In this document: positions 1 through 64,000 of the stretch, piece after piece
How positions within the stretch are numbered: the stretch's first letter is position 1
Layout: every line of letters starts with the position of its first letter
NCBI RefSeq assembly: GCF_000428985.1
Contig: NZ_AUAZ01000003.1
Span: forward strand, 177,324 to 241,323
Length of the DNA: 64,000 nucleotides
Direction: 5' to 3'
DNA from: Marinobacterium litorale DSM 23545
Lineage (GTDB): Bacteria; Pseudomonadota; Gammaproteobacteria; Pseudomonadales; Balneatricaceae
Program-made: the position numbers and the translations under genes
The notes under the pieces: model-generated
Databases searched by the model: none
Told to the model about the DNA's origin: nothing
Seen by the model: the letters and a program-made list of their open reading frames with translations, nothing else

Positions 1-1578
1 CGCTGGTATGCCCGCATCCCCGGCCGCGTTGTGCTGGACGGCATCGATACCCTGAAAGGCGCCACCTGGCGTTTTGAGCGCTACGGCCTGGAGTACGTGG
101 CCCGCGAGCTGCTGGGCCGGGGTAAGGCGATAGAGAAGGTGAACGACCGTGGCGAAGAGATTCAGCGCCTGTACCGGGAAGATCGGCGTGCTTTGGCGCA
201 TTACAACCTGGAAGACTGCCGCCTGGTAACGGAGATATTCCAAAAGGCCGGTCTGATCGAATACCTGGTTGAGCGCGCACGCCTGACTGGTCTTGCACTG
301 GATAAAGTGGGTGGCTCCCAGCAGGCGTTCGATAACCTCTACCTGCCGGACCTGCACCGTGAAGGCTATGTCGCCCCCCAGTACGCATCCGGTCGCTCCG
401 ATCTGGAGATACCCGGTGGTTTTGTGATGGACTCCAAACCGGGGCTCTATCGGCATATTCTGGTGTTGGATTTTAAAAGCCTGTACCCCAGTATTATCCG
501 CACCTTCTGCATCGATCCGCTGGGCCTGTCCCAGGGGTTGCTTGAGAGTGCTAGTCCCGAGGATCTGGTGCCGGGATACCACGGCGCAATCTTCTCCCGC
601 TCCCGCGCATTGCTCCCCACGATTATCGAACGCCTCTGGCAGGCGAGGGACAGGGCCAAGGCTGAGGGTAACAGCGCGCTTTCCCAGGCGATCAAAATCC
701 AGATGAACGCCTGCTACGGGGTGCTGGGCTCACGTATCTGCCGCTTTTTCGATCAACGCCTCTCCGGCTCCATTACCCGGCGCGGCCATCAGATCCTCAC
801 CCAGACTGCCGAACGCATCGAGGTCCACCACGGCCATCAGGTGATCTACGGTGATACCGACTCGGTATTCGTCTGGCTGGGAGATGACTGGCATGACCAA
901 GATACGACCGACTATGGCCAGAAACTGGCGGCGGATCTGACCGGCTGGTGGGCCGAGCAACTACAGCAGCGGTTTCAGCTTGAAAGCGCCCTGGAGCTGC
1001 AGTTTGAAGCCCATTACGAACGCTTCCTGATGCCACGGATGCGCCATAGCGAGAAGGGCAGTAAAAAGCGTTACGCCGGACTGAAGCGGCAGCCGAGTGG
1101 CCCGCCGGAGTTGGTGTTTCGCGGACTGGAGTCGGTGCGTACCGATTGGACCGCGCTGGCGCGAGAGTTTCAGCGCGAACTGTACGACCGTATCTTCCAT
1201 GACCGGCCCTATCAGGAACTTATCCACCGGACGGTGTCCGATCTACAGGCGGGCCGGTGTGATGATGCGCTGGTCTACCATCGGCGCTTGCGACAGCCGC
1301 TGGATGCCTATGTGCGTAACCAGCCGCCCCATGTGCGAGCGGCACGCCGACTAGAGGCACAGCGGCAGGCGCAAGGCTTACCGCCCGCCTTTCAGGTTGG
1401 GGACAGTGTCGGCTACGTGATAACCGTAAACGGGCCGGAACCGGCGGAAAGCCGCAGCTCGCCCATCGACTACCAACACTACATCGACAAGCAGCTTTTA
1501 CCCGTGGCAGACAGCATACTGCCCTTTATCGGGGAAGGATTCGAGACACTCACCGCGCCCCAGATTGGTCTCTTTTGA
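1..1578 (+). CDS. polB: DNA polymerase II (family B), 3' part
   Basis: Family B replicative/repair polymerase used in SOS-associated synthesis and fork restart. The window opens inside the gene: the frame is open from base 1, giving 525 visible residues, so the 5' end is missing. In order, the protein shows the end of the 3'-5' exonuclease domain with the Exo III motif YNLEDCRLV (about residue 68), polymerase motif A DFKSLYPSII (about 157), motif B KIQMNACYGVLGS (about 232) and motif C YGDTDSVFV with the two catalytic aspartates (about 283), then the thumb. All catalytic motifs are intact. It ends 50 bp before the aspartic protease gene on the same strand. Family assignment is certain; only the N-terminal part is unseen. 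Confidence 0.96.
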   Translation, partial: RWYARIPGRVVLDGIDTLKGATWRFERYGLEYVARELLGRGKAIEKVNDRGEEIQRLYREDRRALAHYNLEDCRLVTEIFQKAGLIEYLVERARLTGLALDKVGGSQQAFDNLYLPDLHREGYVAPQYASGRSDLEIPGGFVMDSKPGLYRHILVLDFKSLYPSIIRTFCIDPLGLSQGLLESASPEDLVPGYHGAIFSRSRALLPTIIERLWQARDRAKAEGNSALSQAIKIQMNACYGVLGSRICRFFDQRLSGSITRRGHQILTQTAERIEVHHGHQVIYGDTDSVFVWLGDDWHDQDTTDYGQKLAADLTGWWAEQLQQRFQLESALELQFEAHYERFLMPRMRHSEKGSKKRYAGLKRQPSGPPELVFRGLESVRTDWTALAREFQRELYDRIFHDRPYQELIHRTVSDLQAGRCDDALVYHRRLRQPLDAYVRNQPPHVRAARRLEAQRQAQGLPPAFQVGDSVGYVITVNGPEPAESRSSPIDYQHYIDKQLLPVADSILPFIGEGFETLTAPQIGLF

Positions 1579-1628
1579 GTCCGCTGGCGTAAGATAGGGT
1601 AAACAGAGAGAGGAGAAACCGCCCACCC

Positions 1629-2156
1629 ATGTCAGACCCCGACCGAAACCGACGCCGCATGGCACGCCTGATGACCCACCTGACCTGGGTGGTGATCCTG
1701 GCGATGCTCACCCTCTACTTCAACAACTACCTGGATCACCAGGAGAACCCTAATGCCTCTCTGGCATTGATGTCCGGCTCCGAGCCGGAAGTGGTGTTGC
1801 AGCGTAATAAGTCGGGCCACTACCTGGCACCGGGCGAGATCAACGGCGAGCGTGTGCGCTTCCTGCTCGATACCGGAGCCACCACCGTCAGCATCCCCGA
1901 GGCCCTGGCAGATCGACTGGGGCTGGAACGCGGACGCCCACTGCGCTCAATGACCGCCAACGGCATCGTCACCGTCTACCAGACCTCCCTGGATACAGTG
2001 ACCTTGGGCGGAATCCGGATGCATGACGTGGATGCAGCCATCAACCCCGGCATGCATGAAGGGATCGTTCTGCTGGGTATGAGTTTTATGGAACACCTGG
2101 AACTGACCCAGCGCCAGGGCACACTCACCCTGCGCGTGCCGGACTCAGCCCGCTAA
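1629..2156 (+). CDS. Membrane-anchored retropepsin-like aspartic protease
   Basis: 175-aa protein of the bacterial clan AA aspartic protease family (TIGR02281-like). One N-terminal membrane segment (about residues 18-35) is followed by a single retropepsin-like domain containing the catalytic LDTGATTVSIP motif (Asp81) and the later hydrophobic LLGMSF segment. Such single-domain enzymes act as homodimers, so the active site would sit in the periplasm. A purine-rich stretch (gagagaggag) lies upstream of the ATG, somewhat far away. A second in-frame ATG at 1659 would trim ten basic residues but has no ribosome site. Substrate is unknown. Confidence 0.85.
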   Translation: MSDPDRNRRRMARLMTHLTWVVILAMLTLYFNNYLDHQENPNASLALMSGSEPEVVLQRNKSGHYLAPGEINGERVRFLLDTGATTVSIPEALADRLGLERGRPLRSMTANGIVTVYQTSLDTVTLGGIRMHDVDAAINPGMHEGIVLLGMSFMEHLELTQRQGTLTLRVPDSAR

Positions 2157-2176
2157 TTTGTGGCTGCTCAAGAAAG

Positions 2177-2380
2177 TCAGATCGCCATCTGATAACTGAT
2201 AAAAAACTTGGCCGCAACGGCAAACGCCGTCAGACCCGACACCAGCCCGAAGAAGATCAGCTTCCCCTCCCGCGACGCCTTGGCACAGATCTGAACATGC
2301 CAGACCGACCAGATCTTAAAGGCAATTGCCAGCATCAGCACGATAAACACCGCGATCTCAGTTTGGCTCCACTGCACCAT
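2177..2380 (-). CDS. Small two-helix inner-membrane protein
   Basis: 67-aa hypothetical protein convergent with the protease gene. It has a hydrophobic segment near residues 8-27, a short loop containing the charged stretch KASREGK, and a second hydrophobic segment at about 41-62, so both ends probably face the same side. The start at 2380 is chosen because AAAGAAAGGGGACAG lies just upstream on the minus strand; an upstream in-frame ATG at 2419 would add 13 residues without a comparable ribosome site. No family recognised. It is the last native-looking gene before the AT-rich island. Confidence 0.6.
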   Translation of the reverse strand: MVQWSQTEIAVFIVLMLAIAFKIWSVWHVQICAKASREGKLIFFGLVSGLTAFAVAAKFFISYQMAI

Positions 2381-2413
2381 AGCTCTGTCCCCTTTCTTTA
2401 AGATGTAAACAGA

Positions 2414-2431
2414 ATACACCTTAAAGTGTAT
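2414..2431. repeat. Inverted repeat upstream of the small membrane protein gene
   Basis: ATACAC and GTGTAT arms separated by CTTAAA. The dyad extends imperfectly on both sides (CAG...CTG). It lies about 35 bp upstream of the start codon at 2380 on the minus strand, where it could be an operator or part of the promoter. Seen directly; function is inference. Confidence 0.35.
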
Positions 2432-2792
2432 CTGAAAAACATCTTATAAAAAAGTCAGGTCGAGCCCTGAGACCGGGGCGTTCTACAATGTTGCGATCGT
2501 CATCTTTGGAGTCGCCGCCGACGATAATGTCGGACTGAGGTTGGGCGGGCTCTGACATCACGGTCTACTGAGGTAGTGCCGGGCTTTGTGCTGCCAGTAT
2601 CATGGACGTTGTTGTAAAACCGCGCTAGATTTGAGGTATTCAGGAGAAACAGGAAGCGCGACATGGCCATTGAAGGCTCAGGGAACACCGTCATAGAAGG
2701 TTACATGATGCTGCAAGCATCCTGTGGCCACATACCCTTGAAAAGCTTTTCCCTTAATAATAGATGCCGTTGCCATGCGGATGGGCGCTTGA
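2432..2792. other. Gene-poor stretch at the island's left edge
   Basis: About 360 bp without a convincing gene. The only frame with a plausible ribosome site is a 59-codon ATG frame at 2663-2842 (AGGA eight bases upstream), whose stop lies inside the next palindrome. Its product resembles nothing I recognise. GC is mixed, and no transposase fragment, tRNA or integrase remnant was found. The stretch could be a remnant of a degraded cassette or of DNA that flanked an attachment site. Confidence 0.3.
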
Positions 2793-2851
2793 GTTCAACA
2801 GATATTTATACGGTCTGCGGATCAGACCGTATAAATGCTTAGCTGTTAAGA
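2793..2851. repeat. attC-like palindrome at left boundary of cassette island
   Basis: A perfect 14-bp inverted repeat (2804-2817 and 2823-2836, starting ATTTATACGGTCTG) encloses a CGGAT loop. Outside it are GTTCAAC at 2793-2799, which fits the RYYYAAC R'' box of integron attC sites, and GTTAAGA at 2845-2851, close to the R' box GTTRRRY. AACAG and CTGTT pair outside unequal internal spacers (about 2 versus 6 bases). The perfect stem without extrahelical bases is atypical, so this may be a divergent attC or a strong hairpin such as a terminator or operator. The first cassette genes begin 34 bp downstream. Confidence 0.45.
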
Positions 2852-2885
2852 TTCGGAAAGAAATCCACCAGTAAAATGATGGTTT

Positions 2886-3479
2886 ATGGATGAAGTGAAA
2901 AGAGAATTTTTAGAGGATCTGGTAAGTACACCACCTGATTTGGTGGCGTCAGGGTGGATATTAAATCGCACACCATACCCTTTTGATGGTGATACACGAC
3001 TATATGAGAATTGGCGTCGCGAGCTAGCGCAAAGAATTGAAGTAGACTCTTCTGAGATCGTTATTACTGGAAGTGGCGCATTTGGAGTTAGTTTGAATCC
3101 AAACAAAAATTTTCGCGAGTTTAACCGCCACTCCGATATAGATGTTGCAGTTATTTCGGATTATTTCTTCACTTTATCCTGGCGCTATTTGAGAAACTTA
3201 GGTTCTGGCATACACGGCTTGCCTCAGCCAGCCAAGCAGTCTGTGCGCGATCATGTCCATAAGTACATCTATTGGGGCACAATTGCAACGGATAAACTGC
3301 TTCCGTACCTGCCATTTGGGAAGAAGTGGCTAGAGGCACTGGATGACATGTCTAAAATCGCTCCGACCGTAGGGCGCGATATAAAAATCAGAGTTTATAG
3401 AGATTTCGATAGCCTTAGGTCTTACCAAGTCAATAATTTGAAGAACCTAAGAGCTCAAGAATTAGAAAAGGGGTTGTGA
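2886..3479 (+). CDS. Nucleotidyltransferase-fold protein, partner of DUF262 gene
   Basis: 197-aa protein with the nucleotidyltransferase (pol beta) superfamily signature: GSGAFGVSL at residues 62-70 followed by DIDVAV at 84-89, giving two metal-binding aspartates (84 and 86). A possible third carboxylate is Asp165 in RDIKIRVYRD. This fold is shared by aminoglycoside and tRNA nucleotidyltransferases, MNT-type antitoxins/toxins and cyclic-nucleotide synthases; I cannot say which applies. No strong ribosome site is seen. One base separates its stop from the DUF262 start, so the two are almost certainly co-translated. The AT-rich coding contrasts with the high-GC core. As the first gene of an integron-type cassette it is horizontally acquired cargo, possibly a defence or toxin-antitoxin component (inference). 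Confidence 0.7.
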   Translation: MDEVKREFLEDLVSTPPDLVASGWILNRTPYPFDGDTRLYENWRRELAQRIEVDSSEIVITGSGAFGVSLNPNKNFREFNRHSDIDVAVISDYFFTLSWRYLRNLGSGIHGLPQPAKQSVRDHVHKYIYWGTIATDKLLPYLPFGKKWLEALDDMSKIAPTVGRDIKIRVYRDFDSLRSYQVNNLKNLRAQELEKGL

Positions 3480-3480
3480 T

Positions 3481-4599
3481 ATGTCCAGATTTCTGAATAC
3501 GACAAATAGGACTGTTGTTTGGTTTAAAAAAACAAATGACGCTGGTGATCTTCAGATGAAGCCACCATTTCAGAGGAATCCGGTTTGGACTTGGCCACAA
3601 AAAAGTTACCTTATAGACAGCATATTGAATGGGTATCCTGTTCCTGAAATTTATATGCAGGAGTTTGTTGATGAAGATGGTAATGAACAGCACATTATTA
3701 TCGACGGGCAACAGAGAATTAGAACTTGCTTAGATTTTATCGAGGGAAAATTCTCTATAAAAGAGGATGAATCCCCCACATGGGGCGGCATGTCCTTTGA
3801 TGACCTGTCAGGAGAAGATAAAAAGAAGATTTTTGGTTATATATTTATCGCCAGAATATTGCCAGAAATGTCTGATGATGCTATTCGTGGTATTTTTCAA
3901 AGGTTAAACAAGAACGTTGTTGCCCTAAACAAGCAAGAGCTTAGACAAGCTACTTACTGGGGGCCTTTTATAAATACAATGCAGGAAATATCTAACTACA
4001 ACTACTGGAGTACCACAGGGATATTTACTCCACTTAATGTTCGTCGAATGATGGATGTAGAATTTATATCTGAACTGGCTATCGCTGTCATACACGGACA
4101 TCAAAATAAGAAAGAAACTATTGATAGATATTATCAAGAGTATGAAGATGATTTCGAACAAAGGGATGAATTGGTTTCGATATTTAGAACAGTGATTTAT
4201 GAGCTTGAGCAATTGCTCCCGGATATAAAAAATACTCGATGGAAAAAGAAGACGGATTTTTACTCGCTATTTCTTTACCTAGCCTCGCATCATAATCGTC
4301 TCCCGTTGACTCTAGAAAAAAGAGGAGAGTTTAGAGAAGCTCTCGATAGATTTTCCAAGGAGGTCAATAGCTATATTAGCTCTGACGCAGATGATGAAGA
4401 ATTCTCACCGCAGGTCGTAACCTATGGAAGATCTATTAGGGCATCCTCGGATCTTGGCAACAGAAAAAGGAGGCACTTGGCACTTTGCGAGGTCTTGGAT
4501 CCTATACTCGAAGTGGCTACTCAGGAAGTGCCCGCGTCAAAAATGACTCCTCTGCAAGAGGGTCTTTTTGATCAGGAGTATCACGATGATGAATCTTAA
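3481..4599 (+). CDS. DUF262 domain protein (ParB/Srx-like nuclease fold)
   Basis: 372-aa protein with an N-terminal DUF262 domain. The substrate-site signatures are PPFQRNPVWTW (about residue 28) and the IIDGQQR motif (about 72-78). In known DUF262 proteins such as GmrSD and SspE this fold uses NTP hydrolysis to control DNA cleavage or nicking. The usual C-terminal DUF1524 HNH nuclease is not evident; the C-terminal half is helical and charged. The ribosome site AAAAGGGG precedes the ATG, and the gene follows the nucleotidyltransferase by one base. Its TAA stop lies inside the left R box of the attC at 4594. The two-gene cassette suggests an anti-phage or genome-conflict module in which the missing nuclease function is supplied otherwise (inference). 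Confidence 0.8.
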   Translation: MSRFLNTTNRTVVWFKKTNDAGDLQMKPPFQRNPVWTWPQKSYLIDSILNGYPVPEIYMQEFVDEDGNEQHIIIDGQQRIRTCLDFIEGKFSIKEDESPTWGGMSFDDLSGEDKKKIFGYIFIARILPEMSDDAIRGIFQRLNKNVVALNKQELRQATYWGPFINTMQEISNYNYWSTTGIFTPLNVRRMMDVEFISELAIAVIHGHQNKKETIDRYYQEYEDDFEQRDELVSIFRTVIYELEQLLPDIKNTRWKKKTDFYSLFLYLASHHNRLPLTLEKRGEFREALDRFSKEVNSYISSDADDEEFSPQVVTYGRSIRASSDLGNRKRRHLALCEVLDPILEVATQEVPASKMTPLQEGLFDQEYHDDES

Positions 4600-4692
4600 C
4601 AAGTAATTCCAGTTTGTTCCGGGCCTGAAGGCCCTCCACCGGATGCCCTTTTCGCTGCGCTACGAGGGCACAGCTGAACAACGGCGTTAGCT
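4594..4692. repeat. Integron attC recombination site (99 bp)
   Basis: The left R'' box ends TTAAC (4596-4600). Nine bases later comes CAG (4610-4612, L''). On the right, CTG (4674-4676, L') is followed by nine bases and then GTTAGCT (4686-4692, R'). The equal 9/9 spacers and the AAC/GTT and CAG/CTG pairs are the defining geometry of attC. The centre holds two small hairpins: GGGCC-TGAA-GGCCC at 4621-4634, and TGCCCT paired with AGGGCA at 4644-4670. The DUF262 stop codon overlaps the left box, as is usual for cassettes. Confidence 0.85.
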
Positions 4693-4722
4693 TATGTTGC
4701 CCCAGCATAGCAAGAGGAACTT

Positions 4723-5679
4723 ATGAAGAAGTACATCATTGAGTGCGACTTGGAAATTGAGTCCTCTCATGGGATAAGCGAAGTAGGGTTTGAAGGTGGT
4801 AATGTTTTCAAGTTAGTTGAAGGCATTGAATCCAAGGGGTGCCCGCTAGGATTGCCCAATACAGAAATTGAAATTATCGCCTCAGATAAGCCAGTATTTA
4901 AAGTTAAAGTAAATTCTTTCGACCTAACTAATCAAGAATCTCAAATATTGTATTTAGGCAAGCTGGCAAGCTATTTGTCATTTATTGCAGCGAAGGATGA
5001 AAAAAATGGACATTATGGTACGCCGTATATAAACATTAAATTCGGCACATTTAAAGCCAGACCTGTTGAGGTTAGAAGTCAAGAAATAATTGACAATGAG
5101 GCTATATTAACATCATTTATCCGAGTTTCAGACTCGCTATCAATAGAGTCAACTAGAAGCATAAGATTTAATCACGCCAGCATCGAATTGATACATCACA
5201 ATGAACTCTTGGGATATTATTACAATGGGCTTAGAGCAGAGAGTGAAAAATCTAAATTTTTTCACTGGTTTTTGATTGTCGAATCCTTGGAGGGTAGTGA
5301 ACGCTATTCTGAAATGTTTCCAAGCGGTACGATGTTCTCCAACGAAGAAAAAGAAAGTATAAAAGAACTAGCAGGCTCATTCGGAAATGATAAAAAGAAT
5401 GCTCTTCTTTCGGTATTAACAAGAACATCAGAGTTTAGAAATAAGAAGCTTTTAGAGTTTTTATATGAATTAGAAGTTAAAGAGATTTTTAATATGCAAG
5501 GAACCCATCCGATAACCATTGATACTATAAAGTGTATTACAAGTGCTAGAAATAAATTATTTCATAAAGGTACTGAATTTCCCACGAAAATCCTTTGGTT
5601 CAACCTATTTCCGATCGTTACGCAAATCGTTGAAAATACGATAAAATATCAATACAGGCTAGAGGCAGCTAACAAATAA
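4723..5679 (+). CDS. HEPN-like protein, cassette-borne, candidate RNase effector
   Basis: 318-aa protein of unknown family. The only clear motif is C-terminal ARNKLFHKG (residues 275-283), matching the R-x4-H signature of HEPN ribonuclease domains (Arg276, Asn277, His281) within a helical region (about 175-310). The N-terminal half, about 1-165, looks beta-rich and could be a sensor domain. This layout resembles ApeA-type HEPN proteins in which a variable N-terminus controls a C-terminal RNase, but the assignment rests on one motif. The ribosome site AAGAGGA lies just upstream of the ATG. The gene sits alone between two attC sites, i.e. a one-gene cassette, and its stop codon lies inside the downstream attC. 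Low GC marks it as acquired. Confidence 0.65.
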   Translation: MKKYIIECDLEIESSHGISEVGFEGGNVFKLVEGIESKGCPLGLPNTEIEIIASDKPVFKVKVNSFDLTNQESQILYLGKLASYLSFIAAKDEKNGHYGTPYINIKFGTFKARPVEVRSQEIIDNEAILTSFIRVSDSLSIESTRSIRFNHASIELIHHNELLGYYYNGLRAESEKSKFFHWFLIVESLEGSERYSEMFPSGTMFSNEEKESIKELAGSFGNDKKNALLSVLTRTSEFRNKKLLEFLYELEVKEIFNMQGTHPITIDTIKCITSARNKLFHKGTEFPTKILWFNLFPIVTQIVENTIKYQYRLEAANK

Positions 5680-5720
5680 TACAGTCGACGCCTACGGCGC
5701 ACCTGATTTAGACGTTATAT
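5667..5720. repeat. Integron attC recombination site (54 bp)
   Basis: R'' box AGCTAAC (5667-5673) is followed by eight bases and CAG (5682-5684). CTG (5703-5705) is followed by eight bases and GTTATAT (5714-5720, R'). Spacers are equal (8/8). The apical stem is CGCC-TAC-GGCG with unpaired bases next to it, matching the extrahelical bases of real attC folds. The preceding gene's TAA (5677-5679) falls in the left spacer. This is the clearest attC in the window. Confidence 0.92.
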
Positions 5721-5734
5721 TTCTAAGACGAATC

Positions 5735-6226
5735 ATGATTACCGAAACTGAATTATGGAAAGAAGATATCGCTAAAACAGCAAACAAATTGCTAAAGCGA
5801 TTGGTGCAGAAGAAGTGGTCAAAGCGATCATGGTTTTGTTTGGAAAAGGAATTGTTTATAGGGTTTTACGCAGTACGAAAGTTAATTGAGTCAGATAATT
5901 CTCTTAATAAATTGTCTCATAAAAAATACGAATTGCTAATGTTTCAGAGGGGAAATATAATTCAGGATGAGTTTGATGAATTCGTACCGTATGACCATGA
6001 AAACAGCCAAAAAGAACTGGTCTCTGTAAGAGATATCTGCAATCAGTTTATACATAGTCACCATCTCATCCCTTTTGCTAGCAATAACAGCTTAGTGGGG
6101 TTTCTCGTTAATTCGGAGTTTCAAAGTAAAAAGGGGATATATATGATTACTATATTTGATATTGTAGAAATATATAGATCATGCGCTGGCCGTGAAGGTT
6201 TAGTAGATCAGAAAAACGAAATATAA
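5735..6226 (+). CDS. Orphan cassette protein, 163 aa
   Basis: No family recognised. The protein is soluble, lysine-rich near the N-terminus (LLKRLVQKKWSKRSW, residues 19-33) and helical in feel. A short segment at 99-109 (RDICNQFIHSH) recalls the Arg/Asn/His cluster of HEPN proteins, but the Arg-to-His spacing of eight is longer than the usual motif, so I do not assign it. The gene starts 14 bp after the attC at 5667-5720 with only a weak ribosome site (AAGACGA). Its TAA overlaps the left arm of the palindrome at 6224. Low GC and position mark it as a single-gene integron cassette. It could be an immunity, defence or regulatory protein; nothing in the sequence decides this. Confidence 0.6.
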   Translation: MITETELWKEDIAKTANKLLKRLVQKKWSKRSWFCLEKELFIGFYAVRKLIESDNSLNKLSHKKYELLMFQRGNIIQDEFDEFVPYDHENSQKELVSVRDICNQFIHSHHLIPFASNNSLVGFLVNSEFQSKKGIYMITIFDIVEIYRSCAGREGLVDQKNEI

Positions 6227-6272
6227 GAGTGCAGTCACGACGACGTGTTTCTCTCGCCGTGGCCACTCCTTA
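6224..6272. repeat. attC-like imperfect palindrome with altered core triplets
   Basis: The left arm begins TAAGAGTG, then CAGTCACGACG; the right arm is CGCCGTGGCCACTCCTTA. The arms pair over about 18 positions around a loop near 6244-6254. As in true attC sites, the upstream gene's TAA is the first base triplet of the left arm. The invariant AAC/GTT pair reads AAG/CTT here and the R-L spacing is shorter. It may be a decayed or variant attC, or a hairpin terminator, though no T-run follows. Confidence 0.4.
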
Positions 6273-6294
6273 GCACCCACAACTAGTGCAATAC

Positions 6295-6711
6295 ATGAAG
6301 ACTCTAGAGAAAGTCATAATCGCAATAGGCACCTTGGATATGGGTTATTTTGCCTGGCTCGTTTTCAACACGCTCTCAGCAGAGCGTGGCGAGCTGGCGT
6401 TGCTCTGGAGCAGCTTGGCTGCGTTCGGGCTCCCATTTCCTGAAGTACAGTTCGCGGCGATAATCCTGTTTTATCTCTCAATACTTGTTTGTGGCTTCGC
6501 TTTGGTATTTCGATGGAGAAAAGTTGCCTGGCTTAATTATGTCCAGTCGCCGCTTCGCCTTATATTCGTCGTTCCGACCCTTTACCCACTGTTTTTCCTT
6601 TTCGCCAAGCTGGACATTGAGCTCGGCTTTTTTCTGTCACTGGCTTTGCTGGGCGCTATAGAAATCGGGCGCGTAGTCATCGTGTACAGGTGGCGCACTC
6701 ATACAACCTAG
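6295..6711 (+). CDS. Four-helix integral membrane protein
   Basis: 138-aa hydrophobic protein with four predicted membrane segments (roughly residues 6-27, 50-73, 85-103 and 110-128 from this start), separated by short charged loops such as FRWRK, and a basic C-terminus (YRWRTHTT). No family recognised. The ATG at 6295 gives a typical MKT start; an in-frame GTG at 6286 would add three residues. Neither has a good ribosome site. GC is intermediate between the AT-rich cassettes and the core. It lies just after the variant palindrome and has no recognisable attC behind it, so it is either the last cassette or the first gene outside the array. Confidence 0.6.
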   Translation: MKTLEKVIIAIGTLDMGYFAWLVFNTLSAERGELALLWSSLAAFGLPFPEVQFAAIILFYLSILVCGFALVFRWRKVAWLNYVQSPLRLIFVVPTLYPLFFLFAKLDIELGFFLSLALLGAIEIGRVVIVYRWRTHTT

Positions 6712-6848
6712 TTTTGACTATGGTGCACCGTTAAAGGCAGGGGCCTGGCCGCATCAAGTCCCTTCCGCGAGTCGTCCAATTTTGATCTACCCTTTAGCCA
6801 CGCTTAGCAATTCCGAATCCAATTTCAGCAATGTCGAGGAGAACGAAG

Positions 6849-7448
6849 ATGGCAAAGGTTTTGGTGCTCTATCATTCCATGTACGGTCATATTGAGACGA
6901 TGGCACATAAGGTGGCTGAGGGTGTCGGTAGCGTTGCCGGGGTGGAGGCGACGGTTAAGCGTGTGCCGGAGACGATGCCGGCTGAGGCCTTCAAGAATGC
7001 CGGTGGCAAGGTTGATCAGCAGGCGCCGGAAGCGAAGGTCGACGAGTTGGCCGAGTATGACGCCATTATTTTTGGTACGCCCACGCGCTTTGGGAATATG
7101 TCCGGTCAGATGCGTAACTTTCTTGATCAGACCGGCGGACTCTGGGCGAAGGGCGCGTTGGCGGGCAAGCTGGCCAGTGTGTTTACGTCCACCGGTACCG
7201 GTGGCGGCGAGGAGATGACCATTACCTCCACCTGGACCACGCTGGCGCACCACGGCATGATCATTGTGCCACCGGGGTATACCAACTCCGCGATGTTCGA
7301 TATTTCTCAGGTCGGAGGCGGCACACCCTATGGGGCGTCAACGATTGCCGGTGGCGATGGCTCCCGACAGCCGGACTCCCGCGAGCTCGATCTTGCCCGC
7401 CACCAGGGTGAGCTGGTGGCGAAGCTGGCCGCCAAACTGTTCGGGTAA
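6849..7448 (+). CDS. wrbA: NAD(P)H:quinone oxidoreductase WrbA
   Basis: 199-aa flavodoxin-fold FMN enzyme that reduces quinones by two electrons and limits redox cycling in the cytoplasm; E. coli WrbA is 198 aa. Visible features are the N-terminal FMN phosphate loop [12 protein letters not shown], the [22 protein letters not shown] segment split by the WrbA insertion region (about residues 75-100), and [13 protein letters not shown] near residue 115. The start at 6849 has GAGGAG ten bases upstream. An in-frame ATG at 6831 would add six residues and cover that ribosome site. It stands alone between the cassette island and the lut genes, with convergent lutC downstream. Confidence 0.95.
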
Positions 7449-7494
7449 ATCCCGCCGCAGTGATCGGTCCCGGCGGGTAGCAGGGTTCTCTCCG

Positions 7495-8163
7495 CTACTC
7501 GTCGTGCAGCATAAAAATAATCAACCGCCGTGGCCCATGCGCCCCCATCTGCAGGCGCTGCTCGATATCGGCGCTGCGGGAGGGGCCGGTGATTAGGTTC
7601 ACAGTACGCGGCATGCTCTCAGGAAATTTCTCACGCAGTCGGCTCCAGGCGTCCTCGTAGGGGCCGACCAAGGTGCTGGCCGAGACTACGATCAGGTGGC
7701 AATCCGGCAGGAAGTTGAGCGTAGTCGGTGAATGTTCGCCGGAGTAGAGCATTACCGTGCCGGTTTCGGCGATGGCGCAGAAGGCGTTGGTGAGGCTGGC
7801 TTCATCGCCCACCTGTGCCGGGCGCCGCTCGCGGATCAGGGTGGTATCGGTCGACCAGGACAGCTCGGTCAGGTTGCTATCGTTTGCGGTTACCAAGTGG
7901 TCGATGCCGTTTACCGATAGCCAGTTTTCCACCGCCTGGGCCAGCTCATTGCGCCCGCTCAGCTCGATCACTTCCGCTGCGCTCTCTGTTGCCATCTCCA
8001 GAAACAGCGACATCATCTCGGCTGTCGGCAACTGGGCACGTTTGGGGATAATGTTGGATGCTTTCGCCTGCAAACGGTTGCGCACCGCCTGGCGGCGCAC
8101 TTCATCATCTTTGGCGACATGCAGCCCGGCGCGGATGCGGTTAAAGATTTCTGCCTTGCTCAT
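7495..8163 (-). CDS. lutC: Lactate utilization protein LutC (LUD domain)
   Basis: 222-aa LUD-domain subunit of the LutABC L-lactate oxidase complex, which converts L-lactate to pyruvate. It carries the conserved tail LITGPSRSADIEQRLQMGAHG (near the C-terminus, given here in part) typical of LutC/YkgG. The start at 8163 overlaps the lutB stop as ATGA, and GGAG lies eight bases upstream; this is preferred over an ATG six codons earlier. It is the last gene of the lutABC operon on the minus strand. Confidence 0.9.
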   Translation of the reverse strand: MSKAEIFNRIRAGLHVAKDDEVRRQAVRNRLQAKASNIIPKRAQLPTAEMMSLFLEMATESAAEVIELSGRNELAQAVENWLSVNGIDHLVTANDSNLTELSWSTDTTLIRERRPAQVGDEASLTNAFCAIAETGTVMLYSGEHSPTTLNFLPDCHLIVVSASTLVGPYEDAWSRLREKFPESMPRTVNLITGPSRSADIEQRLQMGAHGPRRLIIFMLHDE

Positions 8164-9563
8164 CGGTTCTGCTCCTGCCACTGCTGCATAAAGGTTTTGC
8201 CACTGGGTGCGGGTATATCGCGGTGGTCGGTCCAGCCACCGGCCAAGGGTAGTCGGGTAGCGCGTCCTTTCTTACCGGCCATCAACCTAAGAAAACGGTT
8301 GGAGCTGGCGGAGAGCAGGCGGTACAGCCCGGGTCGTTTGGCGAAGAACGCCCAGAACTTCAGTCCGTAGCGCACCGCCGCGGGGCTCAGGTGCTTTTCG
8401 TACTCTTTGTCGCGCCAGTGGCGCATCAGTTTGGGCAGTGGAATGCGTACCGGGCATACCTCTTCGCACTTGCCGCAGAAGGTGGAGGCGTTGGGCAGCA
8501 GGCCTGCCTGCTCGATACCCACCATCTGGGGTGTTAGCACCGAGCCCATTGGGCCGGGGTAGACCCAGCCGTAGGTCTGCCCGCCCACGGCGCCGTAAAC
8601 CGGGCAGTGGTTCATGCAGGCGGAGCAGCGGATACAGCGCAGCATCTCCTGGAACTCGGAGCCCACCATCTCGCTGCGCCCGTTATCCACCAGTACCACG
8701 TGGAAGTTCTCGGGGCCGTCGGTGTCGCCCGGGCGGCGCGGGCCGGTGGAGAGGGTGTTGTAGACGGTGAACTCCTGGCCGGTGGCCGAGCGGGCCAGGA
8801 GGCGCAGGAACAGGGTCATATCCTCCAGCGTCGGAACCACCTTCTCGATAGAAGAGACCACCACGTGGGTCTTGGGCAGGGTTTGGGTCAGGTCGCCGTT
8901 TCCCTCGTTGGTGCAGATAATGGTGGAGCCGGTCTCTGCGATCAGGAAGTTGGCCCCGGTGATCCCCACATCGGCGCTGACGAACTTCTTGCGCAGCATC
9001 TCCCGCGCTTCCTGCATCAGTACCGCCGGATCCTCGCTGCGCGGGCGCTTATGGTGCTCATGGAAGGCATCGGCTACATCATCCAGCGTCAGGTGGATCG
9101 CCGGGGCGACGATATGACTGGGGTGGTCCTGACGTAGCTGGAGAATGTATTCGCCCAGGTCGGTTTCCACCGGCTCGATACCCTGCTTCTCCAGATATTC
9201 GTTAAGGCCGATCTCTTCGGTGACCATGGACTTGCCCTTGGTCACTGTCTTGGCGCCCTGCTCACGGCAGATCTGTAAAATAGTCTGGCGCGCATCCTCG
9301 GCGGTACGACACCAGTGCACGGTGCCGCCATTGGCCGTCACATTACGTTCGAACTCCTCCAGATAGAGATCCAGGTGCTCGATAATATGGTTCTTCAGAT
9401 CGCGGGCCTGATCACGCAGTGCTTCAAACTCCGGCAGGCGGGCGGCCGCCGTGGCGCGTTTGGCCGGGAAGCCGGCCTTCAGGTTGCCAAGCGCTTTCTG
9501 GAGGTTGGCATCGGTGAGCGCAATGCGTGCGCTCTCTTTAAATTCCGGGCTTCTGACTTGCAT
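8160..9563 (-). CDS. lutB: Lactate utilization iron-sulfur protein LutB
   Basis: 467-aa iron-sulfur subunit of the LutABC complex. An N-terminal LUD domain (about residues 60-290) precedes two 4Fe-4S ferredoxin motifs, CIRCSACMNHCPVYG (about 310) and CGKCEEVCPVRIP (about 360), each followed by a proline as expected. The C-terminal helical region is DUF3390-like. The start at 9563 has GAGGAGG directly upstream; an earlier ATG at 9596 lies inside the end of lutA. It is translationally coupled to lutC by an ATGA overlap. The electron acceptor is not evident from the window. Confidence 0.93.
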   Translation of the reverse strand: MQVRSPEFKESARIALTDANLQKALGNLKAGFPAKRATAAARLPEFEALRDQARDLKNHIIEHLDLYLEEFERNVTANGGTVHWCRTAEDARQTILQICREQGAKTVTKGKSMVTEEIGLNEYLEKQGIEPVETDLGEYILQLRQDHPSHIVAPAIHLTLDDVADAFHEHHKRPRSEDPAVLMQEAREMLRKKFVSADVGITGANFLIAETGSTIICTNEGNGDLTQTLPKTHVVVSSIEKVVPTLEDMTLFLRLLARSATGQEFTVYNTLSTGPRRPGDTDGPENFHVVLVDNGRSEMVGSEFQEMLRCIRCSACMNHCPVYGAVGGQTYGWVYPGPMGSVLTPQMVGIEQAGLLPNASTFCGKCEEVCPVRIPLPKLMRHWRDKEYEKHLSPAAVRYGLKFWAFFAKRPGLYRLLSASSNRFLRLMAGKKGRATRLPLAGGWTDHRDIPAPSGKTFMQQWQEQNR

Positions 9564-9573
9564 CGGTTCCTCC

Positions 9574-10344
9574 TCAGGCGCTTTGTTCGGCGTCACCGAT
9601 AGCCGGTGTCTGGATCATATCCGCCAGGACTTCCACCACATGGCGGGCTTCAATCTCAACCCCTTCGCGCTTGAGCTTGCCCGCCATATTGAGCAGACAA
9701 CCCAAGTCGCCGCCCAGCAACAAGTCCGCGTTGGTGGCACGAATGTTCTCCACCTTGTTGGAAACCATGCGGTTGGAGATATCCGGGTACTTCACGCAGA
9801 AGGTGCCGCCAAAACCGCAGCAGGTTTCCGCTTCTTCCATTTCGCAGATCTGAACCCCGGGCATTCGGGACAGCAGCTCCCGGGGCTGTTTTTTGACGCC
9901 CAGTTCGCGCAGGCCGGAGCAGGAGTCGTGGTAGGTGACGGTGCCTTTGAACGCTCCCTCAAGTGTTTCCTGCTTCAGATGCTCGGCCAGAAAACTGGTG
10001 ATCTCGAAGGCGCGGGATTTCAGGTTAAGCGCGCGCTGATACCAGGGGTCGTTCTCCTCGAACAGCTCCGGGTAGTGGTGCAGCATGCCGATGCAGGAGC
10101 CGGAGGGGCCAACCACATACTCAAAGCCATCGAACGCATCGATGGTCTGGCGTGCGATATCCGCCGTATCCTCCCGGTCGCCGGAGTTGAAGGCGGGTTG
10201 TCCACAGCAGGTCTGGCGCTGAGGAACCTTAACGTCGAAGCCGGCCAGCTCCAGCAGCTTCACGCTGGCGAAAGCCACTTCGGGGCGAAACATGTCAGCC
10301 AGACAGGTCACGAACAGGCCGACGCGGGGGCGAGGTTGAGCCAT
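9574..10344 (-). CDS. lutA: Lactate utilization protein LutA (CCG domains)
   Basis: 256-aa cysteine-rich subunit of the LutABC L-lactate oxidase complex. It has two CCG domains with the hallmark motifs TCCGQPAFNSG (about residue 46) and ETCCGFGGTF (about 175), which bind a non-cubane iron-sulfur cofactor in heterodisulfide-reductase-like proteins. It is the first gene of the operon. The short spacing to lutB (10 bp) places the lutB ribosome site inside its 3' end. The divergent regulator gene and operator lie 117 bp upstream. No lactate permease is encoded in the window. Confidence 0.93.
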   Translation of the reverse strand: MAQPRPRVGLFVTCLADMFRPEVAFASVKLLELAGFDVKVPQRQTCCGQPAFNSGDREDTADIARQTIDAFDGFEYVVGPSGSCIGMLHHYPELFEENDPWYQRALNLKSRAFEITSFLAEHLKQETLEGAFKGTVTYHDSCSGLRELGVKKQPRELLSRMPGVQICEMEEAETCCGFGGTFCVKYPDISNRMVSNKVENIRATNADLLLGGDLGCLLNMAGKLKREGVEIEARHVVEVLADMIQTPAIGDAEQSA

Positions 10345-10428
10345 AGTGGGGTTATCTCTGTTTTCTGTTTATCGTCTGCCCTGAAAGATAGGCGAGGGGG
10401 TCGATATTGAAAATGTAGTCGGGCAAAC

Positions 10429-10439
10429 TGGTCTGACCA
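10429..10439. promoter_or_regulatory. GntR/FadR-type operator for the lut operon
   Basis: TGGTCTGACCA is a perfect 11-bp dyad around a central T and fits the TGGTnnnACCA operators of FadR-subfamily GntR regulators such as LldR. It lies between divergent lutA and the regulator gene, 21 bp upstream of the regulator's start codon, where it could repress both directions. Confidence 0.75.
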
Positions 10440-10460
10440 AGAAACGTTAGGAGCATTGGA

Positions 10461-11162
10461 GTGGCCGACGAGGCAGATAGAGGGCCAGGCGAAAGACTCT
10501 ATACGGAGTTGCTCAAGCAGATCGCCGAGATCGATCTGGCCCCGGGTGAAAAACTACCCTCGGAGCGTGTCATCGCACAGGAGCAGTCGATCTCCCGGGA
10601 AAGCGTTCGCGAGGCCTTCTCCCGCCTTCAGGCCGAAGGATTGATCAAGTCGGCCCCGGGGCGGGCGAGCCGGGTCTGTAACCTGCTCTCTCCCCACCTT
10701 CAGCTTCCGCTGGAAGGGCTGGGTGATGATCTGGATTTTCAGCTCCAGGTGATGGAAGTCAGGGCGTTACTGGAAGGCGAATGTGCCTGGTATGCCGCCC
10801 AGCGGGCCGATGATCAGGAGCTGGAAGCCTTAGCGCAGGAGTATGCCCGGATGCACGCCCGCGCCAAGCAGGAGACCACGCTGGCACGCGCCCGGGCCGA
10901 TCTTCAGTTTCATATGCTGATCGCCCGCTCCAGTCACAACCTGCTGCTGGTATCGTTCAGCCAGCTGTTTTACGAGCGCTACTTCAACGCTATCTACGGT
11001 GTCCTGTCCCGTACGTTAAAAAAGTTTGGCCGTTATCCACAGGGCATCAGAGGTCAGCATGCCCAGATCCACCGGGCGATTCAGGCGCGGGATGCGGACG
11101 GGGCGCGGCGCATTGCGCGGGAGCATATTCTCTATACAAGGGGATTGTTGGCCGGGGAGTAA
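10461..11162 (+). CDS. GntR-family (FadR subfamily) regulator of lut genes
   Basis: 233-aa transcription factor with an N-terminal winged helix (PGEKLPSERVIAQEQSISRESVREAF, about residues 27-52, shown in part) and a C-terminal all-helical FCD effector domain with metal-binding histidines (for example FHMLIARSSHN, about 152-162, and QHAQIHRAI). LldR/LutR-type proteins in this position sense lactate. The start is a GTG at 10461 with TAGGAG seven bases upstream. It is divergent from lutABC with the operator between them, so autorepression is likely. The gene name in this organism is not certain. Confidence 0.88.
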   Translation: MADEADRGPGERLYTELLKQIAEIDLAPGEKLPSERVIAQEQSISRESVREAFSRLQAEGLIKSAPGRASRVCNLLSPHLQLPLEGLGDDLDFQLQVMEVRALLEGECAWYAAQRADDQELEALAQEYARMHARAKQETTLARARADLQFHMLIARSSHNLLLVSFSQLFYERYFNAIYGVLSRTLKKFGRYPQGIRGQHAQIHRAIQARDADGARRIAREHILYTRGLLAGE

Positions 11163-11196
11163 CGAGCAGGCTTTGCGTGGGAAAATGTAGTGATGG

Positions 11197-11230
11197 GCGG
11201 GACGCTATTCCAGCGTCCCGCTGTCATTTT
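11197..11230. terminator. Hairpin terminator between convergent regulator and hmp
   Basis: GCGGGACGCT (11197-11206) and AGCGTCCCGC (11212-11221) form a perfect 10-bp stem around ATTCC, followed by TGTCATTTT on the plus strand. It lies between the convergent stops and may act for both. Confidence 0.7.
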
Positions 11231-11244
11231 AGTTATAAAGAGTG

Positions 11245-12432
11245 TCAGGCTGATGCTTCTTCAAGCGCTTCCAGAGGGCCGAAGAACTCGTAGCGGATCT
11301 GCTCTTTAGGCACTGCCAGTGCGGTCAGGCTGCGGTAGCAGCTTTGCATGAAAGCCTTTGGCCCGAGAAAATAGATATCCGGATTCTGTCGCAGGGGGAG
11401 CAGCGACTCCAGACGCGACTGGTCGAGAAAGCCTGCCGCGACCCCCTGATCCTCCGGTAGAGGCTCGCTGTAGCAGTAGCTGACGTTCAGGTTGTCGTAC
11501 TCGCGACCCAGTTGGTCGACCATCGTTTTGAATGCATGGGTTTTGCTGTTCAGTGCTCCATGAATGAAGTGCACCTGGCGGCCCGACTCCAGGGCAGGGC
11601 GCAGCATGCTAATTGTTGGTGTAAGGCCGACGCCGCCGGAGAGCAGTACCAGGGGACGTTCACTGTTATTCAGCACGAAATCGCCACAGGGCGGCGTCAG
11701 TCGGACAATATCGCCGGGATTAACGTTGTCGTGCAGGTGGTTTGAGACGCGACCGGCAGGCTCGCGTTTGACACTGATCCGGTAGTGCGGTTGGCTGGGG
11801 CAATCGGACAGCGAGTAGTTGCGCCGTGTGGTTTCGCCGTCGACCTCCAGAATGATGGTGGTGTACTGGCCCGGCTGGAATGCAGCCACGGGCTGACCAT
11901 CCACAGGCTCGAAGTAGAATGAGGTAATCACGTCGCTCTCACGCTCTTTGCGTACCAGGCGGAACTCCCGCTCACCACGCCAGCCACCCGGCTTTTCTTC
12001 GTTGCTACGATAAACCCCCTCCTCAGCGGTGATCAGAATATCCGCCAACTGCTGGTAGGCTTCGCCCCAGGCGTTAAGGACATCCTCGGTTGCCACATCG
12101 CCGAACACTTCCTTGATCGCGGCCAGCAGGCACTCACCCACAATGGGATAGTGCTCGGGCAGGATGTTGAGGGAAGCATGTTTGTGCACGATCAGAGAAA
12201 CCGCATCGCCGAGCTGGTCCAGTCGGTCCAGGTTGCTGGCATAAGCAACGACAGCGTTGGCCAGTGCCTGACGCTGGGTGCCTTGAGCCTGATGTGCTTC
12301 GTTGAAATAGGCTTTGACCTGCGGGTAGCGATCGAACATCAGCGGGTAGAACACTTCAGTAATGGCCCGAGCGTTCTCTTTAACCGCCGGCAGAGTGGCG
12401 TCAATTATTTCCCGGGATTGTGCAGACAGCAT
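11245..12432 (-). CDS. hmp: Flavohemoprotein, nitric oxide dioxygenase
   Basis: 395-aa NO dioxygenase that converts NO and O2 to nitrate with NAD(P)H in the cytoplasm; E. coli Hmp is 396 aa. The globin domain (1-140) keeps the proximal haem histidine (His85 in VHKHASLNI) and distal-pocket Tyr29. The FAD domain shows RRNYSLSD (about 206) and the NAD domain shows LLSGGVGLTPTISML (about 265). The upstream 400 bp contains a sigma54 promoter and two NorR-like sites, so expression is probably NO-inducible through a NorR/FhpR regulator encoded elsewhere. The rest of that intergenic region holds the aldehyde dehydrogenase promoter. Confidence 0.96.
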   Translation of the reverse strand: MLSAQSREIIDATLPAVKENARAITEVFYPLMFDRYPQVKAYFNEAHQAQGTQRQALANAVVAYASNLDRLDQLGDAVSLIVHKHASLNILPEHYPIVGECLLAAIKEVFGDVATEDVLNAWGEAYQQLADILITAEEGVYRSNEEKPGGWRGEREFRLVRKERESDVITSFYFEPVDGQPVAAFQPGQYTTIILEVDGETTRRNYSLSDCPSQPHYRISVKREPAGRVSNHLHDNVNPGDIVRLTPPCGDFVLNNSERPLVLLSGGVGLTPTISMLRPALESGRQVHFIHGALNSKTHAFKTMVDQLGREYDNLNVSYCYSEPLPEDQGVAAGFLDQSRLESLLPLRQNPDIYFLGPKAFMQSCYRSLTALAVPKEQIRYEFFGPLEALEEASA

Positions 12433-12484
12433 AGTTCTCTCCTGTATTGATAGACCGATAGGTCGTTTCTTGTTGTCATGGAGT

Positions 12485-12502
12485 AAGCGGGAACCGTGCC
12501 AG
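12485..12502 (-). promoter_or_regulatory. Sigma54 promoter of hmp
   Basis: On the minus strand TGGCACGGTTCCCGCT has the -24 GG and -12 GC exactly ten bases apart, with a complete TGGCACG -24 element. It lies about 55 bp upstream of the hmp start. Confidence 0.75.
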
Positions 12503-12544
12503 TCTTTAAAAGATTGATCTATAAAGGATCTTTTATTGCAATAT

Positions 12545-12557
12545 TGTCATTATGACA
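12545..12557. promoter_or_regulatory. NorR-type upstream activating site 1
   Basis: TGTCATTATGACA is a perfect dyad that fits the GT-N7-AC core of NorR enhancer sites. It lies about 45-55 bp upstream of the sigma54 -24 element. Confidence 0.7.
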
Positions 12558-12588
12558 TCTGTTTTCTTTGTTAAATAAACAATGAGAT

Positions 12589-12601
12589 TGTCACAATGAC
12601 A
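12589..12601. promoter_or_regulatory. NorR-type upstream activating site 2
   Basis: TGTCACAATGACA repeats the same GT-N7-AC dyad 44 bp (about four helical turns) beyond site 1, so both sites face the same side of the DNA. E. coli NorR uses three such sites; I see only two. Confidence 0.68.
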
Positions 12602-12717
12602 TTGCTCGATATGGCTGACTCGATGCTATCGGCTGTCTCGGATCGGGCCCGGGCAATTTCAACCGGTTGCTGACAAGGCTTGGGGAAAAAGCGCTTTCAG
12701 TTTTCAACAGGGAAGCA

Positions 12718-12734
12718 TGAATCACTGTGATTCA
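12718..12734. repeat. 17-bp palindrome upstream of aldehyde dehydrogenase
   Basis: TGAATCACTGTGATTCA is symmetric around its central base. It is about 95 bp upstream of the aldehyde dehydrogenase start and 14 bp upstream of the TACCCCC dyad. It could be an additional operator; no regulator is assigned. Confidence 0.4.
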
Positions 12735-12747
12735 ATGAGCTTTCGAC

Positions 12748-12763
12748 TACCCCCTCGGGTGTA
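12748..12763. promoter_or_regulatory. 7-2-7 dyad (TACCCCC type), copy 1
   Basis: TACCCCC-TC-GGGTGTA: two inverted heptamers separated by two bases, the geometry bound by NarL/FixJ/LuxR-type helix-turn-helix dimers. It lies 65 bp upstream of the aldehyde dehydrogenase ATG, immediately before a TTGGTT that could be a -35. The same dyad occurs at 16847 and 23453 in other polyamine-gene promoters. Confidence 0.6.
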
Positions 12764-12828
12764 TTGGTTTGGCGGGGCCAACCTTCTAGGCTGAGCTTTT
12801 AAAATCAGCTTAGAGCCGAGGAGTTTTC

Positions 12829-14310
12829 ATGCGCACACTCGCTGAATGGACCGCACTGTCGGAGACGATCGAGTTTCGGAGCCAGGCCTGGATCGATGGC
12901 GCCTTTCACAGTTCGGTCAGCGGTGAAACCTTTCCCTCCATCAACCCGGCTACCGAAGCCCATCTTGCCGATGTGAGTAGTTGTGACACGGCGGATGTGG
13001 ATCGTGCCGTTGCGGCGGCGCGGCGGGTGTTCAAGGCGGGAGACTGGTCCCGACGGGCACCGGCGCAGCGTAAAAAGGTGCTGCTGAAACTGGCAGATCT
13101 GCTTGAGCAGCACGCAGACGAGTTTGCGCTGACCGATACGCTCGATATGGGCAAGACGATCTCCGAGATGATGGGGATCGATGTGCCCGATAGCATCGAC
13201 TGTCTGCGCTGGACCGCGGAGTCGATCGATAAGATCTACGGCGAGATTGCCCCCACCAAAGCCAGCACCCTGGGTCTGATCACCCGTGAGCCGGTGGGCG
13301 TTGTGGGTGCCATTACCCCCTGGAACTATCCGCTGATGATGGCCATGTGGAAGCTGGCGCCCGCGCTGGCGGCCGGTAACAGTGTGGTGCTCAAACCCTC
13401 GGAGAAAGCATCGCTCAGCGCGCTACGCTTTGCTGAACTGGCTGCCGAGGCGGGGCTGCCCGATGGCGTATTGAATGTGGTACCGGGCTTTGGCCATACG
13501 GCGGGCAAGGCGCTGGCTCTGCACATGGATGTGGATGTGCTGGCCTTCACCGGCTCAACCCGGGTGGCGGGCATGTTGATGGGTTATGCCGGTCAGTCCA
13601 ATCTGAAACGGGTCTGGATTGAGGCCGGTGGTAAATCACCGGTGGTGGTGTTTGATGACTGCGAGGATATCGACGCCGCCGCTTTGGGCGCCGCCCAGGC
13701 GATTCTGACCAACCAGGGCGAGGTGTGTATCGCCGGCTCCCGGTTGTACGTTCAGAACAGTATTCGTGAACCCTTTATGGAGGCGCTGAAGCGCCATGCG
13801 GCCAAGTATGTGCCGGGAAATCCGCTGGATCCCAGCGTTAAAATGGGGCCGATGGTGGATCGGGCACAGCTTGATACCGTTAACCGTTACATCGGATTGG
13901 CCGTGGAAGAGGGCGCCGATGTGGTCATGGGCGGTATCAGCGAACCTGCATCCGGTTTCTATCCGCAACCTACGCTGCTTACCGGTACCAGCCAGAGTAT
14001 GACCTGCGTAAAAGAGGAGATATTCGGTCCGGTGCTCTGCGTGGCGGGGTTTGATACCGAGGAGGAGGCGATGCGCCTGGCCAACGACAGCATCTACGGC
14101 CTGGCCGCGTCGGTCTGGACCGCCAATCTCTCCCGCGCGCACCGGGTTAGCCGGGAGCTGGAGAGCGGTATGGTCTGGATCAATGGCTGGGGCGAAGGCG
14201 ATACCACCATGCCCTTTGGCGGCGTTAAGGGATCCGGTAACGGGCGCGACAAGTCGCTGCATGCACTGGAGAAATACAGTGAGCTGAAATCTGTCTGGAT
14301 CTCGCTGTAA
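12829..14310 (+). CDS. puuC: PuuC/KauB-type gamma-glutamyl-aminobutyraldehyde dehydrogenase
   Basis: 493-aa NAD(P)-dependent aldehyde dehydrogenase. The Rossmann and catalytic elements are intact: TPWNYP (Asn166), FTGSTRVAG (about 240), IEAGGKSP with general base Glu265, and NQGEVCIAGSR with nucleophile Cys300. Length and motifs match PuuC/KauB enzymes, which oxidise gamma-glutamyl-gamma-aminobutyraldehyde or aminobutyraldehyde to the acid. GAGGAG lies six bases upstream of the ATG. Its placement at the edge of the polyamine locus, and the shared promoter dyad, support the polyamine role over a generic aldehyde substrate. Confidence 0.85.
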   Translation: MRTLAEWTALSETIEFRSQAWIDGAFHSSVSGETFPSINPATEAHLADVSSCDTADVDRAVAAARRVFKAGDWSRRAPAQRKKVLLKLADLLEQHADEFALTDTLDMGKTISEMMGIDVPDSIDCLRWTAESIDKIYGEIAPTKASTLGLITREPVGVVGAITPWNYPLMMAMWKLAPALAAGNSVVLKPSEKASLSALRFAELAAEAGLPDGVLNVVPGFGHTAGKALALHMDVDVLAFTGSTRVAGMLMGYAGQSNLKRVWIEAGGKSPVVVFDDCEDIDAAALGAAQAILTNQGEVCIAGSRLYVQNSIREPFMEALKRHAAKYVPGNPLDPSVKMGPMVDRAQLDTVNRYIGLAVEEGADVVMGGISEPASGFYPQPTLLTGTSQSMTCVKEEIFGPVLCVAGFDTEEEAMRLANDSIYGLAASVWTANLSRAHRVSRELESGMVWINGWGEGDTTMPFGGVKGSGNGRDKSLHALEKYSELKSVWISL

Positions 14311-14320
14311 TCCGCAGGAT

Positions 14321-14348
14321 GATGGAAACGGCTCAGGCCGTTTCCATC
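14321..14348. terminator. Hairpin shared by convergent genes
   Basis: GATGGAAACGGC and GCCGTTTCCATC form a perfect 12-bp stem around TCAG, between the aldehyde dehydrogenase and the convergent LuxR-type gene. The loop and right arm contain the stop codon and last codons of the latter. No T-run, so termination is inferred from position. Confidence 0.5.
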
Positions 14349-15172
14349 ACCGCTGCCGGTGTCTCAGCCGGCAGTGATTTCAGGTGGCCGAGAAACAGGG
14401 TGAAAATCTCGGACTGAGTGGAGGTGTTGAGCTTGGCATGGATATTTTTACGGTGAACCTTCACTGTACCCACGCTGATATTAAGCTGATCGGCGATCGC
14501 CTTCGAAGAGTTACCTTTCAGAATCAGGTGAGTGATCTCCCGCTCACGTTGAGTTAGTACCCCGCTACCAAAGCTTTTCAGTGCCTGTTTGACTGCGTCA
14601 TCCGACTGTTCGTACTGGATGTACTCGCCCGACTGGGCCAGCCAGAACTGGCGAAACAGGGCGCTGATCACCGGGTAGATCTCCTGTAACGCTTTCATCT
14701 CCGCACGGGTCACTGTGCCCAGCGCTTCCTTACGGCTCAATGAGATGGTGCAGGTGACTTTCGGGTCCAGCTGAATCACCAGTACGATCTCATCGACAAT
14801 GCCAAAATACTGATAGCAGTTCTGGTAGAACTCACTGCTCTCGAACGAGTCCGGTGCGTACTCGGCCAGGCGTGTTACACCGGAGGTGACATCTCCCTGG
14901 ATGGCGTTGAACAGCGGGTCGAGCAGGTAGTAGCCGTTATCGAGAAACGAGCGCAATGTGTTGCTGTGCTCCGCCGGGTCGATGGGGTGTATCACCACCG
15001 GTTTAAACGACTTCTTGTAGGTGACAATCAGGGAGGTGTCGAAGTGGCAGTAGGTTGCCAGCATATCGATCAGTACCCGGGGAAAGCTGGGCAGGCGAAC
15101 GTGGTCGATCAGCAGGGCCAGGTTTTTTTGCCAGCCGTCCTGAATATTGATCGTCCGGAATGAATCAGACAT
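14333..15172 (-). CDS. LuxR-family (GerE helix-turn-helix) transcriptional regulator
   Basis: 279-aa regulator with a C-terminal LuxR/GerE DNA-binding domain (about 205-265: LTQREREITHLILKG, then SSKAIADQLNISVGTVKVH). The N-terminal 190 residues are not a receiver domain (no conserved Asp/Lys pattern) and do not clearly match the acyl-homoserine-lactone pocket, so the inducer is unknown. It lies between the aldehyde dehydrogenase and spuC in a polyamine locus whose promoters share a 7-2-7 dyad typical of this HTH class, so it is the leading candidate for its regulator (inference). Confidence 0.82.
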   Translation of the reverse strand: MSDSFRTINIQDGWQKNLALLIDHVRLPSFPRVLIDMLATYCHFDTSLIVTYKKSFKPVVIHPIDPAEHSNTLRSFLDNGYYLLDPLFNAIQGDVTSGVTRLAEYAPDSFESSEFYQNCYQYFGIVDEIVLVIQLDPKVTCTISLSRKEALGTVTRAEMKALQEIYPVISALFRQFWLAQSGEYIQYEQSDDAVKQALKSFGSGVLTQREREITHLILKGNSSKAIADQLNISVGTVKVHRKNIHAKLNTSTQSEIFTLFLGHLKSLPAETPAAVMETA

Positions 15173-15262
15173 CGGAATACCGTATTTTTTTGAGTCGCTG
15201 ATGCGGAGGGGGCGCGTAAATTCATCGCTTTAGTTATTACTTATACAAGACGTACTCTTACA

Positions 15263-15315
15263 CAAAAAAAAGGCGTACCACAACTTTCACCCCGCAGGGC
15301 ACGTCGTGATACGCC
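15263..15315 (-). terminator. Rho-independent terminator of spuC
   Basis: Read on the minus strand, GGCGTATCACGAC pairs with GTTGTGGTACGCC (11 of 13 positions plus G-T pairs) and is followed by eight T residues. It starts 16 bp after the spuC stop. Confidence 0.85.
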
Positions 15316-15330
15316 GAGGCACGGGAGGGA

Positions 15331-16731
15331 TCAGCCGAGCTGAACCCCCTGTTCCTCCAGGGAGCGAACGGTCAGATCAAGGCATTTGAGTGCCTTATCG
15401 ATCAATTCATCGATCTCCGCCTTGGAGATCACCAGCGGTGGTGAAAGCACCATGCGGTTGCCGCAGGCGCGCATAATCAGGCCGTTGGCGAAGCAGTGGT
15501 TACGGCAGATGGTGCCCACGTCCAGATCACTGTCGAACAGCTTGTGGTTGGCTTTGTCCTGAGCCAGCGCCATACCGGCGACCAGTCCCATACCTTCGAT
15601 ATGGCCGACCAGCGGGTGGTTGCCCAGACGCTCGCGCAGCTGTTGTTGCAGGTAGGGGCCGGTTTCCTCGCGCACCTGCTCGATCACTTTTTCCTCTTTG
15701 AGGATGCGCAGGTTTTCCAGTGCCACGGCAGCGGCAACCGGGTGGCCGGAATAGGTGAAGCCGTGGTAGAACTCACCGCCTTTCTCGATCAGTGTCTTGG
15801 CGATACGGTCCCCCACAGCCACAGCTGAGATCGGCAGATAGCCGGAGGATAGCCCCTTGGCCATGGAGATCATATCGGGCTTGATATCCAGGGTTTGGCT
15901 GCCAAACCAGTTGCCGGTACGGCCAAAGCCGCAGATCACCTCATCGGCCACCAGCAGGATGTCGTACTTGCGGCAGATCTTCTGGATCTCCGCCCAGTAG
16001 CCTTCCGGCGGGACGATCACGCCACCTGCACCCTGAATCGGCTCACCGACAAAAGCGGCCACGTTGTCCGGGCCCACTTCCAGAATCTTCTCCTCCAGCG
16101 CCTTGGCACAGGTCAGAGCGAACTCTTCGGGGGATTGACCTTCGGCTTCGCCATACCAGTAGGGCTGACGGATATGCTCAATCGCCGGCAGCATCGGGCC
16201 GCCCTGCTTGTGCATCGCACCCATACCGCCCAGGCTGGTGCCGCCGATGGTGCTGCCGTGGTAAGCGTTCTCACGGGAGATCAGGATCTTGCGCCAGGGC
16301 TTGCCGGCCACTTCCCAGTAGCGACGTACCATACGGATGACGGTATCGATCGCTTCGGAGCCGGAGTTGGCAAAGAAAATATGGTTAAGATCACCCGGGG
16401 TCAGCGCGGCCAGTTCGTTGGCCAGTTGAGTGGCCGGGTTGGTGGTGGTCTGGAAAAAGGTGTTGTAGTAGGGCAGCTCATTCATCTGGCGCTGAGCCGC
16501 TTCGGCCAGCTCCTTGCGACCATAGCCGATATTGACGCACCAGAGGCCCGCCATGCCGTCGATAATCTTGTTGCCCTCACTGTCCCAGAGATAAACCCCC
16601 TCGGCACGCTCAATAATCCGGGCACCCTTCGAATTAAGGGCCTGAGTATCGGTGAACGGGTGAAGGTGATGCTGCGCATCCAGAGCGCGAATCTCTTCGC
16701 TGTGGACCGCTTCCTGGTTGATCGCATTCAT
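15331..16731 (-). CDS. spuC: Putrescine-pyruvate aminotransferase (SpuC type)
   Basis: 466-aa class III PLP aminotransferase. Visible elements are NSGSEAID (about 122-129), AYHGST (about 156), VADEVICGFGRTG with the PLP-pyridine Asp263, and SMAKGLSSGYLP with the Schiff-base Lys292. SpuC uses pyruvate as acceptor to convert putrescine to 4-aminobutyraldehyde, which the nearby aldehyde dehydrogenase could oxidise. Family members also accept other diamines or omega-amino acids, so substrate specificity is inferred from context. GGAGAT precedes the ATG. A 7-2-7 dyad lies 116 bp upstream, shared with the divergent amidotransferase gene, and a strong terminator follows. Confidence 0.88.
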   Translation of the reverse strand: MNAINQEAVHSEEIRALDAQHHLHPFTDTQALNSKGARIIERAEGVYLWDSEGNKIIDGMAGLWCVNIGYGRKELAEAAQRQMNELPYYNTFFQTTTNPATQLANELAALTPGDLNHIFFANSGSEAIDTVIRMVRRYWEVAGKPWRKILISRENAYHGSTIGGTSLGGMGAMHKQGGPMLPAIEHIRQPYWYGEAEGQSPEEFALTCAKALEEKILEVGPDNVAAFVGEPIQGAGGVIVPPEGYWAEIQKICRKYDILLVADEVICGFGRTGNWFGSQTLDIKPDMISMAKGLSSGYLPISAVAVGDRIAKTLIEKGGEFYHGFTYSGHPVAAAVALENLRILKEEKVIEQVREETGPYLQQQLRERLGNHPLVGHIEGMGLVAGMALAQDKANHKLFDSDLDVGTICRNHCFANGLIMRACGNRMVLSPPLVISKAEIDELIDKALKCLDLTVRSLEEQGVQLG

Positions 16732-16846
16732 GGGCTATCTCCAATGACTGTTAGGTTCCTCCCGTCGCTGGATTTGTGCTACACCGTTTCCAGAGTCGGG
16801 CGTCTAGGTTGGAGTAACATTAGCGGGGCCGGCAGAGGCTCGAATA

Positions 16847-16862
16847 TACCTACCCGGGGATA
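16847..16862. promoter_or_regulatory. 7-2-7 dyad (TACCCCC type), copy 2
   Basis: TACCTAC-CC-GGGGATA (right half-site read inversely as TATCCCC). It lies in the 197-bp region between divergent spuC and the amidotransferase gene, so it could serve either. It is the weakest of the three copies. Confidence 0.5.
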
Positions 16863-16928
16863 TTTTGACGTTGGGATCATCGATATAGTGTAGGCAGACA
16901 TCGCTAAACAGGCTTTAGAGGACAGAGG

Positions 16929-17636
16929 ATGAAAATCGGGATTCTCGCCACCGGCATCACGCCGGATGAACTGCTGGATCAATACGGTACGTACGCACAG
17001 ATGTTTATCGACCTGCTGGGGCCGGATAAGCACAGCTATGCGGTTTACGATGTGCGCGAGGGCGATTTCCCGGATGGGGCCGGCCAGTGCGATGGCTGGA
17101 TTATCACCGGCTCCAAATGCGGTGTGTATGACGATCTGCCCTGGATGCGCACGCTTAAGCAGCTGATTATGGAGATCTACGAGGCGGATCTGCCTTTGGT
17201 AGGCATCTGCTTTGGCCATCAGATAATCGCGTCGGCTTTCGGTGCCCGGGTTGAGAAATACAGCGGTGGCTGGGGCGTGGGGCTGCATAGCTACAATATC
17301 GAGGGTGAGCACAGCTTCCTCGTTCCCAGTGAACCCAGCTTTACCATCAACGCCATGCACCAGGATCAGGTGCTTGAGCTACCTGAGAACGCCGAGCTTT
17401 TTGCGACCTCCAGCTTTTGTCGTTATGCCGGGCTTGTCTACGGCGACCGCATCCTGACATTGCAGGCGCACCCGGAGTTTACTATCGCCTACGAGCGCGA
17501 TCTGGTGATGGCGCGCAAGGGGGCTGTCGTGCCCGATGCGGTGGCCGATGCAGGGCTGGCTACGCTTACCGACGATGCTCGAATAGACTCGGCGATAGTC
17601 GCCCAGTGGATGGAGCGCTTTCTGACCCGTCAGTGA
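16929..17636 (+). CDS. Class I glutamine amidotransferase-like protein
   Basis: 235-aa protein of the GMP-synthase-like GATase1 family. The triad is intact: nucleophile Cys94 in GICFGHQ and His181/Glu183 in QAHPEF. Stand-alone members of this family hydrolyse gamma-glutamyl bonds. The gamma-glutamylated putrescine pathway needs a hydrolase to release GABA from gamma-glutamyl-GABA; PuuD (another GATase branch, peptidase C26) is absent from the locus, so this protein may fill that role (inference). GAGGACAGAGG precedes the ATG. It is divergent from spuC and has its own terminator. Confidence 0.8.
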   Translation: MKIGILATGITPDELLDQYGTYAQMFIDLLGPDKHSYAVYDVREGDFPDGAGQCDGWIITGSKCGVYDDLPWMRTLKQLIMEIYEADLPLVGICFGHQIIASAFGARVEKYSGGWGVGLHSYNIEGEHSFLVPSEPSFTINAMHQDQVLELPENAELFATSSFCRYAGLVYGDRILTLQAHPEFTIAYERDLVMARKGAVVPDAVADAGLATLTDDARIDSAIVAQWMERFLTRQ

Positions 17637-17654
17637 CGCGGCTTTCTTCGAACA

Positions 17655-17706
17655 GCGGCGGCTGTAACCCGGTGATCACCGAGCCACAGCCGCCGCGTTT
17701 TCTTTT
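17655..17706 (+). terminator. Rho-independent terminator of the amidotransferase gene
   Basis: GCGGCGGCTGT (17655-17665) pairs perfectly with ACAGCCGCCGC (17686-17696), followed by GTTTTCTTTT. It lies between convergent stops; the T-run is on the plus strand. Confidence 0.85.
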
Positions 17707-17715
17707 ACTCCATTT

Positions 17716-18534
17716 CTAGCCTTCGATTGTGGCCTTCTGTTTGCGGTCCGAGCGCCGCGCAAGGTACCAGGCGATAAACGCCACCAGAGACACCGCCAGG
17801 ATAATCAGTGTGGCCAGGGCGTTGATCTCCGGCGATACCCCCAGGCGTACCGAGGAGAACACCACCATCGGCAGCGTGGTGGAGCCCGGGCCCGAGGTAA
17901 AGCTGGCGATAACCAGGTCATCCAGCGACAGACTGAACGCCAGCAGCCAACCCGCAATCAGTGAGGGCGCGATCACCGGGATGGTGATCAGAAAGAAAGA
18001 TTGCAGGGGTGTTGCGCCCAGATCCATGGCCGCTTCCTCCACGGAACGGTCCATCTCACGCAGACGTGATGAAACCACCACCGCCACATAGGCGGCACAG
18101 AAGGTGGAGTGCGCGATCCAGACCGTGGTCATGCCGCGCTCCATGGGCCAACCGATAAAGTCCGCCATATGCACGAACAGCAGCAGCAGGGAGAGACCGG
18201 TGATCACCTCCGGCATAACCAGTGGTGCGGTGATCATGTTGGAGAGGGTCATCTTGCTCCAGGAGTGACGGAAACGGGTCATGACGAACGCCGCCATGGT
18301 GCCCAGAACCACCGACATGGTGGCGCTGTAGAAGGCGATCACCAGGCTGGTCCAGACCGATCCCAGAATCTGCTTGTTCTGCAGCAGCTCGCCATACCAT
18401 TTGAACGACCAGCCACCCCAGACCGTTACCAGCTTGGACGCGTTGAAGGAGTAGATCACCAGGATCAGCATCGGCACGTAGAGGAACAGCAGGCCGATCC
18501 AGAGCATTACGGTTGAAAAGGAGGGCTTTTTCAC
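17716..18534 (-). CDS. potI: Polyamine ABC transporter permease PotI
   Basis: 272-aa inner-membrane permease, the second membrane subunit of a PotFGHI (SpuDFGH-like) putrescine/spermidine importer. It has about six membrane segments beginning with LWIGLLFLYVPMLILVIYSF. The binding-protein-dependent transport EAA loop is seen as MDLGATPLQSFFLITIP (about 170-186). Its ATG overlaps the potH stop by four bases. It is the last gene of the transporter operon. Confidence 0.92.
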   Translation of the reverse strand: MKKPSFSTVMLWIGLLFLYVPMLILVIYSFNASKLVTVWGGWSFKWYGELLQNKQILGSVWTSLVIAFYSATMSVVLGTMAAFVMTRFRHSWSKMTLSNMITAPLVMPEVITGLSLLLLFVHMADFIGWPMERGMTTVWIAHSTFCAAYVAVVVSSRLREMDRSVEEAAMDLGATPLQSFFLITIPVIAPSLIAGWLLAFSLSLDDLVIASFTSGPGSTTLPMVVFSSVRLGVSPEINALATLIILAVSLVAFIAWYLARRSDRKQKATIEG

Positions 18535-19433
18535 GATTCGGCCTCCATGGAGCGCGACTGATAACGGTGGAACAGGGAGATCGGTATGATCAGCAGGGCC
18601 AGCATGACGATTGCGAGTGCTGCGGCTACCGGCCAGTCCCGGTTATTGAAGAACTCCTGCCAGAGAATCTTGCCGATCATCAGGGAGTTGGGGCCACCCA
18701 GTAGCTCCGGAATCACGAATTCACCCACCGCCGGAATAAACACCAGCATGGAGCCGGCGATGATGCCGCCCTTGGACAGGGGCAGGGTGACAGTCCAGAA
18801 GGTATGCAGGCTGCGTGAGCCCAGATCCGCTGCCGCTTCGAGCAGGCTGTTATCGAGCTTGACCAGGTTGGCGTAGAGCGGCAGTACCATGAACGGCAGG
18901 TAGGCATAGATAATGCCGATATAAACCGCAATATCGGTATTCATGATTCGCAGGGGGGAATCGATTACACCCAGCCAGAGCAGAAAATTATTGATCAGGC
19001 CGGTGTCGCTGATCAGACCCATCCAGGCGTACACCCGGATCAGGAATGAGGTCCAGGAGGGCAGCATGATCAGCAGCAACAGAATAGTCTGCGCTCGCCC
19101 GGAGGAGCGCGCCATGGCGTAGGCCATGGGGTAACCCAGCAGCAGACAGCCCAGCGTTGAGAAAAAGGCGATCTTCAGCGAGTTGATATAGGCCGCTACA
19201 TAGAGGGAGTCGTCGAGCAACAGCAGGTAGTTGCCCAGGTTCAGCGAGATCTGCAGCATCTCGTCGACATAACTGACCAGGCTCTCGTAGGGCGGTATGG
19301 CAATCGCCATGTTGGAGAGGCTGATCTTGAGGACGATCAGAAACGGCAGTGCGAAAAACAGCAGCAGCCAGAGGTAGGGCACACCGATCGTCAGAATGCG
19401 CCCGTTGGGCTTCTTCCAGGTCAGTTTTTTCAT
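18531..19433 (-). CDS. potH: Polyamine ABC transporter permease PotH
   Basis: 300-aa inner-membrane permease of the same importer. The N-terminal segment YLWLLLFFALPFLIVLKISL is the first membrane helix. The EAA loop reads EAAADLGSRSLHTFWTVTLP (about 203-222). It overlaps potG upstream and potI downstream by four bases each (ATGA), indicating coupled translation of the permease pair with the ATPase. Confidence 0.93.
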   Translation of the reverse strand: MKKLTWKKPNGRILTIGVPYLWLLLFFALPFLIVLKISLSNMAIAIPPYESLVSYVDEMLQISLNLGNYLLLLDDSLYVAAYINSLKIAFFSTLGCLLLGYPMAYAMARSSGRAQTILLLLIMLPSWTSFLIRVYAWMGLISDTGLINNFLLWLGVIDSPLRIMNTDIAVYIGIIYAYLPFMVLPLYANLVKLDNSLLEAAADLGSRSLHTFWTVTLPLSKGGIIAGSMLVFIPAVGEFVIPELLGGPNSLMIGKILWQEFFNNRDWPVAAALAIVMLALLIIPISLFHRYQSRSMEAES

Positions 19434-20563
19434 GAGCGCAATACCACCCCGCTGCTCGCTTCCCAGCTCACATACACCGACTCCTCCCAGGTGGGGTAGT
19501 CAGCGCGGCGCTCCCGGTTGGCCAGTATGCTCTGGACGATCTGACCGCCCTCCAGTTCGATGTAGAACACGGAGAAACCGCCCAGGTAGGCGATGTCATG
19601 CACCTTGCCCAGCGCCCAGTTGTACTGGTCTTGGGGTTGTTCGCGGCTGATCAGTGTTTTCTCGGGCCGGACGGCCAGCCAGACATGCTTGTTTTCCACG
19701 TTGGTGGAGACACCGTGGCTGACATAGAAGGGTTGCGGGATCGCGGGCGACTGGATGATGGCGTGGTCGGTCTCATCGGCCACGATATCGCCCTCAAACA
19801 GATTCACGGAGCCGACGAACTCGGCAATCATCCGGCTGTTCGGGCTTTCGTAGATATCCATCGGGCTGCCTATCTGCGCGATCCAGCCCTCATCCATGAT
19901 GGCGATGCGAGCGGCCATGGTCATCGCCTCTTCCTGATCGTGGGTCACCATGACGCAGGTCACGCCCACGCGCTCCAGGATCTCGACCACTTCCAGCTGC
20001 ATCCGCGTGCGCAGTTTTTTATCCAGTGCGCCCATGGGCTCATCGAGTAACAGCAGCTTGGGGCGTTTGGCGAGAGAACGGGCCAGGGCAACACGCTGGC
20101 GCTGTCCACCGGACAGCTGATGCGGCTTGCGCTTGGCGTATTTTTTCATGTCCACCAGCCCCAGCATCTCATCCACCCGGGCCTCGACTTCCGCCTTGGG
20201 CAGTTTGTCCCGTTTGAGCCCGAAAGCGATATTCTGGGCCACGGTCATATGCGGGAAGAGCGCATAGGACTGAAACATCATGTTGATGGGGCGCTCGTAG
20301 GGGGGGAGGTCGGTGATATCTTCCCCATCCAGATAGATGCGCCCCTGGGAGGGTTTCTCAAATCCGGCCAGCATGCGCAACAGTGTGGATTTACCCGAGC
20401 CTGAGCCTCCAAGGAGCGCAAAGATCTCTCCCCGGTTGATGTTCAGTGAAACGTCGTCAACGGCGCGGACCTCTTCAAACAGTTTGCTGACACCCTCGAT
20501 CCTCAGAATCTCCTTGGTCTCGGTGGTGGTCTGCGAGGCGGCGGTGGCTTCTAAAGCGGCCAT
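19430..20563 (-). CDS. potG: Polyamine ABC transporter ATPase PotG
   Basis: 377-aa ATPase subunit. Walker A is GGSGSGKST (about 53-61), the signature is LSGGQRQRVALARS (about 149), Walker B is LLLLDEPMGALD (about 170) and the switch histidine lies in VMVTHDQEEAM. A C-terminal TOBE-type regulatory region (about 285-370) is present, as in PotA/PotG. It is separated from potF by a GC-rich hairpin pair that could reduce its expression relative to the binding protein. Confidence 0.94.
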   Translation of the reverse strand: MAALEATAASQTTTETKEILRIEGVSKLFEEVRAVDDVSLNINRGEIFALLGGSGSGKSTLLRMLAGFEKPSQGRIYLDGEDITDLPPYERPINMMFQSYALFPHMTVAQNIAFGLKRDKLPKAEVEARVDEMLGLVDMKKYAKRKPHQLSGGQRQRVALARSLAKRPKLLLLDEPMGALDKKLRTRMQLEVVEILERVGVTCVMVTHDQEEAMTMAARIAIMDEGWIAQIGSPMDIYESPNSRMIAEFVGSVNLFEGDIVADETDHAIIQSPAIPQPFYVSHGVSTNVENKHVWLAVRPEKTLISREQPQDQYNWALGKVHDIAYLGGFSVFYIELEGGQIVQSILANRERRADYPTWEESVYVSWEASSGVVLRS

Positions 20564-20635
20564 GAATACTCTCCAAAACGGAATACGGGATCGTTTTCAA
20601 CGGTTCGATCCGGTGCTTGGTGATGCTTGGTCAAC

Positions 20636-20666
20636 AGGCGGCGCCGCCTGGAGTGCGGCGCCGCAC
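20636..20666. repeat. Paired GC palindromes between potF and potG
   Basis: AGGCGGCGCCGCCT (20636-20649) and GTGCGGCGCCGCAC (20653-20666) are each self-complementary, and they can also pair with each other. They follow the potF stop by a few bases, where stem-loops commonly protect the upstream mRNA and attenuate the downstream genes. Confidence 0.6.
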
Positions 20667-20670
20667 CGGT

Positions 20671-21777
<1,107 letters not shown>

Positions 21778-21976
21778 TCAGTGGTAGATGTCCGTAGTTA
21801 CCGGAATGTCTGTGCACCGGGCTCTGTGCCCGGGGTTATCGTTTGCCGGTCGGGTTCGATTACCGGACCATGCCGACCCGTTTCAGGGTGGCCTCGAGGG
21901 GGACTGCATTGACTCATGTGTGGCTCCTTCTTATTACTGTTGTGGGCGGAAACCTGAGTTCTGTTTTGATTTTTTG

Positions 21977-23323
21977 TTAGACGGTAACCAGCAGGAATTC
22001 CCGTTCCCAGGAGCTGATTACCCGTTTGAAGTTTTCCATCTCGGCACGCCGGGTTGCGATATAGCCATCCACGAACAGGTCGCCGAGGTAGCTGCGGATC
22101 ACCGGGCACTGCTCCATCTGCTCGTTAGCGGCTTCCAGCGTAAGGGGCAGTCGGAGGCTGCGGCGCTCATAGGCACGGCCCTCTACCGGAGCGGTGGGGG
22201 TCAGGCCCTCGATCATGCCGATGTATCCGCACAGCAAACTTGCGGCGATCGCCAGATATACATTGGCGTCAGCGCCGGCCAGGCGATTTTCCACGCGCTG
22301 ATTGGCGGCCGAGGAGACCGGCACGCGCAGGCCGCAGGTGCGGTTCTCGTCACCCCACTCCACGTTAACCGGTGCCGAGGTGTCTGGCAGAAAACGACGG
22401 AATGAATTGACGTTGGGTGCAAACATCGGGATCAGGCTGGGGATGTAGCGCTGTAGCCCGGCAATATGGCTGAGGAACAGATCGCTTTTACCACCGTCCG
22501 CTGTAGAGAAGACATTGTTGCCCTGGGCGTCGAGAATACTCTGGTGAATATGCATGGCGCTGCCGGGTTCGTTGGTCACGGGTTTGGCCATGAATGTGGC
22601 TATAACATTGTGTTTTAAAGCCGCTTCGCGCAACGTGCGCTTGAACACGAACACCTGGTCAGCCACCTGCAGCGGATTCCCATGGAGGAAGTTTATCTCC
22701 ATCTGCGCGGTGCCTTCCTCATGGATCAGGGTATCGATATCCAGCCCCTGAGCTTCGCACCAGTCATACATATCCTCGAACAGCGGATCGTATTCGTTGG
22801 CGGCATCGATAGAGAAGGATTGACGACCGCTCTCGCGCAGGCCGGAACGGCCAATAGGCGGTTGCAGCGGCAGGTCAGGATCGGCTGAACGGGCGGTCAG
22901 GTAGAACTCCATCTCCGGTGCCACGATCGGTTGCCAGCCTTTCTCCGCATAGAGAGCGAGTACCTTTTTCAATACATTGCGCGGTGAGAGGGCGATTGGG
23001 TTGCCATGACGGTCGTAGGTGTCATGAATTACCAGCGCGGTTTTTTCCAGGGTCCAGGGAATCAGGTAGGCAGCTTGTGGATCGGGTTTACAGATGAAGT
23101 CGATATCGGCGGGGTGGAGAAGTGCATAGTAGAGGTCATCTTCAACATAGTCTCCGGTGACCGTTTGCAGCAGAATACTCTCCGGCAATCGCATCCCTTT
23201 TTCGGCGATAAATTTATCCACCGGTGAGATCTTGCCTCGGGCGATGCCGGTCAGGTCGCTGACCACGCACTCCACCTCGGTGATGCCCTGTTCTTTCAGC
23301 CAGCGTTCTAGCTCCGCTTCCAT
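21977..23323 (-). CDS. spuB: Glutamylpolyamine synthetase (PuuA/SpuB type), copy 1
   Basis: 448-aa member of the glutamine synthetase fold that joins glutamate to putrescine or other polyamines with ATP. Features are an N-terminal beta-grasp (about 15-100), EMEFYL (about 136), the GSAMHIHQSI segment (about 255) and ENRTCGLRVP (about 325). It lacks the adenylylation-site tyrosine region of GlnA, as expected for PuuA. AGGACA precedes the ATG. It is divergent from a second synthetase gene across 320 bp that holds a PuuR-like box, a 7-2-7 dyad and no further gene. Confidence 0.88.
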   Translation of the reverse strand: MEAELERWLKEQGITEVECVVSDLTGIARGKISPVDKFIAEKGMRLPESILLQTVTGDYVEDDLYYALLHPADIDFICKPDPQAAYLIPWTLEKTALVIHDTYDRHGNPIALSPRNVLKKVLALYAEKGWQPIVAPEMEFYLTARSADPDLPLQPPIGRSGLRESGRQSFSIDAANEYDPLFEDMYDWCEAQGLDIDTLIHEEGTAQMEINFLHGNPLQVADQVFVFKRTLREAALKHNVIATFMAKPVTNEPGSAMHIHQSILDAQGNNVFSTADGGKSDLFLSHIAGLQRYIPSLIPMFAPNVNSFRRFLPDTSAPVNVEWGDENRTCGLRVPVSSAANQRVENRLAGADANVYLAIAASLLCGYIGMIEGLTPTAPVEGRAYERRSLRLPLTLEAANEQMEQCPVIRSYLGDLFVDGYIATRRAEMENFKRVISSWEREFLLVTV

Positions 23324-23389
23324 GATATCTGTCCTGTTGGGTTTGAACCGACCGCGTTGTTTTTTTAGTGCCTGAATGGCTCAACACGG

Positions 23390-23404
23390 TGTTCGCTATT
23401 TTTT
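23390..23404 (-). promoter_or_regulatory. Possible PuuR box upstream of spuB
   Basis: On the minus strand AAAAAATAGCGAACA matches 12 of 15 positions of the E. coli PuuR box AAAATATAATGAACA. It lies 67 bp upstream of the spuB start codon. A match of this quality in AT-rich intergenic DNA may be chance. Confidence 0.4.
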
Positions 23405-23452
23405 ACATATGACGATAGATCCATAATCCCGCCGGACGCTGATCATCAACAA

Positions 23453-23468
23453 TACCCCCTGGGTGGTA
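23453..23468. promoter_or_regulatory. 7-2-7 dyad (TACCCCC type), copy 3
   Basis: TACCCCC-TG-GGTGGTA, nearly identical in its left half to copy 1. It lies between the two divergent glutamylpolyamine synthetase genes, 130 bp from spuB and 177 bp from the other. Confidence 0.6.
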
Positions 23469-23644
23469 TATCCCGAAAAATTCTTTTAAATCAGAATCGT
23501 AAAGCATCACTCTGGTGCGGGTGTGGATTCAAGGGTGCACATATGGTGCATATATGGTCGGCGGGTAATCAGCTGTTGCCTCGAGCCTCCGCATCTTTCT
23601 GTTTTATAACTGATTGAAATTATTTACATATACGGGTGCGTTCG

Positions 23645-25036
23645 ATGAGTAATCTAAGTTCTGAGGATGTGGATCTTCCCAGCCTGGATGAGGCCCAGGC
23701 GTTTATGGAGCAGCATCCGGATCTGCAGTTTGTTGATCTGCTGATCGCCGATATGAACGGTATTGTGCGCGGAAAGCGGATTGACCGGTCGGCTCTGAAG
23801 AAGGCGTTTACCAGCGGCGTGGCGCTGCCCGCATCGCTCTATGGGTTGAATATCCAGGGCACCACGGTGGAGGAAACCGGGTTGGGGCTGGAGATCGGGG
23901 ATTCCGACCGAATCTGTCTGCCGGTGCCGGGTACACTTGCCATGGAGCCCTGGCAGGCGCGGCCCATTGCCCAGTGTCTGATGTCAATGTATGAGGACCG
24001 TGAAACCCCGTTCTTTGCAGATCCGCGCATGATACTGAAAAGCATCGTCAGGAAGTTCAAAGAGTTGGGATTAACGCCGGTGACCGCATTTGAGCTGGAG
24101 TTCTACCTGATTGACCAGGAGAACGTATCCGGCCGTCCGCAGCCACCACGCTCGCCCATTTCGGGCAAGCGCCCGGAAAGTGTCCAGGTTTACTCCATCG
24201 ATGAACTGGATGAGTACACCGATTTGCTTATGGATGTGATTACCACCGCCCGGGCCCAGAACCTGCCTGCCGATACCATCGTCGCCGAGTCGGCGCCGGG
24301 GCAGTTCGAGATCAACCTGATGCATGTGGATGATCCGGTGCGCTCCTGTGATAACGCTACTCTGCTGCGCCGTGTCATCAAAAGTGTGGCTTACGACCAT
24401 GAGATGGATACCACCTTCATGGCCAAGCCCTACGCCGACCAGGCGGGCAATGGCATGCATCTGCATATCAGTCTGGTGGATGACAAGGGTAACAATATCT
24501 TTGCCATGGAGGAGGGGGAGGAGCCCAACGATATGTTGCGCTGGGCTCTGGGCGGTATGCTGGAGACGCTGGATCAGTATTTCGCGATTCTCTGTCCCCA
24601 TATCAACTCCTATCGTCGTTTCAGCCCCGAGTTTTTCGTACCCATGGCCGCAACCTGGGGTATCGAAAACCGCACCACGGCACTGCGTATTCCCGGTGGT
24701 GACCCTAAAGCGACGCGGATCGAGCACCGGGTGGCGGGTACCGATGCGAACCCCTATCTGATGATGGCGGCCATGTTATCAGCCATGCATTACGGAATTT
24801 CCAACCGCATCGAACCACCGGCTCCGGTGAGCGGCAATGCCTACGATCAGTTCGACCCGACGCTGCCCAACAACCTGCGCGACGCGCTGCGCGCCCTGGC
24901 TGCATCACCGGTGATGAACGAATACCTGGGCAGTGAGTTTCTGGATGTTTTTATCGCCTGTAAGGAGAGCGAACTGACGGAGTTTGAGCGCACCATCTCC
25001 GATCTCGAATACTCCTGGTACCTGCATACCGTCTAA
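23645..25036 (+). CDS. Glutamylpolyamine synthetase (PuuA/SpuI type), copy 2
   Basis: 463-aa second member of the PuuA-like glutamine synthetase family. It shows ELEFYLID (about 148), GNGMHLHISL (about 272) and ENRTTALRIPGG (about 344) with the conserved catalytic carboxylates. It is clearly divergent from copy 1, so this is an old paralogue rather than a recent duplication; Pseudomonas likewise keeps SpuI and SpuB. The ATG at 23645 is preferred over a GTG at 23636; neither has a strong ribosome site. It heads a plus-strand run with aguB and aguA, 18 bp upstream of aguB. Confidence 0.87.
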   Translation: MSNLSSEDVDLPSLDEAQAFMEQHPDLQFVDLLIADMNGIVRGKRIDRSALKKAFTSGVALPASLYGLNIQGTTVEETGLGLEIGDSDRICLPVPGTLAMEPWQARPIAQCLMSMYEDRETPFFADPRMILKSIVRKFKELGLTPVTAFELEFYLIDQENVSGRPQPPRSPISGKRPESVQVYSIDELDEYTDLLMDVITTARAQNLPADTIVAESAPGQFEINLMHVDDPVRSCDNATLLRRVIKSVAYDHEMDTTFMAKPYADQAGNGMHLHISLVDDKGNNIFAMEEGEEPNDMLRWALGGMLETLDQYFAILCPHINSYRRFSPEFFVPMAATWGIENRTTALRIPGGDPKATRIEHRVAGTDANPYLMMAAMLSAMHYGISNRIEPPAPVSGNAYDQFDPTLPNNLRDALRALAASPVMNEYLGSEFLDVFIACKESELTEFERTISDLEYSWYLHTV

Positions 25037-25054
25037 CAACTGAAGGAGGACCCC

Positions 25055-25945
25055 ATGTCCCGGATTGTGACTGTTGCTGCCACGCAGATGGCCTGCGGTG
25101 AAAACCGGCAAGAGAATATCGAACGCGCCGAACGTCTGGTGCGACAGGCCCGGGATGAGGGAGCACAGATCATTCTGCTGCAGGAGTTGTTCGAGACTCC
25201 CTATTTCTGCAAGAAGCAGAAGGCGGAATACCTGCAGCTGGCAACGCGTGTGGAAGACAATCCGGCGGTCCGCCATTTTGCCCGGTTGGCGGCCGAACTG
25301 GAGGTGGTTCTTCCAATCAGCTTTTACGAGCACGCGGGTCAGGCGCGTTTCAATTCGCTGGTGGTGATCGATGCCGATGGCACCGTGCTACCCGGTGTTT
25401 ATCGCAAAAGTCATATCCCCGATGGCCCGGGCTACAGTGAAAAGTTCTATTTCTCCCCGGGCGACAGCGGATTTCGGGTATGGCAAACGCACTATGCCAA
25501 AATCGGTGTGGGTATCTGCTGGGATCAGTGGTTCCCGGAAACGGCTCGCTCGCTGGCGTTGATGGGGGCGGAGCTGATCTTTTATCCCACGGCCATCGGC
25601 AGTGAGCCTCAGGATCCGACACTGGATTCCCGGGATCATTGGCAGCGCACCCAGCAGGGCCACGCTGCCGCAAATCTGACACCGGTGATCGCCTCCAACC
25701 GAATCGGTGTGGAGTGTGAGGAGGAGATTGAAACCACCTTCTACGGATCATCCTTTATCGCCGACGCCCATGGCGCGAAGGTAGCCGAAGCGGACCGAAG
25801 TGCCGAAGCGGTGCTGGTACACAGCTTCGATCTGGATAAGATCGAGGCTGTCCGCAGCGGTTGGGGCGTCTTCCGCGACCGCCGTCCCGAACTCTACGGC
25901 GCGCTGGGCACGCTGGATGGCAAGATACAGGAGAAAACGGTATGA
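25055..25945 (+). CDS. aguB: N-carbamoylputrescine amidase AguB
   Basis: 296-aa nitrilase-superfamily enzyme that hydrolyses N-carbamoylputrescine to putrescine, CO2 and ammonia. The Glu-Lys-Cys triad is intact: Glu44 (LLQELFE), Lys118 (YRKSHIP) and Cys155 ([12 protein letters not shown]). AAGGAGG six bases before the ATG is the strongest ribosome site in the locus. Its stop overlaps the aguA start (ATGA), the usual pairing for the agmatine deiminase pathway. Confidence 0.95.
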
Positions 25946-27036
25946 AGCCCCTGACAACCCTGCCGGCCCGGGATGGATTCCGTATGCCTGCGGAATGGGA
26001 ACCACAACAGCAGATCTGGATGCTGTGGCCGGAGCGCCCCGATAACTGGCGCAACGGCGGGAAACCGGCGCAACAGGCGTTTGCCGCCGTAGCCCGGGCG
26101 ATTGCCGGGTTTGAGCCGGTGACGGTAGGCGTCAGTCAGGCGCAGTACGAGAATGCCTGCTATCGGTTGGCTGACCCGGCGATTCGTGTGGTGGAGCTCT
26201 CCAGCAACGACGCCTGGATGCGTGATGTAGGCCCCACCTTTGTGACCAACGGGCGCGAGCTCCGGGCGATCGACTGGACCTTCAACGCCTGGGGCGGGCT
26301 CGACGGCGGCCTTTATCAACCCTGGGATCTGGATGACCAGGTGGCGGGGAAAGTGGCCGCTATGGAACGTGTTTCACGCTATCGAACCGAGGGTTTTGTG
26401 CTTGAAGGCGGATCGATCCATGTGGATGGCGAGGGGACCCTGCTGACCACCGAGGAGTGCCTGTTAAACCCGAACCGTAACCCGCACCTGAGTCGTGAAC
26501 AGATCGAGCAGATACTGGATCAAAACCTGGGGGTATCCAAGGTCATCTGGTTACCCGAGGGCCTCTACAACGATGAAACCGACGGTCATGTGGATAATTT
26601 CTGCTGTTTTGTCGGTCCCACTGAGGTGATGCTGGCCTGGACCGATGACCCTGCGGATCCGAACTATGACCGCTGCCATGCGGCTCTGTCGGTGCTGGAA
26701 GGTTCAACCGATGCCAAGGGGCGTGCATTAACGGTCCATAAAATGCCGATACCGGGGCCGATTCATGCAACGCCTGACGAGTGTGACGGGGTTGATAGCA
26801 GCCTGACCAGTCAGCCCCGGGAGCCCGAGGTGAGGCTGGCAGGCTCCTATGTCAATTATCTGCTGGTCAACGGCGGGGTGATTATGCCGTCGTTCGATGA
26901 TCCGGCCGATGAGCCGGCCCGGCAACTCATGGAACAGCTCTACCCGCAACGTCGGGTGGTGGTGGTTCCGGGGCGGGAGATCCTGCTCGGCGGTGGCAAC
27001 ATACACTGCATTACCCAGCAGCAGCCGATGCCGTGA
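25942..27036 (+). CDS. aguA: Agmatine deiminase AguA
   Basis: 364-aa agmatine deiminase that makes N-carbamoylputrescine. The start at 25942 gives [13 protein letters not shown], overlaps the aguB stop by four bases and has AGGAG upstream. Motifs include [13 protein letters not shown] (about 18), ND(A)WMRDVGPTF (about 88), GHVDN (about 215) and the nucleophile in GGGNIHC (Cys356). It ends six bases before the convergent puuR stop. Confidence 0.95.
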
Positions 27037-27042
27037 TCGGCA

Positions 27043-27591
27043 TTAGCCGGTGCCGGTTCGCGTCGAGGCGCTAACCAGGCGGCAGGGTTGATCGAAAGGG
27101 TTGCGTAACCGGTGAGGACGATCACTTTCCATGTAAAAGCAGTCACCGGGACCCAGGGTGTGGCGCTCCTGATCGATACTGAGCTCCAGACGCCCCTCGA
27201 TGATAATTCCGGCTAACTCGCCATCCCGCTGTTGAAAGCGGCTGGGCCCGCTTTGGGGCGGATAGTGGTGATTGATCAGGGTCAGTGAACGGAAGGGCAG
27301 GTCGGCCCCCACCAGCTGGCGGATGACGCCTTCGTGGCCCACATCCGGCAGCTCATCGGCCAGGTAGACGGTTTTGGGTCCAGAGCCGTTGGAACTGGCA
27401 GACGCGAAGAACTCCGGCAGCGACAGCGGAATGCCGGAGAGCACCTTTTCCAGTGAGCTGACCGAGGGGCTGACGCTGTTTTTCTCGATCATGGAAATGG
27501 TGCTGTTGGTTACCCCGGCGCGCTTTGCCAGCTCTCGCTGAGACAGGCCCCGGGCCTTGCGTACGGTTTTAAGCGTGGCACCGATATCCAA
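27043..27591 (-). CDS. puuR: PuuR-type XRE/cupin transcriptional repressor
   Basis: 182-aa regulator with an N-terminal XRE helix-turn-helix (about 5-60: SQRELAKRAGVTNSTISMIE) and a C-terminal cupin (about 110-175: GELAGIIIEGRLELSI, GDCFYMESDRPHRLRN). This is the PuuR architecture; PuuR represses putrescine catabolism and is released by putrescine. The start is a TTG at 27591, with GGAG rather far upstream; no better start is in frame. It is divergent from puuB, with PuuR-like boxes in between. Confidence 0.87.
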   Translation of the reverse strand: MDIGATLKTVRKARGLSQRELAKRAGVTNSTISMIEKNSVSPSVSSLEKVLSGIPLSLPEFFASASSNGSGPKTVYLADELPDVGHEGVIRQLVGADLPFRSLTLINHHYPPQSGPSRFQQRDGELAGIIIEGRLELSIDQERHTLGPGDCFYMESDRPHRLRNPFDQPCRLVSASTRTGTG

Positions 27592-27668
27592 GGGGTGTCG
27601 AGCCTCCGATTGGCTGCGCCGTTTGATGACAGCTCAGCAGGCGAAAACGTTATTATAAGCGATTGAAA

Positions 27669-27683
27669 GCAAAATATTGAACA
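27669..27683 (+). promoter_or_regulatory. PuuR-like box 1 upstream of puuB
   Basis: GCAAAATATTGAACA ends in the TGAACA core and matches 11 of 15 positions of the E. coli PuuR box; allowing a two-base gap the match is nearly complete. It lies in the 130-bp puuR-puuB intergenic region. Confidence 0.5.
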
Positions 27684-27688
27684 CCTGT

Positions 27689-27703
27689 AAAATTTAATGG
27701 ACA
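27689..27703 (+). promoter_or_regulatory. PuuR-like box 2 upstream of puuB
   Basis: AAAATTTAATGGACA matches AAAATATAATGAACA at 13 of 15 positions. It is in direct orientation 20 bp after box 1 (two helical turns) and 18 bp before the puuB start codon, a repressing position. Confidence 0.68.
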
Positions 27704-27721
27704 GATAATAGGGAGCCCACC

Positions 27722-29023
27722 ATGAAAAGCCCGGTTCACAGCGAACGCTACCCCGATTCTTTCTACGTGGCGACAGCGCGCGAGGTGACGGAGCACCCTC
27801 GGCTTGAAGAAGAGCTGGATGTGGATGTCTGTGTTGTCGGCGGCGGCTTCAGTGGCGTGAATACGGCGCTGGAGCTGGCCGAACGCGGCTACAGCGTGGC
27901 ACTTCTGGAAGCCAAGCGTATCGGATGGGGCGCTTCGGGGCGAAATGGCGGTGAGCTGATCCGGGGTATCGGTCATGGCGTTGAACAGTTCGCCAAGGAT
28001 ATCGGACAGGACGGGGTAGACGCCATCGGTCGCATGGGGGTTGAAGCGGTGGAGATCGTGCGCGAGCGCGTGGCACGCTATCAAATCGAGTGTGATCTGC
28101 AGATGGGCTACTGTGACCTGGCGCTGAAACAGCGGCATATGCGGGAGCTGGAGGAGGATCAACGCTTCCTGGAGGGAATCGGCTACCGCCATGAAACCCG
28201 AATTCTGCAGCGTGATCAGATGCATCAGGTGGTTGGCTCTGACCGCTATATCGGGGGCATGGTCGATATGGGAAGCGGGCATCTGCATCCGTTGAATCTG
28301 GTACTGGGCGAGGCTCGCGCGGCACGTGAAGCGGGTGTGAAACTGTTCGAGTATTCCCCGGCACAACGGATCATCAAAGGGGAGCGGCCCCAGGTCGAAA
28401 CGCCACGCGGCAAGGTGACCTGCAACTACCTCGTACTCTGCGGTAACGCCTATATCGGCCACTCACTGGAGCCGGAACTGGGCGGGAAAGTGCTGCCCGC
28501 CGGCAGCTATATGATCGCCACCGAGCCGCTGGACGAAGCGGTCGCTCGTCAGCTAATCCCAGAAAATATGGCGTTCGCTGATCTCAGCGTGGCCTTGGAC
28601 TACTATCATTTGTCTGCTGACCGGCGTCTGCTGTTTGGGGGGTTGTGCAACTACTCCGGCCGAGATCCCAAGGATATTACCGCGGCGCTCAAGCCCAACC
28701 TGGAGCGTGTATTTCCGCAACTTCAGTCGGTGCGAATCGACTATGAGTGGGGTGGAATGATCGGTATTGGTGCCAACCGCCTGCCCCAGGTGGGCAGCCT
28801 GACCGGCTCGCCCAATATCCTTTTTGCGCAGGCGTATGCGGGACATGGTGTTAACGCCACGCATATGGCGGCCCGGATTCTGGCTGATTATATCCAGGGA
28901 GATGGAGCGCGCTTTGATATCTTCGCTTCGGTTAAACATATGACCTTCCCGGGTGGGCCGGCCCTGCGCTCTCCACTGCTGGCGCTGGGTATGCTCTATC
29001 ACCGTCTGAAAGACCTGCTCTGA
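27722..29023 (+). CDS. puuB: Gamma-glutamylputrescine oxidase PuuB
   Basis: 433-aa DAO-family FAD oxidoreductase. The N-terminal dinucleotide motif VCVVGGGFSGVNTALELAE is at about 37-55, followed by SGRNGGE (about 78-84), which is typical of PuuB/OrdL-like proteins. It oxidises gamma-glutamylputrescine to the aldehyde taken by the PuuC-type dehydrogenase, releasing ammonia and hydrogen peroxide. GGGAG precedes the ATG. It is alone on the plus strand, under probable PuuR control. Confidence 0.9.
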   Translation: MKSPVHSERYPDSFYVATAREVTEHPRLEEELDVDVCVVGGGFSGVNTALELAERGYSVALLEAKRIGWGASGRNGGELIRGIGHGVEQFAKDIGQDGVDAIGRMGVEAVEIVRERVARYQIECDLQMGYCDLALKQRHMRELEEDQRFLEGIGYRHETRILQRDQMHQVVGSDRYIGGMVDMGSGHLHPLNLVLGEARAAREAGVKLFEYSPAQRIIKGERPQVETPRGKVTCNYLVLCGNAYIGHSLEPELGGKVLPAGSYMIATEPLDEAVARQLIPENMAFADLSVALDYYHLSADRRLLFGGLCNYSGRDPKDITAALKPNLERVFPQLQSVRIDYEWGGMIGIGANRLPQVGSLTGSPNILFAQAYAGHGVNATHMAARILADYIQGDGARFDIFASVKHMTFPGGPALRSPLLALGMLYHRLKDLL

Positions 29024-29103
29024 TGATCACTGTCACTGGCAGATAACGGCCAAAGCCTGTTAAATAGCACCCCGGCGAGACTGTGCCCTTAACAGGAGTG
29101 AAC

Positions 29104-29358
29104 ATGTATAGCGAAGAAGATATCAGGCGACTGGCCTGGCAGAGTCGGCGTGGGATGCTGGAGCTCGATGTGCTCTTTGTCCCCTTCGTCGAAGAGGCGT
29201 TTCGCGATCTGGAACCGGATGATCAGGATCGCTTTGTAAAACTGCTCGAGTGCGAGGACCAGGATCTGTTTATCTGGTTCATGCAGCGTGACACACCGAA
29301 GGACCCGGATCTTGCGCGCATCGTCGACATCATTCTCAAACGGGTTCAGCCCGCTTGA
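29104..29358 (+). CDS. sdhE: Succinate dehydrogenase flavinylation factor SdhE
   Basis: 84-aa assembly factor that promotes covalent FAD attachment to SdhA and FrdA. It has the conserved RRGMLELD (RGxxE) motif, then the FEELLECEDQDLFIW-like helical pattern, seen as KLLECEDQDLFIWF. The start at 29104 has AGGAG upstream; an ATG-like start at 29083 lacks one. Its 3' end overlaps the frame of ygfX, the usual partner. Confidence 0.93.
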   Translation: MYSEEDIRRLAWQSRRGMLELDVLFVPFVEEAFRDLEPDDQDRFVKLLECEDQDLFIWFMQRDTPKDPDLARIVDIILKRVQPA

Positions 29359-29809
29359 GATACGGTTTAAGCCAGGCCGCCGCTGGGCGGTAATCGCTTG
29401 GAGTATTGCGCTGGCGGCAATCACGGCAGTCCTGGTTTCGGGGCTGCAGCCCTGGGCCAAACTGGCCGCCATTGGCGTGCTCTGTGTACTGTTAACGGTG
29501 GGTGCGGTTCGAGGTGCGGTCAACCGTATCGCTGATGCGCCCATTCAGGGGTTGCGGTTGATGCCGGATCAGCGTGAGTACCGGGTTTTAACACTCACCG
29601 ATGCTTTCACCGTGGACCAGATCCGTGAAGTGCGCATCACACCCTGGCTAATCGCGGTCAATCTTAAACTGTTGAACCAAACGCGTCCGGTCTGGGTGAT
29701 GCTTTGCCGCGACCAGGTGAGTGCGGATCAGTGGCGCCGGCTGAGCGTAGTTCTCAGTTGGGCGCCACCGGTTGTTGAGCCTCAGCGAGACGCTTCCGGC
29801 CAGGGGTAG
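29288..29809 (+). CDS. ygfX: YgfX/CptA-type inner-membrane protein
   Basis: Up to 173 aa. After an [12 protein letters not shown] segment come two membrane helices ([18 protein letters not shown], then [17 protein letters not shown]) and a cytoplasmic domain with [20 protein letters not shown], the layout of YgfX, which is encoded beside SdhE in gammaproteobacteria. The true start is uncertain: GTG at 29288 and TTG at 29312 both lie inside sdhE, and family alignment suggests the protein begins near SPLEIRF without a clear ATG. It ends convergently with nadB, overlapping it by 28 bp. Confidence 0.75.
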
Positions 29810-31383
29810 TTGATCGGCGCCAGGATGGTATCCTGCAGTTCAGGGCCGGTTTCGGGATAATCCAGTGTGTAATGCAGCCCGCGGCTTTCCTTGCGCAGCA
29901 GCGCCGAGCGGATAATCAACTCCGCTACCGTGGCCAGATTGCGCAGTTCGATCAGATCCCGGCTGACCTTATAGTTGCTGTAGTATTCGGTGATCTCCTG
30001 TTGCAGCAGATCGACCCGGTGCTGTGCCCGCTGCAACCGTTTGTTGGTTCTGACAATGCCCACGTAATCCCACATGAAGCGACGTAACTCTTCCCAGTTA
30101 TGGGCAATGATCACATCCTCGTCGGAATCGGTGACCTGAGATTCGTCCCAGGCGGGGACCTGGGGCAGGGGAGGCAGGGTTTCCTGTAAAGCGTCGGCGA
30201 TCGCCAGGGCTGCGGAACGGCCGTAGACGACACACTCCAGCAGCGAGTTGGAGGCCAGCCGGTTGGCGCCGTGCAGCCCGGTGTAGGCGGTTTCACCGAT
30301 GGCGTATAGACCGGGCAGGTCGGTGCGTCCGGCCAGGTCGGTCATAACGCCGCCGCAGGTGTAATGGGCCGCCGGTACCACCGGGATCGGCTCCCGTGTC
30401 ATATCGATGCCGTAGCTGAGACAGCGTTCGTAGATGGTCGGGAAATGGGCCTTAATGAACTCCGCCGGACGGTGCGAAATATCCAGATAGACATATTCCA
30501 GGCCCAGGCGCTTCATCTCGTGGTCGATAGTGCGCGCTACGATGTCGCGGGGAGCGAGCTCCGCACGCTCGTCAAAGTTAGGCATAAAACGGGTGCCGTC
30601 GGGTAGCCGCAGAATACCGCCCTCACCGCGAACCGCTTCGGAGATCAGGAATGACTTCGCCTTGGGGTGGAACAGGCAGGTGGGGTGAAACTGGTTGAAT
30701 TCCAGGTTCGCCACCCGGCAGCCGGCACGCCAGGCCATGGCGATGCCATCCCCGGTGGCGCCATCGGGGTTGCTGGTATAAAGGTAAGTTTTGGAGGCGC
30801 CGCCGGTGGCCAGCACTACCTGTTGTGCCTTGATCACCTCCACATGGCCAGTGTGCGCATTAAGCACGTAAGCACCGACACAGCGGTTGTTACCCAGGCG
30901 CAGTTTGCTGCGGGTAATCAGATCGATGGCGATATGGTGTTCGCAGAGTTCGATATTGGCGGCGGCCTGCACACGCTGGATCAGCGTTTCGCCCACGGCT
31001 TCGCCGGTGGCATCGTTGGCGTGAATGATCCGTCGGTGGGAGTGACCGCCCTCTTGGGTGAGGTGATAGTGGTCCTCCTCGCGGGTAAAGGGAACGCCTT
31101 GTTCAATCAGCCAGTCGATCCCTTCGCGCCCACCGGCTACGGTGTGTTCTACCGCGTCCGGTTTACTCAGGGCACTCCCGGCCACCAGCGTATCGTCGAT
31201 GTGAGACTCGATGCTGTCTTCATTATCCAGTACCGCCGCGATTCCGCCCTGTGCATACCAGGTGGAGCCGTTGTCGGGCGTACTTTTGCTCAAGATGCAG
31301 ATTCGGGTGCGGGGGGGCAGGTTCAGGGCCAGTGTGAGGCCCGCAGCGCCGCTACCGATAATAAGAACATCCACCTCACGCAT
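29782..31383 (-). CDS. nadB: L-aspartate oxidase NadB
   Basis: 533-aa flavoenzyme of the succinate dehydrogenase/fumarate reductase family that oxidises L-aspartate to iminoaspartate, the first step of de novo NAD synthesis. It shows the FAD motif [14 protein letters not shown] (about 7-20), the [17 protein letters not shown] region, and the substrate-site segment [18 protein letters not shown]. Length matches E. coli NadB (540). AGGAT lies upstream of the ATG. It is divergent from algU, as in Pseudomonas. Confidence 0.95.
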
Positions 31384-31473
31384 GCGGTATCCTACCCTTT
31401 TAGACGAAAGTTTTAGTATTTAGGCGGAAAGCATACCACTGCGCCGGCAAAGCCAAAAATTTCACAACGTCGC

Positions 31474-31501
31474 GGAACTTCGACGGAGCGGCAAACTCAT
31501 A
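31474..31501 (+). promoter_or_regulatory. Sigma-E (AlgU) promoter of its own operon
   Basis: GGAACTT (31474-31480), a 16-bp spacer, then TCATA (31497-31501), close to the RpoE consensus GAACTT-N16-TCTGA. It lies about 125 bp upstream of the sigma factor gene, so autoregulation is likely. Confidence 0.7.
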
Positions 31502-31626
31502 GCCATTAGTCATCGCCGGTCAGGGATTCTTGTTGCAATGCGTTAGCAGTGGACCACATACTTTTCAGCAGTCGATGCGCCATGGCGGCGCAGGTAAAAA
31601 GCTAGATGTAATGTAAAGGATTCTGT

Positions 31627-32214
31627 GTGGCGAACGAGAGTCAGGCCGCGGCGGACCAAAAACTGGTAGAACGGGTGCAGGCGGGCGATAAACGCGCATT
31701 CGATCTGCTGGTGAAACAGTATCAGCACAAGATTATTGGGCTGATTGGCCGCTATGTTTATGATCACAGCGAAGCGCTGGATGTCGCTCAGGAAGCGTTT
31801 ATCAAAGCGTATCGGGCACTGCCCAACTTTCGTGGTGAGAGCGCGTTCTACACGTGGTTGTACCGCATCGCGATCAATACAGCCAAGAATCATCTGGTGG
31901 CGCGGGGACGTCGCCCGCCGGATACCGATGTGGATGTGGCCGATGCGCACTATTTTGAAGGCGATAGCGAGCTCAAAGAGATCGAAACGCCGGAAAACAG
32001 TCTGTATCGCGATGAGCTGGAGCGCGTCGTGCGTGATGCGCTCAACCAGCTGCCGGAGGACCTGCGTGTGGCGCTGACCCTGCGCGAGTTTGAAGGGATG
32101 AGCTACGAGGATATCGCCAGCATCATGGATTGCCCCATCGGCACCGTGCGCTCGCGAATCTTCCGGGCGCGTGAGGCGATCGACCGAGAGATTCAGCCGT
32201 TGATGGAAAACTGA
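31627..32214 (+). CDS. rpoE: RNA polymerase sigma factor RpoE/AlgU
   Basis: 195-aa ECF sigma factor for envelope stress. Region 2 (DLLVKQYQHKIIGLIGRYV, then DHSEALDVAQEAFIKAYRAL) and region 4 (about 135-185: LREFEGMSYEDIASIMDCP, then IGTVRSRIFRAREAI) are complete. Start codon is GTG at 31627 with AAAGGA upstream; length equals that of AlgU-type proteins. A sigma-E type promoter lies upstream, and the anti-sigma gene follows after 112 bp. Confidence 0.97.
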   Translation: MANESQAAADQKLVERVQAGDKRAFDLLVKQYQHKIIGLIGRYVYDHSEALDVAQEAFIKAYRALPNFRGESAFYTWLYRIAINTAKNHLVARGRRPPDTDVDVADAHYFEGDSELKEIETPENSLYRDELERVVRDALNQLPEDLRVALTLREFEGMSYEDIASIMDCPIGTVRSRIFRAREAIDREIQPLMEN

Positions 32215-32326
32215 GTGCTGGAAACGTGCTGAAAAGCCGAGCAGCTTCAACGGCCATAAAAACGAAAAGACAGTTCATCTGTGGTGTGATTTATCCGCGA
32301 ATGCGTTTCATATTGAGGAAACAGTC

Positions 32327-33196
32327 ATGAGTGAGTGTAAGGAAAGCCTGTCGGCTCTGATGGATGGCGAGACCAGTGATTTTGAGACTCGGCGTCTTCT
32401 GCAACAGGTGGATGACGATCCGGCTCTGGGTCAAACCTGGCGCCGCTACCACCTGGCGCGCTCGGTGATGCAGGGCGAGGCCCTGGCCCGTCATGACATG
32501 GACCTGAGTGAACGGCTCAGTCTGGCGCTGGCAGAGGAGCCGGCCCATGGTCTCGAGCAGCCGGCAGCAGCGACCCGGTCAGCACCCTCTGTGGTCGAGC
32601 GCCTTTCGGGCGTGCGCCGTACCCTTGCCAGCATGGCAGTGGCGGCTTCGGTCACCGCGATTGTGATCTTCGGGGCCAACAATTTTGCGCCGGTGGGCGA
32701 GCCTGCCTCGTCGGAGCTGGCGCAGTCGTCGCAAAACCCACAAATTCAATATCCGTCCATGCCTGCTACTGCTTCGGCAGATCTGGTGCGTACCGGCTTT
32801 GGTGACCGCGTGGCGCCGGCCGGCAATCGCAGTGAGGCGGGTAGCGCCGAGGTTATTCGCCTGTCTCAGGGGCTTAACGATTACATTGATCAGCACCGGC
32901 AGCTGGTTAGCGTCAATCAGCCGCGCTGGCGCAGTACCTGGCTGCCGGAGGGCTATAAGCCGGTACGTCATGAGTTGCTGCCGCACGGTGAGGTGATGAT
33001 GTTCTCCGATGGTCAGGCTACTTTCTCGGTTACTGTCGAGGAGTTGGGTTACCAGCGCTCCCCGGCCGGTGTGGCTCGCTCTGGCGGACTTCTTGCAGTT
33101 GGTCGTCAACAGGGCGATCGATTTGTCACAGTGGTGGGTGATGTGCCGCTGATGATTGCCGATCGGATAGCGAGCAACGTCGAACAGGTCAGGTAG
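32327..33196 (+). CDS. rseA: Anti-sigma factor: RseA/MucA fused to RseB/MucB C-terminal domain
   Basis: 289 aa, much longer than RseA or MucA (about 195-215). Residues 1-75 are the cytoplasmic RseA N-terminal domain (SLSALMDGETSDFE, TWRRYHLARSVMQGE) that binds the sigma factor. One membrane helix follows (about 100-118). The periplasmic part holds a short RseA-like segment (LNDYIDQHRQL, 183-193) and then, from about 200 to 289, a region resembling the C-terminal domain of MucB/RseB (STWLPEGYKPV, MMFSDGQATFSVTVEE, FVTVVGDVPLMIADRIA). The N-terminal lipid-sensing domain of MucB is absent, and no separate rseB occurs between this gene and rseC. Fusion by loss of the intervening domain is inferred; the frame is continuous with no sign of pseudogenisation. 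Confidence 0.82.
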   Translation: MSECKESLSALMDGETSDFETRRLLQQVDDDPALGQTWRRYHLARSVMQGEALARHDMDLSERLSLALAEEPAHGLEQPAAATRSAPSVVERLSGVRRTLASMAVAASVTAIVIFGANNFAPVGEPASSELAQSSQNPQIQYPSMPATASADLVRTGFGDRVAPAGNRSEAGSAEVIRLSQGLNDYIDQHRQLVSVNQPRWRSTWLPEGYKPVRHELLPHGEVMMFSDGQATFSVTVEELGYQRSPAGVARSGGLLAVGRQQGDRFVTVVGDVPLMIADRIASNVEQVR

Positions 33197-33200
33197 TGCG

Positions 33201-33635
33201 ATGATCGAAGAAGTGGTGCAGGTTTCCCGTGTTGAGGGTGGTGATATCTGGGTAGAGGCGAGTCGGCAGAGTGCCTGTGGCTCCTGCAGTTCAAAAAAGA
33301 GCTGTGGTCAGGGTGCGCTGTCTGACTGGATGTCTGGCAGTAGTGTGGAATTGACGGTGCTCAATCCCACCGGACTGCTGCCCAAGGTCGGGGAACGTGT
33401 TGTGGTGGGTCTGGAGGAGGGAAGCCTGATCCGGGCCTCTCTGCTGGTCTACCTGTTACCACTGTTTACTTTGGTGTTGTTTGCTGTGATCGCCCGAGGT
33501 TTGGGCAGCAGTGAAAGCATTCAGATTCTGGCGGGTCTGACAGGTTTGGCGGCGGGTTTTGTGGGCGCAAAAACGCTGGGTTCGCGTGCCTCCGATACCG
33601 GCTGTTATCAGCCAATTCTCCTCCGTTTAGCCTGA
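33201..33635 (+). CDS. rseC: SoxR-reducing/positive sigma-E regulator RseC
   Basis: 144-aa inner-membrane protein. The N-terminal cysteine cluster ACGSCSSKKSCGQG (about 25-38) fits the C-x2-C-x5-C pattern of RseC/RsxC-associated proteins. Two membrane helices follow (about 77-95 and 101-117: SLLVYLLPLFTLVLFAVIA). In E. coli it modulates RseA and helps keep SoxR reduced. It starts five bases after the fused anti-sigma gene, so the operon order is rpoE-rseA-rseC-mucD. Confidence 0.87.
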   Translation: MIEEVVQVSRVEGGDIWVEASRQSACGSCSSKKSCGQGALSDWMSGSSVELTVLNPTGLLPKVGERVVVGLEEGSLIRASLLVYLLPLFTLVLFAVIARGLGSSESIQILAGLTGLAAGFVGAKTLGSRASDTGCYQPILLRLA

Positions 33636-33679
33636 TCAGGCTCAATTCGTTCAAGCTGTAGAGGTTGTGCAGACGATCT

Positions 33680-35101
33680 ATGGTCATGATTAATCGATGT
33701 AAAGCGTTGTTCTTGTTCTGGCTGCTGGCGCTGGTTGCGCCGCTGTCGATGGCGGCTGAGCTACCGGATTTCACGGATCTTGTTAAAGAGTCTTCGCCGG
33801 CTGTGGTCAACATCAGTACCGTGCAGTCGATGGACCCGGAAGGCTCTGGCCCGTTGGGGCAGTTTAACGGCCCTGACTCGGAGCAGATTCCGGAGATATT
33901 CCGTCATTTTTTCCGCAATATGCCGGAGTTTGACTCGCGCCCTCGTCGGGCACCGGAGTCACTCGGTTCGGGTTTCATCATTTCCGAGGATGGCTACATT
34001 CTGACCAATAACCATGTGGTGGATGGTGCCGATCAGGTGATGGTGCGACTCAATGATCGCCGTGAACTGGAAGCGAAAATCATCGGTACCGATGCCCGCT
34101 CCGATGTGGCGCTGCTCAAGATCGAGGCAGACGATCTGCCGGTGGTGCGGATTGGTAAAGCCCGGGAACTGGAAGTCGGTGAATGGGTGCTGGCAATCGG
34201 CTCGCCGTTTGGCTTCGATCATACCGTTACTGCGGGCATCGTCAGTGCCAAGGAGCGGGCGCTGGCCAACGAGACCTACGTTCCGTTCATCCAGACCGAT
34301 GTGGCGATCAACCCGGGTAATTCGGGGGGGCCGCTGTTCAATCTTGATGGCGAAGTGATCGGTATCAACTCCCAGATCTACACACGCTCCGGCGGCTTCA
34401 TGGGGCTCTCCTTTGCGATTCCCATCGATGTGGCCATGGATGTGGCGGATCAGCTCAAGTCTCAGGGCTATGTGTCCCGCGGCTGGCTGGGCGTCGTGAT
34501 TCAGGAAGTGAACCGTGACCTGGCGGAGTCCTTTGGTCTGGAAAAACCGGCCGGTGCGCTGGTGGCCAAAGTGTTGCCGGATAGCCCGGCACAGGCGGCC
34601 GGCTTGCTGGAAGGGGATGTGATTACCCGCTTCAATGGCCGTGATATCGCGCTGTCTTCAGATCTTCCGCACATGGTTGGCCGTGTGAAGCCTGGCACTG
34701 AGGTGAAAGTCGAAGTGATTCGCGATGGTGAACGGACCTCCCTGGATGTGGTGGTTGGTTTGCTGCCGGAAGAGGAGCAGCAGGCAAGTAGCGGGTCGGA
34801 AGGCCCTCAGGCCGCTCAGTCCAACCGGCTTGGACTTAAGATCGAACCCCTGACCGAAGCCCTGCGTGATCAGTGGAATGTGCGCTCCGGTGTACTGGTT
34901 GCAGACGTGGTCGATGGCCCCGGTGCCCGTGCCGGTGTGGTTTCCGGTGATGTGATCACCATGCTTAACGGCAAGCAGATCGAGACCGTGGATCAGTTTG
35001 CCCGGGTGGTCGAAGAGCTGCCGGAGGATCGCTCGGTTCCCATGCGTATCGTTCGGCGCGGCAGTCCGCTGTTTATTCCGTTGAAACTCGGTAGCGAGTA
35101 A
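33680..35101 (+). CDS. mucD: Periplasmic serine protease MucD (DegP/HtrA family)
   Basis: 473-aa trypsin-like protease with a Sec signal peptide (LFLFWLLALVAPLSMAA, cleavage about residue 26). The triad is complete: His112 (TNNHVVDG), Asp142 (ARSDVALLK) and Ser215 (NPGNSGGPL). Two PDZ domains follow (about 265-355 and 380-465). It degrades or refolds misfolded periplasmic proteins and feeds back on sigma-E signalling. The ATG at 33680 is chosen over an upstream in-frame TTG at 33665; an ATG at 33686 is also possible. A good terminator follows, closing the sigma-E operon. Confidence 0.94.
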   Translation: MVMINRCKALFLFWLLALVAPLSMAAELPDFTDLVKESSPAVVNISTVQSMDPEGSGPLGQFNGPDSEQIPEIFRHFFRNMPEFDSRPRRAPESLGSGFIISEDGYILTNNHVVDGADQVMVRLNDRRELEAKIIGTDARSDVALLKIEADDLPVVRIGKARELEVGEWVLAIGSPFGFDHTVTAGIVSAKERALANETYVPFIQTDVAINPGNSGGPLFNLDGEVIGINSQIYTRSGGFMGLSFAIPIDVAMDVADQLKSQGYVSRGWLGVVIQEVNRDLAESFGLEKPAGALVAKVLPDSPAQAAGLLEGDVITRFNGRDIALSSDLPHMVGRVKPGTEVKVEVIRDGERTSLDVVVGLLPEEEQQASSGSEGPQAAQSNRLGLKIEPLTEALRDQWNVRSGVLVADVVDGPGARAGVVSGDVITMLNGKQIETVDQFARVVEELPEDRSVPMRIVRRGSPLFIPLKLGSE

Positions 35102-35106
35102 CACTG

Positions 35107-35132
35107 AAAAGGGGCGCAACGCCCCTTTTTTG
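35107..35132 (+). terminator. Rho-independent terminator after mucD
   Basis: AAAAGGGGC and GCCCCTTTTT arms around GCAAC, with six T residues, five bases after the mucD stop. Confidence 0.9.
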
Positions 35133-35242
35133 TGCCTGTGGATCAGCGCTCAACGTGCTGAAACCGGGGAAATACGGTACACTTGCGCGCTCAATTCATT
35201 CCGATGACTCTCAGTCGGCTGTTCAAACCGGGTAGCATTATT

Positions 35243-37042
35243 GTGACCAAGCTGGACCATATTCGTAATTTTTCAATTATTGCGCACATCGATCACGGCA
35301 AATCCACGCTGGCGGATCGCCTGATCCAGACCTGTGGAGGTCTGACCGATCGGGAGATGGCCGAGCAGGTGCTCGATTCCATGGATATCGAGCGCGAACG
35401 CGGCATTACCATCAAGGCCCAGAGCGTTACGCTTGATTACACTGCCGACGACGGCAAAGTCTACCAGCTGAACTTTATCGACACCCCGGGACATGTGGAC
35501 TTCTCCTACGAGGTGTCACGTTCGCTTTACGCCTGTGAGGGCGCGCTGCTGGTGGTCGATGCGGCTCAGGGCGTTGAAGCCCAGTCTGTGGCCAACTGTT
35601 ATACCGCCATCGAACAGGGTCTGGAGGTTCTGCCGATCCTCAACAAAATGGATCTGCCCCAGGCCGAGCCCGAGCGGGTGCGTCAGGAGATTGAAGAAGT
35701 CATCGGTATCGATGCAACCGATGCCATTCCCTGCTCCGCTAAAACCGGTCTTGGTGTCAAGGATGTGCTCGAAGCGCTGATCAAGGTCATTCCGGCGCCT
35801 GAAGGGGATGTGGATGCCCCGCTGCAGGCGTTGATTATCGACTCCTGGTTCGATAATTACCTGGGTGTTGTCTCGCTGGTTCGTGTCAAGCAGGGCACGC
35901 TGAAGAAGAAAGACAAGATCATGGTGAAATCCACCGGTCAGCCCTATCAGGCCGATCTGGTGGGTATCTTCACCCCCAAACAGAAAGAAACCGGCATTTT
36001 ACGGGCCGGTGAAGTGGGCTTTGTCGTGGCCGGTATCAAGGATATCCACGGCGCTCCGGTGGGCGATACCCTGACTCATGCCAAGACCCCGGATGTGCCG
36101 ATGCTGCCCGGCTTTCAAAAGGTGCAGCCGCAGGTTTACGCGGGCCTGTTCCCGACCAGTGCCGATGACTACGAGGATTTCCGTGAGGCGCTGGATAAGC
36201 TGACGCTGAACGATGCCTCCCTGTTCTTCGAGCCGGAAAGTTCCGATGCGTTGGGTTTCGGTTTCCGCTGCGGCTTCCTGGGGATGCTCCATATGGAGAT
36301 TATCCAGGAGCGCCTGGAGCGGGAATACGATCTGGATCTGGTGACGACGGCGCCGACGGTTGTCTATGAACTGGAGATGGAGAGTGGTGAGACGATCTAT
36401 ATCGACAGCCCCTCCAAACTGCCGGATCTGGGTTCTATCCGCGAGATGCGCGAGCCGATCGTACAGGCCAACATCCTGGTTCCCCAGGAGCACCTGGGCC
36501 AGGTGATTGGCCTGTGTGTCGATAAGCGGGGTGTTCAGAAGAACATGCAGTTTGTCGGTAACCAGGTTCAGCTCCACTATGAACTGCCGATGGCTGAGGT
36601 GGTTCTCGATTTCTTCGATCGCCTGAAGTCGGTCAGCCGGGGCTATGCATCCCTGGAATACAGCTTTCAGCGTTTTGAAGCGGCAAAACTGGTACGCCTG
36701 GATATTTTGATTAACGGTGAGCGGGTTGATGCATTGGCTGTCATCCTGCACCGGGATAATGCGCAGTACCGAGGTCGGCAGCTTTGTGAAAAAATGAAGG
36801 AGCTGATCCCGCGCCAGATGTTCGATGTGGCGATCCAGGCAGCGATTGGCGGCAAGGTGATCGCCCGTACCACGGTAAAGGCGTTGCGTAAGAACGTACT
36901 GGCCAAGTGTTACGGCGGCGATGTAAGCCGCAAGAAGAAGCTGCTGGCGAAACAGAAAGAGGGTAAAAAACGGATGAAGCAGGTCGGCCGGGTGGAGATT
37001 CCACAGGATGCCTTCCTTGCGGTACTGAAAGTGGATAACTGA
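35243..37042 (+). CDS. lepA: Elongation factor 4, LepA
   Basis: 599-aa translational GTPase, the same length as E. coli LepA. G motifs: AHIDHGKST (G1), RGITI (G2), DTPGHVDF (G3) and NKMD (G4). EF-Tu domain 2, EF-G-like domains and the LepA-specific C-terminus ([14 protein letters not shown]) follow. The start is a GTG at 35243, giving the conserved [16 protein letters not shown] opening; longer in-frame starts upstream lack support. It shares one base with the lepB start (TGATG). Confidence 0.97.
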
Positions 37043-37860
37043 TGCCGACCGATTTTGATTTTGCGTTGATTCTGGTGCTCGCCACCCTGATTACCGGGGT
37101 GCTATGGGCGTTTGATGCGATACTGCTGGCGCCCAAACGACGTCAGCGCGTAGCGGATGCCCAGCGCCAGGCGGGGGGCGAGCTGCCTGATAGTGCCAAG
37201 GCGGAGCTGCTGAAGCCGAGCGTGCTGGGCGATATCGGGCACTCCATGTTCCCGGTGCTGGCGGTGGTGCTCGTGCTGCGCTCTTTTCTGTTTGAGCCTT
37301 TCGAGATTCCGTCCGGATCCATGCTGCCGACGCTGAAGATCGGTGACTATATTCTGGTCAATAAATTCCACTACGGTCTGCGCTTACCGGTCCTCAATAC
37401 CAAGTTTGTTGAAAACAACACGCCGGAGCGTGGTGATGTGGTTGTTTTCAAGTATCCGAAAAACCCGTCGATTAACTATATCAAGCGCGTTGTGGGTGTC
37501 CCCGGTGATCTGGTGACCTATAAGGACAAGGTGGTTTACATTAACGGTGAGCCGCAGGGGCAGAAGTTGCTGGCCCGGATTCCACCGTTGAACCCCGAGC
37601 AGTTACTGGTTGAAGAGCAGCTTGGGGATGTCAGCCATGAGATCTATCGGGATGTGGGACGGCCTACGCTGAATGCTCAATGGCGGGTGCCGGATGGACA
37701 CTACTTCGTAATGGGCGATAATCGGGATAACAGCAACGATAGCCGCTATTGGGGTATGGTCCCCGATGAACTGCTGGTTGGTCGTGCCGTTGCTGTCTGG
37801 TTGCATTGGGCGGAGTTCTTCTCCTGGCCCGATATCACGGCTGTACGATCTATAAACTAA
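37042..37860 (+). CDS. lepB: Signal peptidase I, LepB
   Basis: 272-aa inner-membrane protease that removes Sec and Tat signal peptides. Two N-terminal membrane helices (about 7-25 and 65-82) flank a basic cytoplasmic loop. The catalytic Ser lies in PSGSMLPTL (about 93-101) and the Lys in YIKRVVGVPGD (about 152-162). Box E is GDNRDNSNDSRYWG near residue 230. It is coupled to lepA, as in most gammaproteobacteria. Confidence 0.96.
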   Translation: MPTDFDFALILVLATLITGVLWAFDAILLAPKRRQRVADAQRQAGGELPDSAKAELLKPSVLGDIGHSMFPVLAVVLVLRSFLFEPFEIPSGSMLPTLKIGDYILVNKFHYGLRLPVLNTKFVENNTPERGDVVVFKYPKNPSINYIKRVVGVPGDLVTYKDKVVYINGEPQGQKLLARIPPLNPEQLLVEEQLGDVSHEIYRDVGRPTLNAQWRVPDGHYFVMGDNRDNSNDSRYWGMVPDELLVGRAVAVWLHWAEFFSWPDITAVRSIN

Positions 37861-37871
37861 AGGAGAAAGGG

Positions 37872-38249
37872 ATGAGCGGGTTCGGTAAAAGTCAGCGCGG
37901 GGCTTCCCTGCTGTCCAGCTTGCTGGTGATTATTGTGGCCGGGATTTTCTTTACGGTCGGGTTCAAACTCTATACCCCGTACTGGGACCACGCCACAATC
38001 AAGTCAGTGGTGGAAACAGCGGCCACGGACGACGAAGAGATCAAGAAACAGGTTCACGATATCCGTCGTGATATCGATTTGAAACTCCATATTAACCAGG
38101 TCAGCCTGCCCAGTAAGGATGCACTGAAGATCGAGCTCAAAGAGGGTGTGATCTACTTTGATCTGGTATACGAGCGCCGCGTACCGATGTTTGGCAATGT
38201 CGACGCCGTGGTAAATTTTGAAGAGCATTTTGAAGCCGTAAAGCCTTGA
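37872..38249 (+). CDS. DUF4845 pilin-like membrane protein
   Basis: 125-aa DUF4845 protein always found between lepB and rnc in Pseudomonas-like genomes. A short polar N-terminus ([11 protein letters not shown]) and one helix ([20 protein letters not shown]) resemble type IV pilin-like segments; the rest is a small periplasmic domain ending [19 protein letters not shown] precedes the ATG at 37872. The function is not known. Its stop overlaps the rnc TTG start. Confidence 0.85.
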
Positions 38250-38935
38250 TAAAACCCACAGCTGAATTAGCCCGACGACTCGGGCACGCGTTTTCTGATC
38301 CAGCCCTGTTTGAACTGGCGCTGACCCACCGAAGCTGCGGCAAGCGTAATAACGAGCGGTTGGAGTTCCTGGGGGACTCCATCCTGAATTTCGTCATTGC
38401 CGAAGCACTTTACAGCCAGTTTCCAGCCGCCCGTGAAGGACAGATGAGCCGTTTACGGGCGCGTCTGGTTAAAGGTGAGACACTGTCCGAGATTGCCCGG
38501 GAGCTGGATATCGGTGATTACCTCCGTTTGGGCTCCGGCGAGCTGAAAAGCGGCGGGTTCCGTCGTGATTCAATTCTGGCCGATGCGGTGGAAGCGATTA
38601 TCGGCGCAATCTATCTCGATAGCGGCATGGAGACGGCACGCCACTATATCCTTAGCTGGTTTGACGGGCGCCTGAAATCGCTGGATCTGAATGAAAGCCT
38701 GAAAGACTCCAAGACCCGGTTGCAGGAGTTTCTGCAGTCCCGTCGCGAAGCGCTGCCCAAGTATGAACTGCTTTCGGTGGATGGCGAGGCCCATGCCCAG
38801 ACTTTTCATATCCGCTGCGAGGTAGCCCTGCTCGAGCAGCCGACTGAGGGGGTGGGTAGCAGTCGTCGGCAGGCGGAGCAGGAAGCGGCGAGAGCCGCTT
38901 TGCAAACCCTGGAAACTCGCGGAGGTCGTGCATGA
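38246..38935 (+). CDS. rnc: Ribonuclease III
   Basis: 229-aa double-strand-specific RNase for rRNA and mRNA processing. The signature is [12 protein letters not shown] (about 36-47), with the second metal-binding acidic cluster in [15 protein letters not shown] (about 112-126) and a C-terminal dsRNA-binding domain (about 155-225). The start is a TTG whose last two bases belong to the stop of the DUF4845 gene, so translation is probably coupled. It overlaps era by four bases. Confidence 0.96.
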
Positions 38936-39840
38936 GCGACACGCATTCACAGACGCGATGTGGTTACGTCACCATCGTTGGCCGCCCCAATGTGGGTAAG
39001 TCCACATTGATGAACCACCTGCTGGGTCAAAAGCTCAGTATCACGTCGAAAAAGCCGCAGACCACCCGGCATCAGATTTTGGGTATTAAAACCGAGGGGG
39101 ATCTGCAGGTGATCTACGTGGATACCCCGGGGTTACATCAGGATGACAAAGGCAAAGCCCTGAACCGGTATATGAACCAGGCCGCCAGCGAGGCGCTGCG
39201 ACACGTGGACCTGATCGTCTTTATGGTCGATCGGACCGCCTGGACCGACGAGGATGAGGCGGTGCTGGAGAAGCTCAGGTTTGCCAGCTGTCCGGTGATA
39301 CTGGCCGTGAACAAGGTGGACCTGCTCAAGGACAAGAGTAAATTGCTGCCTCAGCTGGAATCTCTGGCGCAGAAAGGCAACTTTGCCGAGATCGTGCCCA
39401 TATCCGCCGAGAAGGGGCATAACGTCGATACGCTGGAAGCCACTGTAGAGCGTTACATTCCCGAGGGTGTTCATCTTTATCCGGAAGATCAGGTCACCGA
39501 CCGCAGCTCACGCTTTGTGGCCGCTGAACTGGTGCGCGAAAAGCTGATGCGTAACCTGGGCGAAGAGGTGCCCTATGGCACGACCGTGGAGATCGAAGAG
39601 TTCAAGTTCGACGAAGGGCTGCTGACCATTAGCGCTCTGATTCTGGTGGAGCGTGACGGCCAGAAGCGGATCGTCATTGGACACAAAGGCGAAGTCCTCA
39701 AAGTGATAGGCCGGGATGCGCGCAAGGATATGGAGCAGATGTTCGACTGCAAAGTCATGCTCAATCTCTGGGTCAAGGTGAAGCGCGGCTGGGCCGATAA
39801 TGAGCGGGCCCTGCATAGCCTGGGTTACAGGCATGAGTGA
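38932..39840 (+). CDS. era: GTPase Era
   Basis: 302-aa Ras-like GTPase for 16S rRNA and 30S maturation. G1 is [10 protein letters not shown]2 region KPQTTRHQ, G3 DTPG, G4 NKVD and G5 SA. The C-terminal KH domain carries the [15 protein letters not shown] motif (about 245-259). It starts within the rnc stop (ATGA) and ends one base into recO. Confidence 0.97.
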
Positions 39841-40526
39841 TGGCGCAACGCGTCGACGCTTCGGCAGCCTACGTTCTTCATAGCCGACCTTACCGCGAAA
39901 CCAGTCTGCTGGTGGATCTCTTTACCCTGGAACAGGGTAAGATCAGCGCTGTTGCACGGGGCGCCCGGCGTGCGGGTTCGCGCATGAGGGCCACGCTGCA
40001 GCCGTTCCAGTCATTGCATATGGGCTGGCAGGGGCGCTCGGAACTGAAAAACCTGTCCCAGGCGGAAACCAGCGAAATCCAACCTCCGCTTCAGGGGCGT
40101 GCACTGCTGTGCGGTCTTTACGTGAACGAGCTGCTGCAGCGTCTGTTGCCCGTGGGCGAACCCTTCCCAAGACTGTTTCTATACTATCGATATGTGCTTA
40201 ACGAGCTGATTGCGGGCGTTGACCTCGAGGGCGCGCTGCGCACCTTTGAACGCCAGTTGCTGCGTGAGCTGGGTTTCGATCTCGGGTTGGAGCAGGCGAT
40301 CGATGATCGTTACTATCGTTATCAGACTCAACAGGGCTTGGTGATGGTGGCTGGGGGGCAGGGCATTCCCGGCCGCCACCTGCTGGCGATTGCAAACGAT
40401 GACTACCGGGAGGCGGACGTCCGTTTGTCCGCCAAGCGCTTGATGCGAGAGGTGCTGCAGGAGCTGCTGGGTGATAAGCCGCTTAACAGCCGTTTACTGT
40501 TTATTAAATCGAGGAGAGAAAAGTGA
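39840..40526 (+). CDS. recO: DNA repair protein RecO
   Basis: 228-aa mediator of the RecFOR pathway, loading RecA on SSB-coated gaps. An N-terminal OB fold (about 5-80: [32 protein letters not shown]) is followed by a helical domain with ELLQRLLP. The zinc cysteines found in some RecO proteins are absent, as in many gammaproteobacteria. The ATG at 39840 (TGATG with the era stop) is chosen; a GTG one codon upstream is equally open. Confidence 0.93.
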
Positions 40527-41296
40527 CCGACCCGAATCGCCTTTTGCTGGGTGTGAATATCGATCATGTGGCGACACTGCGTCAGGCCCGTGGCACCCGC
40601 TACCCGGATCCGGTCCATGCCGCGTTGTTGGCTGAAGAGGCCGGTGCCGACGGTATCACGGTACATCTGCGTGAAGACCGACGTCATATACAGGAGCGTG
40701 ATGTGCGTCTGCTGGCGCAGACTCTCAACACCCGGATGAATCTGGAGATGGCGGTCACCGAGGAGATGCTGAGCTTCGCTGAGGAGATCCGTCCCAAGCA
40801 TGTGTGCCTGGTTCCGGAGAAACGCGAGGAGCTGACGACTGAAGGTGGCCTGGATGTGGCCGGTAATTTCGATGCTGTTGCAGCGGCGTGCAAGCGTCTG
40901 GCGGCAGCAGGATGCGAGGTCTCCCTGTTTATCGATGCCGATGTGGCGCAGATCGAAGCGGCTGCGCGCGCTCAGGCACCGGTCATCGAGCTGCACACCG
41001 GCGCTTTTGCCGATGCCGAGGATAGCGAAGCACAAAAGGCCGAGTTGGAGCGTCTGCGCCAGGGCGCTCGCCGCGCACGGGACCTGGGATTGATTGTGAA
41101 TGCCGGTCATGGTTTGCACTACCACAATGTAGAGCAGGTGGCTGAGATTCCGGAGCTGCATGAGCTGAATATCGGTCACGGCCTGATCGCGCACGCGCTG
41201 TTCGTGGGCATCAAGCAGGCGGTTGTCGAGATGCGTGAGCTGATGGATCGGGCGCAGAGCCGGGTCCAGGCGCGTCGGGATGCGGTCCGCCGATGA
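40523..41296 (+). CDS. pdxJ: Pyridoxine 5'-phosphate synthase PdxJ
   Basis: 257-aa TIM-barrel enzyme that condenses 1-deoxyxylulose 5-phosphate with 3-amino-2-oxopropyl phosphate. Conserved segments are [15 protein letters not shown] (about 10-24), HLREDRRHI (about 52-60), EMAVTEEML and [10 protein letters not shown]. Start codon GTG overlaps the recO stop (GTGA), with GGAG upstream. It overlaps acpS by four bases. Confidence 0.96.
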
Positions 41297-41670
41297 TTGT
41301 CGGGTTGGGTACCGATATTGTTGAGATTGAGCGAATCTCCGGGGCGCTAGAGCGTCGCCCCCGGTTTGCCGAGCGTATCCTGTGCCCGGTGGAACTGGCG
41401 CGATACCGTGAAGTACGTGATCCGGCCCGTTTTCTGGCCAAGCGTTTTGCTGCCAAGGAAGCGGCGGTGAAAGCGTTGGGCACAGGAATCGGGCGCGGGA
41501 TCGGCTGGCAGCAGTTCAGCATAGAGTCCGATGGTGCATCCCCGCCTCAATTGCGCTTGAGCGGTTTTGCCGCCGACGTCGCAAAGCAGCGCGGCATCAG
41601 CCGTTGGCTGATATCCTACAGTGACGAACGCCACTACGTGGTGGCAACTGTTATGGCCTGTGCGTCCTGA
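41293..41670 (+). CDS. acpS: Holo-[acyl-carrier-protein] synthase AcpS
   Basis: 125-aa phosphopantetheinyl transferase that activates ACP. The two hallmark motifs are [12 protein letters not shown] (about 4-15, with the Mg-binding Asp) and [17 protein letters not shown] (about 48-64). It starts within the pdxJ stop and closes the lepA-to-acpS block. Confidence 0.95.
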
Positions 41671-41787
41671 TCCACTCTATTGTGGCCTCCCCACACCCCT
41701 GATATGATCCGATGAGACTGGTTGGGAATAACGTAACCATTTTATATTCCTTTTAGTTTTATAAACCTCTGCTCGGATCATAACAGC

Positions 41788-42687
41788 ATGGCCATCGAAT
41801 ACCCGACAATCGCCGATTGCGTCGGTCAAACGCCGCTTGTTCGCCTGCAACGGATGGACGCACCCAACGGTAATCTCATCCTGTGTAAGCTCGAGGGGAA
41901 TAACCCGGCGGGCTCCGTTAAAGACCGTCCGGCGCTGAGTATGATCTCGTTGGCGGAGGAGCGTGGTGAGATCGCGCCCGGCGATACGTTGATTGAAGCG
42001 ACCTCGGGTAATACGGGTATTGCCCTGGCGATGGCGGCCGCCATCAAGGGCTATCGGATGAAGCTGATTATGCCCGCCAACATGAGCGCGGAACGCAAGT
42101 CGGCGATGACGGCGTACGGGGCTGAGCTTATCGAGGTGACTCAGGAACAGGGGATGGAATACGCTCGCGATCTGGCGCTGGAGATGCAGGCAGCGGGCGA
42201 GGGGCGTGTACTCGATCAATTCTCCAACCCTGATAACCCGGAAGCGCATTATCGAACCACCGGCCCTGAGCTCTGGCAGCAGACTCAGGGCAGTCTGACC
42301 CACTTCGTCAGCTCCATGGGGACCACGGGTACCATCATGGGCACCTCGCGTTATTTAAAAGAGCAGAACGCTGCGATTGAGATTGTCGGGCTTCAGCCCG
42401 CTGAGGGGTCTCAGATTCCCGGTATTCGCCGCTGGCCCGAAGCCTATCTACCGCGCATCTACGAGCCTGTACGCGTGGACCGGGTGATCGATATCAGTCA
42501 GCAGGATGCGGAAGTGACCATGCGTGAACTGGCGCGCCGGGAAGGGATCTTTTGTGGGGTCTCCTCGGGCGGCGCGGTGGCTGGAGCACTGAAGCTCGCC
42601 GAGCAGGTGAGCAATGCCACCATCGTTTGCATTATCTGTGACCGGGGCGATCGCTATCTCTCCACCGGTGTTTATAACACCGCTTGA
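41788..42687 (+). CDS. cysM: Cysteine synthase B, CysM
   Basis: 299-aa PLP-dependent O-acetylserine sulfhydrylase of the CysM branch, able to use thiosulfate. It has the Schiff-base lysine in AGSVKDRPAL (about 36-45), ATSGNTGIALA (about 71-81), GTTGTIMG (about 174-181) and CGVSSGGAV (about 252-260). The 117-bp upstream region contains a GGAATA...TATTCC inverted repeat (41725-41750), which might be a CysB site but is not assigned. Confidence 0.93.
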   Translation: MAIEYPTIADCVGQTPLVRLQRMDAPNGNLILCKLEGNNPAGSVKDRPALSMISLAEERGEIAPGDTLIEATSGNTGIALAMAAAIKGYRMKLIMPANMSAERKSAMTAYGAELIEVTQEQGMEYARDLALEMQAAGEGRVLDQFSNPDNPEAHYRTTGPELWQQTQGSLTHFVSSMGTTGTIMGTSRYLKEQNAAIEIVGLQPAEGSQIPGIRRWPEAYLPRIYEPVRVDRVIDISQQDAEVTMRELARREGIFCGVSSGGAVAGALKLAEQVSNATIVCIICDRGDRYLSTGVYNTA

Positions 42688-42949
42688 TCGCTGTTTCCTT
42701 TCTGTTTCAGGGTTAGGCGCGCAGGTTTTTTGGGCGTGCCAGCCCGGCTTTCCTGACGGTCAACTTTGAACTTGCTCGCCTCTGGCGGTCGAAGAGACTA
42801 GAATATGCCGCCTGTCGGCTCGATCCGAGACGCGGAATCGGCCGTAACCCTTCTCGCATGTGCTGATGCAGGTGCTGGGCAGTAGTTGTAGCAGGAGCTT
42901 GCCTTTCTGTTACGGCGGCAAACGGGACTGGCAGGAGCGGCGTGACCCC

Positions 42950-45214
42950 ATGGTAAAAGTTCGAGAAGACCATCCCATCAAGGATGATGGCAGTGTGGAT
43001 CTGGACCTCTGGCTGGAGCGGCTGGAGGAGCAAGTAGCGCTGACCGATGTGGAGCAGGTCCGACGGGCCTGTGAGCTGGCGCGGCAGGCGCATGCAGATG
43101 TCCCCCGCGAAGAGGACAGCTGGGGTGAAACCACCATCGGCAGCTTTTTGACGGGGCTGGAGATGGCCCAGATTCTGGCGGAGTTGAATCAGGATCAGGA
43201 GACCATCGTTGCCGCGGTTCTCTATCGCGCGGTTCGCGAGCAAAAACTGTCACTGGAAAAAGTCCGCAGTCAGTTTGGTGATACCATCGCCGGTCTGATC
43301 GATGGTGTCCAGCAGATGGCGGCGATCGGCTCACGGACTAACCCCCGCAGTGGGCAGAATGTACTCGGTACCGGCGTTACCCAGGTCGATAACCTGCGCA
43401 AAATGCTGGTGGCCATGATCGACGATGTCCGCGTCGCCCTGATCAAGATCGCCGAGCGTACCTGCGCTATCCGTCGTGTAAAGGACGGCTCGCGCAAAAA
43501 GCGCTACCTGGTGGCGCGTGAAGTGTTTGATATCTACGCGCCGTTGGCCCACCGTCTGGGTATTGGCCATATCAAGTGGGAGCTGGAAGACCTCTCCTTT
43601 CGCTACCTCAAGCCCAACGATTACAAGCATATCGCCCGCCTGCTCGATGAGCGCCGTCTGGATCGCCAGCTGTACATCAACCAGGTGGTTGAGCTGCTGC
43701 GCGAACGCCTGGCCGAAAGCAGCATCGATGGCGAGGTGATGGGGCGCGCCAAGCATATCTACAGTATCTGGCGCAAAATGCAGCGCAAGAACATCGATTT
43801 CAGCCAGGTTTATGATGTCCGGGCAGTGCGTATTCTGGTGCCCGAAATCCGCGATTGTTATACCGTGCTCGGCATCGTGCATGGACTCTGGCGCAATATC
43901 GCGCATGAGTTCGATGATTACATAGCCTCCCCAAAACCAAACGGTTACCGATCCCTGCATACGGCGGTATTCGGGCCCGATGGCAAAGTGCTGGAGGTAC
44001 AGATCCGCACCTTCAACATGCACGAAGAAGCGGAACTGGGCGTGTGCGCGCACCACCTCTATAAGGGCACCGATACCAAGGCTCGCAAGGATGGCTACGA
44101 GGAGAAGATCTCCTGGCTGCGTCAGGTGCTGGAGTGGCATGACGAGCTGGGCGACAGCGAAGCTTTTGGCGAGATCCTGCGTGGCGATGCGGTTCAGGAT
44201 CGTGTGTATGTGTTTACGCCCGACGGCCATGTGGTGGATCTGCCGACGGGGGCCACGCCGGTGGATTTCGCCTACCGTGTTCACACCGAGATTGGTCATC
44301 GTTGTCGGGGAGCCCGGATCAACGGCCGTATTGTGCCGCTAAACCGCCCGCTGCAAACCGGTGATCAGGTGGAGGTCCTGACCGGCGAGGAGCGTCCGCG
44401 TCGAGACTGGCTCAACGCCAACCTGGGCTATGTCACCACCTCCCGTGCACGGGCCAAGGTGGCACACTGGTTCAAGCTTCAGGCCAAGGATCAGAATGCG
44501 GAAGCCGGTCGCGAGATCGTGCAGCGTGAAGTCCGGCGTCTGGCCCTCGATGGTCATCTGCAGATGGAACCGGTAGCCGAAGCGCTGAACTTCAAACACT
44601 CCGAAGATATGTTCGCCGCACTGGGCGCCGGTGATCTGCGACTGTCGCAGATTATCAACGAGTTACAGCGTCAGGTGGAGCCGGATCGCTCCGAAAAACA
44701 GCTCGATCTGGCACTGCCCACGGGAACGCAGTCAGCGCCGCGTAAGTCCGACAGTGATATCCGTATCCTGGGGGTGGGCAACCTGCTAACGACGCTGGCG
44801 TCCTGCTGCAAGCCGATTCCCGGTGACCCGATCATGGGCTTTATCACCCAGGGGCGCGGGGTTTCTATCCACCGTGAGGATTGCGTCAACTTGCTGGCTC
44901 TGCGCGATCAGGAACCGGATCGGGTGATCGGTGTGGAGTGGGGTACCGAAGCGCGTACCACCTATCCGGTGGATATTCAGATCGAAGCGTTTGACCGCTC
45001 CGGTTTGCTGCGCGACGTCATGATGGTGTTGTCCAACGAGCGGGTCAACGTGCTTGCCGCCCACACTCAGACTGATCAGAAAAGCAATATGGCACGGCTG
45101 TCGTTAACCATCGAAATTACCCGGCTGGATATGCTCGGTCGCGTGATGGATAAAATCAATCAGATCCAGAACGTAATGGATGTTCATCGGGAGCGACGGA
45201 GTGTTCAGGGATGA
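42950..45214 (+). CDS. relA: (p)ppGpp synthetase RelA
   Basis: 754-aa ribosome-associated stringent-response synthetase. Domains: inactive HD-type hydrolase region (about 55-200, catalytic HD residues not seen); synthetase with YDVRAVRILVPEIRDCYTVLG and PNGYRSLHTAVFG (about 285-350) and EVQIRTFNMHEEAELG; TGS domain (about 410-470: VYVFTPDGHVVDLPTGATPV); zinc-finger/CC region near 625; ACT domain (about 675-750). The start at 42950 gives MVKVREDHP, like other RelA proteins; an open frame upstream from 42860 lacks a ribosome site. It overlaps mazG by four bases. Confidence 0.95.
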   Translation: MVKVREDHPIKDDGSVDLDLWLERLEEQVALTDVEQVRRACELARQAHADVPREEDSWGETTIGSFLTGLEMAQILAELNQDQETIVAAVLYRAVREQKLSLEKVRSQFGDTIAGLIDGVQQMAAIGSRTNPRSGQNVLGTGVTQVDNLRKMLVAMIDDVRVALIKIAERTCAIRRVKDGSRKKRYLVAREVFDIYAPLAHRLGIGHIKWELEDLSFRYLKPNDYKHIARLLDERRLDRQLYINQVVELLRERLAESSIDGEVMGRAKHIYSIWRKMQRKNIDFSQVYDVRAVRILVPEIRDCYTVLGIVHGLWRNIAHEFDDYIASPKPNGYRSLHTAVFGPDGKVLEVQIRTFNMHEEAELGVCAHHLYKGTDTKARKDGYEEKISWLRQVLEWHDELGDSEAFGEILRGDAVQDRVYVFTPDGHVVDLPTGATPVDFAYRVHTEIGHRCRGARINGRIVPLNRPLQTGDQVEVLTGEERPRRDWLNANLGYVTTSRARAKVAHWFKLQAKDQNAEAGREIVQREVRRLALDGHLQMEPVAEALNFKHSEDMFAALGAGDLRLSQIINELQRQVEPDRSEKQLDLALPTGTQSAPRKSDSDIRILGVGNLLTTLASCCKPIPGDPIMGFITQGRGVSIHREDCVNLLALRDQEPDRVIGVEWGTEARTTYPVDIQIEAFDRSGLLRDVMMVLSNERVNVLAAHTQTDQKSNMARLSLTIEITRLDMLGRVMDKINQIQNVMDVHRERRSVQG

Positions 45215-46017
45215 GCTATACGCTGGATGACTTGATCTATCTGATGCGCCGTTTGCGTGACCGGGACAGTGGCTGCCCCTGGGATCTGGAGCAGGACTTT
45301 GCCTCCATCGTGCCGCATACGCTGGAGGAAGCCTATGAAGTGGCCGATACCATCGAGCGCGAGGATTGGAACCACCTGCAGGATGAACTGGGAGATCTGC
45401 TGTTTCAGGTGATCTTCTACGCCCGTTTGGGTGAAGAAGTGCAGCTGTTTGATTTTCATCGGATTGTCGATCAGCTTGTGGATAAGCTGATTCGTCGTCA
45501 CCCTCACGTTTTTCCGGATGGAACCCTGCGCGGTGAGCGCCGTCAGGAAGAGACTGACACGCGCGCTGTTGGTGAGACCTGGGAAGCGATCAAGCAGCGC
45601 GAGCGGGAAGACAAACAGCGTCCGGGTGTGCTGGATGAAATTCCGCTGTCGTTACCGGGGCTGAGCCGGGCTGCCAAGCTCCAGAAGCGGGCGTCCAAGG
45701 TCGGTTTTGACTGGGGTGAACCGCTGCCGATACTCGACAAGATCGAGGAGGAGATTGGTGAACTGAGAGAAGCGATTCTCTCCGGCGACAGTGACCGTAT
45801 TCGCGACGAGATGGGTGATCTGCTGTTTGCCCAGGTTAACCTGGCACGCCATCTGGAGGTGGATCCGGAACAGGCAATCCGCAGCACCAATGCCAAATTT
45901 GAGCGCCGTTTCCGCTTTATTGAATCAAAGGTTGAAGCTGCCGGTGGAGTCTGGAGCGATTTCACGCTGCAACAGTTGGACGCCTGGTGGGATGAAGCCA
46001 AGAATCAGGGACTCTAA
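45211..46017 (+). CDS. mazG: Nucleoside triphosphate pyrophosphohydrolase MazG
   Basis: 268-aa all-alpha NTP pyrophosphohydrolase that cleans up aberrant nucleotides and affects ppGpp levels. Two MazG domains are present. The first has CPWDLEQDF, EEAYEVADTI and ELGDLLFQVIFYARL (metal-binding Glu/Asp, about 20-75). The second has EEIGELREAI and DEMGDLLFAQVNLARHL (about 170-215). It is coupled to relA by an ATGA overlap, a conserved pairing. Confidence 0.94.
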   Translation: MSYTLDDLIYLMRRLRDRDSGCPWDLEQDFASIVPHTLEEAYEVADTIEREDWNHLQDELGDLLFQVIFYARLGEEVQLFDFHRIVDQLVDKLIRRHPHVFPDGTLRGERRQEETDTRAVGETWEAIKQREREDKQRPGVLDEIPLSLPGLSRAAKLQKRASKVGFDWGEPLPILDKIEEEIGELREAILSGDSDRIRDEMGDLLFAQVNLARHLEVDPEQAIRSTNAKFERRFRFIESKVEAAGGVWSDFTLQQLDAWWDEAKNQGL

Positions 46018-46018
46018 A

Positions 46019-46402
46019 ATGTCCACTCCGGTCATAATCATTGGTGTGGTGCTACTGGTCGCCGTTGTGGCGTTCTGGCAGCATCAGCGCACCTCGGCCC
46101 ACAAGCAGAGTCTGGCGAACGCGGGTTTTGAACGTTCCGAATCCTTGGGCGGCAGCCCCGAAATATTGATCGATGAGCAAGGCTCGGAGATCGCATTGGT
46201 GGGGGTATCCGATCTCCAGCGGTTCGCATTTGAGCGCTTACGGGGGATCGAGGTGACCCATAAGGACCGGCCCGAGTCAGAGGGCACCTACGGCATTACG
46301 CTGCAGGTGGAAGGACTACCGGATCAGGCGGTTCATTTTGGTGATGAATGGCAGGCAAGGCGGGTCCGGGAACGTTTGTTGCCCTTTGTGAAAGATCGAT
46401 GA
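46019..46402 (+). CDS. Single-helix membrane-anchored hypothetical protein
   Basis: 127-aa protein with one N-terminal helix (VIIIGVVLLVAVVAFW, about 5-20) and a soluble C-terminal domain with no family I recognise (IALVGVSDLQRFAFERLRGIE, about 59-79, then DQAVHFGDEWQARRVRERL). It begins one base after the mazG stop, so it is likely the last gene of the relA-mazG operon. The ATG has no clear ribosome site and may rely on coupling. Orientation would place the domain in the cytoplasm or periplasm depending on topology, which I cannot decide. Confidence 0.7.
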   Translation: MSTPVIIIGVVLLVAVVAFWQHQRTSAHKQSLANAGFERSESLGGSPEILIDEQGSEIALVGVSDLQRFAFERLRGIEVTHKDRPESEGTYGITLQVEGLPDQAVHFGDEWQARRVRERLLPFVKDR

Positions 46403-46475
46403 TTGGTTCTCTCGGGGGGTTGGCAGCGCGCTCCTTTGGGTTAGGATGTAGGGAAATCTTCCGGGAGAGCGAAGT

Positions 46476-49085
46476 ATGAGTGATCTGCATGAAGACCTGC
46501 GCGACGATGTTCGCATGCTTGGAGAGAGTCTTGGACGCACCATCTCCAGCGATCTGGGGGCCGAGTTTCTGGATCGGGTCGAGCACATCCGCCAGTTGGC
46601 GAAGGCCGGGCGTATCGAGAACGAGCCGGAGCATCAGGAGTTACTGGATGCGATTGGCGAGCTGCATGAAGATGAAGTGCTCCCGATTGCGCGCGCGTTC
46701 ACACAATTTCTCAATCTGGCGAATATCGCTGAAGAGCATCATCGCGTTCGCCGTCGACTGGATAACGCAGCGGCCAGGGAAACGCCGGATAGCCTTCATG
46801 TTCTGCTGCAGCGGCTGATGGAATCGGGCCATGATGCCGATACACTGCTGGAAACGCTCACCGGCCTGAATATCGATCTGGTTCTCACAGCTCACCCCAC
46901 TGAAGTCAATCGCCGCACACTTATCCAGAAGTATGACGGGATCACCGAATGCCTCAAGCGTCTCGACCGCGGCGAGTCTTGCCTGACCCGCGTCGATGAG
47001 CTGATCAGTCAGATCTGGCACACCGACGAAATTCGCAAGCAGCGCCCTACACCCGTCGACGAGGCGAAGTGGGGGTTTGCCGTTATCGAGAATTCGCTAT
47101 GGGCGGCGGTGCCGCGTTTTCTGCGTGGCTTGGATGGTCAGCTCAAGAAAACACTGGGCAAAGGGCTGCCATTGGACTGTTGTCCAATCCGCTTCTCCTC
47201 CTGGATGGGGGGTGACCGCGACGGGAACCCGAATGTGACCTCGGGCGTAACGCGGGAGGTTTTGCTGCTGTCTCGCTGGATGGCTGTGGATCTCTACAGT
47301 CGTGCGATCGATGAACTGCGCGGCGAGCTTTCCATGTTTCGCGCGAGCGCTGAAATGCGTGCCCAGGTCGGTGAAGCGGACGAACCCTACCGGACTTTGC
47401 TGGGCGATCTGAAGCACGATCTGCTGATTACACGCGAAGGTATTGAAGCTCAGCTTGAAGGCTACCCGCCGGATATGCCCCTGCCTGTGACGACCACCGA
47501 GCAGCTACTTGATCCGCTGATGCTCTGCCACCGCTCTCTGATCGAGTGCGGCATGGAAAGCATTGCCGCCGGTAAGCTGGAGGATCTGATTCGCCGCGTT
47601 GCCTGTTTCGGCTTGACTCTGGTGCGCCTCGACATTCGCCAGAACGCCGATCGCCACTCCGCCGTTATCGATGAGTTGACCGGCTTTTATGGCCTGGGTC
47701 GTTACAGCCAGTGGAGTGAGTCGGACAAGCAGGCGTTTTTGCTGCGTGAGCTGAGCTCGCGTCGTCCGTTGTTGCCCCGCCAATGGGTGCCATCGGAGGA
47801 GGTTCAGGAGGTTCTGGACACCTGTAAGGCGGTGGCGGAGGCAGACCCCCGTGCCTTGGGTTCCTATGTGATCTCCATGGCTAGTCAGCCCTCCGATGTG
47901 CTGTCTGTAATCCTGTTATTGCAGGAGCACGGTATCAGCCACAACATGCGTATTGCGCCGCTGTTTGAAACGCTGGATGACCTGGAGAATGCCCGTGCCT
48001 GTATCGGTGCGCTGTTTGATATCGAGTGGTACCGGGCCTATGCCGGTGGGCATCAGGAGGTGATGATCGGCTACTCCGACTCCTCCAAGGATGCCGGGCA
48101 ATTGGCAGCGGCCTGGGGGCAGTATCGGGCCCAGCAGGCGCTGACGGAGCTCTGTGCAGAGCAGGGCGTAAAACTGACACTGTTCCATGGCCGAGGCGGC
48201 ACCGTGGGGCGTGGCGGTGGTCCCAGTCACACCGCGATACTGGCTCAGCCGCCCGGTTCGGTGGCGGGTAGTCTGAGGGTTACCGAACAGGGTGAAATGA
48301 TTCGGTTTAAGTTTGGTGTGCCGGAGCTCGCCATTCGAAATCTGGAGCTGTACACCGGGGCGGTTCTTAAGGCGACCATGGCACCACCGCCTGAACCTCA
48401 GCCGGAGTGGCGGGCGCAGATGGATAAGCTGGCCGAGGCGGGTTTGAATGCCTACCGGGCCGTCGTTCGGGAAGATCCCCAGTTCGTTCCCTATTTCCGT
48501 GCCGCAACACCGGAGCAGGAGCTGGCCAAACTGCCACTGGGTTCACGTCCGGCCAAGCGCCGAGCTGATGGCGGTGTGGAGTCGCTGCGCGCGATTCCGT
48601 GGATTTTCGCCTGGACCCAGATCCGTTTGATGTTACCGGCCTGGTTGGGGTCGGATCGGGCCCTCAAGGGTGCCATCGAGAACGGTGAACTCAAGCTGCT
48701 GACTCAGATGTACGAGGAGTGGCCGTTTTTCCGTACCTATGTGGATATGCTGGAGATGGTGCTGGCCAAGAGCGATGTGAATATATCCGCCTATTATGAG
48801 CACCGGTTGGTGTCTCAGGAGCTGGCGACGCTGGGCTCCAGTCTGCGTAGTCGGTTGCTGGAAACAGTGGCGCAGGTTAAGAAGGTAAAATCCGTAGATC
48901 AGCTGCTCGATCAGAACCCGGTCATCCGGCAGTCTATCGATGTGCGCAACCCCTATATCGATCCGCTTCACTTTTTGCAGGCGGAGCTTCTTTATCGGGA
49001 TCGCAACCAGCCGGATCAGCGTCTGGAGCAAGCGTTAATGGTGACAATGGCGGGTATTTCCGCCGGGATGCGTAACACCGGTTAA
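46476..49085 (+). CDS. ppc: Phosphoenolpyruvate carboxylase
   Basis: 869-aa cytoplasmic enzyme that makes oxaloacetate from PEP and bicarbonate. Active-site regions are present: LTAHPTEVNRRTLI with the catalytic His (about 138), RDGNPNVT (about 249), and the glycine-rich mobile loop FHGRGGTVGRGGGPSH (about 570-585). The C-terminus ends in the usual QNTG-type sequence, here GMRNTG. GGGAGAG precedes the ATG. It is a single-gene unit between the mazG operon and adk. Confidence 0.97.
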   Translation: MSDLHEDLRDDVRMLGESLGRTISSDLGAEFLDRVEHIRQLAKAGRIENEPEHQELLDAIGELHEDEVLPIARAFTQFLNLANIAEEHHRVRRRLDNAAARETPDSLHVLLQRLMESGHDADTLLETLTGLNIDLVLTAHPTEVNRRTLIQKYDGITECLKRLDRGESCLTRVDELISQIWHTDEIRKQRPTPVDEAKWGFAVIENSLWAAVPRFLRGLDGQLKKTLGKGLPLDCCPIRFSSWMGGDRDGNPNVTSGVTREVLLLSRWMAVDLYSRAIDELRGELSMFRASAEMRAQVGEADEPYRTLLGDLKHDLLITREGIEAQLEGYPPDMPLPVTTTEQLLDPLMLCHRSLIECGMESIAAGKLEDLIRRVACFGLTLVRLDIRQNADRHSAVIDELTGFYGLGRYSQWSESDKQAFLLRELSSRRPLLPRQWVPSEEVQEVLDTCKAVAEADPRALGSYVISMASQPSDVLSVILLLQEHGISHNMRIAPLFETLDDLENARACIGALFDIEWYRAYAGGHQEVMIGYSDSSKDAGQLAAAWGQYRAQQALTELCAEQGVKLTLFHGRGGTVGRGGGPSHTAILAQPPGSVAGSLRVTEQGEMIRFKFGVPELAIRNLELYTGAVLKATMAPPPEPQPEWRAQMDKLAEAGLNAYRAVVREDPQFVPYFRAATPEQELAKLPLGSRPAKRRADGGVESLRAIPWIFAWTQIRLMLPAWLGSDRALKGAIENGELKLLTQMYEEWPFFRTYVDMLEMVLAKSDVNISAYYEHRLVSQELATLGSSLRSRLLETVAQVKKVKSVDQLLDQNPVIRQSIDVRNPYIDPLHFLQAELLYRDRNQPDQRLEQALMVTMAGISAGMRNTG

Positions 49086-49213
49086 TGGCCGTGGTTGAAT
49101 AGAGCCCGCGACATAGCGTAATCTGCCGCTCCGGTCTGACCAAAAGAGCGTCAGCGTTAGTCCGAATGTCGAATTGTGGGGGCTACCTTCTACGGCTAAG
49201 GTCCGACTAATAA

Positions 49214-49945
<732 letters not shown>

Positions 49946-49965
49946 TACGCCGTTCGTTACGATGA

Positions 49966-49999
49966 AACAGGTCGCCTGGGGGCGGCCTGTTTTGTTTTC
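49966..49999 (+). terminator. Rho-independent terminator after adk
   Basis: AACAGGTCGCC and GGCGGCCTGTT form an 11-bp stem with one G-T pair around TGGG, followed by TTGTTTTC, about 20 bp after the adk stop. Confidence 0.88.
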
Positions 50000-50068
50000 G
50001 GGCTGGGCTTTCTGAGTGTGTTCGTTGATAATCGGGCCCTGTTTTAATCAGGCGTTCACGGGAGTGAA

Positions 50069-50818
50069 ATGAAAGGGGACATCAGTTTCGGTATTCATGC
50101 GGTCAGTGCCTTGCTGGACGCGGACAGTGGTTCGGTCAGGCGGCTGCTGGTCGCTGAAGGGCGCTCTGAACGCAGAGTCAAAGCGCTGGTCGACACGGCA
50201 CGTGAACGCGGAATTCCGGTTAAAACATTACCGCGGGCGCGGCTGGATGATCTGACCGGAGGGGGTGTGCATCAGGGAATAGTGGCGGAAAGCGCACCGT
50301 TACAGGCGGGCAGCGAGTCCGATCTGGAAAAGTTGCTTGAAGCTACCGATGGGACGAAGCTGTTTCTGGTGCTGGACGGTGTAACCGACCCTCACAATCT
50401 GGGGGCCTGTCTGCGTACAGCCGATGCGGCCGGTGTGCAGGCTGTGATTGCGCCCAAGGATAAGTCGGCTCCGCTAAACGCGACAGCTATCAAGGTGGCC
50501 TGTGGCGCCGCCCAATCTGTACCCTACATTCAGGTGACAAACCTGGCGCGCACGCTGCAACTGCTGCAGCAGTACGGTATCTGGATTACCGGTACCGCCG
50601 GTGAAGCAGAGCAGGATGTTTACCAGGCCGATCTAAGTGGACCGATGGCGCTGGTGATGGGGGCCGAAGGTAAGGGAATGCGTCGCTTGACCCGAGAGCA
50701 TTGTGATCAGTTAATTAAAATCCCCATGGCAGGACAGGTAAGTAGCCTGAATGTGTCTGTAGCGACGGGGGTTTGTCTGTTCGAAATTGTAAGAAGACGG
50801 CAAGCGCTTTTGCGTTAA
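50069..50818 (+). CDS. rlmB: 23S rRNA (Gm2251) 2'-O-methyltransferase RlmB
   Basis: 249-aa SPOUT methyltransferase. An N-terminal substrate-binding domain (about 5-80) precedes the SpoU motifs: motif 1 DPHNLGACLRTADAAGV (about 107), motif 2 MGAEGKGMRRLT (about 198) and motif 3 IPMAGQVSSLNVSVATGV (about 219), which form the trefoil-knot SAM site. GGGAG precedes the ATG. E. coli RlmB is 243 aa. Confidence 0.95.
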   Translation: MKGDISFGIHAVSALLDADSGSVRRLLVAEGRSERRVKALVDTARERGIPVKTLPRARLDDLTGGGVHQGIVAESAPLQAGSESDLEKLLEATDGTKLFLVLDGVTDPHNLGACLRTADAAGVQAVIAPKDKSAPLNATAIKVACGAAQSVPYIQVTNLARTLQLLQQYGIWITGTAGEAEQDVYQADLSGPMALVMGAEGKGMRRLTREHCDQLIKIPMAGQVSSLNVSVATGVCLFEIVRRRQALLR

Positions 50819-50846
50819 CAGGATGCCGGCAACAGGGAATGTTGAA

Positions 50847-51113
50847 ATGCCACACCGCTATCTGTGTAGTGACTGTCGGGAGCTATTGATCAAAAAATCC
50901 CTGATGGTTGCCCCCCCTCATGGGGCTCTGCGTCAGACATTAAGATTTGGCGACCATCGGCTCTATCGCTGCCTGGAATGTGGGGCCTTTGCATCGCCAC
51001 CGACACCGGACCGCAGCAGCTGGAGTTTGAATATCAACGGCCAGCCGGTGGACCCGGTCTGTCTGGATGACGGGGCTGATGAAGGTCAGCCCAGGACTTC
51101 CGATACCCTCTGA
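50847..51113 (+). CDS. Small zinc-ribbon-like hypothetical protein
   Basis: 88-aa protein with two CxxC pairs, YLCSDCREL (about 5-13) and YRCLECGAFA (about 40-49), which could bind one zinc. No family recognised. The start at 50847 has AGGGA nearby; an in-frame ATG at 50823 would add eight residues directly after rlmB. It probably shares the rlmB transcript. Its 3' end overlaps the convergent ackA by 28 bp. Confidence 0.6.
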   Translation: MPHRYLCSDCRELLIKKSLMVAPPHGALRQTLRFGDHRLYRCLECGAFASPPTPDRSSWSLNINGQPVDPVCLDDGADEGQPRTSDTL

Positions 51114-52267
51114 GCGATCATCGCCTCTTCGTTGGTGGGGATAACGCGGACCTGCACTGCGGATCCTTCGGCATGGATACGGCCGGCGTTATCGCGATTT
51201 GCTGCGTCGTCCAGCGAAACGCCCAACCAGCGGCAGCGGTCCAGCACGCGTTTGCGCAGGTCGGAATCGTTCTCGCCCACACCACCGGTGAAGACGATCT
51301 GTTCGAGCCCCTCCAACGCGGCTGACAGGCGACCCAGCTCCAGGGAGATCCGGTAGGCGAAAAGATTGATTGCTTCCTCGGCCTCGGCGCTGCCGTCTTG
51401 ATGCAGCGTGATCATATCGGAACTGATACCGGAAACACCTAACCAGCCACTCTCTTTGTAGATCAGCTTTTCCAGTGCCGATAGATCCATCTGCTTTTCC
51501 TGCATCAGATACAGGATGACACCCGGATCGATATTGCCGCAGCGGGTGCCCATGGGCAGGCCATCGACAGCGGTGAACCCCATTGAGCTGGCGATGGAAA
51601 TACCGTTCTTGATCGCGCACATGCTAGAGCCTGCGCCCAGGTGACAGACAACGGTATTGAGGCCGCCCAGACCCTGTGCGACGAGCTGATGCTGTATATA
51701 GTCGTAGGAGAGGCCATGAAACCCGTATTTATGAACGCCACCTTCCGTTAGATCGCGTGGAATGGCGTAGATCTTCTCGAGCCGGGGTTGCTGGCTGTGG
51801 AACATGGTATCGAAACAGCCCACCATGGGTATTTCGGGCGCCAGTTTGGCGCAGGCTTCCACCAGCTTGAGGTTATAGGGTTGATGCAGCGGGGCCAGCG
51901 GGATGTACTGCTGTAGCTGTTCAATTTCCGTGGATGTGATGCGGATAGGCTGACTGTAGCGGTCACCGCCGTGAACAATTCGGTGACCGGTGGCGATCAG
52001 ATTAACCTCGCTCAGATGTTCGTCGAGCCAGTCGAGAATGTGCTGGAGCGCGGCTTCGTGGCGCTGCTCCGGATCAAGGCGGGCGAAATCCAGGTCGATA
52101 TGCTCGAGAGGTGCGTCCTCTTCATCCATGATATCGAACCGGGCCGTATCACCGAGCAGATTACCGAGCTTAAGGTGGTACAGGCAGTGCAGTCCATCCT
52201 CGCGGTAGGTATAGAGGCCGCACTTGAGGCTGGAGGAACCCCCATTCACTGTCAGAATCGTATCCAT
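51086..52267 (-). CDS. ackA: Acetate kinase
   Basis: 393-aa ASKHA-fold kinase that makes ATP from acetyl phosphate. It has TVNGGSSSLK (about 6-15), GHRIVHGGDRYS (about 92-103), HLGAGSSMCAI (about 205-215), GTRCGNIDPG (about 235-245) and FTGGVGENDS (about 325-334). GGAGA precedes the ATG. It follows the phosphotransacetylase gene by two bases, so the pair forms one unit. Confidence 0.95.
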   Translation of the reverse strand: MDTILTVNGGSSSLKCGLYTYREDGLHCLYHLKLGNLLGDTARFDIMDEEDAPLEHIDLDFARLDPEQRHEAALQHILDWLDEHLSEVNLIATGHRIVHGGDRYSQPIRITSTEIEQLQQYIPLAPLHQPYNLKLVEACAKLAPEIPMVGCFDTMFHSQQPRLEKIYAIPRDLTEGGVHKYGFHGLSYDYIQHQLVAQGLGGLNTVVCHLGAGSSMCAIKNGISIASSMGFTAVDGLPMGTRCGNIDPGVILYLMQEKQMDLSALEKLIYKESGWLGVSGISSDMITLHQDGSAEAEEAINLFAYRISLELGRLSAALEGLEQIVFTGGVGENDSDLRKRVLDRCRWLGVSLDDAANRDNAGRIHAEGSAVQVRVIPTNEEAMIAQRVSEVLG

Positions 52268-52269
52268 GA

Positions 52270-53217
52270 TTAAATCTCCCGGGCCGGATGAAGCACCATG
52301 TAGGACGCCAGGGCACAGGACGCCAGGCGGCCCAGCGCTCCCTCGGCACGACTGGTCAGGATTATCGGTACCCGCGCGCCAACGGCGATACCGGCTGATT
52401 TGGCGTTGGCCAGATAGATCAGCTGCTTGGCGATCATGTTGGCCGACTCCAGATCGGGCGCCAGCAGAATATCGGCCTCGCCGGAAACCGGTGAGTTGAT
52501 ATGTTTATCGATGGCCGCCTGCTGGGAAATGGCGTTATCGAATGCCAGCGGGCCGTCGATGATACCGCCCTTGATCTGACCACGGTCTGCCATCTTGCAC
52601 AGTGCGGCGGCATCCAACGTGCTTTGCATATTGGGTTTGACCTTCTCTACGGCCGCCAGGACCGCGACTTTGGGCGCTGGGTTGCCCAGTGACCGGCAGA
52701 ACTCGATGGCGTTCTGCACGATGTCACGCTTGGTCATCAGGTCGGGCTCTACATTGATCGCCGCGTCGGTAATGACCAGGGGTTTGTGATAATTGGGGAC
52801 ATCGAAGACGAAAACATGGCTCAGGCGGCGCTCGGTGCGAATGCCGCGGGTTTTGTGAACCACGGCGCCCAGTAGTTCGGCGGTGCCTAGACTGCCTTTC
52901 ATCAGCGCTTCCGCCTGGGTCATACGTACCAGCTCACAGGCCCGTTCGGCGGCCATATGGCTATGTTCGGTGGTGACGATCTCATACTGAGAGATATCGA
53001 TCCCTTCCTGCTCCGCGGCGGCCTGGATCTTATGGGCAGGCCCAACCAGCAGGGGGTCAATCAGGCCCTGTTCAGCGGCCTCTATGGCGCCGGTCAGGCT
53101 GTTGTGGTCCACCGGATGGACGACAGCGGTACGGATGGGTCTGGCAGCGCGGGCCTGCTCGATGAAAAACTCGAGCTGGTCATGGGCTGGGGGTTGCTGG
53201 GCATCGATCATCGCCAT
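52270..53217 (-). CDS. Phosphate acetyl/butyryltransferase (short type)
   Basis: 315-aa member of the PTA_PTB family lacking the N-terminal DRTGG domain of long Pta enzymes. Visible segments are DPLLVGP (about 54-60), MKGSLGTAELLGAVV (about 105), ITDAAINVEPDL (about 150) and LTSRAEGALGRLASCALA (about 288). Such proteins are often annotated as bifunctional enoyl-CoA hydratase/phosphate acetyltransferase, but no MaoC domain is present. Placement directly before ackA supports an acetyl-CoA to acetyl-phosphate role; butyryl specificity cannot be excluded. Confidence 0.85.
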   Translation of the reverse strand: MAMIDAQQPPAHDQLEFFIEQARAARPIRTAVVHPVDHNSLTGAIEAAEQGLIDPLLVGPAHKIQAAAEQEGIDISQYEIVTTEHSHMAAERACELVRMTQAEALMKGSLGTAELLGAVVHKTRGIRTERRLSHVFVFDVPNYHKPLVITDAAINVEPDLMTKRDIVQNAIEFCRSLGNPAPKVAVLAAVEKVKPNMQSTLDAAALCKMADRGQIKGGIIDGPLAFDNAISQQAAIDKHINSPVSGEADILLAPDLESANMIAKQLIYLANAKSAGIAVGARVPIILTSRAEGALGRLASCALASYMVLHPAREI

Positions 53218-53395
53218 AGTAGAGCACTCCGGATCCTTGGTTTGTGGGCCGAGAGTCTGATGAACGTATGCAGATCGTCGGCCCGGCCTTTTAGCTGGCT
53301 AAAAGTAAGGGATTGATATGACTGAATCATGATGCAATGCAGCAAAATTACAAGTGCAAACCGTCCCTGTGCGGGCCGCAGACGTGAAACCGGCC

Positions 53396-53764
53396 TCAGT
53401 CGACCGGTGTCTTCAGGGTTTCCTGGTAGGGCGGCCAGCCCATGGGCTTGCCTCCGAGCAGGTGCAGGTGGATGTGGTAGACGGTCTGGCCGCCGTGTTT
53501 GTTGCAGTTGAACACAGTGCGGTAGCCATCTTCGGCGAAACCGTGCTCCATGGCCACATCGCCAGCGACTTTGAGCATATAGCCCACCAGCTCGCAGTCT
53601 TCATTGGCCATGTCGTTCAGGGTCGGTATGTGCACGCGCGGAATGACCAGCGCATGAAAGGGGGCTTGCGGGTTGATATCACGAAATACCATGACTTTCT
53701 CATCCTCGTAGAGGATCTCGGCGGGTATCTCTTCGTTGACGATTTTACAGAATAGGCAATCCAT
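53396..53764 (-). CDS. hinT: HIT-family purine nucleoside phosphoramidase HinT
   Basis: 122-aa HIT protein with the N-terminal CLFCKIVNEEIPAEILYED block and the catalytic triad motif HIHLHLLGG near residue 105. It hydrolyses adenosine 5'-phosphoramidates and lysyl-AMP. The start at 53764 gives the typical MDCLFCKI opening; an earlier in-frame ATG at 53824 adds twenty residues unlike the family. It is downstream of spoVR on the same strand after a 60-bp gap. Confidence 0.92.
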   Translation of the reverse strand: MDCLFCKIVNEEIPAEILYEDEKVMVFRDINPQAPFHALVIPRVHIPTLNDMANEDCELVGYMLKVAGDVAMEHGFAEDGYRTVFNCNKHGGQTVYHIHLHLLGGKPMGWPPYQETLKTPVD

Positions 53765-53824
53765 GACGACTCTCGGTTGAACGCGAATGGTGGGCGTCAG
53801 TATAGCGAGCGCCGCCCGCGACAC

Positions 53825-55348
53825 TCAAGCAAGCTCGAGTGACTCGCGGGGCGGGCAATGATAGCTCTTGAGCACTTCGTTATCCGGGGTCACCGACTCC
53901 AGAGTCACATTAAAGCCCCAGAGTCTGTGCACGTGCTTGAGCACCTCGTCGGTGGAATCGCCCAGAGGCTGACGGTTGTGCATGTAGTGGCGCAATGTCA
54001 GGGAGCGGTCGCCACGGACGTTGACGTTGTAAACCTGGATATTGGGTTCCCGGTTACCCAGGTTGTACTGGGCGGACAGCTCTTCGCGCAACTGGCGATA
54101 GCCCATTTCATCATGGATCGCATCCACACGCAGGGTGGGACGCTCTGCATCATCCAAAATGGCAAACAGGCGCAGTTCCCGCATCAACTTGGGCGAGAGA
54201 AACTGCATGATAAAGCTCTCGTCCTTGTAGTTGCGCATGGCATGGTCGAGCGTCTCTATCCAGTTGGAGCCGGCAATATCCGGGAACCACTCCCGGTCCT
54301 CATCGGTGGGATTCTCACAGATACGTCGGATATCGCTCATCATGTTGAAGCCCAGGGTATAGGGGTTGATACCGCTGAAGTAGGGGCTGTCGAACGGCGG
54401 CTGGTAGATGACGCTGGAGTGAGAGTGCAGAAACTCCATCATAAAGCCGTCGGTGACCAGTCCTTCGTCATAGAGCTGATGCAGCAGCGTGTAATGCCAG
54501 AAGGTGGCCCAGCCTTCGTTCATTACCTGGGTCTGCTTCTGGGGATAAAAGTACTGTGCGACCTTGCGCACGATACGGATGATCTCCCGCTGCCAGGGTT
54601 CCAGCAGTGGCGCGTTTTTCTCGATAAAGTAGAGCAGGTTTTCTTCAGGCTCCTTGGGGTAGCGGATCACCGCTTCCTCAGGGGAAATCTCTTTTTTGGG
54701 GATGGTGTTCCAGAGATCGTTCAGGTGGCGCTGAATATACTCTTCGCGCGCCATCTGACGCTCTTTTTCCTCCGCTGCCGTGAGCGGACGTGGACGCTTG
54801 TAGCGGTTCACGCCGTAGTTCATCAGGGCATGACAGGAGTCCAGCAGCTGCTCAACTTCATCAACGCCGTAGCGCTGTTCGCACTCGCTGATGTAGTTCT
54901 TGGCGAACAGCAGGTAGTCGATAATGGCCGATGCATCGGTCCAGGTGCGGAACAGATAGTTGCCCTTGAAGAAGGAGTTGTGACCATAGCAGGCATGGGC
55001 AATAACCAGCGCCTGCATGGTGATGGTGTTCTCCTCCATGAGATAGGCGATGCAGGGGTTGGAGTTGATAACGATCTCGTAGGCCAGTCCCATGCGGCCG
55101 CGTTTGTAGTTCTGTTCTGTCTCGACAAACTGTTTGCCGAATGACCAGTGACTGTAGTTAAGCGGCATGCCGATAGAGGCATACGCATCCATCATCTGTT
55201 CGGAGGTGATCACCTCAATCTGATTGGGATAGGTATCCAGGCCGAAGTTCTTGGCGACCCGGCCTATTTCGCGGTCGTACTCTTCGATCAGGTCGAAGGT
55301 CCATTCCGAGCTGGTGGAGATTGGTGTGCGCTCTTTGACTGCACTCAT
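53825..55348 (-). CDS. ycgB: SpoVR-family protein (YcgB)
   Basis: 507-aa SpoVR-like protein of the PrkA-associated stress cluster. Conserved segments include [16 protein letters not shown] (about 128-143) and [20 protein letters not shown] (about 278-297), which contain candidate metal-binding His/Glu residues. The molecular function is not established; in E. coli YcgB works with the YeaG/YeaH pair under starvation. Its ATG overlaps the yeaH stop by four bases, so it is the last gene of the operon. Confidence 0.92.
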
Positions 55349-56631
55349 GCGGCACCCTCCGTGCGCTTCTCAAACAACTTGCGGAAGACCGGGTAGATCT
55401 CGCTGGCATCGACAATATGCTGCATGGCGAACTCGTCCGGGAACGCCTGCTGTACATGCTCGTACTCATACCACAAGTTCTGATGCGGACCGGTGGTGAT
55501 CTCCACATAGGCGTAATACTGCACCTTCTTCAGTATCCGTTTCATCAGTAGCTCAGAGCAGGCGGCCGAATCTCCATCCCAGTTATCACCATCCGAAGCC
55601 TGGGCGATGTAGATGTTCCAGTCCGCCGGCGAGTAGCGCTGATCGATAATATCGGCCGTGAGCTGCAACGCACTGGAAACAATGGTGCCACCGGTTTCGC
55701 GGGAGTAGAAAAACTCCTGCTCATCCACCTCCTTGGCGTGGGTGTGGTGGCGTACGAATACCAGTTCTATCTGTTTGTAGTTCCGCTCAAGGAAGAGGTA
55801 AAGCAGTATAAAAAATCGTTTGGCGATATCCTTGATGGTTTGGGTCATGGAGCCCGAAACGTCCATCACGCAGAACATCACCGCTTTGCTGGAGGGAACG
55901 GGTACCCGAACCAGGTTGTTGTAGCGCAGATCGAAATCGTCGATGAACGGCAATCGCTTGGCCTTTTTGTCGAGATCGGCGATGCGCTCTCGTAGCGCCT
56001 GCATCTCCTCTCTGGATGCTTCACCGGCGGGTAATGCTTCCATCGCCCAGAGTTCCTTGCGCAGGGCCCGGATCTCCTTGCGCTCTTCGCCGCCGAGGGC
56101 GATCCGACGGGCGTGGGCTGCTCTCAATGAGCGCACGATATGCAGTTTTTCCGGAGAGCCGCTGGTGCTGTACCCGGCACGGCGTGTCTCAAAAGAGGTT
56201 GCATCCTTGAGCTGCTTGCGCACGAGATAGGGGAGCTCCAGATCCTCAAACATGAAGTCGAGAAACTCCTCCTGGCTGATTGTAAAGGTGAAGTTATCTT
56301 CGCCTTCGCCCTGATTACTGGCCTTGCCCTGGCCGCTGCCCCCGCCACCCTGGCTTTCCGGGCGCTGGAATTCGTCACCGGTCACAAACTCCTTGTTACC
56401 CGGGTAGATGCGCGTATTTTTGCCGCCGGAACCGTGATGGAATACAGGCTCCGAGATATCCCGACGAGGAATGGTGACCTCGCCGCCCTGTTCGATATTG
56501 GAGATCGAACGGTCATGGATTGCCTCCTCTACGGCACGCTTGATGTGCTGCTTGTAACGCCGCAGAAAGCGCTGTCGGTTGACAGTACTTTTCTTTTTGG
56601 CATTGAGGCGACGATCGATGATGTAGCTCAT
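55345..56631 (-). CDS. yeaH: DUF444 protein YeaH
   Basis: 428-aa DUF444 protein. It has a basic N-terminus ([19 protein letters not shown], about 12-30), a glycine-rich linker near 90-110 (GGGGSGQGK), and a C-terminal von Willebrand A-like domain with the metal-ion motif MDVSGSM (about 250-256). YeaH is the partner of the PrkA/YeaG kinase in nitrogen- and carbon-starvation responses. It lies 66 bp after prkA and is coupled to spoVR. Confidence 0.92.
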
Positions 56632-56697
56632 ACGGAAAACTCCCGTGGGCGGGCCAGATGGCGGAGAGGTTCCGCCATCAATGAGAAGGCCCTGTTT

Positions 56698-58620
56698 TTA
56701 CTGGGACTTACGTACGCGGATATACCATTCGGAGAGCAGGCGAACCTGTTTCTCGGTATAGCCGCGCTCGATCATCCGCTTGACGAACTCGCCATGTTTC
56801 TTCTGTTCGTCGGAGGATGCTTTCGGATTGAACGAGATAACCGGCAGCAGATCCTCGGTATTGGCGAACATCTTCTTCTCGATCACGGTGCGCATCTTCT
56901 CGTAGCTGTTCCAGGCCGGGTTTTTACCCATATTGCTGGCCCGGGCACGCAACACGAAGTTGACGATCTCGTGACGGAAGTCTTTCGGGTTGCTGATACC
57001 CGCGGGCTTCTCGATCTTCTCCAGCTCCTCGTTGATCGCCTGACGGTCGAGAATATCGCCGGTCTCCGGATCGCGGTATTCCTGGTCCTGAATCCAGAAG
57101 TCGGCGTAGGTGACGTAGCGGTCGAAAATATTCTGGCCGTACTCGGAGTAGGACTCCAGATAAGCGGTCTGAATCTCTTTGCCCAGGAAGTCGATATATT
57201 TCGGTGCTATGTACTCTTTCAGATAGCCCAGGTAGCGCTCCTGAGTCTCGGTCTGGAACTGCTGCTGACCGATCTCACGCTCCAGTACATAGAGCAGGTG
57301 AACCGGGTTCGCGGCCACTTCCGCCGGATCAAAGTTGAATACCTTGGACAAAATCTTGAACGCGAAGCGAGTAGAGAGCCCCTCCATGCCCTCATCGACA
57401 CCCGCTGCATCCTTATATTCCTGCATCGATTTGGCTTTCGGGTCAGTATCTTTCAGGTTTTCACCATCGTAGACCCGCATCTTTGAGTAGATGCTGGAGT
57501 TTTCTGGCACCTTGAGTCGAGAGAGAACGGTGAACTGCGCGAGCATATCCAGTGTATCCGGTGCACAGGGCGCCTGATTCAGCGAACTGTTCTCCAGCAG
57601 TTTTTCGTAGATATGGATCTCTTCGGTGACCCGGGTGCAGTAAGGCACCTTGACGATATAGACACGGTCTATAAACGCCTCGTTAGTCTTGTTGTTCTTG
57701 AACGTCTGCCACTCGGATTCGTTGGAGTGGGCCAGAATAATCCCGTCATAAGGGATGGCACCCATACCTTCGGTACTGTTGTAGTTCCCCTCCTGGGTGG
57801 CGGTAAGCAGTGGGTGCAGCACCTTAATCGGCGCTTTGAACATCTCCACAAACTCCATCAGACCCTGGTTGGCGCGACAGAGGGCACCGGAGAAGCTGTA
57901 CGCGTCCGGGTCGTGTTGCGGGTATTCTTCCAGTTTTCGGATATCGACCTTACCGACCAGGCTTGAGATATCCTGGTTGTTTTCGTCGCCGGGCTCGGTC
58001 TTGGCGATGCCTATCTGGTTCAGGATCGACGGGTAGAGCTTAACCACCCGGAACTGCGAAATATCACCTCCGAACTCGTGCAGGCGCTTGACGGCCCAGG
58101 GTGACATGATGCCGCGCAGGTAGCGCCGGGGGATGCCGTATTCCTGCTCCAGAATCTCCGCATCCTCTTTGGGATTGAAAAGGCCCAGAGGAGACTCAAA
58201 GACAGGAGAACCCTTAATGGCGTAGAACGGAATATGTTGCATCAACGCTTTGAGACGCTCGGCCAATGAAGACTTACCGCCACCCACTGGGCCCAGCAGG
58301 TACAGAATCTGCTTCTTCTCCTCAAGTCCCTGAGCTGCATGTCTGAAATAGGAGACGATACTCTCGATAGCCTCCTCCATGCCGTAAAATTCATTGAACG
58401 CCGGGTAGCGTTTGATCACCTTGTTGGAGAATATCCGGCTCAGTCGCGGCTCGAGCGATGTATCGACCAGCTCCGGCTCGCCGATCGCCTTCAGCATCCG
58501 CTCGGCCGAGTTGGCGTAGGTTAGGGGGTCTTCCTTGCACAGGTTGAGATACTCGTGCAGGCTCATCTCTTCCTGCTGAATCGATTCATAGCGCGCTTTG
58601 TAATGATCAAAGATACTCAT
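56698..58620 (-). CDS. prkA: PrkA serine protein kinase (YeaG)
   Basis: 640-aa PrkA: an N-terminal AAA+ domain with Walker A LGPVGGGKSSLAERL (about 109-123) and a C-terminal kinase-like domain. The length equals E. coli YeaG (644). PrkA proteins act in stationary phase and nitrogen starvation; recent work favours AAA+ protease activity over kinase activity for Bacillus PrkA. It heads the prkA-yeaH-spoVR operon. I found no sigma54 promoter in its upstream region, although the E. coli operon has one. Confidence 0.94.
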   Translation of the reverse strand: MSIFDHYKARYESIQQEEMSLHEYLNLCKEDPLTYANSAERMLKAIGEPELVDTSLEPRLSRIFSNKVIKRYPAFNEFYGMEEAIESIVSYFRHAAQGLEEKKQILYLLGPVGGGKSSLAERLKALMQHIPFYAIKGSPVFESPLGLFNPKEDAEILEQEYGIPRRYLRGIMSPWAVKRLHEFGGDISQFRVVKLYPSILNQIGIAKTEPGDENNQDISSLVGKVDIRKLEEYPQHDPDAYSFSGALCRANQGLMEFVEMFKAPIKVLHPLLTATQEGNYNSTEGMGAIPYDGIILAHSNESEWQTFKNNKTNEAFIDRVYIVKVPYCTRVTEEIHIYEKLLENSSLNQAPCAPDTLDMLAQFTVLSRLKVPENSSIYSKMRVYDGENLKDTDPKAKSMQEYKDAAGVDEGMEGLSTRFAFKILSKVFNFDPAEVAANPVHLLYVLEREIGQQQFQTETQERYLGYLKEYIAPKYIDFLGKEIQTAYLESYSEYGQNIFDRYVTYADFWIQDQEYRDPETGDILDRQAINEELEKIEKPAGISNPKDFRHEIVNFVLRARASNMGKNPAWNSYEKMRTVIEKKMFANTEDLLPVISFNPKASSDEQKKHGEFVKRMIERGYTEKQVRLLSEWYIRVRKSQ

Positions 58621-59086
58621 TGCTCACCTTCCTGTACTCGGACGCTGATTCGTCGCATAACAACCTGATTTTCAAGTTGTTGTCACAGCGTTCTGTGCCG
58701 CGTTCTGTTTCAGTGTAGTCCAAAGCTGCCCAGTGCAAGGCTTGGGTTTCACTTCTTTTGGCAATCTTCCCTGTTCATTGCGGCTGCGTCTCATCCGGTT
58801 GATATACACGGCTTGAACAAGCCGTACTGCGAAAGTCAACTGCATTAAACGTGCCGCCCGATGATCTGGATCAGTTTAGTGAGGGGGAGGGCGGGTGTGG
58901 CTTTCGAAGTGTTTGACCCTGGATCCGGCGTCAGGTTGCAGAATCGAGCAGGGTTTTCTTTTTTTGCCGCAACCCACCGGCAAATGCGCGGGTGTGTCAG
59001 GTAATCGACAAACGAGTGCTTCACCCGCGGAGTGAAAAGGGAAAGTGATTGCACCGAATTAGTGCGTAAAGCGGTTTGTTGCCCAG
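58621..59086. other. Intergenic region upstream of prkA
   Basis: 466 bp without a convincing gene. It holds two palindromes: AACAACCTGA paired with TCAAGTTGTT (58659-58681, one mismatch), 40 bp from the prkA start and so possibly regulatory, and ACGGCTTG paired with CAAGCCGT (58808-58825), a possible weak hairpin. The short open frames here have no ribosome sites. Confidence 0.5.
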
Positions 59087-59884
59087 CTAGTTTCCGGGTA
59101 ATGACCCGTGACGGGGCGTGTCGATCAGCTCCAGCGTCGGGGTAGGCACTTCGATATCGGTGGCCAGAGCACGTTGTGCGGTGGTGCGATAGAGCTGTTT
59201 GAGATTTTCCTGGATACGGGCAAATGTGGTATCGGTGGCAAAGGCCTTTTGCAGGGTTTCCACCGCGCCTCCCAGGTTGCCCTGAGCGGCTTGCGCGGCG
59301 GCCAGATTGTTGTACACAGCGGCCTGATCAGGATGATCTTTGAGCGTGTCGGTTAATAGCGCTTCTGCCTCTGATGATTTATCCATCCCAATCAACAGGC
59401 GTGAGTGGACCAGAATGCCATCCAGCGACTCTGGGTTGAGCTGTCGGTAGTTTTGTACCAGTGACAATGCGTCCGCCTGGTTGCCGCGTTGGAACAGGGT
59501 GATCGCGGCGGCCAGGGTCTCCTGTTCGACCGAAGGCGGTTTATTGGCTTCGGGGGCCGGGCTGACAAGGGATGGTGGTGGATTTGAGTGTGTATTGCTG
59601 TTTTCGGACAAGCGCTGCTTTTCCTCGGCCAGCCAGTGTTTGATCGCCTCAACGCGGGCAAAGAGCGTTTCGTCGTCTATCGGCAGGGGACGAATCCTTA
59701 GCGTTTCTCCGGTGACTGATGTCTCGGTCGCCTGGCAGTCGTAGGCTTGGTTTTTACCGGCCTTGAGACAGTATTCGCTCTGCGCCTGGCGGTGCGAGGA
59801 TGACCCGGCGCAGCCTGCTAACAGCACGCCGAAGACAGCGGGTAACAGAAGGGGGCGTGACACAGTCCGTGTGAGAACGATCAT
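59087..59884 (-). CDS. TPR-containing outer-membrane-type lipoprotein
   Basis: 265-aa lipoprotein. The signal peptide ends in a lipobox VLLAGC (Cys about residue 25); the next residues are AGSSS, without the Asp+2 retention signal, so outer-membrane sorting is expected. The N-terminal half contains a proline-rich linker (about 98-118). The C-terminal half (about 120-235) has at least three TPR-like helical pairs, for example AVYNNLAAAQAAQGNLGGAVETL. It probably serves as a protein-interaction module; partners are unknown. It is 14 bp downstream of the LysE-family gene. Confidence 0.78.
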   Translation of the reverse strand: MIVLTRTVSRPLLLPAVFGVLLAGCAGSSSHRQAQSEYCLKAGKNQAYDCQATETSVTGETLRIRPLPIDDETLFARVEAIKHWLAEEKQRLSENSNTHSNPPPSLVSPAPEANKPPSVEQETLAAAITLFQRGNQADALSLVQNYRQLNPESLDGILVHSRLLIGMDKSSEAEALLTDTLKDHPDQAAVYNNLAAAQAAQGNLGGAVETLQKAFATDTTFARIQENLKQLYRTTAQRALATDIEVPTPTLELIDTPRHGSLPGN

Positions 59885-59898
59885 TCGGGATCTCCGGT

Positions 59899-60513
59899 TT
59901 ATAACGTTGCGGTAGAGAGAACCAGCCCCGCGATAATCAGTGCACTACCGGATAACCGGTTCTGCCAGCGCATGGCTTTAGGGCTTTGCATCAGTCGGCT
60001 CAGCCGAGAAGCCAGACCACTGTAGCCGGTCATTACGCTCCAGTCGACTATCAGCAGGGTCGCGCCGATAACCAGTAATTGGGGGCCACGCGGCAGGCTT
60101 GGGTCCATAAACTGAGGCACCAGAGCGACCAAAAAAACCATCCCCTTCGGGTTGGTAATATTGACCAGGTAAGCGCTGATGAAGTGGCGGTGTTTCTTTA
60201 TCTCATCGGTGCGACGCAAACTTAGTTTGCCTTTGTCCCGCCAGAGCCCGATACCCAGCCAGATCAGGTAACCGGCGCCGATCCATTTGATGGCCTGGAA
60301 CAGGGTTGGTGAGGTTGCTACCAGACTGCCCAGACCTACAGCGACGATCAACAGCTGGGTACCGTAACCGGCGATCAGTCCGGCCACGGCGGGTGCCGCG
60401 CCGCGAACACCGTGACTTAGCCCGTAACTCATCGCCGTTGCGGCGCCTGCACCGGGTGACAGGCTGATAAGAATTGACGCGCTGAGCAGTGCGAGCCAGA
60501 CTTCAATCGCCAT
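59899..60513 (-). CDS. LysE/RhtB-family amino-acid exporter
   Basis: 204-aa inner-membrane protein with about six helices. The N-terminal SLSPGAGAATAMSYGLSHGVRG motif (about 18-39, given here in short) and NITNPKGMVFLVALVPQF (about 118-135) are the family signatures. RhtB-type proteins export homoserine, threonine or related amino acids; the substrate here is not determinable. It lies downstream of purD but behind a terminator. Confidence 0.85.
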   Translation of the reverse strand: MAIEVWLALLSASILISLSPGAGAATAMSYGLSHGVRGAAPAVAGLIAGYGTQLLIVAVGLGSLVATSPTLFQAIKWIGAGYLIWLGIGLWRDKGKLSLRRTDEIKKHRHFISAYLVNITNPKGMVFLVALVPQFMDPSLPRGPQLLVIGATLLIVDWSVMTGYSGLASRLSRLMQSPKAMRWQNRLSGSALIIAGLVLSTATL

Positions 60514-60544
60514 TTTTACTCTCCAAAAGTGGAACTCTATAAAC

Positions 60545-60571
60545 AGAAACAGCCGCCCGAAGGCGGCTGTT
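60545..60571 (-). terminator. Hairpin terminator after purD
   Basis: AACAGCCGCC and GGCGGCTGTT form a perfect 10-bp stem around TTCG (read on the minus strand, a stable UUCG-type tetraloop), followed by TTTCTGTTT on the minus strand. It is about 30 bp after the purD stop. Confidence 0.85.
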
Positions 60572-60602
60572 TTAGCACAGAATCGGTTTGCTGTCCTGTT
60601 AG

Positions 60603-61886
60603 TCAGCTTTTTTCCCGTGCAATAGCACGGTAGGCGATATCGGTGCGGAAGTAGGCGTCCTTCCAGTTAATAAGGCTCACCAGTTCATAAGCGCGTTTTT
60701 GAGCATCGGTGACGCTGTCTCCCAGTGCAGTTGCACAGAGTACGCGGCCGCCGGCCGTGACGACCTTGCCATCGACCAGCTTGGTTCCGGCATGGAACAC
60801 CTTGCTGTCCGCGGGTGTCTCGGTCGGCAGGCTGATCTCATCACCCTTGCCGTAGCTGCCGGGATAGCCACCTGCCGCCATAACGACGCCAACCGACGGG
60901 CGCGGATCCCATTCCGCGGTGACCTGGTCCAGGGTCTTATCGAGCGCGGCGTTGCACATCTCGATCAGACTGGATTTCAGGCGCAGCATAATGGGCTGTG
61001 TTTCAGGATCACCAAAACGGCAGTTGTATTCGATCACTTTCGGTGTGCCATCGGCCATGATCATCAGACCGGCGTACAGGAAGCCGGTGTATTCATTACC
61101 TTCTTGAGCCATACCGCGCACGGTGGGCAGAATGACCTCATCCATGATGCGGTTGTGGATCTCCGGGGTCACCACCGGAGCAGGTGAATAGGCACCCATG
61201 CCACCGGTATTAGGGCCGGTATCGCCGTTACCGACGCGCTTATGGTCCTGGCTTGTCGCCATGGGCAGCACATGTTCGCCATCGACCATAACGATGAAGG
61301 AGGCTTCCTCACCGTCGAGAAACTCTTCGACAACCACGCGGTGACCGGCGTCGCCAAAGGCATTGCCCGCCAGCATATCGCGGATCGCCGCTTCAGCCTC
61401 TTCCAGGGTCATGGCGACGATAACGCCCTTGCCGGCGGCCAGGCCGTCGGCCTTGACCACAATCGGCGCACCTTTCTCACGCACATAGGCCAGAGCAGGT
61501 TCGATTTCGGTGAAGTTCTGGTACTCGGCGGTTGGGATCTGGTGGCGCGCCAGGAAATCCTTGGTGAACGCCTTGGAGCCTTCCAGCTGAGCCGCGCCCG
61601 CCGTGGGACCAAAGACGCGCAAACCCTGGTCGTTGAACCTGTCCACAATGCCGGCCACGAGAGGAGCTTCCGGGCCGACGATGGTCAGATCGATAGCGTT
61701 GTCCCTGGCAAAAGCGGCCAGATCGTCCAGCGCCATCACGTCGATATCGACGTTCTGGAGCTTGTTCTCCTGAGCGGTTGCCGCGTTACCCGGCGCCACG
61801 TAGACGGTCTCCACCGCCGCATCGCGCGCTGCAGCCCAAGCCAGTGCATGCTCCCGTCCGCCGGAACCGATTACAAGAATCTTCAT
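60603..61886 (-). CDS. purD: Phosphoribosylamine-glycine ligase PurD
   Basis: 427-aa ATP-grasp enzyme, second step of purine synthesis. It shows the N-terminal GSGGREHALAW motif (about 7-17), KADGLAAGKGVIVA (about 144-157), ATSQDHKRVGNGDTGPNTGG (about 211-230) and YNCRFGDPETQ (about 285-295). It lies 18 bp after purH in the same operon. Confidence 0.97.
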   Translation of the reverse strand: MKILVIGSGGREHALAWAAARDAAVETVYVAPGNAATAQENKLQNVDIDVMALDDLAAFARDNAIDLTIVGPEAPLVAGIVDRFNDQGLRVFGPTAGAAQLEGSKAFTKDFLARHQIPTAEYQNFTEIEPALAYVREKGAPIVVKADGLAAGKGVIVAMTLEEAEAAIRDMLAGNAFGDAGHRVVVEEFLDGEEASFIVMVDGEHVLPMATSQDHKRVGNGDTGPNTGGMGAYSPAPVVTPEIHNRIMDEVILPTVRGMAQEGNEYTGFLYAGLMIMADGTPKVIEYNCRFGDPETQPIMLRLKSSLIEMCNAALDKTLDQVTAEWDPRPSVGVVMAAGGYPGSYGKGDEISLPTETPADSKVFHAGTKLVDGKVVTAGGRVLCATALGDSVTDAQKRAYELVSLINWKDAYFRTDIAYRAIAREKS

Positions 61887-61904
61887 CGTCTTATATCCCT
61901 GTTC

Positions 61905-63488
61905 TTAATGGCGGAAGTGGCGCATGCCGGTGAAGACCATGGCCATACCATGCTCGTCCGCCGCGTCGATCACTTCCTGATCGCGCATGGAGCCACCGGG
62001 CTGGATGACGGCGGTGATGCCGGCTTCGGCCGCAGAGTCGATACCATCGCGGAACGGGAAGAAGGCGTCGGATGCCATGACGGAGCCTTTGACTTCCAGC
62101 CCTTCATCGGCCGCTTTGATGCCGGCGATCTTGGCGGAGTAAACGCGGCTCATCTGGCCCGCGCCGATACCGATGGTCTGGCCGTCTTTGGCGTAGACAA
62201 TGGCGTTGGACTTGACGAACTTGGCCACTTCCCAGCAGAACAGCAGATCGCGGATCTCCTGCTCTGAGGGCTGCTTCTTGGTAACAATCTTGAGCTGGGA
62301 GGCATCCACCATACCCAGATCGCGATCCTGCACCAGCAGACCGCCGTTAACGCGTTTGTAGTCGAAAGCATGGGCGCGCTGGGCATCCCACTCACCGCAC
62401 TCCAGAAGACGCACGTTGGGCTTGCTGGCGACGATGTCGGATGCTTCCTTGGTTACGCTCGGGGCGATGATCACTTCCACGAACTGACGTTCGACAATCA
62501 CTTTGGCGGTGTCGCCGTCCAGCTCCCGGTTGAAGGCAATAATGCCGCCAAACGCCGAAGTCGGATCGGTCTGGAAGGCCCGGTTATAGGCTTCCAGGAT
62601 GTCGTCACCAACGGCGACGCCACAGGGATTGGCGTGCTTGACGATCACGCAGGCCGGCTCTTTGAACGGCTTAACGCACTCCAGTGCCGCGTCGGTATCC
62701 GCCACGTTGTTGTAGGACAGCGCTTTGCCCTGCAGTTGACGCGCTGTCGACACGCTGGGCTCGGCCGGGTTCGCTTCCACATAGAAGGCGGCGCGCTGAT
62801 GCGGGTTCTCACCGTAGCGCATATCCTGCGCCTTGAGGAACTGGGTATTGAAGGTGCGGGGGAAATCCGCGGGCTCTTCATCTTCGCTTTCGACGATGGC
62901 ACCCAGGTAGTTGGCGATCATGCCGTCGTAGGCGGCCGTATGTTCAAACGCTTTAACGGCCAGGTCGAAACGGGTGTTCTGGCTCAGGCCACCGTCTGCT
63001 TCCAGCTCTTTAAGAATGCTGTCGTAGTCAGTCGCATTGACGACGATGGCGACATCCTTGTGGTTTTTGGCCGCTGAACGAACCATGGTCGGACCGCCGA
63101 TATCGATGTTCTCGATCGCCATCGGCAGGTCACAATCCGGGCGCGCAATGGTCTGGGCAAAGGGATAAAGGTTGACCACGACCATGTCGATCGGATCGAT
63201 CCCGTGTTCCGCCATAACCGCGTCGTCAGTGCCGCGACGGCCAAGAATGCCGCCGTGGACTTTCGGGTGCAGGGTTTTGACACGGCCAGCCATCATCTCC
63301 GGAAAACCGGTGTAATCAGAGACTTCGGTGGCCGGAATGTCACTGTCCTGCAGCAGCTTGAAGGTGCCGCCGGTGGACAGGATTTCAACGCCCCGCGCGG
63401 TCAGGGCGCGGGCGAACTCTACAATACCGGTTTTATCCGACACGCTGATCAGCGCGCGGCGAATCGGGGTGGTGTTCTGCTCAGACAT
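61905..63488 (-). CDS. purH: Bifunctional AICAR formyltransferase/IMP cyclohydrolase PurH
   Basis: 527-aa enzyme catalysing the last two steps to IMP. The N-terminal MGS-like cyclohydrolase domain (about 1-200) has [15 protein letters not shown] and [10 protein letters not shown]. The AICAR formyltransferase domain (about 200-527) includes [13 protein letters not shown] (about 222) and KHANPCGVA (about 267). The gene order dusB-fis-purH-purD is the conserved gammaproteobacterial arrangement seen in Pseudomonas. Confidence 0.97.
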
Positions 63489-63538
63489 GGTCTTGGGTCG
63501 CTTCTCTCTGTTCGCTGATTGCTCTCGATTGCTCTCGA

Positions 63539-63835
63539 TCAGAGCAGGCCGTACTGCTTTAGTTTCTTACGCAGTGTACCGCGGTTGAGCCCGAGTACTT
63601 CGGATGCCTTGGTCTGGTTGTCCTTGGTGTAAGCCATCACGCTCTCAAACAGCGGTGCTTCGATTTCAGACAGGACCATCTGGTACACGTCGGTAACCGG
63701 TTGACCATCGAGCTGCTGGAAGTAGCTGGTCAGCGACTGGTGAACGGTGTCACGCAGAGTCTGAGCCGGCATACCGGACTGCGGCTGGGTGGTTTGTGCA
63801 TACTGTTCCAAATCTTTGCTATCCACTGTACTCAT
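63539..63835 (-). CDS. fis: DNA-binding protein Fis
   Basis: 98-aa nucleoid protein; E. coli Fis is also 98 aa. The C-terminal helix-turn-helix [20 protein letters not shown] (about 73-92) is intact. Fis bends DNA, activates stable-RNA promoters and is growth-phase regulated. It lies between dusB and purH, 50 bp upstream of the latter. Confidence 0.96.
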
Positions 63836-63851
63836 GTACCCAATCCTGGAT

Positions 63852-64000
63852 TCAAGCCGCCGCCGATGCCGCCATAAACCGCGTTACGGCGAGGACTTGA
63901 TCACGTGTTGTTTCTAGTTGATTAAAGTGCTTCCTAAACCCGGCAGCGTCCGGATGTTGCTGCAGGTACCAACCCACATGTTTACGCGCGATGCGCACAC
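63852..64000 (-). CDS. dusB: tRNA-dihydrouridine synthase B, 3' end
   Basis: Only the last 48 codons are in the window; the gene continues beyond base 64000. The visible tail begins VRIARKHVGWYLQ, the conserved C-terminal block of DusB, and ends in an alanine-rich AASAAA. It is 17 bp upstream of fis, with which it forms the classic dusB-fis operon. Confidence 0.88.
   Translation of the reverse strand, partial: VRIARKHVGWYLQQHPDAAGFRKHFNQLETTRDQVLAVTRFMAASAAA

Follow-up and report, generated by a model that had tools for sequence, protein, structure and literature searches.

An obligate, co-diverging nucleotidyltransferase-DUF262 operon on an integron cassette of Marinobacterium litorale and its possible role in phage defence

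Within the 64,000-nucleotide stretch of Marinobacterium litorale DSM 23545 DNA analysed here (the window), a gene encoding a nucleotidyltransferase (NTase) is followed by a gene encoding a DUF262 protein. These two genes form an obligate operon, always NTase then DUF262, whose members have co-diverged and which is carried on an integron, on plasmids and on prophage-like contigs. A preliminary description of this DNA had placed the DUF262 gene one base downstream of the NTase gene, and both coordinates and strand are confirmed: the two reading frames lie on the forward strand (Table 1), and a single spacer base (3480) separates the NTase TGA from the DUF262 ATG. The same description held that the genes need each other, which is supported by their obligate order and co-divergence, and that the pair corresponds to no named system. 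We found none in PADLOC (2023), Pfam, NCBIfam or the literature searched; the primary integron-defence papers of 2025 (cited in PMC12409362) lie outside this coverage, and a prior description is possible. These two parts of the earlier interpretation stand, but the third catalytic carboxylate that it hoped for in the NTase does not.

Table 1. Features of the window (forward strand) and related pairs in other genomes
Feature	Position	Strand	Remarks
attI-like integron leader	2512-2845	+	ends at G of G|TT crossover point; ~95% identical to C13:96544-96887
Integron cassette with NTase and DUF262, first after leader	2846-4686	+	complementary own ends
NTase ORF	2886-3479	+	197 aa; nucleotidyltransferase, GS...SDID motif
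NTase invariant G62 S63, D84 D86	codons 3069-3074, 3135-3143	+	
DUF262 ORF (GmrSD_N, ParB/Srx fold)	3481-4599	+	372 aa; C-terminal half helical, without nuclease motif
DUF262 DGQQR, residues 75-79	codons 3703-3717	+	
attC-like site of NTase-DUF262 cassette	4591-4692	+	R'' GAATCTTAAC ... GCG|TTAGC
Second cassette	4687-5714	+	318 aa ORF 4723-5679; junctions G|TT at 4686 and 5714
Third cassette	5715-6277	+	163 aa ORF 5735-6226; 3' limit approximate
Pseudidiomarina pair copy			86%; cut by insertion sequences
Groundwater gammaproteobacterial MAG pair			59% and 70%
Cronobacter pair			6.2 kb plasmid
Pseudoalteromonas pair			plasmid pTHAF3_a
L012, L014, L015 pairs			three Pseudomonadota genomes

Co-occurrence and co-divergence of the two genes

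Searches anchored on the NTase returned ten confident loci, eight of which have a DUF262 gene directly downstream. In all eight, the window included, the NTase gene comes first and the two genes touch, overlap or lie no more than 12 bases apart. The family is rare. Apart from the source genome, it occurs in 2 of 368 genomes of the class, 2 of 397 of the phylum and 1 of 293 of the order, one of the two class genomes being a weak case (L013) that was left out of membership and rejected as a family member, its match (E 8e-4) being short and lying within a 428 aa frame. The other two of the ten loci carry sibling NTases (L007:4283-5537 and L018:771-2058) that have an upstream gene of about 200 aa with a transglycosylase domain (PF00912) and no DUF262 gene, a second kind of two-gene pair.

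An independent view of the pairing is provided by the DUF262 protein. A DUF262 profile (A6) was run on viral contigs regardless of the NTase, and 80 loci were kept. An NTase lies directly upstream of every DUF262 gene that scores above 220 bits and has visible upstream DNA (22/22), and of none at or below 214 bits (0/57; Fisher p 5e-20 for high versus low scorers, relatedness ignored); one high scorer (L064) begins at a contig end, with no upstream DNA visible. Because A6 was built from paired loci, its scores are biased towards the paired clade, although the search itself made no use of whether an NTase was present. The proposition that the two families rarely co-occur is thus refuted from both sides, by the NTase-anchored and by the DUF262-anchored loci. 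Across all pairs the intergenic distance ranges from -40 to +12 bases. Mapped onto a tree of 84 DUF262 proteins, presence of the NTase requires 2 changes, against a mean of 24 in shuffles, and the distances among NTases and among their DUF262 partners are strongly correlated (Mantel r 0.92, 25 pairs, 0 of 5000 permutations). Clustering at 80% identity leaves 27 groups among the 31 NTases, so the pairing is not driven by copies. Isolate phage genomes yielded no NTase match with two different queries, and direct NTase pattern scans of viral contigs were likewise empty, an outcome probably due to overly narrow degenerate patterns.

Several of the pairs occupy recurrent positions. Two lie between replication gene A and the portal/terminase genes of P2-type phages (L026, L028), two directly follow CI repressors (L045, L077) and two adjoin integrases (L041, L046). 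On one viral contig (L060:1141-4776) a methylase, an NgoMIV-type restriction endonuclease, the NTase and the DUF262 protein are encoded in a tight operon in which the NTase gene overlaps the endonuclease gene; elsewhere pairs follow C5-methylases (L070, L072), and an HNH/type IV-like gene comes after the L070 pair. Other neighbours include a KAP NTPase (L040), a NO VEIN protein (L015) and a weakly TIR-effector-like gene (L004). The flanks of L012 and L014 hold no defence genes, and no third gene recurs in the operon across the pair neighbourhoods. Accessory defence genes typically occupy such surroundings, which is context rather than proof.

The two proteins and a sister DUF262 clade

Taken alone, the window NTase matches nothing in Pfam, NCBIfam or PADLOC, and the nucleotidyltransferase family PF01909 is matched by 4 of 24 family members (best E 8e-4). 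An AlphaFold model of the protein (pLDDT 93.6), predicted, like that of the DUF262 protein, from alignments without plasmid-record rows, consists of a minimal NTase core of four strands to which helices are added. NTases make up nearly all of its best structural matches, with low Z scores (1ylq 3.6, 2rff 3.2, CdnD 2.8); NTases ranked first only in the VIA structural comparison, at these low scores, and Foldseek returned no significant match to the model in PDB or BFVD. The single PDB sequence-profile match of the NTase was again 1ylq, at an E value (0.26) that is not significant alone. Together, the PF01909 matches of relatives, the structural matches of the model and the 1ylq profile match suggest that the protein belongs to the pol-beta NTase superfamily. 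Its similarity to CD-NTases is weak, consisting, besides CdnD, of a phmmer match to 6wt9 (E 0.0028) and matches of two of the 24 members to the PADLOC Cyclase profile (E 0.012), and no named defence profile is convincingly matched by members of the NTase family. The window NTase matches the phage protein family phrog_32008 at 2.5e-50, and 21 of the 24 members also match it; the NTases belong to this family, which has neither an assigned function nor an assigned partner.

The GS and SDxD (DxD) elements are invariant in all 31 NTases, across about 20% identity; in the window NTase the motif reads ITGSGAFGVSLNPNKNFREFNRHSDIDVAV, and the GS-to-DxD spacing, which is 20 here and usually 20 in the family, ranges from 17 to 35. 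No third conserved metal-binding carboxylate was found after DxD in the family sequence alignment, where the best acid column reaches 57%, although an unaligned acid may still sit in the active site of the model. Because no third carboxylate is conserved, the NTase could be either a two-acid enzyme or a nucleotide-binding regulator.

The sole Pfam match of the DUF262 protein is PF03235 (GmrSD_N; 1.7e-22 over residues 26-159), which confirms the earlier reading that DUF1524 is absent; the DGQQR motif is intact, as also described. Neither protein of the pair has a nuclease domain, and no DUF1524 or HNH nuclease is fused or adjacent according to Pfam, the neighbours being the NTase and unrelated cassette reading frames. 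The DGQQR motif is kept in all 26 NTase-paired DUF262 proteins. In PADLOC the best match is Menshen NsnA (7.4e-37), and PD-T4-2_A (PDLC04027) is matched at 4e-20. Residues 1-147 of the structural model (pLDDT 85.8) match BrxU and SspE (Z 8.9 and 8.1) as well as ParB/Noc, whose nucleotide-bound forms score Z about 7.5. In SspE, the arginine of DGQQR is required for both GTP hydrolysis and defence (PMC13251355). Structure comparison revealed no recognised effector domain in the helical C-terminal half. We also considered, and rejected, the possibility that the C-terminus hides a HEPN motif: R328..R331, although invariant, is common to HEPN-paired DUF262 proteins as well and therefore belongs to the fold. 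The source genome encodes a second DUF262 protein (C4:187633-188295, in a 615 aa frame), which scores 15 bits with the profile of the paired type.

The closest DUF262 proteins that lack an NTase are accompanied by a different partner, a downstream protein of about 200 aa. These partners form one family of 26, with an RNxxAH-type HEPN motif in 25. An R[NHD]xxxH motif is present in 11 of 11 examined partners from other DUF262 groups, in which the HEPN proteins are longer or shorter, and three of five representatives tested passed the Pfam RiboL-PSP-HEPN cut-off. The HEPN-partnered clade probably represents a broad family akin to PD-T4-2. NTase-paired DUF262 proteins have no recurrent HEPN neighbour. 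The core residues of DUF262 are the same in the two types; position 56 (E56 versus K56) and K257 differ between them, and these two positions may mark the partner contact. Residue 315 is Tyr in 26/26 NTase-paired proteins and mostly Phe in HEPN-paired ones. DUF262 thus looks like a switch with an exchangeable partner.

Two further observations concern such partners. Tested members of the family of about 200 aa with the HEPN motif (L009, L025, L029, L030 and 22 further loci) miss the Pfam and PADLOC cut-offs. On an Asticcacaulis plasmid (L010:3989-6131) a DUF262 gene overlaps a protein kinase gene, and the kinase is possibly another exchangeable partner.

The integron cassette and its array

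Complementary ends are a hallmark of integron cassettes. In the window, the 10-mer GTTAAGATTC (2845-2854) is the exact reverse complement of GAATCTTAAC (4591-4600), whose copy at 4591 covers the DUF262 stop codon; a complementary partner at a distance of 300-2500 bases exists for just 4 of the 1052 GTT sites of the window. The phrase "two-gene cassette" in the preliminary description was therefore well chosen, and is sharpened by these exactly complementary ends. Downstream, AGCTAAC at the 3' end of the second cassette complements that cassette's own 5' end over 7 matching bases, and in the third cassette GTTATATTTC at 5714 pairs with GAAATATAAG at 6218 with one mismatch (9/10). Upstream, the 340 bases preceding 2848 share 95% identity with another stretch of this genome, C13:96544-96887, where the leader copy adjoins a truncated intI fragment and runs into another cassette; identity ends no more than 3 bases from the G|TT point (2845). 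Complementary ends and this shared leader junction identify the pair as the first cassette behind the attI-like leader of a relic integron. It has the attributes that define an integron cassette, namely complementary ends at G|TT and insertion at the attI/attC point. Folding of the attC strand barely beats shuffles (z -1.2), so the assignment rests on end complementarity together with the shared junction and array logic. An Rfam scan of the region gave no match.

No functional integron integrase, that is, no TIGR02249 match above the cut-off, was found in the source genome, a draft of 64 contigs; the sole trace, next to the C13 leader, is a fragment that spans model positions 181-250. The array is a relic, and an intact integrase copy may lie in an assembly gap.

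Other features of these regions were noted. The C13 region near 96,300-98,000 (L102) is itself a relic integron, consisting of the integrase fragment, the leader and a cassette (217 aa) that ends in an attC-like site of its own. A perfect 14-bp inverted repeat without a T run lies at window positions 2804-2836, before the crossover point, and is kept in both leaders. The proteins of the second and third cassettes (4723-5679 and 5735-6226) carry the R-x4/6-H motifs ARNKLFH and RDICNQFIH and, judged by these motifs, are possibly HEPN-like, with no family match. Finally, ARAGORN reports a tRNA-Glu at window positions 1725-1797, within an aspartyl-protease reading frame (1629-2156), which is probably a false positive.

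Candidate functions of the pair

A role in defence is probable, given the context of the pair (integron, prophage slots and restriction-modification operons) and the kinship of its DUF262 protein with PD-T4-2, Menshen, BrxU and SspE. PD-T4-2 of E. coli, recorded with DUF262 and HEPN domains (PMC10952713), defends against T4 in its native strain (PMC9519451) and resembles the pair in having a stand-alone DUF262 protein of about 350 aa without DUF1524 in a two-gene operon, but in all NTase-type pairs the partner is an upstream NTase rather than a HEPN protein, and the analogy concerns layout and domains rather than a tested mechanism. Menshen shares a DUF262 protein without DUF1524, NsnA, as seen in the PADLOC comparison; its DUF262 gene accompanies a predicted OLD nuclease (PMC10952713), and no OLD/TOPRIM gene is present among the neighbours searched. 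GmrSD, BrxU and SspE share the ParB-like DUF262 fold with DGQQR, but their DUF1524 or HNH nuclease is missing here and a separate NTase takes its place as partner. The two-gene systems described by a survey covering the 20 commonest DUF262 clusters pair one GmrSD protein with another (PMC12373910).

We tentatively propose that the pair is a mobile two-protein anti-phage module, abortive or restriction-like, in which DUF262 is the switch and the NTase the effector. The two proteins would form a complex in which DUF262 binds and hydrolyses NTP in its DGQQR pocket, serving as both sensor and switch. The suggested parallel is SspE, whose DUF262 domain likewise senses and switches: hydrolysis follows once marked DNA is recognised, and this licenses the fused nuclease; as no effector is fused here, the partner NTase would assume that role. 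Upon sensing of phage DNA or another infection cue, the NTase would be released or activated, and by nucleotide transfer to a tRNA or protein that is essential it would stop either the phage or the cell. The DUF262 protein of the sister clade, where a HEPN RNase-like partner takes the place of the NTase, would then be the same switch, shared between effectors that can be exchanged. More broadly, the two clades may represent an unnamed defence class, a possibility to which we give somewhat less than even weight, in which a DUF262 NTPase is the common switch and the effector is swapped between lineages, being either a downstream HEPN RNase-like protein or an upstream, divergent two-carboxylate NTase. 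The weak point of the proposed module is its effector step: because it lacks a conserved third carboxylate, the NTase may have little activity or may do no more than bind nucleotides as a subunit, and this would break the step.

Placement of the NTase gene first is also compatible with an antitoxin, since the first gene of such an operon often encodes one (PMC3710099). In a toxin-antitoxin-like arrangement parallel to the type VII HEPN/MNT (HepT/MntA) modules, a harmful DUF262 protein would be silenced by the upstream NTase through NMPylation or binding, and infection or loss of the module would free it. The precedent is MntA, which adenylylates HepT and thereby neutralises it (PMC7641770). 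The NTase is likewise a small, single-domain pol-beta protein of minimal type in a strict two-gene module, its top structural matches include 1ylq and 2rff, and Y315 of DUF262 is a conceivable NMP acceptor. Nevertheless we consider this arrangement doubtful: the GSX10DXD motif of MntA is not matched, the spacing being about 20 rather than 10; MntA uses three acids, D39, D41 and D71 (PMC7641770), and the third is unconserved here; the NTase is about 200 aa as compared with 80-150; and its partner is not a HEPN protein and contains no nuclease or other toxin domain.

Invariance of GS and DxD without a conserved third carboxylate would also be expected of a weak or dead nucleotide-binding subunit, the pair then being an NTPase of two subunits that detects nucleotides or DNA ends, with the C-terminal half of DUF262 or a host protein as effector. 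We regard this as unlikely, as strict conservation of GS...SDxD at about 20% identity usually indicates that phosphate and metal chemistry remains under selection and the C-terminal half of DUF262 holds no recognised effector domain. Addiction modules are common among mobile two-gene units of this size, and the defence-free flanks of L012 and L014 would suit a cargo with a selfish or housekeeping role and no link to phages, such as stabilising a plasmid or cassette; such a cargo is improbable in view of the recurrent P2-type prophage slots, the restriction-modification operons and the kinship of DUF262 with defence proteins. CD-NTases are about 300-400 aa long and possess a C-terminal helical domain. 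A CBASS-like system, in which the DUF262 protein would respond to a nucleotide messenger synthesised by the NTase, draws on the weak CD-NTase similarity described above and is very improbable, given an NTase of about 200 aa that lacks this domain and a conserved third acid, CdnD matches no better than those to other NTases, a DUF262 pocket that resembles NTP-hydrolysing ParB and SspE rather than a messenger receptor, and the absence, by Pfam and PADLOC, of any CBASS effector or ancillary gene adjoining the pair.

DUF262 proteins recur in phage defence, and examples without a nuclease occur in PD-T4-2, Menshen and Dazbog. With its two genes and either a HEPN or an NTase partner, such a clean unit makes the idea of a common switch with exchangeable effectors directly testable, and a function for the pair would give the unannotated phage family phrog_32008 a role.

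Follow-up and report, generated by a model that had tools for sequence, protein, structure and literature searches.

The release of a sigma factor by RseA and RseB is the textbook case of two coinciding signals, namely unfolded outer-membrane proteins and displaced LPS. In the MucA-MucB pair, the contact between helix alpha-I of MucA and the C-domain of MucB is the main interface, helix alpha-II of MucA binds the MucB N-domain, and D247 of MucB is an inter-domain residue; in RseB-RseA, the protease site of RseA sits buried in a hydrophobic pocket of RseB (PMC7400510). The reference for AlgW cleavage is the VLAG stretch at residues 134-137 of MucA (PMC8545111), and in the size-exclusion model of RseP, RseB serves as bulk (PMC8098476). 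A natural family with half of RseB, covalently attached, is a test of which half does what and of whether the lipid signal is dispensable. Here we describe such a protein from Marinobacterium litorale DSM 23545, encoded in a 64,000-nucleotide stretch of contig NZ_AUAZ01000003.1 (positions 177,324 to 241,323, forward strand), which we call the window.

A merged gene between rpoE and rseC

The locus reads nadB (reverse strand), rpoE, fusion gene, rseC, mucD and lepA, with nadB and lepA named from their translations (Table 1). A preliminary description of this DNA had proposed that the gene between rpoE and rseC joins an RseA-type anti-sigma factor to the MucB/RseB C-terminal domain in one frame. 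The position is confirmed by TIGR02939 upstream and PF04246 downstream, and the 289-aa ORF carries both Pfam domains over cut-off, RseA_N with 76.7 bits (cut-off 24) and, on the C-terminus, MucB_RseB_C with 61.7 bits (cut-off 30.1). In sequence searches, the N-part matched the cytoplasmic MucA chains 6in7 and 8z6g and chain C of RseA 1or7, and the C-part matched MucB and RseB chains. As a whole, the protein stays below the NCBIfam equivalog cut-offs for both RseA (NF008116; 72.9 vs 263 bits) and RseB (NF006990; 43.5 vs 368 bits). Its place among the RseA/MucA anti-sigma factors is given by RseA_N beside an rpoE-type sigma gene 112 bases upstream, and by a single predicted membrane helix, read from the sequence, with a periplasmic tail carrying alpha-I; of the features that define RseB/MucB it has the C-terminal domain, and neither the N-domain nor a gene of its own. 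The transmembrane helix is among the most conserved stretches of the family alignment, and R178, L179, Y186 and H190 are invariant across 22 alignment rows. Overall, the fusion architecture is firm.

Table 1. Features of the fusion gene and its neighbours, in window coordinates.
Feature	Position	Strand	Evidence
rpoE/algU-type sigma factor, presumed target of the fusion protein	31627..32214	+	TIGR02939 RpoE_Sigma70 3.6e-95, 317 bits, over cut-off
RseA-RseB(CTD) fusion gene, 289 aa	32327..33196	+	Continuous ORF; fusion present in each of the 16 genera in the window's family
RseA_N, cytoplasmic sigma-binding domain, residues 5-88	32339..32590	+	PF03872 2.1e-21; matches MucA/RseA chains
Transmembrane helix, about residues 101-118, SMAVAASVTAIVIFG, presumed RseP substrate	32627..32680	+	Read from sequence
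Flexible periplasmic segment, residues 119-175, presumed AlgW cleavage site	32681..32851	+	pLDDT mostly <50; site inferred from MucA VLAG 134-137 (PMC8545111)
VIRL motif and helix alpha-I, residues 176-194	32852..32908	+	Corresponds to the helix through which MucA/RseA binds the C-domain of MucB/RseB (PMC7400510)
Joint, residues 195-200, without the MucA alpha-II tail	32909..32926	+	Spacing from alpha-I His to first C-domain Trp; motif count
RseB/MucB C-terminal domain, residues 198-286	32918..33184	+	PF17188 7.4e-17; VIA Z ~16; dN/dS median 0.05
rseC/mucC, starting 4 bases past the fusion stop	33201..33635	+	PF04246 7.9e-34
MucD/DegP-type periplasmic protease	33680..35101	+	TIGR02037 6.3e-153; two PDZ regions

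The genome is rated 100% complete, and whole-genome profile searches returned a single PF17188 match, the fusion gene itself, and a single PF03872 match. The RseB N-domain (PF03888) is absent from the 289-aa protein in the Pfam search and has no match over cut-off in the whole genome. The absence of a separate rseB and of the lipid-sensing N-domain, both claimed from the letters of the DNA, thus stands, and the PF17188 and PF03888 searches rule out a second rseB elsewhere in this genome. Weak PF03888 matches occurred in 14 relatives; five of these loci were read, and the four that were scanned encode LolA_like or DUF1571-type proteins. More generally, LolA_like and DUF1571 proteins score close to or over the cut-off of the Pfam model for the RseB N-domain (L149, L150, L151, L152), and such cross-matches are a trap for automated rseB calls.

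Looking for DegS and RseP homologues, a check suggested beforehand, recovered both kinds of protease. One is an AlgW orthologue of 381 aa that carries a hydrophobic stretch at the N-terminus and a single PDZ domain; among proteins of solved structure, its best match is AlgW (460 bits, residues 3-377). The other is RseP, over its equivalog cut-off. A DegS/AlgW-type protein was present in all 20 fused genomes checked, none of them passing the DegS equivalog cut-off and a few aligning over the protease and PDZ part only. In addition to MucD and the AlgW orthologue, the genome encodes two more proteases of the DegP/DegQ type (L082:1228-2583 and L083:1228-2577). A promoter-like pattern of the sigma-E/AlgU type (GAACTT, 16 bases, TC) lies at window positions 31475-31498, about 130 bases upstream of rpoE, and occurs in the window at chance frequency.

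Distribution and number of origins

Within the window's family, PF17188 was found in 112 of 116 genomes, which cover all 16 genera; the named members of the family are Marinobacterium (Oceanospirillaceae in the NCBI placement), Neptunomonas and Motiliproteus. Every family member that was read has the fusion in one frame (114 ORFs, 87 of them distinct), so it is no accident of assembly or frameshift, an explanation that the 87 distinct one-frame fusions rule out. Gene order around the fusion is conserved, and the neighbourhood is unchanged apart from the merger. The fusion is the standard form of the whole family: as the survey of relatives proposed in the preliminary description makes clear, the architecture is shared by all genera and not peculiar to this genome. 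Against its own reading, that description had set the joint case of a full rseB elsewhere and a C-terminus that is a normal extension in the clade; the extension is indeed normal in the clade, while the genome holds no full rseB.

Outside the window's family, nearly all matches listed for 391 genomes of the order and 369 of the class span the RseA part or the C-domain only, and a separate full-length rseB adjoins rseA at most loci read. When 71 genomes that had given one match or no match were checked specifically, nothing in them spanned the full fusion model. Long open frames in G694, G807, G673, G465, G481, G764 and G571, considered as further fusions, turned out to be separate genes.

RseA_N and MucB_RseB_C do, however, stand in one frame in five of six genomes of a family of another order (f148), directly between rpoE and rseC at the two loci read. 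Most members of the window's family have 10-11 residues from the alpha-I His to the first Trp of the C-domain; the f148 joint has 34-36 and may hold a remnant of the MucA tail. In the tree, the f148 fusions fall among class members whose genes are separate, on the far side of a branch with 99% SH-aLRT. Given that a tree test did not reject a single clade of all fusions (p-AU 0.18), independence rests on where f148 lies in the tree, on its joint and on the separate genes found in between: the f148 fusion is probably a second origin, with transfer as a possible alternative. The f148 fusion loci (L186:1902-2942, L187:1980-2906 and L194-L196) come from genomes of 1.6-2.9 Mb.

Monophyly of the fusion within the window's family was likewise not rejected (p-AU 0.40). 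The alpha-I Y...H motif is lost in the sub-lineages L125, L127, L128, L129, L138, L067 and L102 of this family, and most sub-lineages without alpha-I keep an IRL motif before the C-domain. Because a quick tree places one sub-lineage, g13, beside a separate-gene row, the alpha-I-less sub-lineages possibly represent a separate fusion.

Both domain families and the pathway were already known. We found no description of the fusion architecture, its family-wide fixation or its recurrence in the open-licence literature, which leaves out most subscription papers, and within that literature all three are apparently undescribed; the architecture may possibly already stand in the Pfam or InterPro architecture lists.

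Retained and lost parts of RseB, and their possible roles

In an AlphaFold2 model built from the 87-row family alignment, the C-domain reaches a pLDDT of 92-97 per block and the middle of the protein is disordered; the transmembrane region is predicted as a helix at residues 101-114 with low pLDDT, and alpha-I as a helix at 180-194. Comparison of the model with solved structures also bears out the assignment of the C-terminus. Residues 198-289 of the model align (VIA-align) to RseB 2v43 and 3m4w and to MucB 6jau and 6in9 with a Z of about 16 over 88-91 residues, the next-best fold reaching a Z of 8.6.

Retention of the parts that bind one another in the two-protein systems is uneven. By simple patterns, which give lower bounds, the alpha-I Y...H motif is kept in 75 of 87 fused proteins of the window's family and 4 of 5 of f148, and the alpha-II P[YF]xR motif occurs in 24 of 45 separate RseA proteins vs none of the 87 and none of the 5 fused ones. 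The equivalent of MucB D247 is D in all 45 separate RseB proteins vs 21 of 87 and 1 of 5 fused proteins, and N in most fused proteins of both lineages; the window's protein retains it as D228. Two positions further on, residue 230 is L, V or I in 45/45 separate RseB proteins, whereas an aliphatic or aromatic residue stands there in just 9/87 and 0/5 of the fused ones, the others being mostly polar or charged; this position would have faced the N-domain. Changes at these two positions are expected, since the N-domain no longer covers that face. E222 is found in 78 of 87 fused proteins of the window's family. F266 (window 33122-33124) is present in 85 of the 87, variable in separate RseB and R in f148, and may mark a family-specific contact.

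The reading that we favour, and consider somewhat probable, is that of a working anti-sigma factor that keeps the RseB C-domain in cis as bulk against RseP, perhaps also as a clamp, and that has lost lipid gating. The gene would likely have arisen when one in-frame deletion took out the end of rseA together with the first two thirds of the rseB next to it. By homology, the cytoplasmic domain would hold the neighbouring RpoE/AlgU; AlgW, activated by the tails of misfolded outer-membrane proteins, would cut the flexible periplasmic segment, and RseP, encoded like AlgW in this genome, would then cut in the membrane. The tethered C-domain would keep the RseA-contacting part of RseB in cis; its bulk would block RseP until AlgW has cut, and it may also hold the alpha-I helix. 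With the N-domain gone, which in MucB/RseB binds lipid A and helps to bury the protease site of RseA, a lipid signal would no longer gate cutting, and sigma release would depend on the outer-membrane-protein signal alone. The change in how envelope stress is perceived, already suggested in the preliminary description, would follow from the loss of the N-domain, seen in the light of the MucB/RseB structures (PMC7400510).

Alternatively, the C-domain could act by itself as a sensor or docking domain, for another periplasmic ligand or partner that controls cutting, so that the second signal was exchanged rather than lost. The very strong constraint on the C-domain and the positions fixed only in the fused family, such as F266 and E222, would fit such a role; however, no partner gene is seen in the conserved neighbourhood, and we know of no ligand for the RseB C-domain alone. 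We consider an exchange of signals unlikely. Still harder to uphold, and in our view distinctly improbable, is a C-domain that serves mainly as an intramolecular clamp, with alpha-I docked as in MucA-MucB and the AlgW site shielded without the N-domain. While the frequent retention of the alpha-I motif and the rank of this contact as the main MucA-MucB interface (PMC7400510) speak for it, the confidence of alpha-I is modest (pLDDT about 65-79) in the AlphaFold models, including one of residues 168-289 aimed at docking on the C-domain, and the hydrophobic pocket of RseB that buries the RseA protease site (PMC7400510) may not be supplied by the C-domain alone. Lineages without alpha-I also persist: since g13 and L102 have lost the motif yet kept the C-domain, such a clamp cannot be essential. 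Finally, it is scarcely credible that the C-domain is merely what is left of a decayed rseB, without any function at the end of RseA, as the loss of the lipid-sensing half and the changed residues facing it might suggest. No other part of the protein is as constrained (median dN/dS of 0.048 in 12-14 close pairs, against 0.066 for the linker and 0.156 for the sigma-binding domain), which largely refutes this idea and marks the C-domain as functional. It is also kept in all 16 genera, is predicted to be well folded and belongs to a fusion that arose a second time or was transferred.

Comparison with the two-protein systems

Returning to the favoured reading of a working anti-sigma factor without lipid gating, the merger in two lineages suggests that the lipid part of the two-signal alarm was dropped. 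We put forward only tentatively, as something that may be so, that RseB lost its lipid sensor in each of two unrelated gammaproteobacterial lineages and had its C-domain hard-wired onto the anti-sigma factor, so that a switch with two signals came to respond to one. If true, protecting RseA, the essential role of RseB, would fall to the C-domain alone, and lipid gating would be a separable and dispensable module. That the same merger appeared repeatedly speaks for a modular design, which laboratory strains could put to the test.

With MucA-MucB of Pseudomonas aeruginosa (AlgU, AlgW, MucP), the locus shares the gene order, the sigma and anti-sigma domains, the AlgW orthologue, RseP/MucP, the alpha-I helix and the fold of the MucB C-domain. 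In P. aeruginosa, however, MucA and MucB are made separately, the N-domain of MucB binds lipid A and the alpha-II tail of MucA binds that N-domain, whereas the fusion is a single protein with neither N-domain nor alpha-II. The RseA-RseB system of Escherichia coli (RpoE, DegS, RseP) agrees with the locus in operon logic and in both Pfam families, but there two genes are present and RseB has its N-domain, through which LPS gates the cutting of RseA, while the fusion is one gene from which that domain is missing.
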